From contig NC_018017.1 in the NCBI RefSeq assembly GCF_000243155.2, forward strand, positions 3,782,001-3,846,000: 64,000 nucleotides of DNA, written 5' to 3'. This stretch comes from Desulfitobacterium dehalogenans ATCC 51507 (GTDB lineage Bacteria; Bacillota; Desulfitobacteriia; Desulfitobacteriales; Desulfitobacteriaceae). Shown here piece after piece: positions 1 to 64,000 of this stretch (position 1 is the stretch's first letter; each line of letters opens with the position of its first letter). The position numbers and the translations under genes are program-made. Below the pieces are notes generated by a model that saw nothing but the letters and a program-made list of their open reading frames with translations, was not told the DNA's origin and made no database searches.

Positions 1-1022
1 ATATCTTGAATCGAATAGCAAGGTTTAACACGAGCCACCGAACCGAAAGCAACCCGGCGGGAAAGCCAGATTTGATCCACTTCAGCTGCAGTTTGAGCAA
101 TCTTAAAGTCTCTGGCGTTGGCCTTCTTCGTAACTTCACGGATGGTTTCGATTTGCTCATCCATATCTTCCGGATATCCGTCAATCTCTATAATCAGAAT
201 AGCTCCCGCATCCCGGGGAAGTCCTGCATGGCAGTAATCTTCAGTCGTATTGATCAGAAGATTATCCATCATTTCCAAAGTCGTAGGGATAATTCCGGCT
301 GCTACGATATCGGCAACCGTTTGCGAAGCATCTTCGACTTTATTATAAATGGCCAGCATGGTTTTCTTGGTGATGGGTTTCGGTAAGATACGAAGATAAG
401 CCTTAGTGACCAATCCTAAAGTACCCTCAGAACCTACAATGATGCGAGTCAAATCATAACCCGGCTCGCTTTTGAAGTTCCGTCCGCCGGTCCGAATCAC
501 CTTTCCGTTAGGAAGGACCACTTCCAATCCCAAAATAGAATCACGGGTTACCCCATATTTGAAGCAACGAGGTCCGCCGGAGCACTCCCCGATATTTCCT
601 CCGAGAGTCGAAGCTTTCCAAGAAGACGGATCGGGGGGATAGTAAAATCCGACCTTCTCCAGTTCTTGCTGAAGGTCAAAGTTAACGACCCCGGGTTCAA
701 CCACGGCGACGAAGTTCTCCGTATCGATCTCCAGAACTTTGGTCATGCGGGTAAAGTTAATGACTATGGATTTTTCCGAGGGAATAGTACCGCCGCTGAC
801 GTTGGTACCGGCACCCCGCGGAACTAGCTTGATATCCTGCTCATTCATATAGTTAACGAGCTCAACCACTTGATCCGTAGTTTCCGGAAAAACTGCGCCC
901 ATTGCATCGCCGCTGAGCAATGTACCATCATAACCATAAGCGAAGAGTTCTGTTGGTTTGGTCACCACGTTTTTCTCTCCGACAATCTCTTTCAGTCGAT
1001 CAACAATCGTTTGAGATAACAT
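1..1022 (-). CDS. glcD: FAD-linked 2-hydroxyacid (glycolate/D-lactate) dehydrogenase, GlcD-type, 3' end outside window
   Basis: About 340 residues of the N-terminal and middle part are visible; the frame is open to the left edge, so the C-terminus is missing. The ATG at 1022 follows GAAGGAGGG by six bases. The translation shows the PCMH/vanillyl-alcohol-oxidase FAD fold: VPRGAGTNVSGG near residue 75, a VVEPGV segment near 115 and LGGNIGECSGG near 145, followed by a GYDLTRIIVGSEGTLG block typical of GlcD. Family knowledge: this subunit oxidises a 2-hydroxyacid to the 2-oxoacid and passes electrons to the Fe-S partner. It is the third gene of the operon, 19 bases after the second FAD subunit. 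The exact substrate (glycolate, lactate, other) cannot be told from sequence. Confidence 0.9.
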   Translation of the reverse strand, partial: MLSQTIVDRLKEIVGEKNVVTKPTELFAYGYDGTLLSGDAMGAVFPETTDQVVELVNYMNEQDIKLVPRGAGTNVSGGTIPSEKSIVINFTRMTKVLEIDTENFVAVVEPGVVNFDLQQELEKVGFYYPPDPSSWKASTLGGNIGECSGGPRCFKYGVTRDSILGLEVVLPNGKVIRTGGRNFKSEPGYDLTRIIVGSEGTLGLVTKAYLRILPKPITKKTMLAIYNKVEDASQTVADIVAAGIIPTTLEMMDNLLINTTEDYCHAGLPRDAGAILIIEIDGYPEDMDEQIETIREVTKKANARDFKIAQTAAEVDQIWLSRRVAFGSVARVKPCYSIQD

Positions 1023-1041
1023 TTTCAGCCCTCCTTCTCTA

Positions 1042-2334
1042 TTAAGCCAACAGATTGACACCTGGATTAAGAATCCCGTTGGGGTCGAATTTTCTGCGAA
1101 GTTCACTGAGGAGACCAGTTGTTTCCGACCACATCTCTCCGTCATTGAACATTTCACACATCAGTTTATGACCAAGGAGGCCGGTAACATTGCCACCTAA
1201 GGACATGGCCATTTTGTTGACACTTGCAGCTAAAGCCATTTTGTCGGCATCTTTTGGCAGAACCAAACGTGCAACTCCCAAGAGCCCCTCCACCACGACT
1301 CCGCTGTTCAGGTCCCCTTGAATTCCCTTTAATTGTGCCAAAGCCTGAGGCATTTTCATAGGACCAACAGCAAATTCCAGTACATTCTCCGGAGCGTTGT
1401 TCAACGCTTGACGAACCTTAAGCCAGCCACAAATAACCTTCTCATAAGCTTCTTTATCCTCGATGATCGAGACATCGGTACCACCGCCTAGGGTGAGGAT
1501 AGCCACGATTTCATTCGCTAAATTGGTGCCGGATTTATTGAATCCTTCCAAATCGATGAGGACCAGGTGCCCTTCTCCCGGAAGAACCTCTTGGGCCAGA
1601 TCCTTGCTCAAAAGATTCATCCGATCCGGATGGATGTGGCGTTTAATCAGGGTATTGAAGGTGGCATTGGCTTTTTGAAGACAATCAAACCGGGCCACAA
1701 TGGCTCTCTTGGCAGCAGGTTGGGGTAAAAGCTTAATTAAAATTTTAGTAAAGATACCAAAGGTCCCTTGGCTGCCGACAGCAAAGTGAATAAAATCATA
1801 ACCGGAAACATTTTTAATGCATTTATTGCCGATAAACATTATTTCACCGGTAGGCATAACCATCTCAAAGCCCATCATAAATGTTCTTGTCGGTCCGTAG
1901 TTAAAAGATTTGGAATCTGAATCCCCGATGGCAAAGCAGCCGCCCACGGAACTGGTATCCAAAGCATAGGGCTCAACCGGGAACAAATATCCGTCAGCCT
2001 CAAGCTTTTGGATAAAATCCTGATGAAGCATACCGGGTTCTACCGTGACGACGAAGTTCTTCTTATCGATCTCCAGAATCTTATTCATGCGATTCATGAT
2101 AAGAGCAATTCCGCCCTCTAAATCCTTCGTATCAGCTACCAGTCCGGCAACTGAGATCTTAAGATTTTGTGTGTTAGCATATTTTACAACTTTCGATACT
2201 TCATTGGCATCTCCAGGGAAAACAACAGCCACCGGCTTACCGTCCCCCTTAAGATATTGTGCCATATCTGCAGGATTGTCCAAGACGTAATTATCGCCCA
2301 CAATCCCTTTTAACTCACTAATTGTATTGCTCAT
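1042..2334 (-). CDS. FAD-binding oxidoreductase, GlcE/GlcD-like second FAD subunit
   Basis: 430-residue paralogue of the neighbouring GlcD-type subunit. It carries the same FAD-binding half (VVTVEPGMLHQDF, SVGGCFAIGDSDSKSF, GYDFIHFAVGSQGTFG) and a C-terminal cap ending FDPNGILNPG, a motif that closes many GlcD/GlcE/lactate dehydrogenase flavoproteins. The frame is open to a GTG at 2352, but GGAAGGGCGGG lies about five bases before the ATG at 2334, so MSNTISEL is taken as the N-terminus. The GlcE of E. coli is shorter; this one is GlcD-sized, so the operon carries two full-size FAD subunits. It probably pairs with the Fe-S subunit upstream in the operon. Substrate unknown. Confidence 0.85.
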   Translation of the reverse strand: MSNTISELKGIVGDNYVLDNPADMAQYLKGDGKPVAVVFPGDANEVSKVVKYANTQNLKISVAGLVADTKDLEGGIALIMNRMNKILEIDKKNFVVTVEPGMLHQDFIQKLEADGYLFPVEPYALDTSSVGGCFAIGDSDSKSFNYGPTRTFMMGFEMVMPTGEIMFIGNKCIKNVSGYDFIHFAVGSQGTFGIFTKILIKLLPQPAAKRAIVARFDCLQKANATFNTLIKRHIHPDRMNLLSKDLAQEVLPGEGHLVLIDLEGFNKSGTNLANEIVAILTLGGGTDVSIIEDKEAYEKVICGWLKVRQALNNAPENVLEFAVGPMKMPQALAQLKGIQGDLNSGVVVEGLLGVARLVLPKDADKMALAASVNKMAMSLGGNVTGLLGHKLMCEMFNDGEMWSETTGLLSELRRKFDPNGILNPGVNLLA

Positions 2335-2387
2335 GACTACCCGCCCTTCCACTCATTTACATTAGAAGCAGACTTATCTTCAAGATT

Positions 2388-3632
2388 CTAGTCCTCGTAA
2401 GCTTTAGCCATCAAATCAGCTACATGCATTACTTTTTGTCTTTGACCGGCCATGCTGACTCCGCCTTGCAATCTCATGATACATGCTGGACAGCTGGTAG
2501 CCACCACTTCCGCTCCGCTGTCTTGAATGTTCTTGGCCTTCTCTCGAGTAACCTTGGTGGACATTTCATGGTAGAATGCCTGAACTAATCCGGAAGCTCC
2601 ACAGCAGCGGTTGGCTTCAAACATCTCGATATATTCTACTCTTGGCAGGCTCTTTAACATCTGACGAGGCTGTGCTGTAACTTTAATTCCCCGAACCATA
2701 TGGCAGGGATCGTGGTAAGTTACCTTAACCGGAGTAGAGTTATGGAATTTGCTTTCATCAACACCGATTTCCGCCATATACTCGGAGAATTCTTTGACTT
2801 TAGCGCAGAAACTCTTTACCTTGGGGAGATAAGCCGCATCATCGGCAAAGAGTTTAAGATAGTCTTCCTTGAGCATTGCTGCACAGGAACCACAGGCTGT
2901 AATGATAGCATCCACATTTTTGGCCATAAATGTGTCAATGGTCTTGCGGGCATTCACCTTTGCAGTCTCAAAATCCCCATAAGCATACTGGGGCAATCCG
3001 CAGCAGACCTGTTCTTTAGGAATAATGACTTCACAGTCATTTTTAGTTAAAACTTTAACTACCGAATGAGCGGTATCATCAAGTGAAAAGTTTAAGAAGC
3101 AACCCACATAAAAGGCAACTTTATGTTTGGGTTGAGCTACGAGAATTCTTTCGGGGACTTGATTTAAAAATGGGACTTTAGCCACATTCATGCCTTTAAT
3201 ATCCACACCACGGAAATAATCCATTCCGTCGACTTTATTAAGGACATTTTTACCAAGACCACCAAAGAGTTTAAAGGCTCGTTCCAGCTTATTCGGGTTT
3301 GCTAAGGTCTTAAGTGCATAGGACTTAACGAAAGGTTTAACGCCATGTTTAAGTTTCAAATCACGCCGGGCCGCCATGACCAATTCTTTGGCACTGACGC
3401 CACTTGGGCAAGCAACTGCACATTCTCCGCAAAGCAAGCAACTGTTGATGGAATCTTCATAATCTGCGTCAGGCTCAATTACACCATCAGCGACTGCTTT
3501 GATCAGTTGGACTCTTCCCCGTGAAACCATAGTTTCAGCACCATCCACTTTGTATGTTTTACAAGCAGTATGGCAGAAACCACATCTGTTACACGTGTTT
3601 AGCATTTCATAGACTTCTGCTAAAACCCCCAC
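2388..3632 (-). CDS. glcF: Fe-S oxidoreductase subunit of 2-hydroxyacid dehydrogenase, GlcF-type
   Basis: 414 residues. The N-terminus has two [4Fe-4S] motifs, CNRCGFCHTAC near 14 and CLLCGECAVACP near 65. The C-terminal half has two cysteine-rich CCG domains (VGCF..VCCGLP and DPCHM..NRCCGASG..TSCPAC), as in GlcF, LldE/LutA and heterodisulfide reductase HdrB-like subunits. Family role: accepts electrons from the FAD subunits and passes them to the quinone pool or another carrier at the membrane. It starts with GTG at 3632 after an AGGGGG ribosome site and is the first gene of the operon. A TGGT-CAG-ACCA palindrome lies 27 bases upstream. Confidence 0.88.
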   Translation of the reverse strand: MGVLAEVYEMLNTCNRCGFCHTACKTYKVDGAETMVSRGRVQLIKAVADGVIEPDADYEDSINSCLLCGECAVACPSGVSAKELVMAARRDLKLKHGVKPFVKSYALKTLANPNKLERAFKLFGGLGKNVLNKVDGMDYFRGVDIKGMNVAKVPFLNQVPERILVAQPKHKVAFYVGCFLNFSLDDTAHSVVKVLTKNDCEVIIPKEQVCCGLPQYAYGDFETAKVNARKTIDTFMAKNVDAIITACGSCAAMLKEDYLKLFADDAAYLPKVKSFCAKVKEFSEYMAEIGVDESKFHNSTPVKVTYHDPCHMVRGIKVTAQPRQMLKSLPRVEYIEMFEANRCCGASGLVQAFYHEMSTKVTREKAKNIQDSGAEVVATSCPACIMRLQGGVSMAGQRQKVMHVADLMAKAYED

Positions 3633-3658
3633 TTTTAATTTCCCCCTTCACTGTTAGA

Positions 3659-3669
3659 TGGTCAGACCA
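3659..3669. promoter_or_regulatory. Putative FadR/GntR-type operator upstream of glcF operon
   Basis: TGGTCAGACCA is a perfect inverted repeat with a one-base centre and fits the TNGTNNNACNA pattern known for FadR-subfamily GntR repressors (GlcC, LldR, FadR). It sits just upstream of the first gene of a hydroxyacid dehydrogenase operon, the kind of operon such regulators control. Binding is inferred, not shown. The only GntR gene visible in the window is at 31044-31769. Confidence 0.4.
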
Positions 3670-3828
3670 CCGAATCAAATAGTTAAAATTGCGTAACAAT
3701 TCAAGTTACTGAGACTATTATAACTCATCCGTATTTTCTTTCAACCCATTGTGAAAAAGTTTATTTATTTTAGAAGCTTTGTTGTATTTAGTCGTATTAT
3801 TAGAAAAACCCATAGTTGGTGTAACAAA

Positions 3829-3860
3829 AAAACGAGACAAGGATACACCTGTCTCGTTTT
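3829..3860 (-). terminator. Rho-independent terminator after the 3868-4506 gene
   Basis: Perfect 11-bp stem, AAAACGAGACA paired with TGTCTCGTTTT, ten-base loop. Read on the minus strand it is followed by a run of T residues (GTTTTTTTG). Confidence 0.85.
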
Positions 3861-3867
3861 GACATCA

Positions 3868-4506
3868 TTACTTTATATGTTTGATGGGTGAGGGATAATT
3901 TTCGCAGAAACGATAGAAGCCAAAGGCATAAGCTGCCATTTTTTCAGGACGCAGATTGAACCATTCTTTGAGGTTATACCGTTCTCCGAAACGATTCTCC
4001 GCTACCCCATCGGCGCTAATCCAACCACGGAGAGTTTCATCACCTAGAGTTAACTCCCAACCCGCCAGATTCTGCCCCTTTTCACATTGGGCTATTCTCA
4101 GACCGCAGCGGGCGTGAAAGATCTCAATCAATTTGACGAAAAGACCGAATAAAGAATCCTGAACGTCACCATGGCTGTTTGGCAAAGCAAAATCTTTGAT
4201 AATGTCTTCAGCTAATTCATTCAGACCATGATCTACGCTGTACCTTGAAACGATGGAGGTCCGCAGAGTTTTATATCTTAAGACGCCTGTATGCAGTTCA
4301 AAATGCATGGGGGAATCCGCACCCTCTAATTGCAGGAGAATCTCATCTTTCTTAACCTGCCAAGTTCCCGAGTAGCGCTTCAGCAAGTAATAAGCAAGCT
4401 GGTAGGACAGAATCTGTGCCGCTACCTTATTCTCGTCGTATTGGGAACATCCTTGGCATTGCTTCACTGGGTTATAGCTTGGTAAAGGTAATCTCATAGC
4501 ATTCAT
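3868..4506 (-). CDS. Conserved hypothetical protein with N-terminal CxxC
   Basis: I do not recognise this 212-residue protein. Near the N-terminus it has CQGCSQYDE (residues 18-26), a possible metal or redox pair, and two more cysteines near 134 and 140 (ARCGLRIAQC). No signal peptide or membrane segment is visible. The sequence between about 30 and 200 is mixed alpha/beta with many aromatic residues. It is transcribed alone, with a strong terminator at 3829-3860. A perfect GAAAC/GTTTC palindrome of the IclR operator type lies 55 bases upstream, and the IclR regulator gene is its upstream neighbour. It is therefore a likely regulon member, but no function can be assigned. Confidence 0.65.
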   Translation of the reverse strand: MNAMRLPLPSYNPVKQCQGCSQYDENKVAAQILSYQLAYYLLKRYSGTWQVKKDEILLQLEGADSPMHFELHTGVLRYKTLRTSIVSRYSVDHGLNELAEDIIKDFALPNSHGDVQDSLFGLFVKLIEIFHARCGLRIAQCEKGQNLAGWELTLGDETLRGWISADGVAENRFGERYNLKEWFNLRPEKMAAYAFGFYRFCENYPSPIKHIK

Positions 4507-4560
4507 TCCGTCACTCTCCTCTTTTTCAATCTTTTCAATCCTATTTTATTTTGTCCCGCA

Positions 4561-4581
4561 TTATGAAACATCGTTTCATAA
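4561..4581. promoter_or_regulatory. Putative IclR-family operator
   Basis: Perfect inverted repeat: TTATGAAAC, spacer ATC, GTTTCATAA. It matches the general TGAAAC-N3-GTTTCA form of KdgR/IclR-type sites. It lies upstream of the 3868-4506 gene and next to an IclR gene that carries a related palindrome at 5631-5647 with the same three-base spacer. Confidence 0.55.
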
Positions 4582-4622
4582 ATACATTAAAAAAAAGAAA
4601 ATGGGTGTAGAAAAATAGTGGT

Positions 4623-4673
4623 AAGAATTATTGAATTTGTTTCATTATGCAAAACAATGTTTCAATAATTCTT
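4623..4673. repeat. Long perfect inverted repeat in the regulatory region
   Basis: AAGAATTATTGAA at 4623-4635 is perfectly repeated in inverse as TTCAATAATTCTT at 4661-4673 (13 bp arms, 25-base centre). Two direct TGTTTCA boxes (4639-4645 and 4658-4664) lie in and next to the centre. They resemble half of the GTTTC palindrome at 4561, suggesting a second, lower-affinity regulator site or a cruciform. Confidence 0.5.
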
Positions 4674-4819
4674 GTGGTTATATTATCATCTATGCCCTTA
4701 AACGTCAAGAGTAAATTTTCTAAACATTTTAAGAAAATTGGGCGCCGAAGCATTCGACGATATATTGACGAGGCAGTATTCGCCGAATGACGCCGACCCG
4801 CGTGAGGATTCTGTCATAA

Positions 4820-5593
4820 CTACTTTTTATAGTAGCTGTATCCTAATTTTGCGGACACAATTTCCCCGCTACGTTTCAGTTCTTGTCCTATATGCTCAAT
4901 GCCTTTTTCTCTCATTCTCGCTGCCGGACCGGAGACACTAATAGCCCCAATGGCCCGTCCCGAAAAATCGTAGACAGGAGTACCCAAGCAAATAATCCCG
5001 ATCTCATTTTCTTCAAACTCAACCGAAATCTGAGTGTTGCGGATTTCTTCCAGATTTTCCAAGAGCTTTGCAGACTCTATCAGGGTATTGGGAGTAAAGC
5101 CAGGCATTCCCTTAGTCTCTAGAATTCTCATGACTTCTTCCTCAGACATTGTCGAAAGAAGTGCCTTCCCTACAGCTGTACAATGCATAGGGGCTCTACG
5201 TCCGACCTTAGAGCGCATACTTACCACATGGGAACTTTCTCTTTTGTCGATATAGACCACTTCACCGTCATCGTGAAGAACTAAGTGAACCACTTCATCC
5301 AGCGATTTCGCTAAATCTTCCAGGATAGGTCCGGCCACCTTACGAATCTCCAGATCATTAAAGAAGCGAATCCCCAGTTCCACGATTTTAATCCCCAGCT
5401 TATAGCGTTCACTGTTTTTTTCTTTCTCAACATATCCCCGATAACACAAGGTCTGCAAAATCCGATGTACCGTACTTTTATGGAGACTAATACGGTTACC
5501 AATCTCGGTAACCCCTAAAGGCTCCTCAGTATGGGCAAGAACCTCGAGTATATCCAACGAACGTTCTAAAGTTTGTACATATTTTTCTGCCAC
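4820..5593 (-). CDS. IclR-family transcriptional regulator
   Basis: 257 residues from the preferred GTG start at 5593, which follows GGAGG by eight bases; a TTG at 5608 is in frame but contains the ribosome site itself. The N-terminal winged helix spans about 5-65 (LDILEVLAHTEEPLGVTEIGN, HKSTVHRILQTLCYRGYVEK). The C-terminal IclR effector domain spans about 80-250, with the characteristic PMHCTAVGKALLS and the closing block CLGTPVYDFSGRAIGAISVSGP. IclR proteins bind a small aromatic or organic acid effector. A TCGAAAC-TCC-GTTTCGA palindrome just upstream suggests autoregulation, and a sister site at 4561-4581 suggests control of the unrecognised neighbour. The effector is unknown. Confidence 0.93.
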   Translation of the reverse strand: MAEKYVQTLERSLDILEVLAHTEEPLGVTEIGNRISLHKSTVHRILQTLCYRGYVEKEKNSERYKLGIKIVELGIRFFNDLEIRKVAGPILEDLAKSLDEVVHLVLHDDGEVVYIDKRESSHVVSMRSKVGRRAPMHCTAVGKALLSTMSEEEVMRILETKGMPGFTPNTLIESAKLLENLEEIRNTQISVEFEENEIGIICLGTPVYDFSGRAIGAISVSGPAARMREKGIEHIGQELKRSGEIVSAKLGYSYYKK

Positions 5594-5630
5594 AGCAAAA
5601 TCCTCCAATCAGCTGCTAAAGTTTCATCAA

Positions 5631-5647
5631 TCGAAACTCCGTTTCGA
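5631..5647. promoter_or_regulatory. Putative autoregulatory IclR operator
   Basis: TCGAAAC, spacer TCC, GTTTCGA: a perfect 7-bp inverted repeat 38 bases upstream of the iclR start codon. An overlapping GTTTC-N7-GAAAC at 5621-5637 adds another half-site. It shares the GAAAC-N3-GTTTC core and spacer length with the palindrome at 4561-4581. Confidence 0.5.
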
Positions 5648-5762
5648 ATTACCACCTATTGCTTAGTATGACTTTTTTAAAAACTTAAGTCAAGTAATGA
5701 TTATTTAAATAGATAATTTCATACAAAAAAGCACCGGATTCCTCCAGTGCTGAATAATCATA

Positions 5763-5839
5763 TGGGGTGGATGAGGGGACTTGAACCCCCGAGTGCCGGA
5801 GCCACAATCCGGTGCGTTAACCACTTCGCCACAACCACC
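5763..5839 (-). tRNA. tRNA-His (anticodon GTG)
   Basis: On the minus strand a 77-nt cloverleaf with anticodon loop TTGTGGC between CCGGA and TCCGG stems, T-loop GTTCAAG, an extra 5' G before the GTGGTTG acceptor arm as expected for tRNA-His, and an encoded CCA end. Confidence 0.95.
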
Positions 5840-5854
5840 ATGTCAAAATTAAAA

Positions 5855-5931
5855 TGGCGCGCCTGGAGAGATTCGAACTCCCGACAACCTGCTTAGAAGG
5901 CAGATGCTCTATCCAACTGAGCTACAGGCGC
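5855..5931 (-). tRNA. tRNA-Arg (anticodon TCT)
   Basis: 77-nt cloverleaf on the minus strand: acceptor GCGCCTG/CAGGCGC, D arm with AGCTCAGTTGGATAGAGC, anticodon loop TTCTAAG, T-loop GTTCGAATC, encoded CCA. Confidence 0.95.
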
Positions 5932-6032
5932 CCAAAAATGGGATACTCTCCGAAGCCCAAGAATACGAACTGTCAAGGCTCAAACCAACATCCTGCGAAC
6001 CTCGATCTTAGAACCTCGAACATAAATTAAAA

Positions 6033-6109
6033 TGGTCGGGGCAGAGGGATTTGAACCCCCGGCCTCCTGCTCCCAAGGCAGGCGCGCTACCAAACTGCGC
6101 TATACCCCG
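6033..6109 (-). tRNA. tRNA-Pro (anticodon TGG)
   Basis: 77-nt cloverleaf on the minus strand: acceptor CGGGGTA, D arm AGCGCAGTTTGGTAGCGC, anticodon loop CTTGGGA, T-loop GTTCAAATC, encoded CCA. It ends the three-tRNA cluster; the 100 bases between it and tRNA-Arg hold nothing recognised. Confidence 0.95.
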
Positions 6110-6310
6110 TTTTCGTGACAATGATTATTCTATCCGATTCGTTCTTCATAGTCAAGCATTTTTTAAAGTTTTTAAGTGCTTCAATAGCTTACTCTAAATT
6201 TCAAATCACTAAGAAATCATTGACTGAGGAATAATCTTATATCACAATCTTAAAAAAGTCAACATCATGCAGTGCTGTAAAATATGTAACTTCAGGATAA
6301 AAAAGATAGC

Positions 6311-6919
6311 TTAAGCTTTTTCATTTCGCTGTGCAAACTCTTTAAGTATGGGAACAGCCTGACGAAATGCCTCAGCCCGATGACTGATTTTATTCTTTTG
6401 GCTTAGATTCAATTGTGCCATGGTCCGGCCAAAATCAGGCAAATAAAAGAGTGGATCATAGCCAAAGCCCTCTTTCCCACGACGCTCGTTTAAAATACGT
6501 CCTTCCACCGTTCCCTCCGTCAAGTACTCTTCCCCTGTCGGAGCGGCAATCACCAAAGCGCAGCGGAAACGCCCCGTCCGTTGTTCTTCCGGCACCCCCT
6601 CAAGTTCTTGAAGGAGCCTATCATTATTTTTGTCATCGTCTTTGGGCTCTCCGGCATAACGAGCCGAATAGACCCCTGGCGCCCCTTGGAGAGCATCCAC
6701 TTCTAAACCGGAATCATCGGCAAGAGATACCAGTCCCGTACGTTGGGCAGCTATCCTTGCCTTCATGGCTGCATTCTCCGCAAAGGTCGACCCCGTTTCC
6801 TCAACCTCTTCCCAATGATCAAGATCCTCTAAGGAAAGCACTTCAATTTCTTCTCCGGAAAGTAAATCCTGAAGTTCCTTGACCTTCCCTCTATTTTGTG
6901 TCGCTAACAAAACTTTCAT
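6311..6919 (-). CDS. rdgB: XTP/dITP diphosphatase (RdgB/HAM1)
   Basis: 202 residues, the usual family length. It removes non-canonical purine triphosphates (dITP, XTP) from the nucleotide pool by hydrolysis to monophosphate and pyrophosphate, in the cytoplasm. The sequence opens with the family signature ATQNRGKVKEL, then DDSGLEVDALQGAPGVYSAR (about 69-88, metal and substrate site), the GRFRCALV strand and the FGYDPLF block near 157, with SHRAEA close to the end. It follows rph with a 76-base gap; an rph-rdgB pair is common in Firmicutes and suggests co-transcription. Confidence 0.96.
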   Translation of the reverse strand: MKVLLATQNRGKVKELQDLLSGEEIEVLSLEDLDHWEEVEETGSTFAENAAMKARIAAQRTGLVSLADDSGLEVDALQGAPGVYSARYAGEPKDDDKNNDRLLQELEGVPEEQRTGRFRCALVIAAPTGEEYLTEGTVEGRILNERRGKEGFGYDPLFYLPDFGRTMAQLNLSQKNKISHRAEAFRQAVPILKEFAQRNEKA

Positions 6920-6995
6920 AAAACAAACCTGCTTTCAATTTTGAGCAAGGGACGGTCCCTTCCTCAATGAATATCAAAGAGTGATAGAGCAGCGA

Positions 6996-7718
6996 TTAAA
7001 GCACTTGCAAAGCAGCCTTTTGTATTTCCATTAGTTCTTGAATACCCTTCTCCGCCAACTCTAAAAACTGATTTAATTCCTCCCGGCCAAAGGGAATATC
7101 CTCAGCAGTTCCTTGAATCTCCACAAATTTCCCTTGCCCTGTCATCACCACATTCATGTCCACCTCTGCCTTAGAGTCTTCCTCATAGGCAAGATCCAGA
7201 AGGGCCATGCCATTAACTTTTCCCACAGAAACCGCAGCCAGAGAATCAAGAATGGGGTCTTCTTTGAGCACTCCTTTTGCTAACAGATGATTCACCGCAT
7301 CCACTAAGGCCACATAGGCTCCGGTAATGGAAGCAGTCCTGGTCCCTCCATCAGCCTGAATCACATCACAATCCAGCCAAATGGTTCTTTCCCCAAGTTT
7401 TTTAAGATCCACCACCGAACGTAAGGCTCTCCCGATTAAACGCTGAATCTCCATAGTCCGGCCGGTCAACTTACCCTTGCTGGACTCACGGGGATTCCGA
7501 GTCTGAGTAGCTCGGGGAAGCATGGAATATTCTGCCGTAACCCAGCCCGTACCCGTGCCTTTTTTAAAAGGCGGCACCTTCTCTTCAACGGTAGCGGTAC
7601 AAATCACTCTTGTCTGACCAACCTCTATAAGCACAGAGCCTTCGGGAATATGAGTAAACCCCCGGGTCAGCTTAACCGGTCTTAGTTCAAAGGCCTCCCG
7701 GCCATTAAAACGCTTCAT
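6996..7718 (-). CDS. rph: Ribonuclease PH
   Basis: 240 residues, full length. A phosphorolytic 3'-to-5' exoribonuclease that trims the 3' ends of tRNA precursors, acting as a hexamer. The protein begins [19 protein letters not shown] and has the PH-domain core with [16 protein letters not shown] near 57-72, [20 protein letters not shown] near 86-102, and the catalytic region [19 protein letters not shown] near 118-136. The C-terminal half has the [21 protein letters not shown] block. First gene of the rph-rdgB pair; the ATG at 7718 is the only good start. Confidence 0.97.
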
Positions 7719-7823
7719 TCATTCGTCCTCTTTTCATTCGTTATCCGACACCATAGCTTTAACCTATCATGACAAACCTATTGGTAAATCCTAATTATTT
7801 TAACAGAAATTTAAACGTTCAAT

Positions 7824-8750
7824 TCATAAGGTTAGGAGAGAACGGTTAGGGCCTTCAGCCTCCCCCACAATTCCAGCTATGGTATAGAGATGTTCCACCG
7901 GATCGAAGCGAAATTCCTTGAGCAAGTGAAATCCCTTGATTTCTGATGTTCTTTTAATATGAATCCGCGGCCCCGTGCAAGGGTAGAGCATCTCGCCTAC
8001 CCGGATGTGTTCATCATCAAAATAACTAATGGGCCAATCCGCATCAATCAGCTCCAACACCCGTCGCTCGACAATATCCAAATCGATGTCCGGTTTTTCG
8101 GGAAACTCCAAAACAAAGCCATGCTTAATATCGCTATGAACCTCAGGGCGCTCCAGACCCATTTCCTCAAGTATCATCGAAGTAATATCTTCAGCACTAT
8201 GGGCCATGCGTCGGTATTTAATCGATTCAAAAACAATCTCTGCTATACTGGCAGGCTCCGGACCAAAAACCGTGGGACGGGTTACAATAACCTCTTCCCC
8301 CACCCCAATAAGCACCTCTGCATTAATATCTAAAAAAGGATAGATCAAATCGAAATGCTCCACAACCACCCTTCGTCCCTTATCGAGGGCTGCCTTGACA
8401 GCCTCGGCTATTTTCCACGGCTGGGTAAAAGCCGATTCAAACCGCACATCCAAATGGTAAGTGTGACCGCGAAAATGACCGCGATCTGCATCATCCATCA
8501 AGGGGAGGGGACGTATGTTAATTCCATTGTCATCATTGGTCAATTCCAAGCCAGGAAACATACCGCGAATGAGCAAAGACTTTCCCGCCCCTGCATCACC
8601 GAGAAAACCAATCAATCGATCCTCAGGGCTTAGATACCTTTGCTGGAGATTCATCCCCAAAAATAGCAAACGCTTTTTCCCCCGCGGAGCAAAATATACT
8701 GCCTGCATTAAATGGTCATGGACAAAAAGTTTGGAAATTTTCGCCACCAC
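7824..8750 (-). CDS. P-loop nucleotide-binding protein of clostridial type, function unknown
   Basis: 308 residues. A clear Walker A motif, GDAGAGKS, lies near 51-58 (with LIGFLG before it), followed by RGHTYHLDVRFESAF and a KGRRVVVEHFDLIYPF segment that could be the Walker B strand. Proteins of this type in clostridia are, from memory, annotated as carrying an alanyl-tRNA synthetase 'second additional domain'; the C-terminal part with the CTGPRIHIKRTSEIKGFHLLKEFRF block may be that domain, but I cannot confirm it. It stands between rph and an O-methyltransferase without an obvious link. The GTG start at 8750 has a GAGGGG very close to it, so an internal start is possible. Confidence 0.6.
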   Translation of the reverse strand: MVAKISKLFVHDHLMQAVYFAPRGKKRLLFLGMNLQQRYLSPEDRLIGFLGDAGAGKSLLIRGMFPGLELTNDDNGINIRPLPLMDDADRGHFRGHTYHLDVRFESAFTQPWKIAEAVKAALDKGRRVVVEHFDLIYPFLDINAEVLIGVGEEVIVTRPTVFGPEPASIAEIVFESIKYRRMAHSAEDITSMILEEMGLERPEVHSDIKHGFVLEFPEKPDIDLDIVERRVLELIDADWPISYFDDEHIRVGEMLYPCTGPRIHIKRTSEIKGFHLLKEFRFDPVEHLYTIAGIVGEAEGPNRSLLTL

Positions 8751-8819
8751 CCCTCAAGACCAATACTTACTCTTCTATTGTAGACAGGAAGCATCTATTT
8801 GAAAAGCATAGTTTTCGCA

Positions 8820-9470
8820 TTAAGGAGATTTGCGAACGCTTACGGCGAGTCCATCCCCTAAAGGCAGAATGCTGGTTTGCAATTCCGGATTCTGGGTTAA
8901 CAGCTTTAAAAATTCCCGCAAATGGCTGACCATACGCTCATATTTCGGAGCATATTCGGAACCGGGTACCACCCAACCCCGAAACAGGACATTATCCACT
9001 ACCATAATACCCCCATTACCTAACAAGGGAGTTACCAGCTCTAAATAATCAAGGTATTCTCCTTTGGCCGCATCCACAAAAATAAAATTAAATTCGCCTT
9101 TTGGAAAATCCTTCAAAATCTTTCGTGCATCTCCCATGACCACCTGAATCTTCTCCGCTACCCCTCCACGCCTAAAATACTCCATAGCCCGAGTGGCCCG
9201 ATCCATGTTCATATCAAGGGTTACAATCTTTCCTTCTCGCCCCTCCAACCCCTTAGCCAGCCACAGGGTAGAATAGCCGATGGCTGTTCCCACTTCAAGG
9301 ATTTGGGATGCTCCGCTGACCTTAACTAGCCAGGACAAAAAATTCCCCACAGGGGGAGTTACCACCGGAATCGTCTCCTTGAGCGCCTGATCTTCCATCT
9401 CCAGGAATAATTCATCCCGCATAGGCAACAGATCACCGAGAAATTGCTCTAATTCAAAAGCATAAAACAC
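8820..9470 (-). CDS. SAM-dependent O-methyltransferase, caffeoyl-CoA OMT-like
   Basis: 216 residues, the length of bacterial TrmR/YrrM-type and catechol OMT-like proteins (family 3). SAM-binding motif I is ILEVGTAIGYSTLWLA near 56-71, motif II is VTLDMNMDRATRAMEYF, and the metal-binding region has FIFVDAAKGEYLDYLE and VVDNVLFRG. GTG start at 9470 after AAGGTG. In some Firmicutes the yrrM/trmR homologue methylates 5-hydroxyuridine in tRNA; that is a possibility here, not shown. Its neighbour is the P-loop protein. Confidence 0.85.
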   Translation of the reverse strand: MFYAFELEQFLGDLLPMRDELFLEMEDQALKETIPVVTPPVGNFLSWLVKVSGASQILEVGTAIGYSTLWLAKGLEGREGKIVTLDMNMDRATRAMEYFRRGGVAEKIQVVMGDARKILKDFPKGEFNFIFVDAAKGEYLDYLELVTPLLGNGGIMVVDNVLFRGWVVPGSEYAPKYERMVSHLREFLKLLTQNPELQTSILPLGDGLAVSVRKSP

Positions 9471-9601
9471 ATTGACACCTTCTTCATCACTGGGAGTTCG
9501 CCATACGGATACGCACTAGAAATTACTCCTCAATGGGTATCATAACCCGGATTTAGCAAAATAACAATTCACAACAAGGGACGATCTTCATAATAAAAAT
9601 A

Positions 9602-9624
9602 GGACAAGGGTCCCTCCCTTGTCC
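9602..9624 (-). terminator. Terminator after the HD/HD-GYP gene
   Basis: Perfect 9-bp stem GGACAAGGG/CCCTTGTCC with a five-base loop; on the minus strand it is followed by TATTTTTATTA. Confidence 0.85.
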
Positions 9625-9632
9625 CACTGATT

Positions 9633-10895
9633 TTAGGTTAACATCCTTCGGGCATGCTCTACAAGAACCGGATCCACTGCAGTCCCAGACCCTCGTTGGA
9701 TAATGGCGAGGGCTTCGTCTGGACTGAGTGCCTGCCGATAGGGCCGATCCTCAGTTAAGGCTGTAAACATATCCGCTATGGTCATCAAACGGGCGCCTGT
9801 GTCCAATTTGTCAGCACCAATGCCAAAGGGATACCCCTTCCCATCCAAACGTTCATGATGGTAGGCGGCCCATTGAGTCACATGATGAGGGAAGCCTGCC
9901 CCAGCCAAAAGGTGATAGGTGTGATAGGTATGGGTCCTGACGAGCTCAATCTCATGGGAATCCAGCGGACCCGGTTTATCAAGTACTTTTTTTGGTATAG
10001 CCAGCTTGCCCAAATCATGAACCATACCTGCAATCCAAATCTCTTTCAGGGCCTTTTTCTCCCATCCGAGACCTTCTGCCAGTTTTTTGGCTGTGTCGGC
10101 CACTGAGCGGGAATGACGGGCTGTGAACGAACTTTTTTGGTCAATCAAATCCGCAAAGGTTGAGGCCAGGACACGGGTATCCTGATTGCACACTTTAGGA
10201 GTTGACCAGACATCCCACTCATCAAAGAGAAGATCCAGGGAGACCTGCAGCAGATCTTGATGCTCCAGATCAAGCCAAAAAGCCTCGGTAGCTGCCACTC
10301 CCAAAAAAGCAGGGATAACTTCCGAATAAAACAGTTTTCCTTCATACTCTTTGACCCACTGAATCAACTTTTCACGTTCTTCACGGTTCAATACCTTGCG
10401 ACTTAGCTTCACGTCTACCTTATCAGCGAGAGAAATAATCTTAGAGTTAATGCTGACCTGAGAAGGTTCAGTCTTCAACACACCATAGTTTGAGTGAGGA
10501 GCCTCATGATGATGGCGGACAATTTCAGATAAAACATCCCCGTCCGGAAAACGATGGACAATCTCTGCCCCCAAAAGGGTATGTTCCCTCACCCAAAAAG
10601 GAGTACCATGAAATTTATGAAACCCTCCCACAGCGCCAATATCATGCATCAAACCCGCAATGAGAAGTTGAATCAACTCTTTGTGGGACAGCCCCAAAGC
10701 AATCCCAATCTTTAAAGAGATATATCCGACTCTTTCCCCATGCCTTAAGCCAATGGGGATATTTAACCCTTTCTCAACCTCCTCGTCAATCAAGGCAAGA
10801 TCCAATGCTTTAGAAAAATTCCACATTCTACGAATATATAATGCCTCTGATCGCACACTATCCCTCTTTCCCAGTTGAGTGCCCTTATATCTCAT
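9633..10895 (-). CDS. Tandem HD / HD-GYP domain protein (putative c-di-GMP phosphodiesterase)
   Basis: 420 residues with two phosphohydrolase modules. The N-terminal HD domain (about 45-150) has H..E, GLMHDIGAVGG and IVRHHHEAPH. The C-terminal HD-GYP domain (about 255-410) has TARHSRSVADTAK, GMVHDLGKLAIP, HTYHTYHLL and the family hallmark HHERLDGKGYP, then ADMFTALTEDRPYR. HD-GYP enzymes hydrolyse cyclic di-GMP at a di- or tri-iron site; all metal ligands and the GYP triplet are present in the C-terminal module, so activity is plausible. No membrane segment or receiver domain is seen. It follows the globin chemoreceptor by 29 bases and may be its operon partner. Confidence 0.88.
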   Translation of the reverse strand: MRYKGTQLGKRDSVRSEALYIRRMWNFSKALDLALIDEEVEKGLNIPIGLRHGERVGYISLKIGIALGLSHKELIQLLIAGLMHDIGAVGGFHKFHGTPFWVREHTLLGAEIVHRFPDGDVLSEIVRHHHEAPHSNYGVLKTEPSQVSINSKIISLADKVDVKLSRKVLNREEREKLIQWVKEYEGKLFYSEVIPAFLGVAATEAFWLDLEHQDLLQVSLDLLFDEWDVWSTPKVCNQDTRVLASTFADLIDQKSSFTARHSRSVADTAKKLAEGLGWEKKALKEIWIAGMVHDLGKLAIPKKVLDKPGPLDSHEIELVRTHTYHTYHLLAGAGFPHHVTQWAAYHHERLDGKGYPFGIGADKLDTGARLMTIADMFTALTEDRPYRQALSPDEALAIIQRGSGTAVDPVLVEHARRMLT

Positions 10896-10924
10896 TTATT
10901 GCTTAGTTTAACCTCTATTACCCC

Positions 10925-12172
10925 TTATTCCCTTAACCCCATCTGAGCCAGAGAAGTTGCTGAATTCGCCACATCTTCGGAAGCAGCCCCAATCTGACCG
11001 GCAGTCATGGTCAATGCATCGATCTGGGTGGCGATCTCACGAACTTGCTGAATACTGGATTGAATGGCGGTCATGATGTCCCCAAAACGAGCAACTACTT
11101 CCTGAGCTTCAGCAGCTGCTTCATGCATAGCCTTCGTCGTATCTTCAATTACCTTGCTCACCGCCGTAGTATTTTGCCGAGTTACAGTAATCATGCTGCT
11201 GATTTCTTTAACCGATTGCTCAGAATTATTGGCAAGCTTCTTCACTTCCTCTGCTACCACTCCAAAACCCCTGCCGGACTCTCCTGCCCGGGCTGCTTCA
11301 ATGGCTGCATTAAGGGCTAAGAGGTTGGTCTGAGAAGCAATTTCTTTAATGACATCCGTAATATTGGCGATCCGAGCTGAACTGCGGTCAAGCTCCGACA
11401 TCTTTTCTTGCATCTTTTCCGACATCCCTGCTAACCCCAAAATACGCTCGGAAATCTGTTGAATCTTTTGAGCCCCTTCCTCAGCCAAGCTATCCACTTT
11501 ACGAGAAAAGTCTGCTGCGTCTCCGGCATTTTGTGAAATCTGCTCAGTAGCCTCATGCATCTGAGCTGCCGAAGCAGCCGTCTGTTCTGAAGTGGCTGCT
11601 AGGGCCTGGCTTGCTTCACTGACCCGACGCTGCAAAAGGTCAATCTCCTCATAGGCTTTTTCCAATTCCTCTTTCTTATCAATATCCGCTATATAGGACT
11701 GGATGTAACTGGCCATAACCACTTGCTGGTCAAAGCTGAAGATACGCAGAATGGCTAGGCTTAGCCGCAAAGCTTGATCCGGCTTTTTCCGATAATGAGC
11801 AAAAATCCTTGGTAGAATCAAATCAAAAAATGTCTGATAAGAGCTTAAATAGACAAAGGGTGGCAAATTAATACGTTTATGTACATTTCCAATTCTTACC
11901 CGACTCATGATATATTCCTCATCGACGGTATCGGGAAAAATTGAAAGGAGATAGTTTCTCTGTAAGCCTCTGAGCCGTTCCACAGTAGAGAACTCATTGA
12001 TTATCCCATTGAGTTGAGGAATCTTAGTGATATGGGCATAGAATTGCTCTACGATTTGGTCCACATCCTGCTCCATAATAGGCTTAAATTCTCTCAACAA
12101 CTGCAATTGGTCCTGTTCTAATTTTAAGAGCTTTATGGACTCATTCAGGTCAAATTGATGGAGGTTAATCAT
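10925..12172 (-). CDS. hemAT: Globin-coupled chemotaxis transducer (HemAT-type)
   Basis: 415 residues, cytoplasmic, no membrane segment. Residues about 10-160 form a protoglobin sensor domain; the probable proximal haem ligand is His98 in [23 protein letters not shown], the pattern of B. subtilis HemAT. A coiled coil follows, then the MCP signalling domain with the conserved hairpin tip [20 protein letters not shown] at about 287-306. In HemAT, oxygen binding to haem alters CheA activity and steers aerotaxis. In an anaerobe it would serve oxygen avoidance. It starts with ATG 2 kb upstream of the HD-GYP end and probably co-transcribes with that gene. Confidence 0.93.
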
Positions 12173-12286
12173 GTATATTTCCCCTCTTCATTCAAAATTT
12201 AGTCTTATCCTATAACTTTCATGCATCTTATTTTTCGAGTGCGAACAGTTCAGCACTATGGTATATAACATTCTGTTCAAAAAACC

Positions 12287-12320
12287 AAAATCCTGCAGAA
12301 CATATAGTCTACAGGATTTT
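12287..12320 (-). terminator. Terminator after zinc-ribbon gene
   Basis: AAAATCCTG pairs with CAGGATTTT, 16-base loop. T-runs follow on both strands, so it could work in either direction, although the genes on both sides are minus-strand. Confidence 0.7.
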
Positions 12321-12386
12321 TTCTAAAAGGATTGTTATTATAATTTACCAATAACAACAAATAGCATTTAAAAAACAAAAAGCTAA

Positions 12387-12593
12387 TCAGCATGCAGCTG
12401 TTGATAGATTGGTAGGGTTATTTCCCTTACGCAAGCGTACGATGGTTCCATCACTGGTGATTCTATATACCGTTATATGTCCTTCAGTCTCAATAGTCCA
12501 CTCATGGCAACATTCACCACAAAAAAATCTTCCCCGATTTATTTTACCAATCTCTCTCGAATTACACATTGGGCAGACATTCAAACCAGCCAT
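12387..12593 (-). CDS. Small zinc-ribbon protein
   Basis: 68 residues. Four cysteines form two knuckles, CPMC (7-10) and CGEC (25-28, followed by another Cys), the layout of a zinc ribbon. After it comes a short beta-rich tail WTIETEGHITVYRITSDGTIVRL. This resembles small stand-alone ribbons found in Firmicutes, some of which bind nucleic acid or RNA polymerase; the role is not known. A GAGATGGCTGG context puts the ATG at 12593 a few bases after AGGAGA. It is a single gene with its own terminator. Confidence 0.65.
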   Translation of the reverse strand: MAGLNVCPMCNSREIGKINRGRFFCGECCHEWTIETEGHITVYRITSDGTIVRLRKGNNPTNLSTAAC

Positions 12594-12731
12594 CTCCTCT
12601 CATTCCGGCCCCTTCTAAGCCTGATTTGCCCAGAATCCAATCATTAGTAAAAGTATAGCAAACATTTCTTAACTTCTTCTTAAGAAAGTGTGAAGTTTTC
12701 GTGAACAAATTAGAGTATTTGGTCGAATTCT

Positions 12732-13538
12732 TTAAGATTTGTAGGGAAACCTCACGAAGAATGCGGTTCCATTTTCGCCTGTTTGAACATCAATACTTCC
12801 CCGATGCTTAGCCACAATATGCAGACACACAGAAAGGCCAAGTCCTGTCCCATTGTCCTTCGTCGTTAAAAAAGGAGTCCCCAATTTCTCTAGAATATAG
12901 GGCGGTATTCCTTCCCCTTGATCCTGAACAGCCAAAACAACCTGCTTATCCGCGTAAAAGGTGCGAATCGTGAGTACTCCTCCCACAGCCATAGCTTCCA
13001 AGCCATTACGCACCAAGTTCATAACCATTTGTCGAATTTCCTTCTCATTGAGTTCAAGATCAGGAATCTCTTCCAACTCTATTAAAATTCGTTTACCCAG
13101 TTCACTGGCGTAAGCCCGCAGCAAGGGCAGAATGGATCGAATGATATCATTCAGGTTACAATGGGCTGGATCGCCTCCGCCCAACCGCCCAAAGGCCAGG
13201 AACTCATTCATCATTGAATCCACCCGGTCCACCTCAGAAATCATCATATCAAGATATTCCGTATAGCGGAATAGTTCATTTTTCCCCCTTAGAATCTGCA
13301 AAAAACCTTTAACTACGCTTATGGGGTTACGTATCTCATGACCTAAGCTGGCCGCCAGCTGACCCACTATATGCAGTTCTTCCATTCTTTTCATCGTTTC
13401 ACTGATAAACTTTTGTTCAGTATTATCCTGGGTCACCATAATGATACTCTCGGCATCTTTACTCCAATTTAGCCCTCGACTGTCTTCGACATGGATTACC
13501 CCACTATCCACATGATCAAGATTTTTTTGGCACAACAT
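12732..13538 (-). CDS. Sensor histidine kinase (PAS-less, cytoplasmic)
   Basis: 268 residues from the ATG at 13538, chosen because AAAGAGGTG lies seven bases upstream; the frame is open to 13622 but without a comparable site. A short N-terminal region (about 1-55) precedes a HisKA domain with the phospho-acceptor in ASLGHEIRNPISVVKGFLQ, and an HATPase_c domain with the N box MNLVRNGLEAM, G1 VQDQGEGIP, F box and G2 GTGLGLSVC. This is the layout of KinA/KinB-like sporulation kinases or NtrB-type kinases. No response regulator is adjacent and no membrane span is visible, so it is an orphan kinase. Its function cannot be inferred further. Confidence 0.88.
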   Translation of the reverse strand: MLCQKNLDHVDSGVIHVEDSRGLNWSKDAESIIMVTQDNTEQKFISETMKRMEELHIVGQLAASLGHEIRNPISVVKGFLQILRGKNELFRYTEYLDMMISEVDRVDSMMNEFLAFGRLGGGDPAHCNLNDIIRSILPLLRAYASELGKRILIELEEIPDLELNEKEIRQMVMNLVRNGLEAMAVGGVLTIRTFYADKQVVLAVQDQGEGIPPYILEKLGTPFLTTKDNGTGLGLSVCLHIVAKHRGSIDVQTGENGTAFFVRFPYKS

Positions 13539-13647
13539 AAACACACCTCTTTTTAATAATGCCTTTTTCATCAGTTGAGGAATTAAAATTTCCACAACTG
13601 GTGTATATCTATGGCAGATCATCTGGATTTATGACTTTATTATGAAG

Positions 13648-13686
13648 AAAAATAGCACTTCGGCAGAAATCCGAGGCGCTATTTTT
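13648..13686. terminator. Terminator-like hairpin between two divergent genes
   Basis: AAAAATAGC pairs with GCTATTTTT; inside, a CTTCGG/CCGAGG stem surrounds a short loop. T-runs lie on both sides. It sits between the start of the minus-strand kinase and the plus-strand ferredoxin gene, where no annotated transcript ends. Confidence 0.5.
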
Positions 13687-13863
13687 ATCTATTGAATATT
13701 AAATTTTATCCACTTTATTTGATTTATGACTTTCCGCAAGGCAAACTTCTTGTCATAAGAGCCGTCAAAAAGGACAGGCAGTTTTTAAATTTTTCCTTGT
13801 AATATTGCCTGAAGTATGATAAAAAGTAAACAATGATAATATATACCTATAGGGGGTATCTGT

Positions 13864-14934
13864 ATGAAAAACAATTTCTCCCGCCGAACTTTTCTCAAGC
13901 GGGCTACCGCGGCCGGCTTACTGGGGGCATTGACAGCAACCGGGATGAGCAATCCAGCTAAAGCTGCAGAGCTTCATGGAGAAAAGCTTGGAACCTTAAT
14001 CGATCTAACCCGGTGTGATGGCTGTCCAGGCAGTTCAACCCCTCTTTGTGTGACCGCTTGTCGTCAACACAACCAAGAGCGATTCCCCGAACCTCAAAAA
14101 CCGCTTAAGTATTATTGGCCCCAAAAAAAGGTGGAGGATTGGTCTGACAAAAGAGATCTCACCACCCGCCTCACCCCCTATAATTGGACCTTCGTCGATA
14201 AAGTCAAAGTGGAGCATAACGGTATCCAACACGAGGTCCATGTGCCCAGGCGCTGCATGCATTGCGATAACCCCACCTGCATGAAACTTTGCCCCTTTAG
14301 CGCTATTTCCAAGGAAAGCACCGGGGCTGTTTCCATCGATGATGGGGTTTGCTTTGGTGGGGCAAAATGCCGTGATGTCTGCCCCTGGGGTATCCCCCAG
14401 CGCCAAGCGGGAGTGGGACTATACCTCCAGGTTGCTCCTGATTTGGCAGGGGGCGGGGTCATGTATAAATGCGATCTCTGCAGCGATCTTTTAGCCGTAG
14501 GGAAGAAACCCGCTTGCATCCAGGCCTGTCCCCGGGAAGCCTTGACCATCGGACCTCGTGAGGAGATACAAGCCCTGGCCCGCAAGAAAGCTCAAGATAT
14601 TGGCGGCTATGTGTATGGCGATCTGGAGAATGGAGGAACCTCCACCCTATACATTTCCAGCGTTCCCTTTGAAAAAATTGACCAAGCCATAAAGGCCGAT
14701 AAAAAACAAAAGGAAGACAATTCTCCTGGCCGGCCAGGCATGCCCGTCAAGGTCGATAATTATCTCGAAAGCGAAAAGGGATTATTCTACAGTGCACTCC
14801 TGGCACCTTTTGCCGGAGCAGCTGCAGCCGGTATCACTGCCTATCGTACTTTGAACGGTGATAGCGCCAAAAGCTCATCCCCAAACCCTGTCAACCCAGG
14901 AGAGGAGGAAAAACATGACCACAACAACCCGTAA
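13864..14934 (+). CDS. Tat-exported four-cluster ferredoxin subunit, formate dehydrogenase beta-like
   Basis: 356 residues. It starts with a Tat signal, SRRTFLKRATAAG (6-18), with cleavage likely after AKA near 34. Four cysteine groups follow: CDGCPGSSTPLC..C (about 51-66), CMHCDNPTCMKLCP (about 137-150), CFGGAKCRDVCP (about 163-174) and CDLCSDLL..CIQACP (about 201-222), predicting four [4Fe-4S] clusters as in FdnH/FdoH. A hydrophobic helix, FYSALLAPFAGAAAAGITAY, near 302-321 would anchor the C-terminus in the membrane, as in formate dehydrogenase beta subunits. The next gene is the matching cytochrome b. No molybdopterin catalytic subunit is adjacent, so the partner is unknown. Confidence 0.9.
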   Translation: MKNNFSRRTFLKRATAAGLLGALTATGMSNPAKAAELHGEKLGTLIDLTRCDGCPGSSTPLCVTACRQHNQERFPEPQKPLKYYWPQKKVEDWSDKRDLTTRLTPYNWTFVDKVKVEHNGIQHEVHVPRRCMHCDNPTCMKLCPFSAISKESTGAVSIDDGVCFGGAKCRDVCPWGIPQRQAGVGLYLQVAPDLAGGGVMYKCDLCSDLLAVGKKPACIQACPREALTIGPREEIQALARKKAQDIGGYVYGDLENGGTSTLYISSVPFEKIDQAIKADKKQKEDNSPGRPGMPVKVDNYLESEKGLFYSALLAPFAGAAAAGITAYRTLNGDSAKSSSPNPVNPGEEEKHDHNNP

Positions 14935-15658
14935 GTCAAAAAGAGAAACGATCTTGAGACAAAGCTTGATTAACCGCTTTGTCCACTGGACAACTGCTCT
15001 TGCAATCTTCTTGCTGATTCTGACAGGCTTTGGTCAAATGCCTCTCTATAACCGCTATAATGTCACGAAGCTTCCCGGAGCAGAATGGCTGGGTGACTAC
15101 TTCATTACCATCAGCCTTCACTACCTGGCAGCTGTTCTCCTTATCTTTGTCGTCTTTTTCCACATCGTTAATGCCTTTATTCGTAAGCAATTCGATATCT
15201 TCCCCCGCCGTGGTGATATCAAGGAATCCTACCTGATCATTAAAGCCATGTTTACCAAAGGCCAGGAACCTCCTTCCGACAAATACCTGGCCGAACAGAG
15301 ATTAGCCTACTTTTTTATTGGTTTTAATGTACTCTTGCTCATCATCACCGGCTTGATTAAGATGTATAAAAATGTTCCGGGTGTAGATCTGCCTCATTCC
15401 TTTCTTTTTTGGAATACCATGCTGCACAATATTGGCACCGTATTGCTTATCCTTGGTATAATCGGTCACCTAGCCGCCTTTATATTTAAGGAAAATCGCG
15501 CCCTCCTTCCTGGAATGTTCACAGGCTATATCGACCGCGGCTACGCGAAACACCGCCATGTCCTGTGGTATAGAAAGCTTGAAGCAGGGTCCCATGAATC
15601 AGAGGGACATCACAGCGAGGAACAGCATAGGGATGGAACCATCCATCCGGGCTGTTGA
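14915..15658 (+). CDS. Membrane cytochrome b subunit, formate dehydrogenase gamma-like
   Basis: 247 residues with four predicted membrane helices: near 22-42 (FVHWTTALAIFLLILTGF), 71-95, 135-160 and 175-200. Histidines in or near these helices (FVHW, LHYL, FFHIV, LHNI, GHL) are candidate haem b ligands, as in FdnI and B-type cytochromes of hydrogenases. The family transfers electrons from the Fe-S subunit across the membrane to quinone. The ATG at 14915 follows GGAGAGGAGG and overlaps the end of the ferredoxin gene by 20 bases, so translation is probably coupled. The C-terminal tail is rich in His, Glu and Ser. Confidence 0.9.
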   Translation: MTTTTRKSKRETILRQSLINRFVHWTTALAIFLLILTGFGQMPLYNRYNVTKLPGAEWLGDYFITISLHYLAAVLLIFVVFFHIVNAFIRKQFDIFPRRGDIKESYLIIKAMFTKGQEPPSDKYLAEQRLAYFFIGFNVLLLIITGLIKMYKNVPGVDLPHSFLFWNTMLHNIGTVLLILGIIGHLAAFIFKENRALLPGMFTGYIDRGYAKHRHVLWYRKLEAGSHESEGHHSEEQHRDGTIHPGC

Positions 15659-15761
15659 CCTGATCCCCATGCCGCGGATGACGCTGGCAAAGGATGAAGG
15701 AGCTTGTCTGGGTCGTGTAGCTTATCCCACACAGCGCCGCTTCAGCCCGAAAGGCAGCCCA
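15659..15761. other. Intergenic stretch, no gene seen
   Basis: Non-coding sequence after the cytochrome b stop. It has short self-complementary pieces (GTGT..ACAC, GGCTTCAGCC-like) and may be the 5' part of the structured element that follows. No start codon with a ribosome site was found. Confidence 0.4.
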
Positions 15762-16048
15762 AGGATTTTGCTTTAAGGCAGAGAACGGATTCTAAGCGAG
15801 CAGGTAAGCAATCTTTGCGAAAAGACTGCAGCGGAGTCGGGTTGGAAACAGGACGTTTCCAACCGCCCATTGAGCAGGAGCGATTTGGGCACGAAAGCCG
15901 GATGAGGGTTTCGCCCAAGCCGCCATGCCATAGAAAGCTGCTTAGCGGCGCAGGTGGACTCGACGCAGCGGAGGTCTTGAGCGATTAGATTGCTCCGCGC
16001 AGCTTATGGAGTGAACGCCGAAAGCAAAATCCTGGAGAATCTCTCCAG
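15762..16048. ncRNA. Candidate structured RNA or small non-coding repeat element
   Basis: Between convergent genes lies a GC-rich stretch with no convincing gene but nested inverted repeats. AGGATTTTGCTTT at 15762-15774 pairs perfectly with AAAGCAAAATCCT at 16021-16033 (13 bp). Inside are a perfect 10-bp hairpin, GGTTGGAAAC/GTTTCCAACC with loop AGGAC (15840-15864); TTGGGC-ac-GAAA paired with TTTC-GCCCAA round a 12-base loop (15885-15918); and GCGGAG/CTCCGC enclosing GAGC/GCTC (about 15968-15997). Just outside is CTGGAGA/TCTCCAG (16032-16048). The architecture suggests a folded RNA of about 270 nt closed by a long-range stem, or a MITE-like element with terminal inverted repeats. The strand is undecided and I know no matching family. 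Confidence 0.5.
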
Positions 16049-16101
16049 ATAGCCGGCAATGCTCTCTTTTCGACTCCAATAATGCTGAAAAAAATTAAGT
16101 G

Positions 16102-16132
16102 GAATGCCCCAGGAGCAAATCCTGGGGCATTC
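16102..16132 (-). terminator. Terminator of the glutamate-mutase/fumarase operon
   Basis: Perfect 13-bp stem GAATGCCCCAGGA/TCCTGGGGCATTC with a five-base loop. Read on the minus strand it is followed by CACTTAATTTTTTTC. It lies 27 bases after the fumarase beta stop. Confidence 0.92.
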
Positions 16133-16158
16133 ATATTTCCCACTTATTCAAACTCAAC

Positions 16159-16722
16159 TTACTCTTTTCGATACTGTGCCTTTCCAGACTCGTAAAGATT
16201 ATTGCCATCCTTATCAATGACCACCATCACCGGGAAATCCTTGACCACCAGCCTGCGGACGGCCTCCGTTCCCAGTTCCGGATAAGCGATAACTTCTGCC
16301 GATACAATTCGTTTCGCTAACAAAGCCCCTGACCCGCCGATGGCTCCGAAATAAACCGCTCCATGCTTCCTCATGGCCTCAATAACTTCCTCAGAGCGCA
16401 ATCCCTTGCCAATCATGCCGGTCAGTCCTCGTTCAATCAGCTTAGGGGAGTAAGCATCCATCCGGCCACTGGTGGTGGGACCTGCCGAACCAATGACTTG
16501 ACCCGGTTTAGGTGGAGTGGGCCCCACAAAATAGAGGACCTGATTGCGTACGTCAAAGGGGAGTTCCTCTCCTCGGGATAAAGCCTCCACCATCTTTTTG
16601 TGGGCTGCGTCACGACCGGTATAGATTATACCGCTAAGCAGCAAACTATCACCCACTTTGAGTTGAGCCACTTTATCCTGGGTTAGTGGAAGTTCTAAAT
16701 AAAGTGTTTCACTCATTTTCAT
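16159..16722 (-). CDS. fumB: Class I fumarase / mesaconase, beta subunit (C-terminal domain)
   Basis: 187 residues, matching the beta domain of two-subunit class I hydro-lyases (fumarase, L-tartrate dehydratase, mesaconase). Signatures: SGIIYTGRDAAHKKMVE (about 30-46), YFVGPTPPKPGQVIGSAGPTTSGRMD (about 68-93), and the GAIGGSGALL segment near 126. It starts 4 bases inside the end of the alpha gene (ATGA overlap), so the two are translationally coupled. Because the operon makes mesaconate from glutamate, mesaconate to (S)-citramalate hydration is a likely activity, besides fumarate to malate; sequence alone does not separate them. Confidence 0.88.
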   Translation of the reverse strand: MKMSETLYLELPLTQDKVAQLKVGDSLLLSGIIYTGRDAAHKKMVEALSRGEELPFDVRNQVLYFVGPTPPKPGQVIGSAGPTTSGRMDAYSPKLIERGLTGMIGKGLRSEEVIEAMRKHGAVYFGAIGGSGALLAKRIVSAEVIAYPELGTEAVRRLVVKDFPVMVVIDKDGNNLYESGKAQYRKE

Positions 16723-17588
16723 TCCTCCCCTTCCTGTCTGCCCATTAGGACAATTTCTTTATGACGGGCCGCATGACATTGGATATTCACCGCAACAGGC
16801 AGAGAAGCAATATGGGTAGGATAGACTTCCAAATGAACCCCAAGAGCAGTATTCGTACCCCCAAATCCCTGAGGGCCAATGCCCAATTTGTTCACCCTTT
16901 TGAGTATCTCTTGCTCGATATCTGCTAGGCGCTTTTCTTCATTGGGTTCTCCCACTTTGCGCAGGAGGGATTTTTTAGCCAAATAGGTCGCTTTCTCCAT
17001 GCTTCCACCCACACCTACACCTACGATAATGGGAGGGCAGGGATTCCCACCGGCCTTCTCCACAGTATCCACCACAAATTGTATAACCCCCTCCAACCCT
17101 TCTGAGGGCTTACACATTTTTAGAGCACCCATATTCTCACTGCCTGCCCCTTTGGGTGCGACAGTAATCTTCAACTGGTCTCCAGGTAGGATTTCATAAT
17201 GGATAATAGCCGGTGTATTATCTCCGGTATTCACCCGTTCAAAAGGATCCTTCACCATGGATTTACGCAGGTATCCCTTTTCATACCCACGCCGGACACC
17301 TTCATTCAAAGCATCCTTTAAAGCTCCACCGGTGACCATAACCTCCTGTCCCAACTCCACAAAGATCACCGTCATGCCCGTATCCTGGCACATGGGAACC
17401 CTCTCCTCATGAGCAATAGTGGCATTTTCGATTAACCTCTCGAACACTTCACAGCCCAAGGGAGATTCTTCAGTCTTCAAAGCTTCCTTGAACCTCAGCA
17501 TCATATCGTCCCCAAGATCATAGTTGGCTTCGATACAAAGCTTTTCCACCGCCTCAGTGATTTGCTCCACATGGATAACCTTTGGCAT
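16719..17588 (-). CDS. fumA: Class I fumarase / mesaconase, alpha subunit ([4Fe-4S])
   Basis: 289 residues, the alpha part of heterodimeric class I fumarase. Three conserved cysteines for the oxygen-labile [4Fe-4S] cluster are visible: [11 protein letters not shown] (about 61), [22 protein letters not shown] (about 187) and [11 protein letters not shown] (about 274). The conserved GAGSENM segment lies near 146. ATG at 17588 is preceded by AGGAGG. It is the eighth gene in the series that includes methylaspartate ammonia-lyase; in clostridia mesaconase is an Fe-S hydro-lyase of this class, hence the proposal that the pair completes the route to citramalate. A plain fumarase remains possible. 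Confidence 0.9.
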
Positions 17589-17689
17589 CTTCCTAGTAAC
17601 CTCCTTTTTTACTCCTTCCCCCTATGCCCCCCGCATATCCTCTTTCTTCTTTGCCCCTTTTCATCGCTTCTTTAAAACAAACTTCCCTT

Positions 17690-18490
17690 TTATTCCTCTT
17701 CTTCCTCTAGCTCCTCAATCCCATAGACCGCACACCCAATCGCTCCATTGAACTGAGGCTCCTGAGGAACTACGATCTCCTTACCGGACCCCTCCTGCAA
17801 GAGCTCGCGGACAGCTTTATTATAAGCCACTCCTCCGGTGAACACGATGACATCGCTGGTATAAGAACGAAGAAGGGGAAGGATACGTTTGACAATGGTC
17901 TCATTGACTCCCGCCGCCAGGCGGGACATAGGCTCTCCCTCGACAATCTTTCCGATTAATTCACTTTCCCCAAAGACTGCACAGGTAGAGCTTAATTCCA
18001 CCGGATCTGCTGCATACTCACCCAGCTCCTCAAGAGTCATCCCCAGAACATTGGCCATGTTCTCAAGATATCTCCCTGAGGAAGCCGCACATTTATCATT
18101 GGTCTGAAAATCCAGCATCCGGCCTTTTTTTACGGCAATAATCTTACTGTCCTGGCCTCCCAGATCCACTAAAGTGAAATCCTTTAGCCCTGTCTGAAAG
18201 ATTGCCCCTTTCACATGAGCCTTTAATTCCGGTATAGTTTCTCCACCGGCTACCTCCAAGGTATTGCGTCCATAGCCTGTAGAGACCAAAAAATCCACCT
18301 CGGGAAGGCCCAAGGCTTTAAAGTCAACGGCCAGTTTCTCCTGAACCTTCCGGCCATATTCCCTATAAAACCCAATGGTATCCAGTCGTTCCAAGCGCTT
18401 AATCCGCGGTGGCAACCCCTCTAAAGAATTTTCCATCACCGCAATCTTAACACTTCGACTTCCCAGATCAGTTCCACATACTGTTGCCAT
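17690..18490 (-). CDS. ATP-dependent activator of 2-hydroxyacyl-CoA dehydratase type (HgdC/BadF family)
   Basis: 266 residues, an ASKHA-fold ATPase that uses ATP to fire low-potential electrons into its partner. It starts with the nucleotide site GTDLGSRSVKIAV (5-17), has VDLGGQDSKIIAV near 123-135, then NDKCAASSGRYLE (Cys near 146) and STCAVFGESELIG (Cys near 185). These two cysteines per monomer ligate the single [4Fe-4S] at the homodimer interface in HgdC. The C-terminal phosphate loop is FTGGVAYNKAVRE. The tail ends in a run of glutamates. The neighbouring upstream gene is its likely partner protein. ATG at 18490 after AGGAG. Confidence 0.9.
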   Translation of the reverse strand: MATVCGTDLGSRSVKIAVMENSLEGLPPRIKRLERLDTIGFYREYGRKVQEKLAVDFKALGLPEVDFLVSTGYGRNTLEVAGGETIPELKAHVKGAIFQTGLKDFTLVDLGGQDSKIIAVKKGRMLDFQTNDKCAASSGRYLENMANVLGMTLEELGEYAADPVELSSTCAVFGESELIGKIVEGEPMSRLAAGVNETIVKRILPLLRSYTSDVIVFTGGVAYNKAVRELLQEGSGKEIVVPQEPQFNGAIGCAVYGIEELEEEEE

Positions 18491-18536
18491 GATCTTACTC
18501 CTAAATTATATAACAATTTTTACCACCAGAGAAGAA

Positions 18537-19544
18537 CTAGTCGCGGAGCATTTGCAAAAAGGATTCCAACCTCATTTTGCTCCGGGCATCCAAACCCGTA
18601 GGATTCTCACCTTCAAGATTGAGAATCGGATAATCCAAACGTCTGCGGACAATCAAATCCTCAATCTGACGATAGCAGAAGCTCTGAGTATAGTGGATAA
18701 GCCCGTCTAATTGCCGCCGTTCTGCCTCTTGCGCCACATCCTCGATACGTCCAAAGACATTATAAGGATAGGTATAAAGTTGATATTGCTCTACTATATC
18801 CTCTGTTACAAAGGGCATACTGAATTGCCTTTGCACTTCATTAAAGACGACCCGCGCCCCATGATCCTCCAAGAAATTATAGAGGTCCGGCATAATCGGC
18901 GGGACCCCCATGAACCCGATCCGTAATTCTCTTTTCTTACGTCCTTTGTATTTAAGGTTAAGGGGCTCCCGTTCCTTTGCCTCGGCAATGAATCCCTCCA
19001 TATCCCGGGCAAAGCCTTCCGGATTCCCATTAAAATCTGAACAAGAAACCAGGTAGAGATGATTTTCAAAGCCTCTGACCTTATTCTCTTCCCAAGTCAA
19101 TCGATCAATCTCCCAAGCCAGCCGACGAACCTTATCTAAACGAACCTTTTGCACTTTCACCTTATCCCAAGTGGTCCCAAGAGTCTTTATCAGCTTCTCT
19201 AATTGGAGCCTAAGCATGTCCCCATCCCGATCATAAGGAAAAGCAAAAGGAATAATCTCTATTCCCTCTTCCGACCAAGTCTCCATCAAGGCATGGGTGT
19301 TGCTGCAATCCCCCTGGGTTACCGCCACGATCTTCTTAATCTCCGGACTCTTCAGAGCCGTCGCATACAAGCCCTTAATCCATCCGCACACATTCCGCGG
19401 ATACCCGGCCAGCTCGGCCTCCGCAATCCGAGCCATGGCTTCCCTAGTATCCGAGATAAAAATATTATTCAAATCCACCGGCGTATCTCCGGCTGCATAA
19501 ATCACCTCGACCGGCACTGTCGTGGTCAACCCAATTTTATTCAT
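18537..19544 (-). CDS. 2-hydroxyacyl-CoA dehydratase D-component family protein (HgdB-like), single subunit
   Basis: 335 residues. Conserved features of the HgdB/FldC/BcrB and double-cubane-protein superfamily: an early Cys in RNVCGWIKG (53), QGDCSNTHALMETW (Cys80) and TQSFCYRQIE near 290, which are candidate Fe-S ligands, and a closing LDYPILNLEGENP block. Real dehydratases have two such subunits (for example HgdA and HgdB); here there is only one, and it is shorter than usual by roughly 40 to 80 residues. With its activator it may be a homomeric ATP-driven reductase such as the double-cubane cluster protein pair, or part of a dehydratase whose other subunit lies elsewhere. Location between mal and fumarase suggests a role in glutamate or mesaconate metabolism. 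Confidence 0.8.
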   Translation of the reverse strand: MNKIGLTTTVPVEVIYAAGDTPVDLNNIFISDTREAMARIAEAELAGYPRNVCGWIKGLYATALKSPEIKKIVAVTQGDCSNTHALMETWSEEGIEIIPFAFPYDRDGDMLRLQLEKLIKTLGTTWDKVKVQKVRLDKVRRLAWEIDRLTWEENKVRGFENHLYLVSCSDFNGNPEGFARDMEGFIAEAKEREPLNLKYKGRKKRELRIGFMGVPPIMPDLYNFLEDHGARVVFNEVQRQFSMPFVTEDIVEQYQLYTYPYNVFGRIEDVAQEAERRQLDGLIHYTQSFCYRQIEDLIVRRRLDYPILNLEGENPTGLDARSKMRLESFLQMLRD

Positions 19545-19640
19545 TTAATTCCAAGCCTCTCCTCATGAACTACAGTCTATAAAGCCCTATATTATTATCT
19601 TATAACTATCAGGAAGAAATACCAAGGATTTTGCTTAGTC

Positions 19641-20894
19641 TTAAGATTTCAATCCGGTTTTATACCGCAAAAGCTCCAACGTCCGCTTCATCTCATTATG
19701 CACAATCATATACCCTTCATCCACACCCATTCCAGGTTTAGCCAGCATCTGATCGGGGCGGGTCGCCAACGCTACATGGACGGCAGTTCGACCACCCGCA
19801 TCCGTCTCATTGCAGGACCCCCCCACATAAGCACCTATCCCAAGCTTTTTGGCATAAAGCACAGCCTCGATGGTATTCTGAATCCCTCCCAGATCCGGAG
19901 TCTTAATCTGAACCATATCCGCCGCCTGAGTATCCACAAATTCCACAATATCCTCATAGGTGTTACACCATTCATCGGCAACCACCTCGACCTTTACTCC
20001 CGCCCCTTTAAGGGCTTCACGTAATTCCTTAAGCTGCTTAAGCTGTCCTTCTTTGCTTCCTGCATCCATGGGACCTTCAATGCGCAAATGAAGGGGCTCC
20101 GCAGCTTTTTCCAGATCCACAAAATACTCCACCATTCGCTTCACATCATCCTCAAAAGCCATCCCAATGGTTCCATAAACATCAATATGCAGAATGGGCC
20201 GATAAGATCCGTCCCCTAAACCAATCACCCGATCCCTTAGCCAATTCACATACTCCAGCAATAACTCGCCATTCTTACCCAGTTTAGTTTCCACATTATT
20301 GATGAGAGCATGAGGCAGCACCCCTGCTCGTTTGAGTATGGCTTTGTCCGCATTTTCATACCGCTCATCCCCGGTCTGTGTAAATATAGGCACCGGCTCC
20401 ACCACCAAAGGCAGATGATACTCCTCGAGAATCACTTCCGTCATCGTCACTTTTTTCGCCTTAGCCACCCCATCCAGAATCGCCTGGCTTACCCCATAAC
20501 GAATAGCACTATGATAGCGTTCCCCATTAGGCCGCTGAGAATATTCTATGCTGTCCGCCAGCTTCCGGAAAGAATCCAATTCCTGCCCCACAAGCTTGGG
20601 ACGAAGCTCTTCCATAATAATCGGGATAAAATCATTAGCCAAAAAGAGCGGATCACGCCCCCCAGCTCCTGAGTACTGGACCGCAGCACAATCCCCAAAA
20701 GCCACCTGCCCATCCTCCAGGATGAGCATCACTGAAATCGATTCTCCACGTTGACGAACAGCGCTAAACCCAGGGGTCATCGGATCCCCCTTATAAGCAA
20801 ACCCATCATGACCCGCCCCGGCTTTAATCGCCTTCTGATCATCAAAGTAAAACCCCGTCAGACCCGGCGAAGCGATAACCTCAACTATTTTCAT
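19641..20894 (-). CDS. mal: 3-methylaspartate ammonia-lyase
   Basis: 417 residues, close to the 413 of the clostridial enzyme. It deaminates (2S,3S)-3-methylaspartate to mesaconate. It is an enolase-superfamily protein: N-terminal capping domain about 1-160 ([28 protein letters not shown]), then a TIM barrel with metal ligands expected in HIDVYG (Asp near 238), IEGPMDAG (Glu near 273) and [11 protein letters not shown] (Asp near 307), and the general-base lysine in [12 protein letters not shown] near 331. It overlaps the glmE stop by four bases (ATGA), so it is coupled to the mutase genes. Second step of the methylaspartate route of glutamate fermentation. Confidence 0.97.
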
Positions 20895-22345
20895 ATCTTT
20901 GGCCTCCCCACCAGCATTCCCTTCCCAATGGCATAGATATCATCAATAACCATCTGGAAGGACGGATCCCTACCCTCATCCCGTCCACGCAGGGCGATCC
21001 GCTCCCGGTGGAACTCCTTGATATCCTCATGGAAAGGCAGATTCCCAAAATCCAGTATCCGTACAGCTCCTTGGGAATCCCGGGCCGGCAGGATCCTCCC
21101 AGCATTATAACGGCTGGGTGCGAAAGGTACATCGATAACTCCCGCTTGGAAGGCACGAACCGTACCTACAGCAATGTCCCCTTCTCCCAAATCAAGAGTT
21201 CGATCCAGAATAGCTCGGGTCTCTTCCATAATCATCTTTTCCTCTAAGGCTAAATCCTCAGTCATAGGCAAGCTCTGGTCCTTCAGCATGTTCAAAATTT
21301 GCTTCGTCGTTCGGAGTCCTGCTGCATTAGCCTCCTTCGTGGGGATACCAAAGGCTTCATGAGGAGATTTGACAATAACCTTCGTGGCTTTCCCTAAGGC
21401 TGCAGCTGCAGCCCCCCAAGAGATGACCCCATAAGCCTTAGCCTCGTCCTGAGGAAAGCCTCCCATCCATTGATGAAATACAGTAGTAATATCAAAATCA
21501 GAATATCCCAGCTTATTGAGATATTCGGCTGCCAATAAGGGTAAAGTCCGAATCGCCGCCACATCCTGGAGGAGATTACCGCATTGACCGTATCCTAAGG
21601 TCAGACTCCGCACTCCCTGGGCAACCGCTAAGATTCCTTCAATCACTGCCACCCCATGAGATACAGAAGGGGGCACAAGGGTACCGGTCAAGGGACCAAA
21701 GGGCTCCCGGTTAATACTGACACCTTTTTCCTCATACATCCCAACCAAACGATCTACATACTGCCAATATTTAATAGTATTCTCGATAGAAACCTCTTTA
21801 GCATAAGGAATATTATAGGAGATCCCTCCGCCTTCGTAAGCGGTGAACCCTCCCGCTAAAGTAATCTCCGCCAATAGGCGAGCATCCGGGGTGCCATGAC
21901 GGACCTGTACCGGCACTTTGAGATGTTCAATCAACCGGCGGCAGGCGGCCACCCCATGATTCACTGCCGGGAAACCATTGAGCATGGAACGCCCCACCAT
22001 ACGACTCTCATCAATTCCTGTCTGAGCCTCAGCATATCGGTTCTGCCGAGTGTAGGAATCGATCGTGGTAGGGAGAAAATCCGCCTCCCCTTCCTCTTCT
22101 AAAAACCGCAGCAGCTCCAAATGTTCATTGAGAAGGGCCACTCCGGCCCGAGGCTGAGCAAAGGTGATTCCCTTAGCTTTACCCTCCGCCAGCTTGTGGC
22201 CAAAGACCTTACTTTGGGGCAAGCTTTTATGGTAAGCTACCGCTTCTTCGAAATCCACATCCTTCCCAGTGGTCCATTGGTTCAGCACCTCCTGACGCTG
22301 ACGGAAAAACTCTTCCGGGTCTATAGTTCGATTAGCTAAATCCAC
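20891..22345 (-). CDS. glmE: Glutamate mutase (methylaspartate mutase) epsilon subunit
   Basis: 484 residues from the GTG at 22345, chosen because GAGGAGG lies eight bases upstream; the frame is open to 22381 but the upstream part overlaps glmL and lacks a site. The protein is the catalytic TIM-barrel subunit that, with the B12-binding sigma subunit, interconverts L-glutamate and (2S,3S)-3-methylaspartate by a radical route. The length matches the 483-residue clostridial subunit. Recognisable stretches include [32 protein letters not shown] near 180 and [21 protein letters not shown] near 310. It sits in the order glmS-glmL-glmE-mal, the classical cluster. Confidence 0.97.
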
Positions 22346-22365
22346 CGGTATAACCTCCTCTGTCC

Positions 22366-23745
22366 TTAGAGTCTCACACAATATTTCTTCAGCATACGCA
22401 AGGCAACGAGGGGGTTAACCTCCCGCAACAGCCCCATGGAAGCTAATATATAGTCTTGATCCAGATAGAAATCCGGGTTATGAGGTTTAAGAAAAGTAGG
22501 TTCCATAGAATTAAAAAGGGCTCCGCGCAAGACTTCTAACGGTTCAGAATGATGCAGAAGAACTCCGCCGGTTCCTACTACCACCGGCAAAGGAGTCAAA
22601 TCCTTCCCTTGCTGAACATAAGTGGCGCCAAAGGGAGTATAAACTACCTCAAGGGTCCCTGCATGACGCTTCATGGACAGTTCCACCGCCATCCTTCCCA
22701 AAGCCGTATCAAAAGAGGCTTCCCGTTCATTCTGAGGAACTCGCCAAGGATCAGCTTGGAACAACTCCAATTGTTCTTGTATCTCCTCATCCCTCCAACC
22801 CAAAATCTGATTCAACCGTTTTCCTGAGGCTGCCACTAAGGCTTCTGCACTATAGCGCATCCCCAGATCCCCTTCCACCGTACGCTTTGCAAATGGCTCC
22901 GGCAGCCCCTTAAGCATCACTCCTGGCTTGCTGGGATCTCCGGCGGCAATGGAATGAATATCTGTAGTGGCTCCCCCCACGTCAATGATCAAAAGCTCAC
23001 CCAAACCTTTTTCATCACCATAGCCCTGAGACAACAGTTCCGCAGCGGAAAGAACAGCCGCAGGAGTGGGCATCATCACCCGTTCAATAAGTTCCTCCGC
23101 TTTGTCCAGTCCTTTAGCATGGATAATCCGATCCAGAAAAATCCCCCGAATAGCATCCCGTGCGGATTCTACCTCCAGCACATTAAGTTCCGGCATAACA
23201 TTTCCCGCCACAACCACCGGATCGTGTTTACAGCGCAGTATCTCCGCCGCCTGGGAAGAGACGGCCTTATTTCCAGCCACCACTACAGGTAGTGAAAAAG
23301 GCAGTTCCAGAAGCTTTTCCGCATTTTTTAAAAGAATTTCTTTATTGCCTCCATCTATCCCTCCTGCTAAGAGAAGGATATCTGGTCGAGCCTGAGCAAT
23401 TTTTCCGATATCCTCAGAAGTTAATTCATAGCTAAAAACCTCCAGCACCCGGGCCCCTGCTCCCAGGGCAGCCCGCCGGGCGGCTTCGGCAGTTAATTCC
23501 TTGACCAACCCACTGGCTATCATCTTTAATCCACCGGCAGCGCTGCTGCAGGCCAGCTTCCGAATAAAATTCCATCCCTCTGGAGGTTCGGGGATCTGAG
23601 CTAAAGCATGGTTGAGCCCTTCCATAATATTACTTTCGATGGTGGTTCCAGCCGCCGCCGTCCCGATGATTTCCTCTTTCTCCAGGTTCACGATGGTGAC
23701 TTTAGTATACGTGCTCCCAAAATCGATCAGAAGGATCTCAGGCAT
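22366..23745 (-). CDS. glmL: GlmL/MutL, putative glutamate-mutase reactivation ATPase
   Basis: 459 residues of the MutL family always found between glmS and glmE. It has an actin-like ATPase core: [17 protein letters not shown] at the N-terminus (phosphate 1), [16 protein letters not shown] near 130, [16 protein letters not shown] near 250 (phosphate 2) and GTGGVLLHH near 397. The family is proposed to act as a chaperone that reactivates the B12-dependent mutase. ATG at 23745 follows AGGGGGG, 13 bases after the glmS stop. Confidence 0.93.
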
Positions 23746-23757
23746 ATTTATCCCCCC

Positions 23758-24168
23758 CTATAGCCCCAAGTCCTTGCGCAGATCCTCAATAGCTACCTCA
23801 GGCATAGTCCCAGGGGGATACACGCGATTAAATCCCATCTCTAAAAAGCGCTTTTCAACCTTATTAAATTCTTGCTTCCCTACTACGAGATTCCCTCCCA
23901 CATAGAGGAGAATATCTCCGATGCCTGACTCCTGGCACTTTTCCCGGAGTCCCCGACAATCCAACTCTCCGTGTCCATAAAGGGAAGACACCATAATCAC
24001 CGATGCAGCTGTCTCAATGGCTGCCCGGATAAACTCTTCTTGAGATGCCAGCACCCCAATATTAATAACCTTAAATCCTGCTTGGGTGAAGGCATAATCC
24101 AAGATTCTATTCCCTACCGCATGGACATCTGCTCCAATAACCCCAAGAACTAATGTTTTCCGTTCCAC
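23758..24168 (-). CDS. glmS: Glutamate mutase sigma (B12-binding) subunit
   Basis: 136 residues, the size of clostridial MutS/GlmS (137). It carries the base-off/His-on cobalamin motif [10 protein letters not shown] near 14-23 (DxHxxG, His16 is the axial ligand), the [11 protein letters not shown] block near 61-71 and [11 protein letters not shown] near 91-101, which hold the nucleotide tail. GTG start at 24168 preceded by GGAGGG. It lies 30 bases after murI and directly before glmL. No cobalamin riboswitch is visible upstream. Confidence 0.96.
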
Positions 24169-24198
24169 TTTCCATCCCTCCTATGAGCGGCCGATGGT

Positions 24199-25077
24199 CT
24201 ATTGGTGCCAGCTCACCTGTTTTACACTGTGAATCTGACCAGGAAGCAGAGTATTCCCCACCTGCTCAAACAACACCGGATCTCCGCTTACAAAAAAGCG
24301 ATGATGGTTAGAAGTTTTATTCATCTCTTGTCCTTTTTCTTGGTTATGTCCCAACTGTTCGAGAACTTCCTTTAACTCCTCCACCATGGCCTGAGCCGGA
24401 TCTACTAAAGTTATTTCTTCCCCGAGAATTTCCCGGATAACAGGTGCAAGGAAAGGATAATGGGTGCAGCCTAAAATCAACGCATCCACCTGAGCTTCCT
24501 GAATAGGAGCCAGATAAGTACGGGCAATCCCTCTTGCTTCCGGTGAATGGGAAAGTCCGGCCTCCACTAAAGGGACAAAAAGAGGGCAAGCCTGGGCCTT
24601 CACTAGTTCAATGGAATGTCCGCCCTTTTGCCAAGCCTCTCGTAATTCAGTCTTTTTAGGTAAAATACCCTTAGTCAATACCCGTCTCACTGCTGAGGAA
24701 TAAGCTTTACTGCGAACTGTAGCTTCCGTGGCAATGAGTCCGATGTTCCCCGTTGCAGTTGCTTGAACCGCTGCTCTCGCCCCCGGTTCGATCGTCCCAA
24801 TCAAGGGCAAATTATAATATTCCTTTAACACCGGCACCGCATTGGCCGAACTGGTATTACATGCCACCACAATAGCTTCAGCTCCCTGGTGAATCAAAAA
24901 CGATATAATTTCTTCTCCGAAATGAATCAGCTCTTCCCTACTCCGATTCCCATAAGGTACACGAGCCGTATCTCCAAAGTAAATGATCTGAACATCCGGA
25001 AGTTGGGCCAATATCTCCTTCATGACCGTCAAGCCGCCCACTCCCGAATCAAACATCCCAATCATACGCTGTCCCAA
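24199..25077 (-). CDS. murI: Glutamate racemase
   Basis: 292 residues from a TTG at 25077, chosen because GGGAGG lies seven bases upstream; the longer ATG at 25125 has no such site. The enzyme interconverts L- and D-glutamate for peptidoglycan. Both catalytic cysteines are present: VVACNTSSANAVP (about 72) and LGCTHYPFLAP (about 186), plus the N-terminal IGMFDSGVGGLTV and FGDTARVPYG. A C-terminal extension of about 45 residues (from LEQLGHNQEKGQEM) is longer than in many MurI proteins. It is only 30 bases ahead of glmS, so it may be the first gene of the glutamate operon rather than an independent housekeeping gene. Confidence 0.95.
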   Translation of the reverse strand: MGQRMIGMFDSGVGGLTVMKEILAQLPDVQIIYFGDTARVPYGNRSREELIHFGEEIISFLIHQGAEAIVVACNTSSANAVPVLKEYYNLPLIGTIEPGARAAVQATATGNIGLIATEATVRSKAYSSAVRRVLTKGILPKKTELREAWQKGGHSIELVKAQACPLFVPLVEAGLSHSPEARGIARTYLAPIQEAQVDALILGCTHYPFLAPVIREILGEEITLVDPAQAMVEELKEVLEQLGHNQEKGQEMNKTSNHHRFFVSGDPVLFEQVGNTLLPGQIHSVKQVSWHQ

Positions 25078-25188
25078 TTCAATTCCTCCCCTTGGTCTCA
25101 TTCTAATTATCTGCTTAACTTCCATTAATATGCTACTCTCTTTTTATCTAAAAAACCACTGCATAAAAGTCTGATAGCGAAATAAAAA

Positions 25189-25205
25189 CGAGGATTACAT
25201 CCTCG
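25189..25205 (-). terminator. Terminator after the short HD-GYP gene
   Basis: CGAGGAT/ATCCTCG, three-base loop, followed on the minus strand by TTTTTATTTC. Confidence 0.85.
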
Positions 25206-25217
25206 CTTTCACTCAAT

Positions 25218-25778
25218 TCATGCAATTAACTTTACAAATTCTTCCACTAAGTCGGGGTGGAACTGTTTGCCGCTCTCATACTGCAAAATCCTTTTAGCCT
25301 GTTCCTCAGACATGGCGTTGCGATAGGGACGATTTGATATCATCGCATCATAGGCATCGGCGATGGAAACAATCTGAGCCAGAAAAGGAATCTGCTTTCC
25401 GCCTATACCCGCCGGATATCCACATCCATCAAATCGTTCATGATGATTAAGGATAACTTCAGCCACACGCAGCCAGTCAAGATTCTTCCCCGCATTGTCT
25501 AAGATCATCTCGGCGCCCCAAAGGGGATGACATTGGATAACCTTGTATTCCTCCTGGGTCAGAGAAGCCGGCTTCCCTAGAATTTCATCGGGGACTTTAA
25601 TCTTACCTAAATCATGAAGGGGTGCAGCAATACTTAATACCGCCAATTCATCAGCTGCGAGAGCTATGGTCTTGCCCAGAAATACTGCATACTCAGCCGA
25701 TTTATTGCAATGACTGCAGGTTAGAGGATCCTTCTTCTCAATCCATTCAATGTACTTGATGATGTCCCAGCTTGTCAT
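25218..25778 (-). CDS. Stand-alone HD-GYP domain protein
   Basis: 186 residues, one HD-GYP module with almost no extra sequence. Visible: CSHCNKSAEYAVFLG (His in a CxHC context, residues 21-24), PLHDLGKIKVPDEIL, CHPLWGAEMIL, NHHERFDGCGYPAGIGG and ADAYDAMISNRPYRNAM. All metal-ligand positions of c-di-GMP phosphodiesterases are conserved. CSHC places two cysteines around the first histidine, which is unusual. It starts at ATG 25778 after GGAGGAAATCGGC. It is a single gene with its own terminator. Confidence 0.88.
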   Translation of the reverse strand: MTSWDIIKYIEWIEKKDPLTCSHCNKSAEYAVFLGKTIALAADELAVLSIAAPLHDLGKIKVPDEILGKPASLTQEEYKVIQCHPLWGAEMILDNAGKNLDWLRVAEVILNHHERFDGCGYPAGIGGKQIPFLAQIVSIADAYDAMISNRPYRNAMSEEQAKRILQYESGKQFHPDLVEEFVKLIA

Positions 25779-25906
25779 GCCGATTTCCTCCGTATGTTAC
25801 ACGATGCTCTCTGCGAATGGTTGTTTAATGAATGGTTGTTCAATCTCAAAATTACATGAGAAAACTACATGAATCGGAGTATTCGACACCTAATTATAAA
25901 AAACCT

Positions 25907-26413
25907 TTAGGACGGACTTAAAATTAACTTTTTCTTCATATTCTGGACTGCTTCAAGCTCTACGGGATGGGTCTTATCCGTTCTTTCCACCCTATCAATC
26001 AAGCGTTTGAGGCTTGCAAGGATCAGGCGATGCTCCTCAAAGGCATATTCCGCTAATACTTCTTCTAAGAAACGATAGCGTTCATTCATAACCACTTCAA
26101 CAATCTTTCTGCCCTTGGAAAGCAAATGCATCCTGACAATACGGCGATCCTTAGAATCGCGAATCCTTTCTACTAAGCCATCCCGCTCTAAACGATCAGC
26201 CAAATCCGTGGCAGTGCTACAGGCAGTAAACAAATGCTTTCCCAAATCCCCCATGGTTAATGGCCCAAATTCATAAAGGGCTAACAAAGTATTGAATTGA
26301 GGATTTGAAATTCCCATTTCGGCAAGAAGAGCTTGCCCTCTACGATAGATGACAGTATTCGAACGGCGTATGGCCTCCTCAAGTTCTCTACTTAACTCCT
26401 CATTAACTTCCAT
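25907..26413 (-). CDS. MarR-family transcriptional regulator
   Basis: 168 residues. The winged helix-turn-helix spans about 30-110: NPQFNTLLALYEFGPLTMGDLGKHLFTACSTATDLADRLERDGLVERIRDSKDRRIVRMHLLSKG, with the wing motif DSKDRRIVRM typical of MarR. N- and C-terminal helices (LSRELEEAIRRSN and LIDRVERTD) form the dimer interface. Family members respond to phenolic or oxidative signals; no ligand can be inferred. No efflux pump or other typical target lies beside it. Confidence 0.92.
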   Translation of the reverse strand: MEVNEELSRELEEAIRRSNTVIYRRGQALLAEMGISNPQFNTLLALYEFGPLTMGDLGKHLFTACSTATDLADRLERDGLVERIRDSKDRRIVRMHLLSKGRKIVEVVMNERYRFLEEVLAEYAFEEHRLILASLKRLIDRVERTDKTHPVELEAVQNMKKKLILSPS

Positions 26414-26727
26414 TCCCCTACCCCCTAGTACAAATATTTATAATTTTCAATCTTTTTATTTTCTTCATTCTAGCATAGATCGGAGAAAAAAAACATGCCC
26501 CCAAGCCCCTTTTTAAGAAATTTTACACTTTTACTGATTATAAAAATCATTGGCTATATAGAATAATCCAGGCCGCCTAAAGCCTGGATAAGTAGAATAT
26601 TTTCTTTTAGCACTACCCAAAAAGGAAAATTTGTATTATAATATTTTTCAAACTAAATTATCGATTTCTTCTTTTTTGCCAAAATAATGAAACGTGGTTT
26701 TATATACCGAAACATCTTCTAAGGTAT
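26414..26727. other. Intergenic region with weak hairpin
   Basis: About 310 AT-rich bases without a gene. ATCCAGGC at 26566-26573 pairs with GCCTGGAT at 26582-26589; the flanking T-run is weak, so it may be a poor terminator for the germination gene at 26728 or a structural element. The MarR promoter is presumably here. Confidence 0.5.
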
Positions 26728-27411
26728 TTAACTGGTCTTAAGCTGAGAAGAGAAAATATTGATCCCACTGGGGGAATCTACGGTATTGGAGGGTAGTGCA
26801 GGAGATACTACATTACTGCTGCTTCCCGAGAGAGTTCCTCCGCCTTTGACCAATCCCTCGCGGTAAGATAATCGGGTCACATCAAGACTGCCCAGCTGAG
26901 TCAAGGATTTGCCTTCGATTCTGAAGGTGACCTCCCGAACCGTAGGAAATTGAGTGAGAGTATTCACTAAGCCATACACCGCGACCTCCTGATTGACATT
27001 ACCGTGGATTTGAGTGAATTCCCGGCTCAAATCTACGATGGCCACTTCATCCTTTATGGCGATATCCAGTAAGGTTGTGGCGGAATCCACTGCTGCCTGA
27101 GCCTCTCCTTGAACTGCAGGTCCCATCAACCATTGATTCACCGTTTCCCGGGCTAAACTTAAGGTTTTCGGAATACTCCGTTCTTCCTTAATAAGTTGCT
27201 TGCCCGTCGAATCAGGGAAATAAAGACTGATCATTTTACCATCCCCAAGATTACTGGTCGCCGGGACATTTACTTCTTCATTTGCATTACCAATCCAATC
27301 AGCAAAAGAAGTGGTTTCACTGTTTTCTTTTACCAGAGTTTGCAGGGTTCCGCACCCTCCAAGCAGAGCCGTTATTAAAAGCACTCCTAAGTAGAGAAAA
27401 TATTTTTTCAT
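26728..27411 (-). CDS. GerMN-domain lipoprotein (spore germination GerM-like)
   Basis: 227 residues. A lipoprotein signal peptide with lipobox LLGGC ends at Cys20. Residues about 60-175 form one GerMN domain (ISLYFPDSTGKQLIKEERSI, LARETVNQWLMGP, VAIVDLSREFTQIHG, AVYGLVNTLTQFPTVREVTFRIEG), as in B. subtilis GerM, which has two copies. A Ser-rich, low-complexity C-terminus follows. GerM is needed for sporulation and germination (SpoIIQ-SpoIIIAH channel). ATG at 27411 follows AGGAGG. Outer forespore or cell membrane surface is the likely site. Confidence 0.88.
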   Translation of the reverse strand: MKKYFLYLGVLLITALLGGCGTLQTLVKENSETTSFADWIGNANEEVNVPATSNLGDGKMISLYFPDSTGKQLIKEERSIPKTLSLARETVNQWLMGPAVQGEAQAAVDSATTLLDIAIKDEVAIVDLSREFTQIHGNVNQEVAVYGLVNTLTQFPTVREVTFRIEGKSLTQLGSLDVTRLSYREGLVKGGGTLSGSSSNVVSPALPSNTVDSPSGINIFSSQLKTS

Positions 27412-27633
27412 TCTTTTTCCTCCTATCTGACTTCATGGATCCCTATGGCGCTCACTAGATATAGGCTTCTTCTACTTAATGCTATGCTTTGTCCCAAAAA
27501 ATAGTACACGTCATCTAGCAAATTTCCTATTTTAATTTTCATAGTGAAAGAAGGAATCTCGAAATATTATCAGAATAGTATGAAAAAGAAAGAACTGTTT
27601 TTACCTATACCACCTCAGAAAGGAGTGGGACTC

Positions 27634-28434
27634 TTGAAGTTACGTGCATTACTTGTCGACGATGAATCCCCCGCCCGCAAAGAGCTCCGTTATTTACTCC
27701 AAGACTATGCGGAGCTTCAGGTTATCGGAGAAGCCGCCAACGCCATCGAGGCTCTGGAACTGATCAATAACCTGGAGTATTCGGTAGTTTTTCTAGATAT
27801 TGATATGCCTGGACTTAAAGGAATCGACCTTGCCCGACAGCTCAAAGAGAAAGAGAATTCCCCAGCCATCATCTTTATCACAGCCCATGAAGAATTCGCC
27901 GTAGATGCCTTCTGTGTAAACGCCCTGGATTACTTATTAAAACCCATTAATCCCAAACGCCTTGATCAAGCCATCAAAAAACTGTTCATTCAACATGGTA
28001 CTGCTAATACATCTGTTTCATCACCCCTGTCAGATCCTGACGAACCCGCCACCAACAACCATCCTCCCAAACATCTTCAAGAAAATAGCGCCACCCGTCC
28101 TCTGGAAGTCATCCCGGTCGAGCAACGGGGTAAAACTATTCTCCTCCGTCCTGAGGAAATTATTTATATCTATACAGATAAAGACAATGTCTTTGCCAAA
28201 ACCCAAAAAGAATCCTATCTCACCCGTTTTACCCTGAGAGAATTGGAAGCTCGTCTTAACCCGAATATGTTTTTCCGTACCCACCGTTGTTACTTGGTCA
28301 ATATTAAACGCATGCGAGAACTCATCCCCTATTTTAACGGAACCTACTCTATCGTGGTGGACGACCATGAGCGCAGCGAAGTTCCCGTCAGCCGTACCCA
28401 ATCCCGCAAACTCAAAGAAATTCTCGGCCTCTGA
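27634..28434 (+). CDS. LytTR-type response regulator (LytR/AgrA family)
   Basis: 266 residues from a TTG at 27634, chosen because AAGGAG lies about eight bases upstream; the frame runs back to 27544 without one. Receiver domain about 1-115: LVDDESPARKEL with acidic pocket, phospho-Asp in VVFLDIDMPGLKG near 54, Thr in FITAHEEF and Lys in DYLLKPI. A linker rich in Ser/Pro/Asn (about 125-160) leads to a LytTR DNA-binding domain (about 165-265: PVEQRGKTILLRPEEIIYIY, FFRTHRCYLVNIKRM). No histidine kinase is adjacent. LytTR regulators of this kind often control autolysis or surface genes. Confidence 0.93.
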   Translation: MKLRALLVDDESPARKELRYLLQDYAELQVIGEAANAIEALELINNLEYSVVFLDIDMPGLKGIDLARQLKEKENSPAIIFITAHEEFAVDAFCVNALDYLLKPINPKRLDQAIKKLFIQHGTANTSVSSPLSDPDEPATNNHPPKHLQENSATRPLEVIPVEQRGKTILLRPEEIIYIYTDKDNVFAKTQKESYLTRFTLRELEARLNPNMFFRTHRCYLVNIKRMRELIPYFNGTYSIVVDDHERSEVPVSRTQSRKLKEILGL

Positions 28435-28492
28435 GGGGCCAGGAGGACAGGGCAATAGACCAAGCTGCATAGAAGCCTGGAATGCACGGAAA

Positions 28493-28536
28493 AGAGGGCT
28501 AATTACGCCAACACGCGTAAATTAGCCCTCTTTTTT
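28493..28536 (+). terminator. Bidirectional terminator between response regulator and spoIIR
   Basis: AGAGGGCTAATTACGC pairs with GCGTAAATTAGCCCTCT (one bulge), followed on the plus strand by TTTTTT. On the minus strand TTTTCC follows, so it can also end spoIIR. Confidence 0.88.
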
Positions 28537-29194
28537 AGAACCTTATGGACTTGAAGAGCTGACCAAGCTTTTCCACGATCCAGAACCTTACCTTTGGCTC
28601 CTCATAAGGTATCCCAGGTCTCCCATCCACTGGCTGTGCTGTCGAATGATCGATATCCACAAAGCATAGAGGAGGAAAAAGCACGCACCACCAATTGGAA
28701 CCTTTTCCTTCACCTATGACCACTCGTACTGCCTCATACTCACCTGAGGGAAGAATCAAAGAACCGTAGGACTTCGTCGGAAAAATAAAATTTCCATATT
28801 CCGTTTTTACTGCATAATCCCTGCCCCAAGCGCCAATAACCTTTCGGCTGATTTCTTCCATAAGCGGACGCAATTCCGTCAAGATCCGGCGGGATTGCTC
28901 CAGGGATTGGGATTGGGCAAGCTGCGGGGATATCTTCTTAAGAATCGCATCCCGTACTGCCCGCTTAAGAGCCTGGTCTTCCTCTGAATCTGAGTTTGCT
29001 ACCACATGAAAACGAATAAGGTCTTCTCCACTCCCTGCCATCTGAGCTATCTCCAGCAAATCCTTGGACTGTTCGACAGATCGGGCATAGGCAAAGGACG
29101 ATTGAAAAACCTCCACCTGAAAAAGAACCGCCAGGAAAACAATAAGTAGTATTTCTACCATTTTCGGATCATCAGCATGATTAAAACCTTTCAC
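28535..29194 (-). CDS. spoIIR: Stage II sporulation protein R
   Basis: 219 residues from the GTG at 29194, eight bases after GAGGG (a TTG at 29200 is too close to the site). SpoIIR is secreted from the forespore and triggers SpoIIGA to process pro-sigma-E in the mother cell. An N-terminal hydrophobic segment (ILLIVFLAVLFQVEVF) serves for export. The family core is clear: LIRFHVVANSDSEEDQALK, VRDAILKKI, and the C-terminal PSGEYEAVRVVIGEGKGSNWWCVLFPPLCFVD. Single gene, convergent with the response regulator. Confidence 0.96.
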   Translation of the reverse strand: MKGFNHADDPKMVEILLIVFLAVLFQVEVFQSSFAYARSVEQSKDLLEIAQMAGSGEDLIRFHVVANSDSEEDQALKRAVRDAILKKISPQLAQSQSLEQSRRILTELRPLMEEISRKVIGAWGRDYAVKTEYGNFIFPTKSYGSLILPSGEYEAVRVVIGEGKGSNWWCVLFPPLCFVDIDHSTAQPVDGRPGIPYEEPKVRFWIVEKLGQLFKSIRF

Positions 29195-29332
29195 ACTCAA
29201 AACCCTCGCTCCTCTTTAAACAAAATCCTTCTAATGTCCATTATGTCCAAGGTGAGTATGGGTTTAGACATAGTTTAGTCCCTTTTTTCATAAAGTAGAC
29301 TTAGGTTCTTACTTTTTTAGGAGGAATAGATC

Positions 29333-30067
29333 ATGGAGGATTGGCTCCCTATTCTCTGGGTCAGTACCATTGCCGGACTTGCCACAACTTTAGGAAGCCT
29401 TCTGGTGTTAATGTTCGGGCGCCCTAAAGAGCAGGTATTGGCAACTTTACTTGCCGGGGCCGGAGGTGTGATGCTTGCTGTCGTTTCTTTAGACCTTCTC
29501 CCTACCGCCTGGCAAATTGGTCCTCTAAGACAAGTCATTCTTGGCTTTATCATCGGTTTAGCTTTTATGAAGCTGGCCGATAAACAACTTAACTCTTCCT
29601 CCCCCTCCTTACCCCTTCCGCGACGCCAACGGCTAAAGCGCATCGGACTCTTAGTAGCTGCAGGGATTGCCCTTCACGATCTCCCCGAAGGTATGGCCAT
29701 CGCCATCGGGCAAGAGGCCACAGGGGAATTGGGATTTCTCATTGCAATTGCCATTACCTTACACAACCTGCCGGAAGGCATGGCCACCACAGCTCCCCTA
29801 AAAATGGCTGAAATGAAAAGCTGGAAAATACTCCTTTTGAATTTTGGTATCGCTTTTTTCACCCCTCTAGGTGCTCTTATCGGTTTGTTGGCCATTGACA
29901 GAGTGCAAAATTCCATATCTTTTTTTCTCGCTTTGGCAGGAGGGGCTATGACCTTCCTGGTCTTTGCAGAGCTCTGGCCTCTTTCCCGTGAACGCCATCC
30001 CCGCTACGCTCTTTTGGGAGGAGTCCTGGGGTACCTCTTCTTTGCAGGGATAAGCTTTCTTCACTAA
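29333..30067 (+). CDS. ZIP-family divalent metal transporter
   Basis: 244 residues with about eight membrane segments. The ZIP metal-binding helices IV and V are plain: AGIALHDLPEGMAIAIGQEA (about 112-131) and ITLHNLPEGMATTAPL (about 143-158), each with the HxxPE motif. A hydrophilic loop between segments 3 and 4 (KQLNSSSPSLPLPRRQRLK) is basic rather than the usual His-rich loop. ZIP proteins carry zinc or iron into the cytoplasm. ATG at 29333 follows GGAGGAATAGATC. Its own terminator lies just after the stop; no metal regulator is adjacent. Confidence 0.93.
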   Translation: MEDWLPILWVSTIAGLATTLGSLLVLMFGRPKEQVLATLLAGAGGVMLAVVSLDLLPTAWQIGPLRQVILGFIIGLAFMKLADKQLNSSSPSLPLPRRQRLKRIGLLVAAGIALHDLPEGMAIAIGQEATGELGFLIAIAITLHNLPEGMATTAPLKMAEMKSWKILLLNFGIAFFTPLGALIGLLAIDRVQNSISFFLALAGGAMTFLVFAELWPLSRERHPRYALLGGVLGYLFFAGISFLH

Positions 30068-30103
30068 AAAAGCTTCCATCAGTTCTAGCTGACGGAAGCT
30101 TTT
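30068..30103 (+). terminator. Terminator after the ZIP transporter
   Basis: AAAAGCTTCC-a-TCAG paired with CTGA-c-GGAAGCTTTT, six-base loop, followed by CTTTGC. The A-run on the other side makes it usable for the minus-strand gene at 30138 as well. Confidence 0.85.
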
Positions 30104-30137
30104 CTTTGCGGGACGATTACCTATCCCCTCGTTCCCC

Positions 30138-30821
30138 CTAATGGAGTACTCGCGAGGCGTATTCTCCCATACGCTTATATCCTTCTTTGGTAGGGTATTT
30201 GCCGTCCTGAGATAAGCCTTCCAGGTAAGTATTATCGGTATCCATGAGTACCGAAGCAAAATCTAAAACGAGGATATCCTTCTCTCGGGCATAGCTTGAT
30301 TCCCATTCTCTGAATTCCTTAATCGTGTTTTGAACCCCTGTATAAGGTAAGGGCAAGGCGAGAATCGGAATAATGTGATTGCTCTCAGCCTTTTCCACCA
30401 TGGCCTGAATATATTGTTGGAAGGTCTCAAGCGGTATGTCCCGAAGGGCATCGCCGTTCCCCACAAAAATGATCACCCGGCCCGGCTTTTCATTGAGCAC
30501 ATCCGCATCAAAACGGGAGTAGAGGTCCTGGGCGGTCTGATTTGTTTTCCCCTTGTTCACCACTTCAACCTGCAGTGCTTGGCCTAAAACCACCGGCCAA
30601 GCACTTTCTGCATTACCAGGATAACCAAAGGTAAAGGAATCTCCTATGGCCACAATCTTAGTATTCTCCAAAGTGGGGGCCGGCTCTTCCTGCTGGGGGG
30701 GAGTGGAAGCCTGCTCATTGGCCTTACCGTTCCATAATCCCAAAAAGCCGGCAATCACAATAAGCACACTCAAAAACACCGAGAATTGAATTAAACGAAT
30801 TTCAATCCGATACGTCCGCAT
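30138..30821 (-). CDS. Membrane-anchored SGNH/GDSL-fold protein with degenerate active site
   Basis: 227 residues. An N-terminal signal anchor (FSVFLSVLIVIAGFLGLW, about 13-30) and a Pro/Glu-rich linker precede an SGNH hydrolase fold (about 50-225). Block I is intact (VAIGDSFTFGYPG, catalytic Ser near 62). Block II is NKGKTNQT. Block III reads VGNGD rather than GxND, and block V reads DGKYPTKEGYKRM where esterases have DxxHP: the catalytic His is replaced by Tyr (codon TAC near 30190). Two of the four key residues thus look changed. It may be an inactive binding protein or use another base. Probably faces outward. Confidence 0.75.
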   Translation of the reverse strand: MRTYRIEIRLIQFSVFLSVLIVIAGFLGLWNGKANEQASTPPQQEEPAPTLENTKIVAIGDSFTFGYPGNAESAWPVVLGQALQVEVVNKGKTNQTAQDLYSRFDADVLNEKPGRVIIFVGNGDALRDIPLETFQQYIQAMVEKAESNHIIPILALPLPYTGVQNTIKEFREWESSYAREKDILVLDFASVLMDTDNTYLEGLSQDGKYPTKEGYKRMGEYASRVLH

Positions 30822-31043
30822 ACCGTGTGGTCATCCCCCTTTAGTAAAGTTTCAATAAGGCAGTATTCTACGAATCTTCCCCCAATCCCTCCATTCATAG
30901 AGAATTTCTCTCATGTACATGTGAGCAAATTATCCTCCGGTTGAGGGGGTTCCTTAGGGGTTACTTTAGTATAGAGATTCCCCATTTTTCAGCCAGCCCA
31001 TTAAGTTCCCGCAACCGCCTCATGATCCATCATCCTATCCTTG

Positions 31044-31769
31044 TTATTCCTTCCCGACATTCTCCTTCATCTGTGCGCTGGAATGGATATCTTCTTTTAC
31101 AGCTTCAATATGTTTGATCATTTCCTGAAACGCCAAATCCGGATTACGCTGTTTAATCGCCTCATAAATCGTTTCATGCTCTAAAACAGATAAATATTGA
31201 CGTCCGGGAATCTTAAAGCTACTGTCTCTGATTTCTCCGGTTAAGTCTAGGATGTTAATCATCAAACGCTTGAGGACTTTATTGCCCGATGCTTCAGCGA
31301 TCTTAAGATGGAATTCTGCATCAAGTAAAGCAAGTTTGCCACCACTTGCAGAGCCCAGCTCTTTTCCCCTCTTGACAATTTTCCCAAGCTCTTCGATATC
31401 CTTGTCATCAGCATTTTGAGCACACCATAACGCTGCATACCCTTCCAATATTACCCGAACCTGAAAAATCTCATCAAAGGTACCCTGGGTTATCTGAAGC
31501 AGTGCTGCTAACCGTGATACATCTTCGACTTGTTCGTCCACCTCATTAACATAAGCCCCTAAGCCATGACGGATCGTAACCATTCCCAGCCCTGCCAAAG
31601 TTTTCAAGGCATCACGAACTACTGTTCTGCTTACTGAAAACACATTGCACATTTCGCGTTCAGCAGGCAGCTTATCCCCTGGCTTAAGTTCACCATTACT
31701 GATACTCTGGACAACTTGTTTCACAATTTCCTCGGATAAATTACCATGTGTTTTAACTGGTTCAAACAC
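31044..31769 (-). CDS. FadR-subfamily GntR transcriptional regulator
   Basis: 241 residues. N-terminal winged HTH about 8-75 (LSEEIVKQVVQSISNGELKPGDKLPAEREMCNVFSVSRTVVRDALKTLAGLGMV), then an all-helical FCD ligand domain (about 95-225) with the probable metal-binding residues Asp in LALLDAEFHLKIAEASGN, and His in VLEHETIYEAI and HIEAVKED. FCD-type GntR proteins sense hydroxyacids, sugar acids or dicarboxylates. The downstream transporter, LarA-type racemase and lyase genes make a hydroxyacid a likely effector. TGGTA/TACCA half-sites occur upstream of its own start and upstream of the lyase operon. Confidence 0.93.
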   Translation of the reverse strand: MFEPVKTHGNLSEEIVKQVVQSISNGELKPGDKLPAEREMCNVFSVSRTVVRDALKTLAGLGMVTIRHGLGAYVNEVDEQVEDVSRLAALLQITQGTFDEIFQVRVILEGYAALWCAQNADDKDIEELGKIVKRGKELGSASGGKLALLDAEFHLKIAEASGNKVLKRLMINILDLTGEIRDSSFKIPGRQYLSVLEHETIYEAIKQRNPDLAFQEMIKHIEAVKEDIHSSAQMKENVGKE

Positions 31770-31796
31770 TACCTATACCACCCTTACAATACTCTC

Positions 31797-31814
31797 TGGT
31801 AATATATAATACCA
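31797..31814. promoter_or_regulatory. Putative operator upstream of the gntR gene
   Basis: TGGTA and TACCA arms separated by eight AT bases, 28 bases upstream of the gntR start codon, with a further TACCACC half-site at about 31777. The half-site matches those upstream of the lyase operon at 39939-39979. Autoregulation is inferred. Confidence 0.4.
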
Positions 31815-31829
31815 CTTCCCGCAACAAAA

Positions 31830-31864
31830 GGGCAATAAACGATTTACTTTTGAGTTTATTGCCC
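31830..31864 (-). terminator. Terminator after the chemoreceptor gene
   Basis: GGGCAATAAAC/GTTTATTGCCC, 13-base loop, perfect 11-bp stem; on the minus strand followed by TTTTGTTGC. Confidence 0.85.
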
Positions 31865-31998
31865 CTTAAATTCTATTTTAAAAAAATTATATACTATAGT
31901 TAATCTGATGTGATAGTTAACGATTAAGGAGGATTGATAAGCTATAGCTATCAATCAAACGAGGGGCTTTATTGGGCCATGATGGACATAATAGATTA

Positions 31999-33741
31999 TT
32001 AAATTTTGAACTTCTCCACCATGGTATTCAAGTTTATAGCGTGTTCGGCCTGAATCTGGGCGGCCTTGGCCACGTGCTCCATAACTTTGGCCATCTGGCC
32101 CATATTTTGAGCGATTTCCTGGGAACTGCCGGTGGCTTCCTGGACTGAAGCCGAAACAGTTTGGATGGCGTTACTCATTTGTTCGATGGCGGTAAGCATT
32201 TGTTCTGAAGTCGCAGCAAAGTCTTCCACCAGCGTTCCTACCTTATGGGCATCTTTAGCGTGCTGTCCTTCCGCCTCCACAAGCATCTCATAATCAGGAA
32301 TGACCTTTTCCTCAATAAACTTTAAAACTTCCGAGGAATTTCGGGAAAGATGGCCAAATGCTTCGGTTACTTTACTGATCACTGCATGAATTCCAGCCAC
32401 AGTCTGTGCCGATTGTTCGGCCAGCTTCCGTACCTCCTCTGCGACAACCGCAAAGCCCCTTCCCTGCTCTCCGGCCCGGGCTGCTTCAATAGCGGCGTTC
32501 AAAGCCAGGAGATTGGTCTGCTCAGCAATACCGTCGATGGTTTCAGCCATGATCCTGATTTCCTGAACCACTTCACCGTTTTTAATCGCTGCGATGATTT
32601 CTGCTTGTTTTTGCTGATAAATGCTCAGGGTCGCTCCTCTTGAAGCTTCAGCATTTTCACGCATCATCTGGGCCTTCTTCTCGATTTCCTGGACGATTCT
32701 GCTGCCCTCAGAGGCTTTCCCGGCAAGCATACCGGCACCTTTGCTGATCTCCGTCCCCGAGGCCAGCATTTCTTCCGCAGAGGCAGCCGTCTCCTCCATT
32801 CCTGCCGCAATCTGTTCTGCCCCGGCATTGATGTTTTGTCCCTGAGCGTTCAGTTCCTCAGCCGAAACCGATAATTCCGCTCCCACTGTCTTAAGGTCTT
32901 CGGCAGCTTCCTTAACATGTTCCAGGAGGCGGCTCATGTTACTGTCAATATCATCATAGGCTCGGGCTAATCGGCCAATTTCATCCTTCCTCCTGATTAA
33001 ACTTTTTTGTTGATCCGTAGAAAAATCACCTTGGGCAAATAATTTGGCTTGCTCAACTGCAGCTAGAATCGGACGGCTGATCATCCTGCCTAGGATCAGG
33101 CTGAGCAACAAGGCCAAAGCAAAACCGCAAGCCGTCAGTATCATAATAATCATTCTGGCTTCAGCAAAGTCCTGTTCCGAAGCACGCTGAAGATCTTCGT
33201 TGTATGCCAAGGAACAACGAATCATGCTTTCGATGATTCCTTCCACCTTAGCCTGCTGCAGACCGGCTTGCTGATTAAAGTCACCGGCTAAGGCATAGTT
33301 TTTCAGTTCAACTGCTGTCATCGCCTTTTCTCTCAAGTCCCGGTAAACAGTTACCTCACTTTTGAATTCCGCTAACAGTTCTTTTTCTTCTTCGGTTAAG
33401 TTAAGCATTTGATACTGCTGGATCAACAGGTCGTTATGTTCGTTATCTTCGATGGACTGGGCAATAACCCTTCGGGAATCGCCGATCACTGCAGGATCTT
33501 CCGAAACCTGGCTCTCCCAGACTACGCTGACCATCTCCGCAGCCCCTTTGGCAAAGCTCTTATTCAAGTCTTCCAAAATTAGAATAGGCTGGATGCCATC
33601 CTGGGTAATTCTTTTGAGGTTATCGTTGACTTTACCCAGGTTAATCAGCCCGGTTATGCCAACAGTCAGGATTAATAGGGCCATAAGTAAAAAGCAGATA
33701 AAAAGTTTTCTACTTGTTTTTAAATTAATAAACCATCCCAT
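31999..33741 (-). CDS. Methyl-accepting chemotaxis protein with 4-helix-bundle sensor
   Basis: 580 residues from the ATG at 33741 ([14 protein letters not shown] is the usual MCP opening; an in-frame TTG at 33768 has no better site). TM1 near 13-33, an extracytoplasmic helical domain about 35-200 of the 4HB_MCP type, TM2 about 202-222 ([22 protein letters not shown]), a HAMP domain about 223-275, and the long signalling hairpin with tip [20 protein letters not shown] near 415-434. It lies between the GntR regulator and the TctCAB transporter of the hydroxyacid locus, so attraction to that substrate is a reasonable guess. It has its own terminator at 31830-31864. Confidence 0.93.
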
Positions 33742-33843
33742 CTCTACTAATCCCACTTTCTTTTCCAAATTACAGTAGCATTAAACCATTCTTTACGGTT
33801 AAATTCTCAATAATGCCGTACTTCATGGGTAACGATCAAAAGG

Positions 33844-33881
33844 AATGAGAATGGATTTTTGCCCAATAATCCATTCTCATT
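33844..33881 (-). terminator. Terminator of the TctBAC operon
   Basis: Perfect 13-bp stem AATGAGAATGGAT/ATCCATTCTCATT round a 12-base loop, 23 bases after the tctC stop. Confidence 0.85.
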
Positions 33882-33903
33882 AACAATAATTGTTTAATTG
33901 CTT

Positions 33904-34893
33904 TTATTTAAGTCCATATTTTTCTACAAGAGGTGTGACTGTCTCCGTATAGGTATTGACAATTTCTGCGAATTCGTTACCATTCAGATACTCATGGGGT
34001 TGTCCGATTTTCTCCATTTCTGCAATGTATTCCGGGTTCGTACAGATTTTTTCAAAACCATCTCGTAGCACCTTTAATACGGCCGGATCGATATCTTTCG
34101 GTGCTGCAAAGCCACGGCGAATATCGGAAATGAAGTCAACATCCTGTTCTTTGAAAGTGGCAACATCTTTCAGCCATGGATGACGTTCTTCGGAGGCAAT
34201 GGCCAAGAATTTATACTTGCTCACATCTCTCATCACATCATTGAGGTTTCCGATCATAGCGTCCACATGGCCGCCCATCAGCGCTACATTCTCATCAGCA
34301 GCGCCGGTGAAAGGAACAAGGGTTAATTTGATGTCGAGCAAATCCATGAGCTGCAATGCTGCGATATGGTGCGCGGTAAAGGTTCCCACCACTCCAATGG
34401 TCATTTTGCCATCCTTTTTCTTGGCTTCAGCTACGAAATCGGCAATAGTATTCATCGGGCTATTGGCTTGAACAACCAAAAGATTCGGATCATTAACAAC
34501 TTGGCAAATGAAGGCGAAGTCTTCAATCTTATAGGTGCCTTGAGGACTTAACGCCTGCAAATTGATGTGGGGAACATTGATCCCGCCAATGGTGTATCCA
34601 TCCGGCCTCCCTTTCGTAATCGCTGTGAAACCAACTTGTCCACCGGCACCCACCTGATAATCGAAGGTTAAGGGCTGATTATTGAAATTTTCTTTCCAAT
34701 ACTTGTCGACGATGCGAGCCTGGACATCACTTGAGCCACCAGCTGTAAAGGCAATAATCATGTTTACAGGTTTCTTGGGAAAGTCTGCTTTCTTCTCTTC
34801 AGTAGTTGTTACCGGGGTACCACCTCCGCAACCTGATAGAAGCAAGGCACCGATTGTAATCAGGGCAGCTGTCAACTTGGTCCATCTTTTCAT
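33904..34893 (-). CDS. tctC: Tripartite tricarboxylate transporter substrate-binding lipoprotein (TctC family)
   Basis: 329 residues from the ATG at 34893, which follows GGGGG by seven bases. The signal peptide ends in a lipobox LLLSGC (Cys22). The mature protein is a periplasmic-binding fold of the TctC/Bug family: FPKKPVNMIIAFTAGGSSDVQAR (about 38-60, with the carboxylate-binding P-loop turn), VGAGGQVGFTAITKGRPDGYT near 90-110, and GTFTAHHIAALQLMD. In a Gram-positive it is membrane-tethered. The substrate is an organic or sulfonated carboxylic acid, not identifiable by sequence. It is the last gene of tctB-tctA-tctC. Confidence 0.93.
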   Translation of the reverse strand: MKRWTKLTAALITIGALLLSGCGGGTPVTTTEEKKADFPKKPVNMIIAFTAGGSSDVQARIVDKYWKENFNNQPLTFDYQVGAGGQVGFTAITKGRPDGYTIGGINVPHINLQALSPQGTYKIEDFAFICQVVNDPNLLVVQANSPMNTIADFVAEAKKKDGKMTIGVVGTFTAHHIAALQLMDLLDIKLTLVPFTGAADENVALMGGHVDAMIGNLNDVMRDVSKYKFLAIASEERHPWLKDVATFKEQDVDFISDIRRGFAAPKDIDPAVLKVLRDGFEKICTNPEYIAEMEKIGQPHEYLNGNEFAEIVNTYTETVTPLVEKYGLK

Positions 34894-34934
34894 CTTTTTA
34901 CCCCCATATCTTAATTTATTTAACCGCATAATGA

Positions 34935-36443
34935 TTACTCAGACTCCTCAGCCAAAGCGTCTTGAACGGCCTCCGGGTTTTTAATGCGAGTATACAATGA
35001 GGCTGCCAGTAAAACCGCAGCAACAGCAAGCAGAGCCAGAGAAATAGGTCTCGTGAAAAAGATTGCCAGGCTGCCATGAGACATGTTCAACGATTGACGA
35101 AGGGAGGTTTCAAAAATCGTTCCTAAAATCAAACATAGAATCAAAGGCGTTGTGGGTATCTCTATTTTCTTAAATAACCAGCCAACCAGACCGAAGAGGA
35201 TGGCCACACCGACATCAAACAGCTTGAATCTTACACTGTAAGCACCAATAAAAGAGAAGACCAAGACCATCGGCGCTAAGATCCCATAGGGTACCTTGAC
35301 AAGCTTGGCCCATAACGGGACCAAGGGAAGATTCAGGATAATCAAGATAACATTGCCGATATACATAGAAGCAATGACAGCCCAGACCAGATCAGCATTC
35401 TTCTCGAAAAGCGTGGGACCCGGCTGCAGTCCATACATCATGAACCCGCCTAAAAGAACAGCCAAGGCCGGCCCGGAAGGAATGCCAAAGGATAGCAATG
35501 GTACAAAGCCACCGCTGGTTGTCGCATTGTTTGCCCCCTCGGGAGCTGCCACCCCTCTCAGGTCACCTTTACCAAAGGTCTCCGGATGCTTCGAGAAACG
35601 TTTTTCAATGTCATAGGACATGAAAGAGGTAACCCCCGGACTGCATCCCGGCAATAATCCCAAGAAAAACCCAACAACCGCTGAACGAATCATTGTCGGT
35701 AAAATATAAAGGAACTCTTTTGCCGTTAAGTAGAGCTTTTGCAGCTTTGCATTGTAGACAGGAGCACCGATATGCTCAAGGTTAGAAAATATTTCTCCTA
35801 CCGCAAACAAACCAATGATCACGCTTATAAAATCGATCCCCGACATGAGGTTGATATTGCCAAAAGTGAAGCGCGAATAGCCAGTCACAGATTCCATGCC
35901 GACCATAGCAATCAGGAACCCGATTAAAGCCGAAATCAAGCCTTTAACCAGCGATTTACCGGTAAGATTAATGACCACACTCAAAGCCAGAATCATCAAC
36001 GCGAAATACTCCGGAGGACCAAATCGAAGAGCCACATTTGCTAAAGTCGGTGCGAAAAAAGTCAGTCCAACCAGTCCGAGTGTTCCCGCAACAAAAGACG
36101 AAATTGCCGCGGTCGCCAGGGCCGGACCAGCCTTCCCTTGCTTAGCCAGTTGGTAACCATCCAGGGCCGTTGCCACAGAACCTACCTCGCCGGGAATGTT
36201 AACCAGGATAGCTGTCGTAGACCCTCCATACATTGCCCCGTAGTAAATCCCTGATAACATGATAATCGCAGGAATCGGTGGCAAAATTGTTGTTAACGGC
36301 AGCAAAATGGCAATTCCTGATGTAGGCCCTAATCCGGGTAATACCCCGATTAATGTTCCGGCTAAGCAACCTATGAAACCAAACAATAAGTTTTCAGGTG
36401 TTAAAGCAGTAAGAAAGCCATTGATTAACATTGAAAAGTCCAC
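34935..36443 (-). CDS. tctA: Tripartite tricarboxylate transporter large membrane subunit (TctA)
   Basis: 502 residues, about 11 or 12 membrane helices, the usual TctA size. Family signatures: GVLPGLGPTSGIAILLPLT near 33-51, YYGAMYGGSTTAILVNIPGE near 68-87, and the repeat LLPGCSPGVTSFMSYDIEKR and PEGANNATTSGGFVPLLSFGIPSGPALAVLLG. These form the substrate and sodium path. It starts with GTG at 36443 after GAGGTGAGTCT and lies 57 bases after tctB, with tctC six bases beyond its stop minus the chosen start, in one operon. Confidence 0.95.
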   Translation of the reverse strand: MDFSMLINGFLTALTPENLLFGFIGCLAGTLIGVLPGLGPTSGIAILLPLTTILPPIPAIIMLSGIYYGAMYGGSTTAILVNIPGEVGSVATALDGYQLAKQGKAGPALATAAISSFVAGTLGLVGLTFFAPTLANVALRFGPPEYFALMILALSVVINLTGKSLVKGLISALIGFLIAMVGMESVTGYSRFTFGNINLMSGIDFISVIIGLFAVGEIFSNLEHIGAPVYNAKLQKLYLTAKEFLYILPTMIRSAVVGFFLGLLPGCSPGVTSFMSYDIEKRFSKHPETFGKGDLRGVAAPEGANNATTSGGFVPLLSFGIPSGPALAVLLGGFMMYGLQPGPTLFEKNADLVWAVIASMYIGNVILIILNLPLVPLWAKLVKVPYGILAPMVLVFSFIGAYSVRFKLFDVGVAILFGLVGWLFKKIEIPTTPLILCLILGTIFETSLRQSLNMSHGSLAIFFTRPISLALLAVAAVLLAASLYTRIKNPEAVQDALAEESE

Positions 36444-36500
36444 AGACTCACCTCACTTGTGTGAAATTCGCGTAAGCAGTCATTTTATTATGATTGAACC

Positions 36501-37013
36501 TTAGAATCCTAAAAAGCCAATGGGTAGAGGAAGGTCCAGCAAAGTCCGAAACAGGTAAACGATAAGCATCCCTGTAAGCGCACCCAATAGGGCACATTTC
36601 CATAAAGCATATTTGCCAAGTTTATGTGCCAGATACGTGACAAGCAAAAATGTAGCTATACCAAATCCAAGGATCTCCATCAACCCCAGGTAAAGAACCA
36701 AGACCAAAAACAATCCTGCAACAGGAAGCACATCCTTCCGCCGAAGCACTGAAGTTGTCGTATTCTTCTCACCAAAGGACTGAATAAGCAAGATAATGCT
36801 AAGAACGGTAAGAACAACACCTAACCCCAGGGGGAGGATCCCCGGTCCGAAATCCACACCCGGCATGCTCTTAGGCATTTGTCTCGCTTGGACAATAATA
36901 AAGATTGATAAAATCAGAAAAGTAATTCCTACTTTAAAATCTGTCTTTTTGGCAAACGGAATCTTTCCAGTCATCTTCTTGTCGTCAAATTCGGCGATAC
37001 TATTCTCACCCAT
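36501..37013 (-). CDS. tctB: Tripartite tricarboxylate transporter small membrane subunit (TctB)
   Basis: 170 residues with four membrane helices: about 25-43 (VGITFLILSIFIIVQA), 58-80, 93-128 and 140-160. The motif PGVDFGPGILPLGLGVVL near 50-67 is typical of TctB. It assists TctA in the transporter. ATG at 37013 after AAGGAGGAAGGG. First gene of the transporter operon; a strong hairpin (37103-37131) separates it from the racemase gene upstream. Confidence 0.9.
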   Translation of the reverse strand: MGENSIAEFDDKKMTGKIPFAKKTDFKVGITFLILSIFIIVQARQMPKSMPGVDFGPGILPLGLGVVLTVLSIILLIQSFGEKNTTTSVLRRKDVLPVAGLFLVLVLYLGLMEILGFGIATFLLVTYLAHKLGKYALWKCALLGALTGMLIVYLFRTLLDLPLPIGFLGF

Positions 37014-37102
37014 TCCCTTCCTCCTTTTAGTCTTACCTATTTAGGCACTTGTTCTAATACTATCTTTCACGTTACTTAAAACAAAGTGCCCACAGTTTAG
37101 TA

Positions 37103-37131
37103 CTAAGTGCTTCTCCGAATGAAGCACTTAG
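37103..37131 (-). terminator. Hairpin between racemase and transporter genes
   Basis: Perfect 11-bp stem CTAAGTGCTTC/GAAGCACTTAG, seven-base loop. No strong T-run follows on the minus strand (TACTAAAC), so it may only partly terminate or may stabilise the upstream transcript. Confidence 0.6.
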
Positions 37132-37142
37132 TCTATGAAACC

Positions 37143-38405
37143 TCATGCCTTTATAGGAATGACAGAGTTGGCATTCGGTAATACCGTTATTTTCAAATCA
37201 GCTGTATAATCCGGGATAACATCATCAATGGCCTCTTGCAGGCTCTTAGTAACCTTCACCATGAGCGTTTTGGCTAATTCCGGGGATACTTTGTCAGATA
37301 CCAGGATTGTTTTCGCTTTTAGGAACGTTCTGGACCAAAGATAGGCTTTATGGGGACCAATAACAAACTCTTTTTCTTTAAAGGAGGTCACAAGGTCTGA
37401 CGGATCATCATATAAGGACATGGTCTTTTCAAAGCTTTCTTCTCCAGCCCCTTCAATACATTGAGCCACTAATATGATGGTTCCTCCCGGCTTAACCAGC
37501 TGTAAGGCAGGCGTTAAGGCTTTCTGAGCCTGGTAGGCATTGATATCTTTCGGAAACCCTCCCGGGGATGCAATGACAATGTCAGCTGAACTCATCGATA
37601 CACCAAAAATACTCTTAGCAAATTCAACTGCAACACCATGGGCTGCTCTTGGATGACCGGCGACAGCTTTAACGACCTTTTTTTGAGTATTGAGTACGAC
37701 ATTGACAATCATATCAACACCAATAATCCGGCCACAATCCTCTAAATCGATTCGCGCAGGATTTCCTTTCATTTCCCCCAGTTCAGCACCGGGTTGAAAA
37801 AGCCGGACATGATTTCCTGTAATCGTCTCTCTCCCGCCTAAGCCAATGACCGCACCTTTAACGCCTGCTGTGAATCCCATAAATTGATGGGCATCAACCA
37901 TACCGGTAACAATTTTAAAATCCGCCTGAGCAAAATGTTTATTGACATATACAGGAGTTCCTAAGGGAGATGTGCCCAAAAAAGTTAGACCGGCCCTATC
38001 ATCTGCATCGTGAGGAAGAACCTGCCCCACTCTTTTTGACAATTCCTCACCCAATATATAATTCATCTCTTCCTGAGTTGCAGGATGATGCAATCCGCCA
38101 CCCACAAGCACCGTAATTTGGTCTTCATAGATTCCAAATTCGGCTAACCAGGGTAACAGCTTCTCCACAATGAGGCGAGAGGGCACAGGACGTGTCATAT
38201 CACTCACAGCGATAGCCACTGACTTCGCGTTTCTTAGTTTATCAAAATTGATATCTCCTATTAAATTTAGTAAAGCTGCAGAAATCTGTTCGCCGGCTTC
38301 AACACTAGGCTCTACCGATTTTAATCTACCATAGACACAGTCAATATCATCCGGTATCGAGCAAGATTGTGTCCCATGCCCATAAGGCAATTCAATTGTT
38401 TTCAC
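37143..38405 (-). CDS. larA: LarA-family (nickel pincer) hydroxyacid racemase/epimerase
   Basis: 420 residues, close to the 424 of lactate racemase LarA. Conserved segments: SDMTRPVPS near 69-77, GGGLHHPATQEEM near 101-113 (His108 equivalent), VDAHQFMGFTAGVKGAVIGLGG near 169-190, with the His and the Lys that carry the nickel pyridinium-thiocarboxylate cofactor in LarA, and a C-terminal VASPGGFPKDINAYQAQKAL. The family racemises or epimerises 2-hydroxyacids (lactate, malate, hydroxyglutarate, others). No larB/C/E cofactor genes are nearby. It starts with GTG at 38405 after AGGGG, 69 bases after the lyase large subunit, so it probably supplies the right enantiomer to the lyase. Confidence 0.85.
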   Translation of the reverse strand: MKTIELPYGHGTQSCSIPDDIDCVYGRLKSVEPSVEAGEQISAALLNLIGDINFDKLRNAKSVAIAVSDMTRPVPSRLIVEKLLPWLAEFGIYEDQITVLVGGGLHHPATQEEMNYILGEELSKRVGQVLPHDADDRAGLTFLGTSPLGTPVYVNKHFAQADFKIVTGMVDAHQFMGFTAGVKGAVIGLGGRETITGNHVRLFQPGAELGEMKGNPARIDLEDCGRIIGVDMIVNVVLNTQKKVVKAVAGHPRAAHGVAVEFAKSIFGVSMSSADIVIASPGGFPKDINAYQAQKALTPALQLVKPGGTIILVAQCIEGAGEESFEKTMSLYDDPSDLVTSFKEKEFVIGPHKAYLWSRTFLKAKTILVSDKVSPELAKTLMVKVTKSLQEAIDDVIPDYTADLKITVLPNANSVIPIKA

Positions 38406-38473
38406 ACTTTCACCCCTGCCTCACTCAGAGTTAAATTTCCCCTTTTCCATTCTCGAACAAATGACCCATATTT

Positions 38474-39628
38474 TTAAGCGCTGGGATAGAGACGGGTAAG
38501 CACAAACTCCTTGTGATTGAGCACTTCGGCATCAGTTAAGCAGCCACGTGCCGTTTTCACTACACATTCCATCACTTTATCTGCCGCTTGATCCAGAGTC
38601 AGCTCTCTGCTGAGCACCCCACTGATATTCACATCGATATGCTCGGACATAAATTCACAAGTCTTAGGATTTGCTGACATTTTAACCACAGGCTCAATCG
38701 GGTTGCCCACAATATTGCCCTGACCCGTTATGAAAATATGGAGGGTTGCTCCTGCCGCCATCATGAGTGTGACACATTCAGCTGCCGCTGCTGATGTATT
38801 CATGAAATAACGCCCTGGTTTTGTCGGCTCTTCTGCCATTTCCAAAAGACCGATAATCGGGGCCTTGCCGGCCTTTTGGATATTGCCCATGGCTTTTTCT
38901 TCGATCGTTGTCAAACCCCCGGCAATATTCCCTTGGGTTGGCTGTGTTCCTAAAAGATCGGCTCCTTTGGATTCGATCATATCCAGGTAATCCTTATGGA
39001 CTCTTAAAAATTCCTGAGCAAGTTCAGGTGTTGCGAAATGCTTGGCAAGAATATGCTCTCCTCCCGTTGTTTCAGGCGTTTCACCAAAGATAACCGTTCC
39101 GCCCATTTCTACCAAACGATCACCCACTACACCTGCCGTTGGGTTTCCAGCGAGACCGGTTGTGGTATCGGATTCACCACACTTGAAGCTCACCACCAGA
39201 TCTTTCAATTCACACTCTACTTTTTCCAAGGATGTAGCGTATTTTACATATTCATGGGCCTTGCGGGAAGCCATTTCGATGGTTTTTAAGTCACCATGAC
39301 CCTCAATACCGAAGTATGTTACGGGTTTACCGGTTTCGGCAATGCCATCGGCGACTCGTTTCGCCCAATTTTGCTCAATACCAATGACGACGACAGCCGC
39401 TACGTTGGGATTACGTCCCGCTCCGATAATGGTTTTGAAATGCAGCTCAAGGTCGGCTCCGAATTGAATACGGCCATAGGGATGAGGAAGTGCCAGGGTT
39501 CCGGCAATATTGTTGGCAACTGCTTCACAAGCAGCATTGGACAAATCATCGACCGGTAGAATAAGAACATAGTTACGAATACCGATACGCCCATTGTCCC
39601 GACGATAGCCTAAGATCTTAGTTTCCAT
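38474..39628 (-). CDS. UxaA-family hydro-/sulfo-lyase, large subunit (SuyB/UxaA C-terminal type)
   Basis: 384 residues forming the catalytic part of altronate/galactarate dehydratase-like enzymes, here split from the SAF domain. Typical blocks: YRRDNGRIGIRNYVLILP at the N-terminus, HPYGRIQFGADLELHFKT, VVSFKCGESDTTTGLAGNPTAGVVGD near 148-173, FGETPETTGGEHILAKHFA near 184, and C-terminal MMAAGATLHIFITGQGNIVGN. The single Cys in CGESD and other conserved residues would bind iron. Split two-subunit members include (2R)-sulfolactate sulfo-lyase SuyAB and several sugar-acid dehydratases. Its start overlaps the SAF gene by 11 bases. The real substrate is unproven. Confidence 0.85.
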   Translation of the reverse strand: METKILGYRRDNGRIGIRNYVLILPVDDLSNAACEAVANNIAGTLALPHPYGRIQFGADLELHFKTIIGAGRNPNVAAVVVIGIEQNWAKRVADGIAETGKPVTYFGIEGHGDLKTIEMASRKAHEYVKYATSLEKVECELKDLVVSFKCGESDTTTGLAGNPTAGVVGDRLVEMGGTVIFGETPETTGGEHILAKHFATPELAQEFLRVHKDYLDMIESKGADLLGTQPTQGNIAGGLTTIEEKAMGNIQKAGKAPIIGLLEMAEEPTKPGRYFMNTSAAAAECVTLMMAAGATLHIFITGQGNIVGNPIEPVVKMSANPKTCEFMSEHIDVNISGVLSRELTLDQAADKVMECVVKTARGCLTDAEVLNHKEFVLTRLYPSA

Positions 39629-39914
39629 AATCCCACCTCGCAGTCTTTAAGTTATGGGTATGTACCCAATCCCCTACCTTAATATCCTGGGTTACTTTGC
39701 CCACATTTTCACCATACTTTATTAAGCTTTCACCCTGTTTCTTGCCCTTTAGGGCAATCTTGTGTCCTAGTTGGATGTCATGGTTTGCTTTGACATGACA
39801 TTCTTTCCCACTATGAATGTCCACACCCATGACTTCCTCGCCGGCCTTAATATCCTGCACGGCGACGCCAACATCGTCTTGAGCCTCATGCAATAAGAAT
39901 TTATGGCTGCTCAT
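39618..39914 (-). CDS. UxaA-family lyase, small SAF-domain subunit (SuyA/UxaA N-terminal type)
   Basis: 98 residues from the ATG at 39914, seven bases after AGGAGG (the preceding GTG at 39917 is too close). It is a SAF domain: SHKFLLHEAQDDVGVAVQDIKAGEEV, HVKANHDIQLGHKIALKG, and a C-terminal YGENVGKVTQDIKVGDWVHTHNLKT with the conserved HTHN. In UxaA this domain sits at the N-terminus of the same chain; here it is separate as in SuyA. It is the first gene of the lyase-racemase operon, preceded by ACCAC/GTGGT repeats. Confidence 0.88.
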   Translation of the reverse strand: MSSHKFLLHEAQDDVGVAVQDIKAGEEVMGVDIHSGKECHVKANHDIQLGHKIALKGKKQGESLIKYGENVGKVTQDIKVGDWVHTHNLKTARWDYGN

Positions 39915-39938
39915 CACGTTTCCTCCTTTTTACTTTTT

Positions 39939-39979
39939 ACCACTCGTCTCGGTGGTATGTTGTATGTGGTGTTACCACT
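39939..39979. promoter_or_regulatory. Putative GntR operator cluster upstream of the lyase operon
   Basis: Two palindromes: TACCAC-N8-GTGGTA (39939-39958) and GTGGT-GTT-ACCAC (39967-39979). The second contains TGGTGTTACCA, a perfect fit to the FadR-type pattern TNGTNNNACNA. The GTGGT half-sites recur upstream of the gntR gene at 31797-31814. Confidence 0.5.
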
Positions 39980-40122
39980 GAGCTCAGTTTATATGATTCC
40001 TTTTGATCTGTCAATATGTAATAAAGAGTTTTTTCACGAATTAGTTGATAAATTCTTCCTTCTCACCTTCACTCCCTATAAAGCATACTTTAGTATAAGG
40101 AATCGAAGGAGGTGCCCTATTA

Positions 40123-40626
40123 ATGAGCTACATTGACAAGGCTAGGGAACTTGGAGAAGCACTCAAACAAACCCCCGAAGTACAAGCTATTCTCGCTGCA
40201 GAAGCAGCCATCAAAGCTGACCCTGAAGCCAACGAAGCATTTATCCAATATCAAGAAAAAGAAAGCCAAATCGTTACGACTCAGATGATAAGTAAAGTAA
40301 TTCCAGAAAAAGATGCCCTGGCCCTTATCGACCTCAAAGTCCGCCTCATGAACAAACACTCCCTGATTCGCACCTATTTCCAAGCCCAACAAAGCTTTGA
40401 ACGGGTTATGGCCATGGTTAATCTCACCATAACCACGACCATCCATGGTATGCCCAGTGCTGATCAGCTCCCCCTACCTGACGAAATCAAGAACATGGCT
40501 CAAAAGGTCTTGGAATCCATAGGGGGGGGTAAGCAGTCCAAGACCTTGGAAATTCCCAAGGATATGAAGCTGCCTCCAGGGTTAAAGCTTCCCCCGGGAC
40601 TAAAAATTCCCGGTCTGTCCGAATAA
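40123..40626 (+). CDS. YlbF/YmcA-family protein with proline repeat tail
   Basis: 167 residues. Residues 1-115 are an all-helical YlbF/YmcA (DUF964) domain: DKARELGEALKQTPEVQAILAAEAAIKADPEANEAFIQYQEKESQ. In B. subtilis YlbF, YmcA and YaaT form a complex acting with RNase Y in competence, biofilm and sporulation control. Here the domain is followed by a helix and a tail of near repeats KLPPGLKLPPGLKIPGL (about 148-165) not present in YlbF. It starts with ATG 40123 after AAGGAGGTG. It leads a plus-strand run of unknown small membrane genes, so its role may differ from the B. subtilis protein. Confidence 0.8.
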   Translation: MSYIDKARELGEALKQTPEVQAILAAEAAIKADPEANEAFIQYQEKESQIVTTQMISKVIPEKDALALIDLKVRLMNKHSLIRTYFQAQQSFERVMAMVNLTITTTIHGMPSADQLPLPDEIKNMAQKVLESIGGGKQSKTLEIPKDMKLPPGLKLPPGLKIPGLSE

Positions 40627-40644
40627 TAATAGGGGACCTCACTT

Positions 40645-40770
40645 ATGCGGCCTCCAGATTATTGCGGTCCCAAATTCGAAATCCAGATCGTTCATCCCAT
40701 CACCCTCCTAGCATTTTTGATTGTCATAGCCCTCGGGGGGTTTCTTATCCTCAACACCTGGTTCTTCTAA
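40645..40770 (+). CDS. Small single-span membrane protein
   Basis: 41 residues, ATG at 40645, stop TAA ending at 40770. AGGGGACC lies nine bases before the start. The N-terminus (MRPPDYCGPKFEIQIVHP) is polar, followed by one hydrophobic helix TLLAFLIVIALGGFLIL and a terminal NTWFF. It is only 18 bases after the YlbF-family stop and 31 before the next gene, which supports it as a true gene of the same operon. I do not recognise it. Confidence 0.6.
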   Translation: MRPPDYCGPKFEIQIVHPITLLAFLIVIALGGFLILNTWFF

Positions 40771-40801
40771 GCTCTCAATTCATGAAAAGGAGGTGAGTGA
40801 T

Positions 40802-41377
40802 TTGGCCTTAGGAAATGAATCCATCCGCCCCTTGCCTGTCACTCCCCTCTCCTTCTCCCTGCTCGTCACTAGCCCTATACAGAGAAATCTCCCCTTTCTT
40901 CCAATCACCGCTGCCCTTTTCCCCCTAGGCAGAGTAAGGCTGCCCTATGCTGGTTTGGTCGTAGCAGGCTTAGATATTCTTATGAATTTCCTGGTTAAGC
41001 GTTCCTTGGTTAACCCCCCCTCCCCCCATAAGGCGCCGGAAGAGTCCCATACCATCACCCTGACTCTGGCACAGCTGGCAGATCTCGTCCAGAAGACATC
41101 TCAAGGTCAGGTTATACGTCCCGGTGACGCCTCTCAAGTCTCCCCCCCGGCGGCGTCCGGGGTGGGTGAGCCCCTTTTCCCCGACAATTTGAGCTTTTCC
41201 CTTTCCATAAGCGGTCCTTTCGGAAACTTCGAGGGCACACCGGATTCGGTATTCAACGTTCCTTTATTTGAAATCCCCGGGGTCCCAGGTAATTTAATCA
41301 TCGCTCTCATCACTATAATAGCCCAGTTCTTAACCGAACAAGCCAATATCAATAACAATAGAGGGGAAAGTTTATGA
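40802..41377 (+). CDS. Hypothetical protein of the YlbF-linked cluster
   Basis: 191 residues from the TTG at 40802, eight bases after AGGAGG (a GTG at 40793 overlaps the ribosome site). I recognise no domain. Visible: a hydrophobic stretch FLPITAALFPLGRVRLPYAGLVVAGLDILMNFLV (about 28-62), then a Pro/Ser-rich middle (SPHKAPEESHT, PGDASQVSPPAAS), a beta-like LSFSLSISGPFGNFEG near 132, and a C-terminal hydrophobic segment NLIIALITIIAQFL (about 165-180). It could be membrane-associated at both ends. Its stop overlaps the next gene by four bases, so the cluster is one operon. Confidence 0.6.
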   Translation: MALGNESIRPLPVTPLSFSLLVTSPIQRNLPFLPITAALFPLGRVRLPYAGLVVAGLDILMNFLVKRSLVNPPSPHKAPEESHTITLTLAQLADLVQKTSQGQVIRPGDASQVSPPAASGVGEPLFPDNLSFSLSISGPFGNFEGTPDSVFNVPLFEIPGVPGNLIIALITIIAQFLTEQANINNNRGESL

Positions 41378-41577
41378 GTAATGGAGGAAATCTTCGTCTT
41401 GTTTTCAACACACCGGCAGCGGGAGCCAGCTTTATTGCCTTTTCCCTCTTTTTTCTCATTATTTTTTCCGCAAACCCCATATTATCCTCAACTAGTTTTA
41501 GAACTTTAGGGATAATCATCAGCTTAAGCAGTATAGGTTTTCTGCTCATGATCATTATGATCTCATTTTTCCTATGA
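41374..41577 (+). CDS. Small two-span membrane protein
   Basis: 67 residues with two hydrophobic helices: about 17-38 (ASFIAFSLFFLIIFSANPIL) and about 44-66 (TLGIIISLSSIGFLLMIIMISFFL). The ATG overlaps the previous stop (ATGA) and GAGGGGAAAG lies upstream. No family recognised. Last gene of the YlbF-linked operon. Confidence 0.6.
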   Translation: MSNGGNLRLVFNTPAAGASFIAFSLFFLIIFSANPILSSTSFRTLGIIISLSSIGFLLMIIMISFFL

Positions 41578-41598
41578 ATTGTTCATATACGCAAAAAA

Positions 41599-41622
41599 GG
41601 AGCTCAGGCATAACCGAGCTCC
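41599..41622 (-). terminator. Terminator of the Gly/Met/Pro-rich gene
   Basis: GGAGCTC/GAGCTCC, ten-base loop; on the minus strand TTTTTTGCG follows. It also lies after the plus-strand cluster at 41577. Confidence 0.75.
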
Positions 41623-41690
41623 CCACTAACCCAAAAGCCAGGAATTACATCTCCGCGGTATCCTACATAAGCTTTTAATCTTGCTGCCCG

Positions 41691-42764
41691 TTACTGCAGG
41701 GGTTCTATGATGGAATCTCCTAATGGACTGCCTCCGCCAATGGCTTCCGGAATGCCGGCGGAAAACTCTGCCCCGGAAGAAGTCATTTCTCCTTGAGAGA
41801 TACCCCCCTCCACAATCCCCGGAGCTGCGGAACGCCTCTGAACCAACCCGGTAACCTTATTCCATACGGACCCTCCTGCTTTCTTAATCGGGGCCAGGAA
41901 ACGGACCGGTCCCGGTGCTTGTCTTACCTGCAAGACAATGGGCCCTTGCGGAACATGGCCTAGTTGCTGAGAGTTTTCTGCTGTAATAATAACCCGGCTA
42001 TAGTGATGGAGAGGGACTTGACTGCGAAACTGGGCCTGATATACTCCATTGCCCACGGGTCTTAAGACACCGGCCAGGAATCCAGTTTGGCCTTTGTTAT
42101 CCACGAGATACGCTGCATACGTGCCGCCGCGTCCTACCAAGTCATTTGGCGAAGGCAAATTAGCTATACACGAAAATACATTATCGCTCGAAATAGAAGC
42201 AATGCCATTAGCGTTCATTCCCGCCTGGGCAGCCTCCAAAACCAGTTGCCGATGCTGCCCGGAAGCCCCTGCTCCATTCCCACTGCCTAAGAATGCAAAA
42301 GGACCTGCCATATTTCCTCCTCCTTGGGATTGTGTCACTGGTTTGTAAGGTTTGGCACCAAAAAATCCTCCACGTAAGTTATTGATTTGGCCATCCTTTT
42401 GGAAAAAGCCCCGTTGTTTTAACCCCGCCCCCAAATTATTGCGAATGCTTCCTCCCGGCGCAGGACCCATTGGACCAATGCCTTGCATCCCAGCAGACGG
42501 CGTACCCATCGGCGGAATTCCCCCAGGCATCCCGGCAGAAGGCATTCCCCTGGGAGCGATTCCACCTGGAGTCATCCCACTCGGGGCCGCCCCATAATTA
42601 TACCCTCCCCCAGCCGTAGTTGTTGGACTAACGCCTCGGCCCCAGCCTGAACTCTGTCCGGGCATCCCTCCCATAGGCATTCCCTGATAGGTATCAAGCC
42701 GACGGGGTACTCTGGGGTCTGTCTGTCCATAAGAGCCATTTCCCTGATCCCAGGTAAATCTCAC
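41691..42764 (-). CDS. Gly/Pro/Met-rich repetitive protein, function unknown
   Basis: 357 residues from the GTG at 42764, seven bases after GGGAGG (a TTG at 42785 precedes the site). The first 115 residues are low complexity: repeats of GMP, GGIPP and GTPSAGM, with Tyr and Gly, resembling coat or exosporium proteins. A globular part (about 165-300) reads QLVLEAAQAGMNANGIASI, GGTYAAYLVDNKGQTGFLAGVLRPVGNGVYQAQFRSQ and HYSRVIITAENSQQLGHVPQGPIVLQVR, a beta-rich domain I cannot name. No signal peptide is evident. It converges on the YlbF-linked operon. A spore or surface structural role is a guess. Confidence 0.55.
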   Translation of the reverse strand: MRFTWDQGNGSYGQTDPRVPRRLDTYQGMPMGGMPGQSSGWGRGVSPTTTAGGGYNYGAAPSGMTPGGIAPRGMPSAGMPGGIPPMGTPSAGMQGIGPMGPAPGGSIRNNLGAGLKQRGFFQKDGQINNLRGGFFGAKPYKPVTQSQGGGNMAGPFAFLGSGNGAGASGQHRQLVLEAAQAGMNANGIASISSDNVFSCIANLPSPNDLVGRGGTYAAYLVDNKGQTGFLAGVLRPVGNGVYQAQFRSQVPLHHYSRVIITAENSQQLGHVPQGPIVLQVRQAPGPVRFLAPIKKAGGSVWNKVTGLVQRRSAAPGIVEGGISQGEMTSSGAEFSAGIPEAIGGGSPLGDSIIEPLQ

Positions 42765-42862
42765 ATTTCTCCCTCCCGACGACAAACTTCTCCCTTTAGA
42801 ATATGTTCCACCTTGATATTTGGTGTTAGATATAAAATCCCCATTCCCGAATACACATAAAA

Positions 42863-42912
42863 AGAGGGCGTCGCCTGCTACTTTAAAATAAAGTAGTTTT
42901 GCGACACCCTCT
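42863..42912 (-). terminator. Terminator after the SleB/LysM gene
   Basis: AGAGGG-c-GTCGC pairs with GCGAC-a-CCCTCT, and an inner CTACTTTA/TAAAGTAG stem extends it; the minus strand continues TTTTTATG. Confidence 0.9.
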
Positions 42913-42987
42913 CTGCAACAGTGTCTTTTTTGATTGCATTAACTTTAAACCATTGAGACAAGGTATATGACCCTTTGTTTTACTCGC

Positions 42988-43887
42988 CTAGATACTAAAT
43001 GTATGGTTACCGATGGTTTTCACCACAGGTCTGGTCTTAATCCAACGGTCCGTGGCTGTCCTGGGGTTATAATAATAAATCGCGCCCTCCGTCGGATCCT
43101 CGCCATTTAAAGCGGCCTCTGCTGCAAGATAAGCACTTTGGTTGGGGGTAAGATGGATTTGCTTATCAATGACAGCTGTAAAGGCACCCGGCTGGTACAC
43201 CACATCGTGAATCGTATTGGGGAAACGATGATCTTTAACACGATTGAGCACCACTGCTCCTACTGCCACTTGACCCTCAAAATCCTCCCCCCTTGCCTCA
43301 GCATGAATCACACGAGCAAGAAGCTCCAGCTCTTCTTGAGTGACTTGAGTTTTCCCACGGGATGGTTCCGTGGTTATGTTGGCAATTGCACCTCCCTTGA
43401 CGGGAATCTGCAATTTTTGACCTGCGATAATACTATTGGGTTCACTGATCTTGTTGAGTTTCATGATCTCGGCAATCGTTGTCTCATACCTATGAGCGAC
43501 TCCTGATAACGTCTCTCCACTCTGTACTACGATTACCTGAGCATCTCCCTGGAGAGCTGACTCATCACTGGAAGCAGTTGTCTCCTGGGCTGTTACAGTT
43601 TCTTCAATTGCTGGACTATCATTATTTTCTAAAGTAGTATTTTTTGCTTCGTCTTGGTTGACACCAACCCTTTGAAAATCAATGCTTTGAACCTTACTAT
43701 CTTCCTCCCCGGAATGCACTGTCACAATGTCCTTTTGGGCCGCATCCAAAACTTCAATATCGACTATTTCAAAAGTATTCGTACCTAATTCTCCATTGAC
43801 TGGATACACCATTCCCTGACACCAGAATAATGTCATTACCCAGCATAGGAAAATTGCCGTGGTTTTTCGGCATCTTCGGTGTGGCAA
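42988..43887 (-). CDS. LysM-SleB type cell wall (spore cortex) hydrolase
   Basis: 299 residues, TTG start after AAGAGGTG. A signal sequence (KTTAIFLCWVMTLFWCQGMV, 8-27) is followed by a low-complexity acidic region (30-115), one LysM domain (about 118-163: VVQSGETLSGVAHRYETTIAEIMKLN, SIIAGQKLQIP) and a SleB/CwlJ hydrolase_2 domain (about 180-299) with LARVIHAEARGEDFEGQVAVGAVVLNR, where Glu in HAEARGE is the likely catalytic acid, and GAIYYYNP. Such enzymes are lytic transglycosylases acting on spore cortex or cell wall. SleB normally has a different peptidoglycan-binding domain; LysM replaces it here. Confidence 0.92.
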   Translation of the reverse strand: MPHRRCRKTTAIFLCWVMTLFWCQGMVYPVNGELGTNTFEIVDIEVLDAAQKDIVTVHSGEEDSKVQSIDFQRVGVNQDEAKNTTLENNDSPAIEETVTAQETTASSDESALQGDAQVIVVQSGETLSGVAHRYETTIAEIMKLNKISEPNSIIAGQKLQIPVKGGAIANITTEPSRGKTQVTQEELELLARVIHAEARGEDFEGQVAVGAVVLNRVKDHRFPNTIHDVVYQPGAFTAVIDKQIHLTPNQSAYLAAEAALNGEDPTEGAIYYYNPRTATDRWIKTRPVVKTIGNHTFSI

Positions 43888-43988
43888 ACAAAATCACCTC
43901 TTGAGTTCATGAATTATTTCTAGTCTTTCCCAAGAAGGACGTTTTTTATAACACCAGCCCAAAAACCTCAAAAACACTGCTAAAAATA

Positions 43989-44042
43989 AAAGAAACCGGA
44001 TGTTCCTGTTACCTACCAGTAGTCAGGATATCCGGTTTCTTT
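43989..44042 (-). terminator. Terminator after the MazG-like gene
   Basis: AAAGAAACCGGA pairs with TCCGGTTTCTTT, with an inner CCTG/CAGG stem. The T-run after the stem on the plus strand and a weaker one on the minus strand; the only gene ending here is minus-strand. Confidence 0.8.
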
Positions 44043-44044
44043 TT

Positions 44045-44383
44045 TTAATCACAATAGCCTTTTTGCTTTAACTTTTCCACATGCTCTTTTAAAATCTTTT
44101 CAATATCGATAGCGTACTGTTCCTCTAAAACAAACATCATCGTTACCGCCGTCTGGGCCACATCGATAAGCTCCTGAGCGACCATATGCATCGCCTCAGT
44201 CTCCTCGACCCTCAACCGCTCTCCATTGAGTCCGCGAAACTTCCCAATGGCCTGAGCCAGTTCTCCCGACTCCTCCATAATCTTCAGAGCCGTACTTTCT
44301 AAAGAGGGGTTAAGTCGGTTTAAACGGGGTAAGGTCACCGTTTTTGAGCTGCACACCCCTGCGTTACCACGACTCTTTTCCAT
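44045..44383 (-). CDS. MazG-like nucleotide pyrophosphohydrolase
   Basis: 112 residues, a single all-alpha NTP-PPase domain. Metal-binding residues lie in KIMEESGELAQAIGKF (EExxE near 37-41) and AQELIDVAQTAVTMMF (ExxD near 69-73), the MazG pattern. The Cys-containing N-terminus is polar. The family cleaves nucleotide triphosphates or modified nucleotides to monophosphates; the substrate is unknown. ATG follows GGAGGAGTGAGTGG. It is the next gene after the carboxyl-terminal protease, 52 bases on. Confidence 0.8.
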   Translation of the reverse strand: MEKSRGNAGVCSSKTVTLPRLNRLNPSLESTALKIMEESGELAQAIGKFRGLNGERLRVEETEAMHMVAQELIDVAQTAVTMMFVLEEQYAIDIEKILKEHVEKLKQKGYCD

Positions 44384-44435
44384 CCACTCACTCCTCCGTT
44401 AACACACCTGTCGATCATAACCAATAACCCGGAAC

Positions 44436-46103
44436 CTAATGAGCCTTTCCAGTGGTTCCGACGGTTAGTACTCCTTCTTTCAGAATGGAGCCATCCTGAG
44501 CGGCAATTCCCTGATGAGTAAGAAGCCAGTAGGTTTTTTCAGGTTCGAGAAGGCCTTCCGGAATCACTTTAACCGAGCGTTCATCCACTTTCTCGAATTT
44601 CACGGGAATACGCTTGCCGCTTTCGCTCTCAATCAGTTCGAAGGCATTCTTGGTCACACTCTTAAAATCTAGGGGAGCGGTAAACCGCACAGTAAAGGTC
44701 TTATCCACGGAAAGATCCTTAAGTTCATTCATCCCCTGATAGTCTGGATAAAATAAAGGCCATAAGGCATCCTGTTCACCTTGGGAAAAAGTTGTCCACA
44801 CTGAGCTATTCCGCCAGGAAAACCCTCCGGGGAAAGCGTTGTTTTGGATGAACTCCCGATAAGTTGACCAGTATTCAGGCTCTCTTGCTTGCTCGAGGGA
44901 GAGGTTCCAATCCTTGCCCCCGGCAGTGAATTGAATAAGGTCCGTAACTTGCTTTCCTTCTGCATCCACTTGGGTAGCTCCGTCCAACATCAATACCGCC
45001 ATCTTCAGGGGCTCATTTTCCTGAATCTCCACATCAGGACGAATTCCTACCCCATTGATTTCCTTTCCATAAGGAGAATAGAATTTAGCCACCGTGATCT
45101 TGAGAACATCTCCATTGGAGAGCTGATACAACGTCTGTACAGAACCCTTACCATAGGTATTGGTTCCTACTACCGCTGCCTTTTGGTAGTCCTTAACTAC
45201 TGCCGTTAATATCTCTGAGGCGCTGGCACTATTCTCATCGGTTAAAAAGATCACCGGTTCAGTAAAGATAAATTCATGCTTTTCAGCCTTGTAAGGAGTA
45301 AACTCCTGGGAGCGATCCTTCGTCTGCAAGGCTGTCTGCTCACCAATAAAATACCCTGCCAGACTTAAGGCTGAGTCCAAATACCCTCCCGGATTATTGC
45401 GCAGATCCACGACCCAGGCATCCGCCCCTTGCTTATCCAGTTCCTTGACAACCTGTCCGAATAGTACCTCCGTGGACTCGCCGAAGGACTCTATGGCCAC
45501 ATAGCCGATATCCTCACCGAGCATCTCTCCGCTCACGGTAGGGACTTCAACCGCCCTGCGGGCTACCTTTAAACTAAGGCGCTCTTCTCCCCGCAGTACC
45601 ACGATATCCACAGTACTCCCCTCTGGCCCCCGGATAAAACCGGTAGCCGCATCCTGAGAAAGTCCTGCCAGATTCTGTCCTCCTGCTTCAACAATAATAT
45701 CCCCTGTTTTGAGCCTGGCTTCCTTAGCCGGTGATCCCTCAATGACACCGACAATCTCCAAACCCCTTGGCTCCAGCTGAATATATACTCCGATCCCCGT
45801 AAAACTCAATTCCATGGAATCAAGGAATTTTTGGTATTCCTTTTGCGTAAAAAAGACCGTATGAGGATCATCTAAGCGCTTAAGCATCTCTTCAATACTG
45901 GTGGCGTTGAGCACCCAGGGATCCACCGGATCAACATACTGATTCTCCAATAAGTAGCGCACATCGTCTATAGGGCTCCCCAAAGCTACAGCCGGAGCAG
46001 ATATACTTAAGATCAGCGCCAAAGCGGAAGCTGTAAGCATTCTCCGTACTTTGGCTTTGGATTGACTCAATTTGCTGCAAAAGATATTGAATTTAGTCAT
46101 CAC
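44436..46103 (-). CDS. Carboxyl-terminal processing protease (S41, CtpA-type) with C-terminal Ig-like domain
   Basis: 555 residues. A signal anchor (TASALALILSISAPAVALG, about 24-42), an N-terminal helical part (DDVRYLLENQYVDPVDP), a PDZ domain (about 105-190: FTGIGVYIQLEPRGLEIVGVIEGSPAKEARLKTGDIIV) and the S41 protease core with Ser in DENSASASEIL near 300 and Lys in NTYGKGSVQTLY near 325, the catalytic dyad. The part after 380 has no counterpart in typical CtpA and ends in a Big_5-like bacterial Ig fold (DLSVDKTFTVRFTAPLDFKSV..EPEKTYWLLTHQGI). Secreted or outward-facing. A role in sporulation signalling or wall processing is possible. Confidence 0.92.
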   Translation of the reverse strand: MMTKFNIFCSKLSQSKAKVRRMLTASALALILSISAPAVALGSPIDDVRYLLENQYVDPVDPWVLNATSIEEMLKRLDDPHTVFFTQKEYQKFLDSMELSFTGIGVYIQLEPRGLEIVGVIEGSPAKEARLKTGDIIVEAGGQNLAGLSQDAATGFIRGPEGSTVDIVVLRGEERLSLKVARRAVEVPTVSGEMLGEDIGYVAIESFGESTEVLFGQVVKELDKQGADAWVVDLRNNPGGYLDSALSLAGYFIGEQTALQTKDRSQEFTPYKAEKHEFIFTEPVIFLTDENSASASEILTAVVKDYQKAAVVGTNTYGKGSVQTLYQLSNGDVLKITVAKFYSPYGKEINGVGIRPDVEIQENEPLKMAVLMLDGATQVDAEGKQVTDLIQFTAGGKDWNLSLEQAREPEYWSTYREFIQNNAFPGGFSWRNSSVWTTFSQGEQDALWPLFYPDYQGMNELKDLSVDKTFTVRFTAPLDFKSVTKNAFELIESESGKRIPVKFEKVDERSVKVIPEGLLEPEKTYWLLTHQGIAAQDGSILKEGVLTVGTTGKAH

Positions 46104-46190
46104 TTTATCCCCCTTATCTCAACTAGAATTCGACGTACCTTCTGTGAATCCTGTCAGCTAAGAGGGTCTCCTCTAAAAATATCCTCCACA

Positions 46191-47324
46191 TCATCTTTCC
46201 TGTAGTTTAGTCCAGATTTTTTGAAAAGCCACGGGTAAGGCGATTCTATCCAGTTCCTTTACATCCATCCAACACAAGCCATCTTCCTTCAGCTGGGAAT
46301 CCTTACCCGCCCTGACCTCTGATGACTTATCTATTACATCGTCAAGATCGAGAACCACCCAAACCATCTGCCAGCGTCGATGACTGAAGGTATGAACTAA
46401 AGGACCTTTCACGCTTGGGTTACGGCTAAGCAGTTCTTTGACGATCTCATCATAGGTTGGATCAGATATCTGATTTTTATAAAGTCCATACCATTCCTTA
46501 CCTTCTCTGAATTTTTCCAGTGAGGGTATCATCATCTCTTCTCCAGGGAACTCCCATAGATTGGCCAAAAGCCCTGTGGTGGGCCTCTTTTTCAGAAGAA
46601 CCTGCCCTCGGTGAAGAAGGATTAGGGTGGGACGAAAAGCTTCCGTAGGTTTCTCTTTGCTTTTTTTCACAGGGTACACTTGAGGGTCACCCAGGGCAAA
46701 GCTCTCACAATCCTCTTGGAGGGGACATTGCTCACATCGTGGATTCTTAGGAGTGCATACCGTTGCTCCCAACTCCATCATTCCTTGATTAAAATCTCCT
46801 GGACAATCTCCGGGTATCACTTCCTTAAGATATTCAAGAAAAAAGCGCCTTGACCTAGCCTTCTCCACATCTTCCTCCCAACGGAGAATGCGGCTCAGCA
46901 CTCGCTTTACATTCCCATCCATCACCGGAACCCGCTCTTCATAAGCAATGCTGGCAATGGCTGCCGCGGTATACTCACCTACACCTTTAATCGTGAGGAG
47001 CGCATCATAGTTCTCGGGCATTCTTCCCTCCGTCATTTGCACCACATAGCGGGCGCCCTCCCACAAGCGTCTGGCCCGTGAATAATACCCCAAACCCCGC
47101 CATAGCTCCAGCACCTCCTCCTGCTCTGCTTCAGCCAGAGCAAAAAGATCGGGAAACCGTTTCATAAACCGTAAGTAGTATGGAATAACTGTAATTACCT
47201 GAGTCTGCTGGAGCATTACCTCAGATACCCAAATAGCATAGGGCTCTTTTGTCTTCCGCCAAGGCAAATCCCTCTTGACTTGATTGAACCATTGGATCAG
47301 CTTTGAAGAGTTTATTCCACTCAC
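46191..47324 (-). CDS. mutY: A/G-specific adenine glycosylase
   Basis: 377 residues. It removes adenine mispaired with 8-oxoguanine. The HhH-GPD domain (about 1-210) includes SEVMLQQTQV, WRGLGYYSRARRL, TIKGVGEYTAAAIASIAYEERVPVMDGNVKRV with the catalytic Asp in VMDGNV, and the [4Fe-4S] loop C-x6-C-x2-C-x5-C (CTPKNPRCEQCPLQEDC, near 192-208). A C-terminal NUDIX-like domain (about 225-370: LILLHRGQVLLKKRP, GLLANLWEFPGEE) recognises oxoG. GTG start after GAGGGG. Confidence 0.97.
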   Translation of the reverse strand: MSGINSSKLIQWFNQVKRDLPWRKTKEPYAIWVSEVMLQQTQVITVIPYYLRFMKRFPDLFALAEAEQEEVLELWRGLGYYSRARRLWEGARYVVQMTEGRMPENYDALLTIKGVGEYTAAAIASIAYEERVPVMDGNVKRVLSRILRWEEDVEKARSRRFFLEYLKEVIPGDCPGDFNQGMMELGATVCTPKNPRCEQCPLQEDCESFALGDPQVYPVKKSKEKPTEAFRPTLILLHRGQVLLKKRPTTGLLANLWEFPGEEMMIPSLEKFREGKEWYGLYKNQISDPTYDEIVKELLSRNPSVKGPLVHTFSHRRWQMVWVVLDLDDVIDKSSEVRAGKDSQLKEDGLCWMDVKELDRIALPVAFQKIWTKLQER

Positions 47325-47466
47325 TCTATCCCCTCTTCTTTGTCATTCTATTTTTAAAGAAAACCCGGCTTCGCCGTGCTTTTTAAACATGCATCCAGAA
47401 AGGCGAAGTCGTTGGTTGCACTTATGCTGGAGGAAAGTATACAACGAAGTTATACTTTCTGACAGT
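47325..47466. other. Intergenic, nothing recognised
   Basis: Upstream of mutY. It contains a small CGGC/GCCG hairpin at about 47366-47376 followed on the minus strand by TTTTC, too weak to call, and no gene with a ribosome site. Confidence 0.4.
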
Positions 47467-47477
47467 ACAAAAAGAAA

Positions 47478-47499
47478 TCCCGAGGGTTAACCCCCGGGA
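47478..47499 (-). terminator. Second terminator after the D-amino-acid transaminase gene
   Basis: A nearly self-complementary hairpin built on GGGTTAACCC with outer TCCCG/CGGGA pairs, followed on the minus strand by TTTCTTTTTG. Confidence 0.65.
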
Positions 47500-47522
47500 C
47501 CTAGTCTATAGCTTGTTTGATG

Positions 47523-47543
47523 AAAAAACAACCCTAAAGGTTG
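47523..47543 (-). terminator. Terminator after the D-amino-acid transaminase gene
   Basis: CAACC/GGTTG five-base stem; the minus strand runs GGTTGTTTTTTC. Short stem but a perfect T-run. Confidence 0.65.
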
Positions 47544-47583
47544 TGCCCTTCTCACGGCTCTTTACATCAATGGTGGCATTTTC

Positions 47584-48459
47584 TTAAGTTAATCTTTTCT
47601 CCCATCCAGCCATAAAGATCTCGTATAATCTTCTGGTTATAGGACCGGCTCCTCCTTTCCCTACTGTCACACCATCCAATTTCCCTACCCCTAAGACCTC
47701 ACACCCTGTGCTTGTGAGCATAATCTCTTCAGCACTACGCAATTCTTCAAGAGTAATCTCCCTTTCCTCCACTTCGATTCCAGCTTCACGGGCAGTCTCG
47801 AGCATAATCGCCCGACTTACCCCGGGTAGGATCCGCCCATTAAGAGGTGGTGTCACAACCTTACCCCCGATGACTGCAGCCACATTGCTGCTGGAGGCCT
47901 CAGTAATCAGCCCTCCGCCCGGTTCTGTTCCCAGCACTAAAATCGCTTCATAAGCACCCTGCTCTGCAGCGGCCTGCTTGGCCAATACATTGGGCAGAAG
48001 GTTAAGGGTTTTAATATGAGGATGAGCCCATCGCTCATCAGGTACTATAATGCAGCTTACTCCATCCTCACGGACCTTTTCTTCGGCAGAGGCCATAGGG
48101 GCCACAAATAAGGTAACCATGGGCTCACTTTCCGGCAAAAAAGCATGCATTCTGGGTCCCACTCCTCGCGTAACTTGCAGATACACCATGGCATTGGGGA
48201 TTCCTGCCTTTTCCACACTCTCTAAGACTAGGGCCGCGAATTCCTCAGTAGTCTTAGGGGGGGTGATACGAATCTCTTTCATGCTCCTTTCGAAACGCTC
48301 CAAATGCTCCTTTAAAGCAAAGAGCTTACCCTCACAGACCTTGACCGCCTCATAGACTCCATCACCAAAAAAATACCCGCGATCCAAAAAGGGGATTTGT
48401 GCCTCTTGCAAGCTGGAAAATTTACCATTCACCCAAGCGATTCCCGGATAATCTGACAT
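47584..48459 (-). CDS. dat: D-amino acid aminotransferase (class IV PLP enzyme)
   Basis: 291 residues, near the 283 of Bacillus D-amino acid transaminase. It makes D-glutamate/D-alanine for the cell wall by transamination. Fold-type IV features: FLDRGYFFGDGVYEAVKV (about 24-41), the PLP lysine in HIKTLNLLPNVLAKQ (about 150-164), the tail TEASSSNVAAVIGGKVVTPPLNGRILPGVSR and LTSTGCEVLGV. The IKTLNLLPN motif favours D-transaminases over BcaT. ATG at 48459. It could also use branched-chain substrates; confidence in D-amino acid use is moderate. Confidence 0.88.
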   Translation of the reverse strand: MSDYPGIAWVNGKFSSLQEAQIPFLDRGYFFGDGVYEAVKVCEGKLFALKEHLERFERSMKEIRITPPKTTEEFAALVLESVEKAGIPNAMVYLQVTRGVGPRMHAFLPESEPMVTLFVAPMASAEEKVREDGVSCIIVPDERWAHPHIKTLNLLPNVLAKQAAAEQGAYEAILVLGTEPGGGLITEASSSNVAAVIGGKVVTPPLNGRILPGVSRAIMLETAREAGIEVEEREITLEELRSAEEIMLTSTGCEVLGVGKLDGVTVGKGGAGPITRRLYEIFMAGWEKRLT

Positions 48460-48602
48460 ACTTCATCGTCTCCTTATTCTTCACAGTAAAATACTAGATA
48501 GTTCTAGGAAAAATAGTTCTAGGAAAACCGAAACAATCCTTCTTTCACCTATATGGAAATCAAAAGTATCTTGTTACAAAAATCAATCAGGCAAACAAAA
48601 AA

Positions 48603-48627
48603 CCCCAAAGCACACGATGCTCTGGGG
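48603..48627 (-). terminator. Terminator after the Spo0E-like gene
   Basis: CCCCAAAGC/GCTCTGGGG (one mismatch), seven-base loop; the minus strand continues TTTTTTGTTTG. Confidence 0.85.
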
Positions 48628-48643
48628 CTAGTCAATCATTCCT

Positions 48644-48820
48644 TCATCCAACTTTCCGATAGTCTCGTGAAAGGCAGGTTCGATAATATAGATTTAATAA
48701 ACCGTCCAATTCCTGGCTCATCCGGACCACCGCAGGGTCCGCCAGCTCCTTATCGTAGGATAAGGCATAAAGTTGACGTCTGAGATCTTCAATTTCATTG
48801 AGTAAGTTTGTATGTTCCAT
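48644..48820 (-). CDS. Spo0E-like aspartyl-phosphate phosphatase
   Basis: 58 residues, ATG at 48820, TGA at 48644-48646. The sequence NLLNEIEDLRRQLYALS followed by VVRMSQELDGLLNLYY matches the two-helix Spo0E family, whose hallmark SQxLD is present (SQELD, 35-39). Spo0E proteins dephosphorylate Spo0A-P and so restrain sporulation. The ribosome site (AAGTGG) is weak. It follows the ferredoxin gene by 16 bases and has its own terminator. Small size makes it easy to miss. Confidence 0.8.
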   Translation of the reverse strand: MEHTNLLNEIEDLRRQLYALSYDKELADPAVVRMSQELDGLLNLYYRTCLSRDYRKVG

Positions 48821-48836
48821 AGCATTCGACCACTTT

Positions 48837-49025
48837 CTACCCGATGGTAATAGCTTCTACGGGACACCTATCTGCTGCTTCTTGTGCGCTGATCTCCTCA
48901 TCCTCAGGGACAGGAGTCGCTATGACAATAGCCAACCCTTCGTCGTCCATATCAAAAACCTTGGGGCATACACTTGCACAAGCTCCGCAACCAATGCATC
49001 TCTCTCTAATTATTTTGGCCATCAT
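48837..49025 (-). CDS. Small [4Fe-4S] ferredoxin
   Basis: 62 residues from the ATG at 49025, preceded by AAAGGAG; an adjacent in-frame ATG at 49022 is equally possible. A longer open frame to 49118 has no ribosome site and hydrophobic, non-ferredoxin sequence. One cluster motif, CIGCGACASVCPKVF (Cys 10, 13, 16, and 20), plus a distal Cys in DRCPVEAITIG. This is the mono-cluster ferredoxin of the Fer4_13 type, acidic in the middle (PVPEDEEISAQEAAD). A cytoplasmic low-potential electron carrier. Confidence 0.92.
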   Translation of the reverse strand: MMAKIIRERCIGCGACASVCPKVFDMDDEGLAIVIATPVPEDEEISAQEAADRCPVEAITIG

Positions 49026-49118
49026 ACCTGAACCACTCCTTTCTCTTACAATCAGTTTACAAGATAGGAGAAGCACGAATGTTGATGCAATGCATATTAT
49101 GAGAGTAATTTTCGTCAC

Positions 49119-49395
49119 ACTGGCATTGGCAAATTCTTAATCCTATCCTATGAGCGAATCCCTTTTCCTGGAGCGGAGTCGCAAGTGCTGAAACCTATTT
49201 TAATCCAAATATGAAAATAAATATCGAAAATATTGTCGATGTCTAATCACTGATTATCGGTTATTAGGCCGCATTTCGTAGGATATTTGTAGATTAATAA
49301 GCTTAGAGAAGACTCGTCAGGGGATGATTGCTCAAAATTCCGACTTTATCTTTCACACTTGAGCCTTTTCTAAATGAGCCTATCTTATTCATCAA
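49119..49395. other. Intergenic, no gene seen
   Basis: About 280 AT-rich bases between the ferredoxin promoter side and the chemoreceptor terminator. No coding frame with a start site or clear RNA structure was found. Confidence 0.5.
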
Positions 49396-49427
49396 AATGA
49401 GACAAGGCACTTTTTCCTTGTCTCATT
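49396..49427 (-). terminator. Terminator of the phosphatase-chemoreceptor operon
   Basis: Perfect 12-bp stem AATGAGACAAGG/CCTTGTCTCATT with an eight-base loop; TTTTGATG follows on the minus strand. Confidence 0.85.
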
Positions 49428-49436
49428 TGCACGGCC

Positions 49437-51359
49437 TTATTTTCCTTTGGCTTTTTCCTTTTCAATCAGGCTATTGATGCATTTGATCACCTTGTCAGAG
49501 TGCTTATCCAGCTTCTTCAGACAGGCTTGAGCCAGCTTAAGGTCGCCTTCATGGTAGGCCTTAGCCGCCTCCTGGGCCATTTTATGTACTTGATGATGAG
49601 GTTCATCTAAGGCCTTAAATTCCGGATAATCCTTTAGAGCATTGTCCTCTTTGAAATACCATTTCCCTAATCGACAATGCTGATGAGAGGTAACCTCTTC
49701 AGGAGCCACCTCTTCAATTCCTTTAAGCATGTTGACAATCCGGGATTTCCACAGCAAGTGGTCGGTTTTGGCTTTTTCCAAGATCTCCACCGTGGTTAGG
49801 TTGGAATCAGCCAGCTTAAAATGTTCCACCTTCTGATTCAAATCCTGAGCCATATAAGCGGTACCCTGGATACTTGTGGCCACCGTCTCCAGTGAAGCAT
49901 TAATCTCTTCAGAAGATGCGGCTACTTGTTGGGCATGAGAGGATGTATTCTCAATAACGGTTGCCACCGAGTTAATCAAAGCCACGATTCTTTCCGAGCT
50001 GGCCACTTCAGAATCCGTAACTTCCACACTGGAGTGAACATCCGCAGCAGTCTTTTGGACGGCGCCATAGATATCATTCAGGGCATCACCGGCTTGATTC
50101 ATAATCTGAACCCCATTTTCTACCTCTTGGCGGGTCAAATTTGTAGCCTGGACCACATCACCCACTCCAACCAGGACCTTTTGGACTAAACCTGCCACAT
50201 CTTTGGCTCCTTGAGTGGACTGCTCGGCGAGTTTCCGGACCTCCTCCGCCACCACGGCAAAGCCACGACCGGACTCCCCTGCCCGGGCAGCCTCGATAGC
50301 TGCATTTAAAGCCAGCAGATTGGTCTGATCCGCAAGCCCAGTAATGGTTACCGTAATGGAATCGATCTGTTTGGAAAGTTCACTGAGTTGTTGCATTAAT
50401 TCTTCCGTCTCCGAGGTCTTGGAATGAATGGTATGCATCCGGCTTATTGCATCATCCACCGTGCTTTTGCCCTGCTCAGCCGTATCCATAGTCTGCTGGG
50501 AATTCACTGCCGCAGATTGACTTTGGGTTTTGGCGATCTGGGTCAGGGATGAAAGCTCTAACAGTACCTGAGAGGCTTCCACGATGGACTTAGCCCCCGT
50601 ATCGGATTCATCGGCGACACTTTGCATGCTTTCACTGACTTCAGCTACGGCTACCGTCGCCTCTTCGCTGGTGGCAGCTAATTCCTCTGAGGTCGCCGCC
50701 AGGTTCTCCGCCAGTTCCCGGACATTCTTCACCACATCGGATAGACGGGTAATCATCACATTAAAGGCTGCACTCAAATCCCCGAATTCATCACTGGAGT
50801 GCACAGGAGCAAAAACTGTCAAATCTCCTAATCCTGCCTTGCTCATGGTCTCTTGCAATTCGTTAATCGACCTTAAAATGTAGCGAGTTATTAAGTAGGC
50901 CAGGAACAAAGCCGCCAGGACTGCAACCAGGGTCCCGCCCCAGCTTACCAAAGTCATCGTATTCATATTCTTATGAATCAATTCTTCATTCGTGTTCAAA
51001 ACTTCCGCTTGTCTCTCGATCAAGGTATCCAAAGCTTGGGTAAGAGGTGTGATCTCATAGGTAAGCAGCATGGCTTCGATTCTCTCTAAATCCTGCTGAT
51101 CCTCAGTAGATAAATGCTCGTTCTCCCTCATCTTTTCAAGCCATGTCTTGGCAGCCATGAATTCACTTTCATTCCGGGCACGGCTAACCTCAGTCTTCAT
51201 GGATTGAGCTGAGATCATCAACGTGGTATGGCCGAAGATATCATCCACCTCGTCATTCACCTTAATCTGCAAATAATTGGTGATCACGATGGATATTAAA
51301 AAGATGGAGATAATTCCAATAAATGCTCCCAAAACGCGAAACCGGACCCCAATTTTCAT
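49437..51359 (-). CDS. Methyl-accepting chemotaxis protein with C-terminal CZB zinc-binding domain
   Basis: 640 residues. TM1 about 8-28 ([22 protein letters not shown]), an extracytoplasmic helical sensor to about 140, TM2 about 143-165, HAMP about 167-220, signalling hairpin with tip [20 protein letters not shown] near 347-366. After the hairpin, residues about 525-630 form a CZB domain: [34 protein letters not shown], that is the His-Cys-His-His zinc site. CZB receptors sense zinc, hypochlorite-like oxidants or pH in other bacteria. It is the last gene of an operon with a PP2C phosphatase, kinase and STAS protein. Confidence 0.95.
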
Positions 51360-51388
51360 GCTATCACCTCATTCTGCCATTATACCCC

Positions 51389-51691
51389 TTAGCGTATCTC
51401 AAACACCTTATTCAGGCGGGTTAAATGAAAAAGCTCCTTAACTGCACCTTGGAGTCCTTGAACAATAATCCCGCCGCCGCGCTCAATAGCCCGCTTATGA
51501 ATTGCCACCAATACACCCAGACCTGAACTGTCAATATAGTTCAGCCTGTGAGTGTCAAAGACAAAATGAGACTTCCCCTGTTCAATCAGGGGGAGAAGCT
51601 TCTCTCTCATGACGGCAGCGTCTTCTACATAAATCTTACCTTCTAGTTCCACAAAAACCTCTTGCTTATCCACCCGGATATCTATTGACAT
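51389..51691 (-). CDS. STAS-domain anti-anti-sigma factor-like protein
   Basis: 100 residues, a single STAS domain like SpoIIAA or RsbV. The phosphorylated serine is expected in LNYIDSSGLGVLVAIHKRA (Ser near 57-58). It is regulated by the RsbW-type kinase and the PP2C phosphatase encoded just upstream. ATG at 51691, 17 bases after the kinase stop and 30 bases before the chemoreceptor start. No sigma factor gene is adjacent, so the target may be chemotaxis or another partner rather than a sigma factor. Confidence 0.92.
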   Translation of the reverse strand: MSIDIRVDKQEVFVELEGKIYVEDAAVMREKLLPLIEQGKSHFVFDTHRLNYIDSSGLGVLVAIHKRAIERGGGIIVQGLQGAVKELFHLTRLNKVFEIR

Positions 51692-51707
51692 GATCCTTCC
51701 TCCCCAT

Positions 51708-52169
51708 TTAAGCCAGTGTTTTTAAAAGCATGACTGAGTTGCCCTTGGCATTATAACGAACTTTATCCATAACCGCTTCCATGATAAAAATCCCCCGGCC
51801 GGACTCTCCCCATTCCCATTCTTCTTCCTCATTTTCCTCTAAGGCCCAGACTTTAGCCATCACTTGATCCGCTCGGAACCCGCTCCCATTATCCTTGACC
51901 CGAATGACAAGAAATTTGGAGTGGAGCACATAGATGCTTAGGGTTACTGCAGGGGCAGAGACTTTGTCCAGGGCGTACTTAAACCCATTGTTCACTGCTT
52001 CATTCAGTGCAACCTCCAGCATGGTTATTTCATTTTCAGACAGTGTTGCCCTTTCACCCCTACACCCTAAGGCCTCTTCCAAACATTGATGCAACTGTCC
52101 CCGATAATGGCGAAACTCCTGCTCTGAATGAAAGGTCTTGCGCATAAGCTTATGCCGCATATCCCTCAC
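51708..52169 (-). CDS. RsbW/SpoIIAB-type serine kinase (anti-sigma regulatory factor family)
   Basis: 153 residues, GHKL ATPase fold. N box EVALNEAVNNGFKYAL (about 69-84), G1 VKDNGSGFRADQV near 112-124, and G2 WGESGRGIFIMEAVMDKV near 136-153. The kinase phosphorylates a STAS partner and binds a target in the unphosphorylated state. The start may be the GTG at 52169 or the ATG at 52160; AAGGTGG precedes both. Middle gene between the phosphatase and the STAS gene. No sigma-binding partner is coded nearby. Confidence 0.88.
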   Translation of the reverse strand: MRDMRHKLMRKTFHSEQEFRHYRGQLHQCLEEALGCRGERATLSENEITMLEVALNEAVNNGFKYALDKVSAPAVTLSIYVLHSKFLVIRVKDNGSGFRADQVMAKVWALEENEEEEWEWGESGRGIFIMEAVMDKVRYNAKGNSVMLLKTLA

Positions 52170-52185
52170 CCACCTTTTATCTTCT

Positions 52186-53319
52186 TTATGCTTCTAGACA
52201 GCACCCGGCATTAACCATAAACCCTAAGGCAGTGGCATCGTCGTTAAGTTCATTTCTTAAGGATAAGGAATCCAGCCAATGCATGGTGCTTTCTATGGTC
52301 ATCACTTGAAGAGGGCATTCTTTCTCTTGAACCAAATCATAAAAACCATCCGTAAGAAAAATCACTCCATCCCCTATCTTAAGGGGACATACATGCTCTT
52401 CAAACTCAGCATGCTCTGAAATTCCCAAGAAGAGGCCCGGTTGACTTAAAACCCTGATACCCGGTTGTCCATTCTCCGAAGAATAATATAGCAGATGATT
52501 GATCCCGGCCATGACATAACTGAGCTTACCCTGAGCGATATCGATGTCGAAAAAGATAGCAGCAGCAAAACTATCTTCCGGGAGAATGCTTTTCGCCTCA
52601 TGATTCACCCATTCCACCTTCTCTGCAAGAGGGATTTTGCGTCCTACCACCTGGCGAAAGAGAACTCTTAATGCGGTCACCTGTAACGCTGCGGCTACTC
52701 CATGACCCATGACATCAAAGAGGAACCCCTTAAGAATCTGGTTCTTCTCATCCCAACGATAATCGTAATAATCTCCGCTCAGATGGTGGTAGGGGAGATA
52801 GATGCTCTTCATTTTAAGGTTATCGTTGGAGAAATCCGACCTCAAAATGTTTTTCTGAATCTTTCCCGCTAATTGAACCTCTTTGCGAATCAGCATATCC
52901 TCGGTGATATCCCGGAAAATAGCTACATAGTGGGTGAGCACAGCCTCGTCATTGCGAACCGCATGGATGTTCAGCCATTCCGGGTAGATCTCCCCATTCT
53001 TCCGCTTATTCCAAATCTCTCTTTGCCATTGACCTTTCTCCGTCAAATCCCTCCACATCTCCGTATAGAATTCGCGGGGATGACGTCCTGATTTGAGTAT
53101 TCGCGGATTATTCCCCAGAACCTCTTCCAAGGTGTAGCCTGTGGTTTTCGTAAAAGCAGGATTGACGTAGATGATATCTCCTTGAGGATTGGTGATACAA
53201 ATACCTTCCTGAGCAAACTCAAAGACTTGAGCAAAAATATGCCGGGTGGATTCATCATAGTCCATCACATTCAAGGTCCAGTTCCAAGACAAGGGTCTTC
53301 GCTTCTTCTCCTCTTTCAC
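52186..53319 (-). CDS. PAS-domain PP2C (SpoIIE/RsbU-type) serine phosphatase
   Basis: 377 residues, cytoplasmic. N-terminal PAS domain about 28-145 (AQEGICITNPQGDIIYVNPAFTKTTGYTLEEVLGNNPRIL, PAC part AVLTHYVAIFRDITE), a short linker and a SpoIIE-type PP2C domain about 165-375: metal ligands in LSGDYYDYRWDEK, LFDVMGHGVAAAL and LTDGFYD. It dephosphorylates the STAS protein and so drives partner switching in response to the PAS signal (unknown; redox, haem or small molecule). GTG start after GAGGAG. First gene of the operon. Confidence 0.93.
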   Translation of the reverse strand: MKEEKKRRPLSWNWTLNVMDYDESTRHIFAQVFEFAQEGICITNPQGDIIYVNPAFTKTTGYTLEEVLGNNPRILKSGRHPREFYTEMWRDLTEKGQWQREIWNKRKNGEIYPEWLNIHAVRNDEAVLTHYVAIFRDITEDMLIRKEVQLAGKIQKNILRSDFSNDNLKMKSIYLPYHHLSGDYYDYRWDEKNQILKGFLFDVMGHGVAAALQVTALRVLFRQVVGRKIPLAEKVEWVNHEAKSILPEDSFAAAIFFDIDIAQGKLSYVMAGINHLLYYSSENGQPGIRVLSQPGLFLGISEHAEFEEHVCPLKIGDGVIFLTDGFYDLVQEKECPLQVMTIESTMHWLDSLSLRNELNDDATALGFMVNAGCCLEA

Positions 53320-53699
53320 TCTAAACTCCTCACAGTACCACTTCTTATCTATAACGTTATTAACTATTGGTTTTTATCGGTAGACAGCGTAGGGGCAGCC
53401 AACGGTGTTCCCTTACTGGGCTGCCTTCTATATTAAAAGTCAGCTATAGCTATTGACCTTATATCTTCTCGCTAATTTATAGTTATTCCTGCACACTTTA
53501 TTAAAACATGGGAAATATTTCGTAAATTATTATTAAGTTGATTTCTTAGCCAAAACCAGGCCATACTAAGCAGAATCGAAGAAAAATTTGCAGGTTTTCC
53601 GTCTTATGGCAGGATTCTCAAAGGATAAGGTCGAAAATGAAGGATGGTTTCCTAATTTTATATAGAATGCTGAATAAGACTAAAGAAAGGGGTGCTTAA
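53320..53699. other. Intergenic region between divergent operons
   Basis: About 380 bases, no gene. A GGCAGCC/GGCTGCC hairpin (53394-53425) with an 18-base loop is visible; no T-run of note follows. It must hold the promoters of the phosphatase operon and of the LapA-like gene. Confidence 0.5.
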
Positions 53700-54029
53700 A
53701 TGATCTTCCTGATATTCACCCTGCTGGTTGCTTTATTGGTCGCCATCTTTGCAGTACAGAATGCAGCCCCCGTAGCCATAAACTTATTTTGGTATGTAGC
53801 CGAGGTTCCCTTAGTACTTATTATATTAGGGTCGGCTTTAGCCGGGGCCCTCATCGTCTTCTTCATGGCTATCTGGCGTGAATTCCGCTTAAAAGGAACA
53901 GTTAAGGCCAAGGCTAAAGAAGAAGCCAAAGCCAAAAGCGAACCTCAAGATCATAACGTACCAAAGGATATGGTCCCCTCAGAAAATATCCACACAGACA
54001 GGGAAGACACAACCCTTCCCCCGAGTTGA
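53700..54029 (+). CDS. LapA-family (DUF1049) small membrane protein
   Basis: 109 residues. Two membrane helices, IFLIFTLLVALLVAIFAVQ (about 2-20) and VPLVLIILGSALAGALIVFFMAI (about 36-58), with QNAAPVAINLFW between them: the NAxPVxxxxF motif defines LapA/YciM-linked DUF1049 proteins. The C-terminus is cytoplasmic, basic and then Lys/Ala-rich. The family joins cell-envelope assembly in Gram-negatives; in Firmicutes its role is not known. ATG at 53700, AGGGG-like site before it. A hairpin separates it from the M23 gene. Confidence 0.85.
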   Translation: MIFLIFTLLVALLVAIFAVQNAAPVAINLFWYVAEVPLVLIILGSALAGALIVFFMAIWREFRLKGTVKAKAKEEAKAKSEPQDHNVPKDMVPSENIHTDREDTTLPPS

Positions 54030-54042
54030 CAAGGAAACAAGG

Positions 54043-54073
54043 GTGAGACAAGAGGATAGGTTCCTTGTCTCAC
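54043..54073 (+). terminator. Hairpin between the LapA-like and M23 genes
   Basis: GTGAGACAAG/CTTGTCTCAC, 11-base loop. No T-run follows on the plus strand, so it may act as a weak terminator or an mRNA-stability element; it shares the GACAAG stem with three other hairpins in the window. Confidence 0.5.
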
Positions 54074-54100
54074 TATCATGTTATGGAGGAGTCTGTATTC

Positions 54101-55027
54101 GTGAAGAACAAGTATACCTTTTTAATGATACCCCCAGACCATGGCCCTGCTCGACAATTTCAAATTACCCTTAAGGGCAAACGCCTCGTCATCTCCGGAT
54201 TGTGCTCCTTTGCTCTGCTCATGGTTGGCTTATTCTCCTATAATCTCTACCTTTCGCATACCGTACAGTCCCAGCAAGCCCAACTGGCCGCTCTGGAGCA
54301 GTTACAACAAGAAAATAAGACCAAGGACCAAGAGATCGCCCGCCTTAAGGAGGAGTCTCTCCAGGTGACTCAGGATATTTCCCGAATCCAAGATTTGGAG
54401 CTCAAGCTGATGTCCATTTTGAATCTGGATCCCAGTAAGACCCCTTCCTTTTCCACCACCGGGACGAAGACTACGGCATCCGCGGAATTAAGCCGGGGAA
54501 CGGCATCTCCTTTTGCTTCTCAGACCTTCATCAGTGATCCGGAACAAATCTCCCGGGAATTGAGCCTGCTTCAGGATTACTATAACCTGGCCTTGGACAA
54601 CCAAGAGGAAATCAAGCACACTCCCAGCATCTTTCCCTTAAAGATTGAAGCCGCCGTAGCCTCAGAGTTCGGTTATCGCCGCAATCCTTTTGGCGGATAT
54701 TCCAAAGAGTTTCATAATGGGGTGGATCTTCCCTGTAACTACGGTACTGAGGTCTATGCGACGGCTTCCGGAGTGGTCTCAGTGTCCGGTTATGATCGGG
54801 TTTACGGTTACTTAATCGAAATCGATCACGGGGATGGAATCGAAACCATCTATGGCCATAACTCCCGTTTGCTGTTTAAAGTGGGAGAAAAAGTAGAAAA
54901 AGGCGACCTTATCGCCTATAGTGGAAACTCCGGTCGCAGCACCGGCGCTCATCTTCATTATGGTGCCCGGATCAATGGCAAGACCGTAGATCCTCTACAA
55001 TTTACTGATTTTACAAAGGAGCAATGA
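54101..55027 (+). CDS. M23-family peptidoglycan endopeptidase, membrane anchored
   Basis: 308 residues from the GTG at 54101 after GGAGGAG; the open frame to 54065 has no ribosome site. TM near 30-55 (LVISGLCSFALLMVGLFSYNLY), a coiled coil about 60-110 (QQAQLAALEQLQQENKTKDQEIARLKEE), a variable linker, then an M23/LytM domain about 195-305: FGYRRNPFGGYSKEFHNGVDL, where HxxxD provides zinc ligands, and HLHYGARINGKTVDP with HxH. All zinc ligands of active M23 peptidases are present. Next to bactofilin, as in many bacteria, suggesting localised wall cutting. Confidence 0.93.
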   Translation: MKNKYTFLMIPPDHGPARQFQITLKGKRLVISGLCSFALLMVGLFSYNLYLSHTVQSQQAQLAALEQLQQENKTKDQEIARLKEESLQVTQDISRIQDLELKLMSILNLDPSKTPSFSTTGTKTTASAELSRGTASPFASQTFISDPEQISRELSLLQDYYNLALDNQEEIKHTPSIFPLKIEAAVASEFGYRRNPFGGYSKEFHNGVDLPCNYGTEVYATASGVVSVSGYDRVYGYLIEIDHGDGIETIYGHNSRLLFKVGEKVEKGDLIAYSGNSGRSTGAHLHYGARINGKTVDPLQFTDFTKEQ

Positions 55028-55031
55028 ACGC

Positions 55032-55601
55032 ATGTGGGGTAAACCAGAAAGTCCGAAACGCAGTTCCAGTACTTTTCAAGCCAGTTCAAGTGAGACCACC
55101 TATATCGCCGCCGATGCAGAGTTTAATGGCAAACTGACCTTAAAAGGAAATGCCCGCATCGACGGAAAAATCGAAGGACACATTGTCCTGAACGGAGACC
55201 TGATCATCGGTCCCAGTGCTGTCATCGATGCCAATATAAAGGCCAGCGCTATCAGCATCTCAGGAGAGGTCCGGGGAGATATCGTCGCTCAGGAGACCTT
55301 GGAACTTTGTTCCAGCGCCCGCATGAAAGGAAATATCTTCAGCAAGCAGCTTAAGATCGACCAAGGGGCCCAGTTTATTGGGACAAGCCGCCTCTTAGAG
55401 GATGCAAAGCAAATCACACATGCCGCCGAAGAAGCCTCGGCTGCGGCAAGTCCTGACAAAGAAGCAGAAACAGATATGGATATGGATGATATTTTGAAGC
55501 CCTTAGATCCCCTTGAGGAAGAGCAAACTGAGTCCTCCTCGGATAACAGCTCCCTCAGCAAAAATCTTGCTTATGGAAAATCGAGATCCCGTCGAAGGTA
55601 A
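55032..55601 (+). CDS. Bactofilin
   Basis: 189 residues. A bactofilin beta-helix of short repeats (about 22-115): TYIAADAEFNGKLTLKGNARIDGKIEGHIVLNGDLIIGPSAVIDANIKASAISISGEV. Short disordered N- and acidic C-terminal tails (about 130-189) flank it. Bactofilins polymerise without nucleotide at the membrane and recruit peptidoglycan hydrolases. Four bases after the M23 gene, in one operon with it. Confidence 0.93.
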   Translation: MWGKPESPKRSSSTFQASSSETTYIAADAEFNGKLTLKGNARIDGKIEGHIVLNGDLIIGPSAVIDANIKASAISISGEVRGDIVAQETLELCSSARMKGNIFSKQLKIDQGAQFIGTSRLLEDAKQITHAAEEASAAASPDKEAETDMDMDDILKPLDPLEEEQTESSSDNSSLSKNLAYGKSRSRRR

Positions 55602-55604
55602 AGT

Positions 55605-55645
55605 GAGTGTCACCAACTACTTTTAAAGCTAGTCTGGTGACACTC
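55605..55645 (+). terminator. Terminator after bactofilin
   Basis: Perfect 11-bp stem GAGTGTCACCA/TGGTGACACTC, inner ACTA/TAGT pairs, followed by CTCTTTTGC. Confidence 0.85.
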
Positions 55646-55793
55646 CTCTTTTGCATGGTAGTATAATAGTGCGGAAACTCAGAATGATTCATTACAAAAA
55701 TAGGCAGCCCATGAATTACTTGCATGGAGGAAATTCTTTTTTTGCGTGGAATTATTATAGAGGAGTAATTATAACTAATTTGGGGGAAAAAAC

Positions 55794-57290
55794 TTGAAAA
55801 CCAAGAAATATGTAGTATTAGCCCTGCTGTTTATCAGCCTCACCCTGGCCATTACTTTCGGTATTAACTTTATGCTCTATGCCAAGGATGATCACCGTTT
55901 TAGTGAAGGAATCACTATCTCAGGGATCGACGTGGGCAACCTCACCAAAGAACAGGCCCAGAACAAGATCAATGATACTGTCGAAAGGTGGTTAGGAGAA
56001 CCCTTAGAGTTCCAAGTAGGTGGAGAAGTCACTTCCCTTCCCCTGGCCACTCTGAACCCTAAGGTAGATCTGGACACTCCACTTAATGAAGCCTACAAGA
56101 TTGGTCGAAAAGCTTCCCTTTTTGCCAGAACTCAAAAGGTAAACGCTGCTCAGGGTTCCCGCTTTGAACTGGGGCTGCAATGGGATGAGCAAACCCTCTC
56201 TGAAACCATCTCCGGAAGCCTTGCCGTATTCAATAAAGAACCCGTGGACGCTTCCTTTAGAATTAACGAAAAAAATCTCATGGAGATTCAGCCCGAGCAG
56301 CCAGGACAGGCCGTCCAAACAGATGTCATCTTAAACCAGATTAAAGAGCTGGAAATCTTGCAAGATCCCGCACCTATCAAAGTAGAACTTCAAGAAGTGG
56401 CCCCTGCCCTCAGGGCAGCGGATCTGGAAGCTAACAAAATCGATGGGCTTATTGCCAGCCATACTACCTGGTTTGATGCCTCCAATACCGAGCGTACCGC
56501 CAATGTTCGTCTTGCTGCTGAGGCTTTGGATGGAGCCCTTATAGAACCCGGGGAAATCATATCCTTTAACGAAATCGTCGGAGAACGAACCGGGGATAAA
56601 GGCTATCAGGACGCCCTTATCGTGGTCAACGGTGAATTCGTCCCCGGCCTGGGGGGCGGCATCTGCCAAGTCTCCAGCACTCTCTATAATACTGGACTTT
56701 TAGCCAATCTGAAGATCGAAGAAAGAGTCAACCATGGTTTAGCTGTGGCTTATGTTCCCCTTGGCCAGGATGCCACCGTAGTCTATGGGGCCATAGATCT
56801 AAAGATGAGGAATAATACCGGCGGATATCTCCTCCTCCGAACCAAACTGACCAACGGCTCCGTGACCATTGAGTTCTATGGTAAAAAAACCTCAGGGCAG
56901 GAAGTCGTCATCACCAATCAAGTGGAAAAAGTGATTCCCTTTGAAACCGAAATTATCCAGGACCCGACTCTGGCCCCCGGAACCCAAATCATCAAGCAAA
57001 ACGGCCAGAATGGCTATATCGCTACTGCTACTCGCACGGTCAAGGTCAACGGACAAGTAGTGGAGACCCAAAGCCTGGGCAAAAGTTCCTATATCCCCTC
57101 CAACCAGATCATCGTCAAAGGACCGGCACTGCCTGTACAGCCTAAACCAGACCCTAAACCAGACCCTAAACCGGACCCAACCCCGGAGCAGCCGGCACCT
57201 GAGACTCCGCAGGGAACGGAAACACCTCCCCAACCCGAACCCCATGAACCTGAAAGTGGATCAGGAACTGAAGCGGACGCGGAAGTATAA
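55794..57290 (+). CDS. VanW/G5-domain cell wall protein
   Basis: 498 residues, TTG start nine bases after GGGGG. TM near 5-28, then repeats of a peptidoglycan-binding PG_4-type domain (about 38-210), a VanW domain (about 220-355) with NEIVGERTGDKGYQDALIVVNGEFVPGLGGGICQVSSTLYN, a G5 domain (about 375-445) and a Pro-rich tail with three KPDP units (12-bp DNA repeats, 57141-57176) ending in acidic residues. The family, YoaR-like, is wall-associated in Firmicutes; VanW function is unknown. Its own promoter and terminator flank it. Confidence 0.92.
   Translation: MKTKKYVVLALLFISLTLAITFGINFMLYAKDDHRFSEGITISGIDVGNLTKEQAQNKINDTVERWLGEPLEFQVGGEVTSLPLATLNPKVDLDTPLNEAYKIGRKASLFARTQKVNAAQGSRFELGLQWDEQTLSETISGSLAVFNKEPVDASFRINEKNLMEIQPEQPGQAVQTDVILNQIKELEILQDPAPIKVELQEVAPALRAADLEANKIDGLIASHTTWFDASNTERTANVRLAAEALDGALIEPGEIISFNEIVGERTGDKGYQDALIVVNGEFVPGLGGGICQVSSTLYNTGLLANLKIEERVNHGLAVAYVPLGQDATVVYGAIDLKMRNNTGGYLLLRTKLTNGSVTIEFYGKKTSGQEVVITNQVEKVIPFETEIIQDPTLAPGTQIIKQNGQNGYIATATRTVKVNGQVVETQSLGKSSYIPSNQIIVKGPALPVQPKPDPKPDPKPDPTPEQPAPETPQGTETPPQPEPHEPESGSGTEADAEV
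57141..57176 (+). repeat. Three tandem 12-bp repeats coding KPDP
   Basis: CCTAAACCAGAC occurs three times head to tail, the third with one change. It encodes the Pro-rich spacer of the VanW/G5 protein and is liable to slippage. Confidence 0.8.
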
Positions 57291-57310
57291 TATACTATAA
57301 AGCCAATATT

Positions 57311-57360
57311 TTAAAAGGAAAGAATCCGATACACTAGGTCGTCGGATTCTTTCCTTTTAA
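57311..57360 (+). terminator. Terminator after the VanW gene
   Basis: Perfect 19-bp stem: TTAAAAGGAAAGAATCCGA against its inverse copy TCGGATTCTTTCCTTTTAA, 12-base loop; T-rich on both sides, so it also suits the minus-strand xre gene. Confidence 0.9.
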
Positions 57361-57441
57361 TCTTATTTTTCATTTTAAAATTGGATACATTATTGCTGAT
57401 TTAAATTGATATTACAATGCTTACGGCATTCTGTAACTTCA

Positions 57442-57675
57442 TTAACCAAAGCAGGAATACTTAGCTCCGGCTTCCTTAACTTCATCAGGAAAGAAGGCTT
57501 TAGCAGGCACCTTGAGTTCATTCGCGATTTTAATCCAGGTATTGGGGGTCCCCTTACGCAATCCCTTTTCCAGTTGGCTTAAATACCCATAATCAAGGCC
57601 GGTTCTCTTCGCCAGATCCTTCAACGTCATACCATTGACTAAACGCCATTCCCGCAAGTTGTTATCCCTCTGCAT
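57442..57675 (-). CDS. Small XRE-family HTH regulator
   Basis: 77 residues from the ATG at 57675, seven bases after GGAGG (the GTG at 57693 overlaps the site). One Cro/C1-type helix-turn-helix: NNLREWRLVNGMTLKDLAKRTGLDYGYLSQLEKGLRKGTP (about 4-43), with a short C-terminal extension AFFPDEVKEAGAKYSCFG. It lies divergent from another XRE gene; both share the 57676-57827 promoter region. Confidence 0.88.
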   Translation of the reverse strand: MQRDNNLREWRLVNGMTLKDLAKRTGLDYGYLSQLEKGLRKGTPNTWIKIANELKVPAKAFFPDEVKEAGAKYSCFG

Positions 57676-57710
57676 AAATGATATCTCCTCCACGATGTAT
57701 AATCTTGCGA

Positions 57711-57742
57711 ATAGTATAGCACACTATGTTCAATCTTGTAAA
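57711..57742 (-). promoter_or_regulatory. Promoter and possible operator of the minus-strand xre gene
   Basis: On the minus strand TTTACA (57737-57742) and TATACT (57713-57718) are spaced by 18 bases, a sigma-A type promoter. The inverted repeat ATAGT-N7-ACTAT (57711-57727) overlaps the -10 box and is a candidate operator for one of the two XRE proteins. Confidence 0.5.
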
Positions 57743-57827
57743 TAATAAGAGGATATTGAACCCTCAGCAAGAATGGAAGCGTATCATTGATCTTTACTCA
57801 TTACCGTGATTTAAAGAGGGGTAGCTT

Positions 57828-58196
57828 GTGCTTGAACTAGGAAAAAGACTTAAAGAAATACGAAAAAGCAAAAACCTGAGTGCTGCCGAGTTGTCCCAAC
57901 AATCCGGTGTCGCCCGTAGTCTGATCAGCCAGCTCGAATCCGGCAAGCGCCAATCTACCAGCATAGATACCGTTTACCGCTTAGCCAAAGCCTTGGATGT
58001 TCCTGTCGCTTCGCTTTTGGCAGAGACGCCTGTCACTACGTCATACGCAGCCAAACATGGCAATCAGGAATCCTCCCTCTACTTCAAAGAAGGGGATCTT
58101 GCCTATCTGCAGACTCTCCGGAAGGCCAAGGAGGCTGGACTGACTCCTGAATTGTTAAATGAACTGATTGATGTGATCCTCCGAATAAGGAAATGA
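57828..58196 (+). CDS. XRE-family HTH regulator with C-terminal Sin-like helices
   Basis: 122 residues. Helix-turn-helix about 4-60: LGKRLKEIRKSKNLSAAELSQQSGVARSLISQLESGKRQSTSIDTVYRLAKALDVP. The C-terminal part FKEGDLAYLQTLRKAKEAGLTPELLNELIDVILRIRK is a helical dimerisation module, in layout like SinR or SlrR. GTG start at 57828 after GAGGGGTAGCT. Divergent from the other XRE gene and ends at a terminator shared with pabC. Confidence 0.9.
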   Translation: MLELGKRLKEIRKSKNLSAAELSQQSGVARSLISQLESGKRQSTSIDTVYRLAKALDVPVASLLAETPVTTSYAAKHGNQESSLYFKEGDLAYLQTLRKAKEAGLTPELLNELIDVILRIRK

Positions 58197-58200
58197 AAAT

Positions 58201-58228
58201 AGAGCTCCTCTTCGACAAGAGGAGCTCT
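58201..58228. terminator. Bidirectional terminator between xre and pabC
   Basis: Perfect 12-bp stem AGAGCTCCTCTT/AAGAGGAGCTCT round CGAC, between convergent genes. Confidence 0.88.
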
Positions 58229-58233
58229 TCGCT

Positions 58234-59034
58234 TTACACTCTGTATTCATATCTTATCTCCTGGTAGAACTCGCCGATCCGCATTCTTAGGGATTCTTCA
58301 ACTGAATTTTTCAAGGGAAGCCTTCGTTTGTCCACTTGATTGACGGGCATTATTCCCATTAGGGCATTCGTCAAAAAAACCTCCTCAGCATCTTCTAGGA
58401 ACTCCAGAGGAAACTCCCCCTCCACACATGGAATTCCCAGCGTCTGAGCACATTCAAGGATCATTTGGCGGCGAGTCCCCGGCAAGCAGCCACAATCCGG
58501 AGAAGGAGTGTGGAGAATACCTTCTCTGATGAAAAACAAGTTGCTCATGGTCCCTTCCGCTAAGTAACCCTTGGTATTAAGCCAAATCCCCTCTCTGGCT
58601 CCTTTCTCCTCAGCTTCCTTCTTGGCCAGGATATTCTCCATATAATTGGTGCTTTTAAGCTGTACCAGAGGGGAATATTCATTGCAGGGATGACTCAAAA
58701 TGGTGATAGGTATTCCTTCATCATAATCCCTTTCCGTATAGGGAAGAGGACGAGTATGATAAAGCCACCGAGGAGGCACTTCCTGTCCCGCTCCCCCGCT
58801 TAGGGTTACTCTCAGAGCAAAGGTAGTGCCGGCTATTCGAGTATTCTTTTGTACATTTTCCTCCAGCCCTGCCAGCCAAACCTCATAACCCGGCATACTA
58901 AGCCCCAACTGTTCTGCTCCCCTGCTCATTCGTTCATAATGGAGCCGGGGAACTTCTATATGTGGGCCATCGACCCTTAGGGTTTCAAAAATACCATAAC
59001 CAAAGAGAGCCAGCCGATCATCTTTATCCAGCAA
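58234..59034 (-). CDS. pabC: 4-amino-4-deoxychorismate lyase
   Basis: 266 residues, PLP fold-type IV. It splits aminodeoxychorismate into 4-aminobenzoate and pyruvate for folate. The PLP lysine lies in VQLKSTNYMENILAK (about 133-147); GTMSNLFFIREGILHTPSPDCGCLPGTRR and EEVFLTNALMGIMPV are typical of PabC. TTG start at 59034 after GGAGG and overlapping the end of pabAB by context, with only a one-base gap. Downstream partner of the fused synthase; same operon. Confidence 0.93.
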   Translation of the reverse strand: MLDKDDRLALFGYGIFETLRVDGPHIEVPRLHYERMSRGAEQLGLSMPGYEVWLAGLEENVQKNTRIAGTTFALRVTLSGGAGQEVPPRWLYHTRPLPYTERDYDEGIPITILSHPCNEYSPLVQLKSTNYMENILAKKEAEEKGAREGIWLNTKGYLAEGTMSNLFFIREGILHTPSPDCGCLPGTRRQMILECAQTLGIPCVEGEFPLEFLEDAEEVFLTNALMGIMPVNQVDKRRLPLKNSVEESLRMRIGEFYQEIRYEYRV

Positions 59035-59035
59035 G

Positions 59036-61129
59036 TTAACATCCTCCCGATAATACCTTTATCAAAGCCTTGACCTTTTGCAAGGACTCCTCATACTCCT
59101 CCTCAGGGACGGAATCAGCCACAATGCCCCCGCCGCCATTAAAGTAAGCCTGACCATCCTTCAAAAGAATCGTCCGGATCACGATATTGGTATCCCAGGC
59201 CCCATCAAAACCGATATAGCCGATGCTTCCTGTATAAAGCCCCCGTTTATAAGGCTCCAGCTCATCAATGATCTCCATGGCCCGAATCTTCGGTGCTCCG
59301 GTGATGGAGCCTCCAGGGAAAATTGCTTTCAGAATCTCACTGACCTTCAGATTGGGCTTTAGCTTACCTACAATAGTCGAGACCAAATGCCACACGGTAG
59401 GGTATTGCTCCAGACGTATCAAATCCGTAACCTTTACAGAACCGTAGCGGCAGATCCGGCCCAAATCATTGCGCTGGAGATCGATAATCATGGTCAGCTC
59501 AGCCCGGTCTTTCGTGCTTTCTGTTAGTTCCCTGGCATAAGCTTCATCCTCTTCAGGAGTCTTGCCCCGAGGACGGGTCCCTTTAATAGGACGGGTCTCA
59601 ATCTCCCCCCGGGCGTTAATCTGCACAAAGCGCTCCGGGGAACTGCTGAGTATCTGGAAATCCTCATAAGGTAAAAAGGCCGCAAAGGGAGCGGGATTAT
59701 GGGCATGGAGGGCTTTATATAATTCTAAGGGCTCCCTGGTGTAAGGAATCTGAAAACGCTGGGTCAAATTGGCCTGATAAATATCTCCGGCATAGATATA
59801 ATCGATAACCCGCTGCAAATCCAGCAGATACTGTTCCTTACTCACCGTGTGATGAACCCTATCATGCAGCTGCCCCATATCCTTGCTTCCACCATATCCT
59901 TGATAATTTCCTATGGCCTCTTCCTTGCCTTCCTGCCATTCACGCTCTTCCAGGAATCCTTCAATCACTCTAAAGAGCCGATCCATCCTTGCCTGGGCCA
60001 CCGGCCTCCGGCACTCTCCAGACCCCGTCATCCCGCAGGCAAGTAAGGTATAACGATGGCTCTCATGATCATAAGCCAGTATCCCGTCATACCAGCTAAA
60101 CCGCCATAAGGGCAGGTCCAGATCATTGACCCCACTTTGGGGCATTTCTTCCAGCTCATCTTTTAAATCATAGGTCCAAAAGCCTACCGCTCCCCCCACA
60201 AAAGGAAATTCTGTGGGATTGGATACCTGATAGCGTTCCACCAAATCATCCAGAATCTTTAAGGACTCTCCCTCAGGGTAGGCGAGCCATTCCTGCCAAA
60301 TAAGGGGGCTTGGGCCTTCCTTGCCGCCTCCCCCTTCGGTATCGAAGCGCTTCACCTCTACTGCATCCCCGTAAGCACTGGCTTGCAGGAAAGGAAACGC
60401 TCCCATAAAGGAATACCGCCCCAGTCCGGCATAGTTTTTCCCGCTATCCAGGAAAAAGGGATACTCACTTTCTTCAAAGGCCTCTAATAATTCAATAGGC
60501 TGAAGGTCTATATCCAGCTCTTGAATGATCCATGGTGAATTGTGCTGTGCCTTCCACCAGGATCGGGCATTTTTGACCGCATTTTCCAGAAGGTCATGCC
60601 CCTTCTCCGTCAGAATAGCTTCCGGATGGAATTGAACTCCTTCAATGGGCGACTCCCGATGGCGAATCCCCATGATCTCACCATCAGCCGTCTCTGCGGT
60701 GATAAGGAGTTCTTCAGGCAAGCTCTCCCGATGCAGAGCCAGGGAATGATAACGGGTAACCGTCAAAGGATTCGGAAGCTGGAAAAACACACCTTGTCCG
60801 TCGTGGTGAATCTGAGACACTTTGCCATGAACCGGTGCTTTCGCTCGAATAACCTCCCCCCCAAAAATCTCTCCGATAGCCTGATGCCCCAGACAGACTC
60901 CCAAGATAGGGACCTTTCCCTTAAAGTAATCAATCACTGTCAAAGTAAACTGCGCATCCCGGGGTGCACACGGCCCAGGGGAAATAACGATCAGCTCCGG
61001 CCTGAGGTCTTCAATGTCTTCAATGGTGCACTGATCACGGCGCAGTGCCAAAACCTCTTCTCCCAATTCCCCGAAGTATTGATACAGGTTAAAAGTGAAG
61101 GAATCAAAATTATCCAGTATAAAGATCAA
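59036..61129 (-). CDS. pabAB: Fused aminodeoxychorismate synthase PabA-PabB
   Basis: 697 residues, two enzymes in one chain. Residues 1-190 are the glutamine amidotransferase: GVCLGHQAIGEIFGG (catalytic Cys near 79) and VQFHPEAILTEKG (His-Glu). Residues about 205-690 are the chorismate-binding PabB part: SSSPERFVQINARGEIETRPIKGTRPRG (the PIKGT lysine is the mark of aminodeoxychorismate rather than anthranilate synthase), TMIIDLQRNDLGRIC and FPGGSITGAPKIRAMEIIDELEP. It makes 4-amino-4-deoxychorismate from chorismate and glutamine. The PabA-PabB fusion order and following pabC are common in Firmicutes. Confidence 0.96.
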   Translation of the reverse strand: MIFILDNFDSFTFNLYQYFGELGEEVLALRRDQCTIEDIEDLRPELIVISPGPCAPRDAQFTLTVIDYFKGKVPILGVCLGHQAIGEIFGGEVIRAKAPVHGKVSQIHHDGQGVFFQLPNPLTVTRYHSLALHRESLPEELLITAETADGEIMGIRHRESPIEGVQFHPEAILTEKGHDLLENAVKNARSWWKAQHNSPWIIQELDIDLQPIELLEAFEESEYPFFLDSGKNYAGLGRYSFMGAFPFLQASAYGDAVEVKRFDTEGGGGKEGPSPLIWQEWLAYPEGESLKILDDLVERYQVSNPTEFPFVGGAVGFWTYDLKDELEEMPQSGVNDLDLPLWRFSWYDGILAYDHESHRYTLLACGMTGSGECRRPVAQARMDRLFRVIEGFLEEREWQEGKEEAIGNYQGYGGSKDMGQLHDRVHHTVSKEQYLLDLQRVIDYIYAGDIYQANLTQRFQIPYTREPLELYKALHAHNPAPFAAFLPYEDFQILSSSPERFVQINARGEIETRPIKGTRPRGKTPEEDEAYARELTESTKDRAELTMIIDLQRNDLGRICRYGSVKVTDLIRLEQYPTVWHLVSTIVGKLKPNLKVSEILKAIFPGGSITGAPKIRAMEIIDELEPYKRGLYTGSIGYIGFDGAWDTNIVIRTILLKDGQAYFNGGGGIVADSVPEEEYEESLQKVKALIKVLSGGC

Positions 61130-61245
61130 AGTTGCTAGACTCCCTTCGATTCTGCGTTTATGTCAGATTTGACAAATTTCCTAAGCCTGAATATTCTATA
61201 CACTTCTGCTAATCTCCTCTTAGTGAAAGAGGATTCTTAATGAGC

Positions 61246-61285
61246 AAAAGGACAATTTGGAGGTTAAGCCCCAAATTGTCCTTTT
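61246..61285 (-). terminator. Terminator after the coiled-coil gene
   Basis: Perfect 15-bp stem AAAAGGACAATTTGG/CCAAATTGTCCTTTT; T-rich on both strands. Confidence 0.88.
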
Positions 61286-61309
61286 AAAATAAGTCGGCTG
61301 CGTCGGTAT

Positions 61310-61627
61310 TTACCTTACCCTGCGCAAATCCCTGATATCCGCATCATGAGCTAAGGAACGGTAGGACAGCATTTCCAAGACTCTTCCCCGCTGCTCCTGG
61401 GTATCGCTCATTCTCTTCTGCTCCTGCTTGATTGCTTCGATATCCTGCTTCATTACATCAATATCCTGCTTCATCACATTGACATCCTGCTGAACTTCTT
61501 CCAGCATCCCGTTGGTATTGCCTACAATCCGAATCAAGTCTGTCGTCATTTGCTGCATATGGGCTATATCCCGTCTAATGTCGCTTAGCTCCTTTCGTAC
61601 AAAGGACTCAAGCTCCTCATCCGACAT
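61310..61627 (-). CDS. Small coiled-coil protein with tandem heptads
   Basis: 105 residues from the ATG at 61627, ten bases after AAGGGGG (the longer frame to 61678 is Cys-rich and has no site). It is almost all helix: MSDEELESFVRKELSDIRRDIAHMQQ then near-perfect heptads VMKQDID-VMKQDIE-AIKQEQK (about 52-72), coded by a 21-bp tandem repeat. It resembles tail-fibre or MukF-like coiled coils only in composition; no family named. Function unknown. Confidence 0.7.
   Translation of the reverse strand: MSDEELESFVRKELSDIRRDIAHMQQMTTDLIRIVGNTNGMLEEVQQDVNVMKQDIDVMKQDIEAIKQEQKRMSDTQEQRGRVLEMLSYRSLAHDADIRDLRRVR
61441..61500 (-). repeat. 21-bp tandem repeat inside the coiled-coil gene
   Basis: Three units of about 21 bases share the core ATCCTGCT, the first two differing at only a few positions. 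Each encodes one heptad (VMKQDI[DE]). Repeat copy number may vary between strains. Confidence 0.8.
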
Positions 61628-61819
61628 CCGATATTTCCCCCTTTTGCCCTTCGCAGGCCTACAACATGCAACATGCATTCCTTGTTGCTTTACTTTCTAG
61701 GCAAAAGTATATCATGGTTTCTCCTGTTTTAAAAGATGGACAAACTGAAATTCCTCACCATTCCCACCCCGTCCACATACCTTATAAGTAGATTCACAAA
61801 GGAAAGGACGGGCCGACTC

Positions 61820-62095
61820 ATGAATGCTTCAAGCACTGAACGCACACCCCTTGTCATCGCGATGGAAATCAACGCCATTAACCAGGAGTCCAGAAAAATG
61901 CTGCTGAAGAATGCCATCGAGGTGGGCCGGCGTCTGAAAGAAGCCAAAGAATTGCTCAACCATGGGGAATGGCTGAAATGGCTTAAGGAGTCGGTCAATT
62001 ATTCTAAGAGCACGGCTGAAAATCTGATGAACCTATATAAAGAATATGGACCTAAACTTCTCTCCCTAGCAGATGACGACTTAAATTCCCAAACG
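61820..62095 (+). pseudogene. DUF3102-type gene, 5' part, interrupted by IS element
   Basis: 92 codons from the ATG at 61820 before the insertion. MNASSTERTPLVIAMEINAINQESRKMLLKNAIEVGRRLKEAKELLNHGEWLKWLKESVNYSKSTAENLMNLYKEYG is the DUF3102 pattern. The frame continues as QTWVC and a stop inside the IS. Joining base 62096 to 63775 restores the frame (N-S-Q-T-F-G-N-L-T-Y-S-Q), so the gene was intact before the insertion. DUF3102 proteins are common on Firmicute plasmids and in mobile regions; function is unknown. Confidence 0.9.
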
Positions 62096-62139
62096 TGGGT
62101 CTGTTGACAAATAGGGTAAATCATAGCGATTAAGGACCA

Positions 62140-63579
62140 TCAACAATAATTAACTGAGAGATTTCTCTGCAGACTTACTATCCTCAGCTTAATTTGCGGA
62201 TAGGAGACAGCTGGCCTGAGCGGTGCTGTCCCATACTTCACCAATCTTTTCAGGTTCAGGGCTATTGCCGAAAAGAGGCATTGTTCCTGGACTTTCTCAA
62301 TGCCTCGCTTGCGAGTGAACCTTAGATTGTGACATCGCTTTTGAAGAGCAAAATTCCCTTCACATATTACCTGCCGCTTGCGCATGACGTAGCGGTATAA
62401 GGCTGTTCCAACTAAGGCGTGATGGCGTTCCTGATCTTCTTGATAGAAATCCCGTCTGACTTCTTTGTAATTCGCCTTCCCGGCAATACATTGGCTTTTC
62501 AAAGGACAGTTTTTACAATCTTCTGATCGTGTGACATAGTTTTTACCCACTCTGTAATGTGCTTTTCTTACACCTATGTAACGCAGTGTGCAGTCGTTAG
62601 GACAGATATAACGGTCATTCTGAACGTCATAGTGAAAATCCTCAATGGTAAATAGTCCTCTTTCTTTACGCCAATGGGCTGTATGACCGGGATTGACAGG
62701 GATATAGGCTCTTATTCCAAGCTGATGTAATCCATGATGAACTGCCACTGTATCATAGCCGCTATCCAATCCCGCATAGCGGAAAGGAAGTCGACATTCT
62801 TTCTTTTGGTAAGCTATCCGTTCCACACAATAGGGGGCGTCGGTCACATCCCCCGGCGTGACATGGACGTCGGTTACGATACCATAGCGGATGTCCGAAC
62901 TTTGATGGCACAGGTAGTGAAAGCCTGCCGGCTTGGGATGTCTGTGCATCCACCCGGCTTCAGGATCAGAGAGAGACTTTTTTTTAACGGTCAGGGTCAT
63001 GTCTGCCTCTTCTGTTTTTTGCCGGATATGACCGCCATGCTCGTCGTTGAGCTTGAGCCAGTAGTCATTGGGACCTTCCACAAGAAGGACTTTCTCTGCA
63101 TGTCCGTTAGCGGCATTGGCTTTAATATGGGTGGAATCCATGACAACGCATTCACCGCCGATGAGTCCTGCTTCGGCGCAACGCTCAACCACGGTGTTAA
63201 AGATCTCCCGAAACACTTCCGTATCTTTGAACCGGCGTCTGCGGTTTTGAGAAAAGACAGAGTGATCCGGAACCTTATCTTCTAAGTCAAGACCTAGAAA
63301 CCAACGATAGGCGATATTGACGAGGATCTCTTGTTCCAGCTTCCGTTCGGAGTCTATTCCGTAGAGGTAGCCGATCAAGAGCATTTTTACAAGAACAACC
63401 GGATCAATGGAGGGTCGTCCTTTATCGCTGTATAACGGTCTCATGATGTCATAGACAAAGCTGAAATCTATGGCTGCGTCCAGCTTGCGCAGAAAGTGCC
63501 CTTTCGGCACGAGGTCCTCCATAAAGACACAAAGCATCCGGTTTTGTTTCTGTTTTTCCTCTTTCATCATTGGCGCCAC
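62140..63579 (-). CDS. IS1182-family transposase
   Basis: 479 residues, intact. N-terminal DUF772/InsH-like domain about 20-110 (FMEDLVPKGHFLRKLDAAIDFSFVYDIMRPLYSDKGRPSIDPVVLVKMLLIGYLYGIDSERKLEQEI) with ALVPxDHxLRxI-like start, then a DDE core: first Asp in VVMDSTHIKANA near 146, second in YAGLDSGYDTVAV near 243, and Glu near EGNFALQKRCHNLRFTRKRG at the C-terminus. A cysteine-rich zinc motif (CPNDCTLRYIGV, CKNCPLKSQC) lies between, as in the family. MAPMM or the second Met could start; AGGGGGTGG precedes. Confidence 0.95.
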   Translation of the reverse strand: MAPMMKEEKQKQNRMLCVFMEDLVPKGHFLRKLDAAIDFSFVYDIMRPLYSDKGRPSIDPVVLVKMLLIGYLYGIDSERKLEQEILVNIAYRWFLGLDLEDKVPDHSVFSQNRRRRFKDTEVFREIFNTVVERCAEAGLIGGECVVMDSTHIKANAANGHAEKVLLVEGPNDYWLKLNDEHGGHIRQKTEEADMTLTVKKKSLSDPEAGWMHRHPKPAGFHYLCHQSSDIRYGIVTDVHVTPGDVTDAPYCVERIAYQKKECRLPFRYAGLDSGYDTVAVHHGLHQLGIRAYIPVNPGHTAHWRKERGLFTIEDFHYDVQNDRYICPNDCTLRYIGVRKAHYRVGKNYVTRSEDCKNCPLKSQCIAGKANYKEVRRDFYQEDQERHHALVGTALYRYVMRKRQVICEGNFALQKRCHNLRFTRKRGIEKVQEQCLFSAIALNLKRLVKYGTAPLRPAVSYPQIKLRIVSLQRNLSVNYC

Positions 63580-63755
63580 CCCCTACACCATTATACCATG
63601 TCGAAGGAGATACCCTTTGATTTTCCAGGGTCCAAGGGGAGTGATGGTGAAAAAACGCCGGTTTTGAGACGAGTCATCTAGATGAGTAATTTCGAAATGA
63701 TCTAATCTTAAACTTACTTGTCATATCTCGATGTTGGCTGACAAGCATCTGTGCT
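63580..63755. other. Terminal non-coding part of the IS
   Basis: 176 bases between the transposase start and the right repeat; no additional gene is evident. Confidence 0.5.
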
Positions 63756-63774
63756 TTTGTCAACAGACCCACGT

Positions 63775-64000
63775 TTGGGAATTTGACTTACTCTCAAGCG
63801 CTCTTACTCCTGGGTCTCCCTGAAGAAGAGCGGGAAGAATTTGCAGTGCAGAATGATGTGGGCAATATGACAGCCCGACAGCTGAGTCAGGCCGTCAAAG
63901 AACAGAGAGCACCTACTCCGGCCAAAGAACAGCCCCAGTCTCAGGCAGAACCCCAGTCTGAGCTCCAAGTTGAATCCCCAGCCCGGCCCACGCCCCAAAA
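63775..64000 (+). pseudogene. DUF3102-type gene, 3' part, and low-complexity tail
   Basis: Continues the interrupted gene in the same frame after the IS: FGNLTYSQALLLLGLPEEEREEFAVQNDV, a typical DUF3102 stretch, then a Gln/Pro/Glu-rich tail (KEQPQSQAEPQSELQVESPARP) running off the right edge. The remainder lies outside the window. Confidence 0.88.

Follow-up and report, generated by a model that had tools for sequence, protein, structure and literature searches.

The intergenic segment at 15762-16048 of the window, the whole 64,000-nucleotide stretch of Desulfitobacterium dehalogenans DNA analysed here, holds a copy of a repeat family that is undescribed, non-coding, dispersed and widespread in Bacillota, and it is virtually certain that this family is mobile and selected for its structure. 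The preliminary description, which had proposed an undescribed structured RNA or a MITE, was right in substance: the element is a dispersed non-coding mobile repeat with compensated helices that is absent from Rfam. The most specific clue to the role of the family is its CsrA-type apical loops, and the best explanation, put forward tentatively, is a non-autonomous BIME-like mobile repeat whose sense transcript would be a two-site CsrA-binding RNA.

The window copy and its relatives

A covariance model of the family, R1 (216 positions, 70 pairs), recognises exactly one copy in the window, at 15761-16038. As had been noted before, the flanking genes are convergent, a plus strand ORF ending at 15658 (read by eye as a cytochrome b subunit) and a minus strand ORF at 16159-16722 (read by eye as a fumarase-type subunit). 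The locus is composed of the following parts:

15669-15698, plus strand: linker and remnant of the 5' end, ATGCCGCGGATGACGCTGGCAAAGGATGAA, also found in genome G002, which lacks the core; akin to the 5' end conserved in units, GCGGCACCAKCAGARGATGAAAA
about 15699-16090, plus strand: unit that D. dehalogenans has and G002 lacks at the syntenic place (comparison with G002:C20:14900-15700; ends ambiguous by several bases)
15761-16038, plus strand (sense, the strand with GGA in the apical loops): structured core, R1 match of 192.5 bits, E 1.5e-47
15762-15774, plus strand: 5' arm of the closing helix, a perfect 13-bp inverted repeat, compensated between lineages
15840-15864, plus strand: apical hairpin 1, GGTTGGAAAC-AGGAC-GTTTCCAACC, with a CsrA-like CAGGACG loop, from fold and loop alignment
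15866-15889, plus strand: apical hairpin 2 with AGGA loop (GAGC-AGGA-GCGA inside CCCA/TGGG), from fold and loop alignment
15891-15955, plus strand: optional module C, about 65 nt with two hairpins, from sequence comparison of copies
16021-16033, plus strand: 3' arm of the closing helix, a perfect 13-bp inverted repeat, compensated between lineages
16102-16132, no strand assigned: terminator-like hairpin belonging to the two convergent genes, not part of the unit and also in G002

The two closing arms are separated by 246 nt, and apical hairpin 1 consists of a perfect 10-bp stem (15840-15849/15855-15864) with a five-base loop; both had been picked out beforehand, and the other features named for the segment are likewise present in the sequence. 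When both strands of 15762-16048 were folded, as had been proposed, the plus strand reached -122.2 kcal/mol (z -6.2; none of 200 dinucleotide-shuffled sequences folded as well) and the minus strand -111 kcal/mol (z -5.8). The suspected excess of structure is real, because the 142 other window stretches of equal length, one of them overlapping the element, have a mean z of -0.46 (sd 1.4); the element lies at the low extreme of this distribution with only one unrelated stretch near it (13501-13787, z -6.3). This stretch and two others that fold strongly, 47251-47537 (z -5.3) and 57151-57437 (z -4.7), look like ordinary long terminator-type hairpins. A consensus scan of 15400-16400 yielded no promoter-like site, and the short ORFs inside the segment show no conservation as coding frames. 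A decayed gene was rejected, as there is no conserved frame and covariation explains the conservation.

Blastn with the segment finds matches at about 40 places in the same genome, and an R1 search raises this to about 77 copies; a few additional R1 rows are the same places on the opposite strand. These dispersed copies rule out a riboswitch or UTR RNA confined to a single locus. In the class R1 matches 34 of 83 genomes, every one of them in the same family, and in a sample of the phylum 32 of 398 Bacillota genomes; the repeat is spread over many families of anaerobic Bacillota (Clostridia), including Moorella, Desulfofundulus and Desulfovirgula. No Rfam 15 family was matched at either gathering or permissive thresholds, which disposes of a known Rfam family. 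In the open-access literature no paper describing the repeat was found, and none relevant on Desulfitobacterium or Moorella repeats. Plasmids, phages and viral contigs gave no match, the viral scan covering one exact pattern only, and spread by such carriers was rejected on this basis.

Compensatory change and modular architecture

The helices are maintained by abundant compensatory change within and between genomes, across Bacillota. An alignment of 23 copies of the short form, drawn from several genera, has 94.9% of its cells paired and two-sided changes at 34 of 70 pairs, while sliding the partners by 1-3 columns brings pairing down to 31-41%. Copies within one genome have exchanged entire helices with compensation, such as GTCGGG/CCCGAC vs GAAAGG/CCTTTC or AAGCAATCT/AGATTGCT vs AACAAAACT/AGTTTTGT. 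Moreover, 16 distant copies (Moorella, Desulfofundulus, Desulfovirgula and others), aligned from sequence alone and folded independently of the R1 model, arrive at the same architecture, and 39 of their 66 pairs show compensation. The closing helix itself turns over between lineages with compensation, helices and loops further inside are conserved across several classes, and the internal-loop motifs GAGCGA, GCGGAG and TGAGCG show roughly the same degree of conservation as the tip loops. The preliminary description had asked for covariation in relatives and had regarded its absence, a decayed gene, or a strain-unique segment devoid of compensation as grounds for giving up the idea; what was found is none of these.

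Each unit has a core of 215-310 nt with 66-70 pairs in many helices, which together form one long closed helix topped by two apical hairpins. The part shared by copies runs from the closing stem AAGGATTTTG to CAAAATCCTGGAGA, and copies differ from each other by whole helices, for example by the hairpin insert AACAAGTGCGAAAGCAGTGCTTTCGAG; module C is found in about half of the first 40 copies and is missing from the rest. Reduced copies also occur, one of 127 nt lacking the apical half and one of 35 nt that retains little beyond the closing stem. Copies of this kind, cut to the lower half of the fold or nearly to the closing stem, as well as B1/B2 hybrids, were seen at L110:760-884, L122:842-876 and L225. 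They suggest that deletion and recombination have followed the boundaries of helices. Module C was also encountered alone inside a different dispersed repeat in the related genomes G020, G021 and G023 (L077, L085-L090), preceded by GTACGAAAGCATCCAGTG and followed by TGCTTTCGCCGAACCG; the Desulfosporosinus repeat that hosts it (L085-L090) is itself multi-copy and structured and matches no Rfam family. Helical sub-modules thus appear to be shared between repeat families. The BOX elements of Streptococcus are modular stem-loop repeats as well, with sub-units present or absent between copies as here; in the present family, however, the modules are helices within one closed fold, and the likeness is one of description.

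In the D. dehalogenans genome a second structured domain, B1, usually lies upstream of the core and is itself repeated. R1 detects B1 on the strand opposite to the core, which makes a divergent inverted pair the usual composite. Related genera show this minus-then-plus order again, beside some tandems on one strand and some single copies; the copy in the window is a solitary B2 whose ends have decayed. Unit ends are conserved as GCGGCACCAKCAGARGATGAAAA on the 5' side and TTTTTCAGGGTAG on the 3' side, are recognisable in both Desulfitobacterium and Moorella, and are oriented alike in distant genera. By pairing with each other, TGAAAA and TTTTCA could lengthen the closing helix.

Placement in genomes and signs of mobility

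Between matched flanks the window locus measures 47 bp in G002 vs 454 bp here. A pristine empty site was rejected for this locus, as G002 keeps the linker remnant, and loss there is consequently as possible as gain here. The gap between proB and proA (genes named by eye) is a cleaner pair of empty and occupied sites: about 0.8 kb of B1-B2 in D. dehalogenans, 27 bp between matched flanks in G002 and 11 bp in G003. Neither of these two occupied/empty pairs compared between species revealed a target-site duplication, the ends being ambiguous.

Flanking genes, taken as mechanically called long ORFs, place 28 of the D. dehalogenans loci between co-directional genes (12 sense, 16 antisense), 10 between convergent and 2 between divergent ones; the distant loci comprise 10 sense, 8 antisense, 3 convergent and 0 divergent. 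Divergent gaps hold 2 of 40 loci in this genome and 0 of 26 distant ones. Placement is BIME-like, without strand preference and with avoidance of divergent gaps, and the convergent location of the window copy is only one among several contexts.

In habit the family is REP/BIME-like: it has dozens of extragenic hairpin-forming copies and no protein of its own, it forms alternating or inverted pairs with linkers, and it stays out of divergent gaps. It is unlike REP/BIME in size and in depth of conservation, as the repeat core of 215-310 nt with nested helices contrasts with a REP unit that a passage of PMC3733652 gives as a short palindrome of 20-40 bp, and the fold of the repeat is conserved over several classes. 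Furthermore, a RAYT/Y1 enzyme is missing in some carriers; the Y1 transposase (PF01797) is absent from G003 and G009. The sole Y1 (IS200-like) genes of D. dehalogenans, G000:C1 3340137-3340490 and 3415479-3415831, are interrupted or truncated. No mobilising enzyme was found, and inspection by eye of solo 5' ends in this genome, which was not exhaustive, revealed no transposase-like ORF beside them that would mark an autonomous copy or parent transposon. HEARO and omega RNAs and IS200/IS605 derivatives are multi-copy structured sequences tied to mobility too, but the repeat has no Rfam match to these and the only adjacent IS605 (G008:C15) lies beside a unit, not inside it; with Y1 absent from two carriers, an element driven by IS200/IS605 or RAYT was rejected.

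CsrA-type tip loops and competing explanations

Among 37 non-redundant distant copies with a mean identity of 47%, the motif CA(N)GGANG occupies loop 1 in 32 and loop 2 in 30, counts to be read with the fact that GGA-containing rows served to define the sense set. Examples are CACAAGGATGTG, GGCATGGATGCC and GCCAAGGATGGC, and the stems that carry them covary. These loops match the CsrA consensus obtained by SELEX, RUACARGGAUGU, in which AC..GU supplies the closing pairs (PMC7652899), the stem-borne ANGGAX hexaloop (PMC4005645) and the further consensus (A/U)CANGGANG(U/A) (PMC6692469); on their stems they correspond to the high-affinity site of CsrA/RsmE. In Desulfitobacterium the loops are shortened to CAGGACG and GCAGGAGC, which is described as a weaker kind of site (PMC4005645), and the inverted partner B1 has no GGA loops. 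The genome of D. dehalogenans contains csrA, adjoining an ORF that by eye is FliW-like. In the phylum sample csrA was found in 32 of 32 carriers (one by a weak match) vs 253 of 366 non-carriers (Fisher 1.9e-5), and within the family the repeat occurs in 31 of 35 genomes with and 3 of 11 without csrA (2.3e-4), both tests ignoring phylogeny and assembly completeness. These last three genomes, in which csrA was not detected, still hold a few copies.

The strand with the GGA loops is probably the folded one. At paired positions G.T exceeds A.C by 41 to 8, and by 65 to 26 in distant copies, although part of this excess could stem from fitting to a plus strand model. G-U pairs make up about 2-3% of cells, which is low for an RNA.

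The repeat can be predicted, with due reserve, to be a ligand of CsrA. In this reading the functional strand of the core would be the one carrying GGA in both tip loops, and, when a unit is read through into RNA in the sense direction, the two adjacent CA(N)GGANG hairpins would bind CsrA. Copies would then serve as CsrA ligands or decoys distributed over the genome and may modulate the transcripts that contain them. Movement would depend on a trans-acting enzyme that works on the conserved ends, GCGGCACCAKCAGARGATGAAAA ... TTTTTCAGGGTAG. Such a module would resemble the small RNAs CsrB/CsrC and RsmX/Y/Z in presenting GGA in hairpin loops that match the CsrA/RsmE site; it differs from them in having two sites per core, many genomic copies in either orientation to genes, no recognised promoter of its own and no Csr/Rsm match in Rfam. 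Several observations count against a CsrA ligand, namely the absent sense bias relative to flanking genes (12/16 here, 10/8 in distant loci), the failure to recognise a conserved promoter, the few G-U pairs, the lack of GGA in B1, the shortened Desulfitobacterium loops, the copies in three genomes without detected csrA, an association with csrA uncorrected for phylogeny, and a sense set defined by GGA rows.

Some of the same observations favour the main rival, a giant REP/BIME-type element that acts only as DNA, folding as a single strand, for example at replication, with RNA playing no part; a transposase or other protein would read hairpins and ends, and the GGA loops would be recognition bases. 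This is a serious candidate, if a rather doubtful one. It accounts for the indifference to gene orientation, the avoided promoter gaps and the scarcity of G-U pairs; the inverted pairs are as a passage of PMC2817692 describes for BIMEs, the ends keep their sequence and orientation in distant genera, and the sense strand is stable when folded as DNA (z -6.2). Against it stand the close match of the loops to the CsrA consensus, the tracking of csrA by carriers, the far smaller size of REP units, and the Y1 transposases, which are absent or broken as described above. An RNA spread by mobility with another partner, either a ribosome-binding decoy that pairs its AGGA loops with the anti-Shine-Dalgarno or a protein scaffold engaged through the internal loops, is unlikely. 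AAGGA may well resemble a Shine-Dalgarno sequence and the conserved internal-loop motifs would suit a scaffold, but the closing frame C-A ... N-G, which is conserved in the loops, is not explained by AAGGA on its own, and the lack of sense bias counts here as well. Very improbable is an ordinary MITE derived by deletion from a DNA transposon, in which only the 13-bp terminal repeat matters and inner helices are incidental, even though terminal inverted repeat, dispersed copies, presence or absence of the insert between species, and hairpins gained and lost down to the minimal 35-nt copy all recall MITEs. Transposase-bound repeats keep their sequence, whereas this terminal repeat turns over with compensation; the interior of the fold, helices and loops alike, is conserved across several classes, and neither a target duplication (two site pairs, ends ambiguous) nor a parent transposon (solo ends, by eye, non-exhaustive) was seen.

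An abundant repeat whose structure is conserved over several classes of Bacillota has been missing from Rfam, and its copies, tens in each genome, allow selection on the fold to be traced. It also offers a specific connection between interspersed repeats and the regulator CsrA that can be put to the test. Should the fold act as single-stranded DNA, it would represent a REP-like system many times larger than the known ones. That the mobile family has seeded Bacillota genomes with dozens of predicted two-site CsrA-binding RNA modules is possible, with some doubt attached; if true, these would supply CsrA with an RNA ligand or antagonist scattered over the genome, in a phylum whose described antagonist is the protein FliW, and the family would be a selfish repeat linked to a global RNA regulator and inclined to disappear together with csrA.
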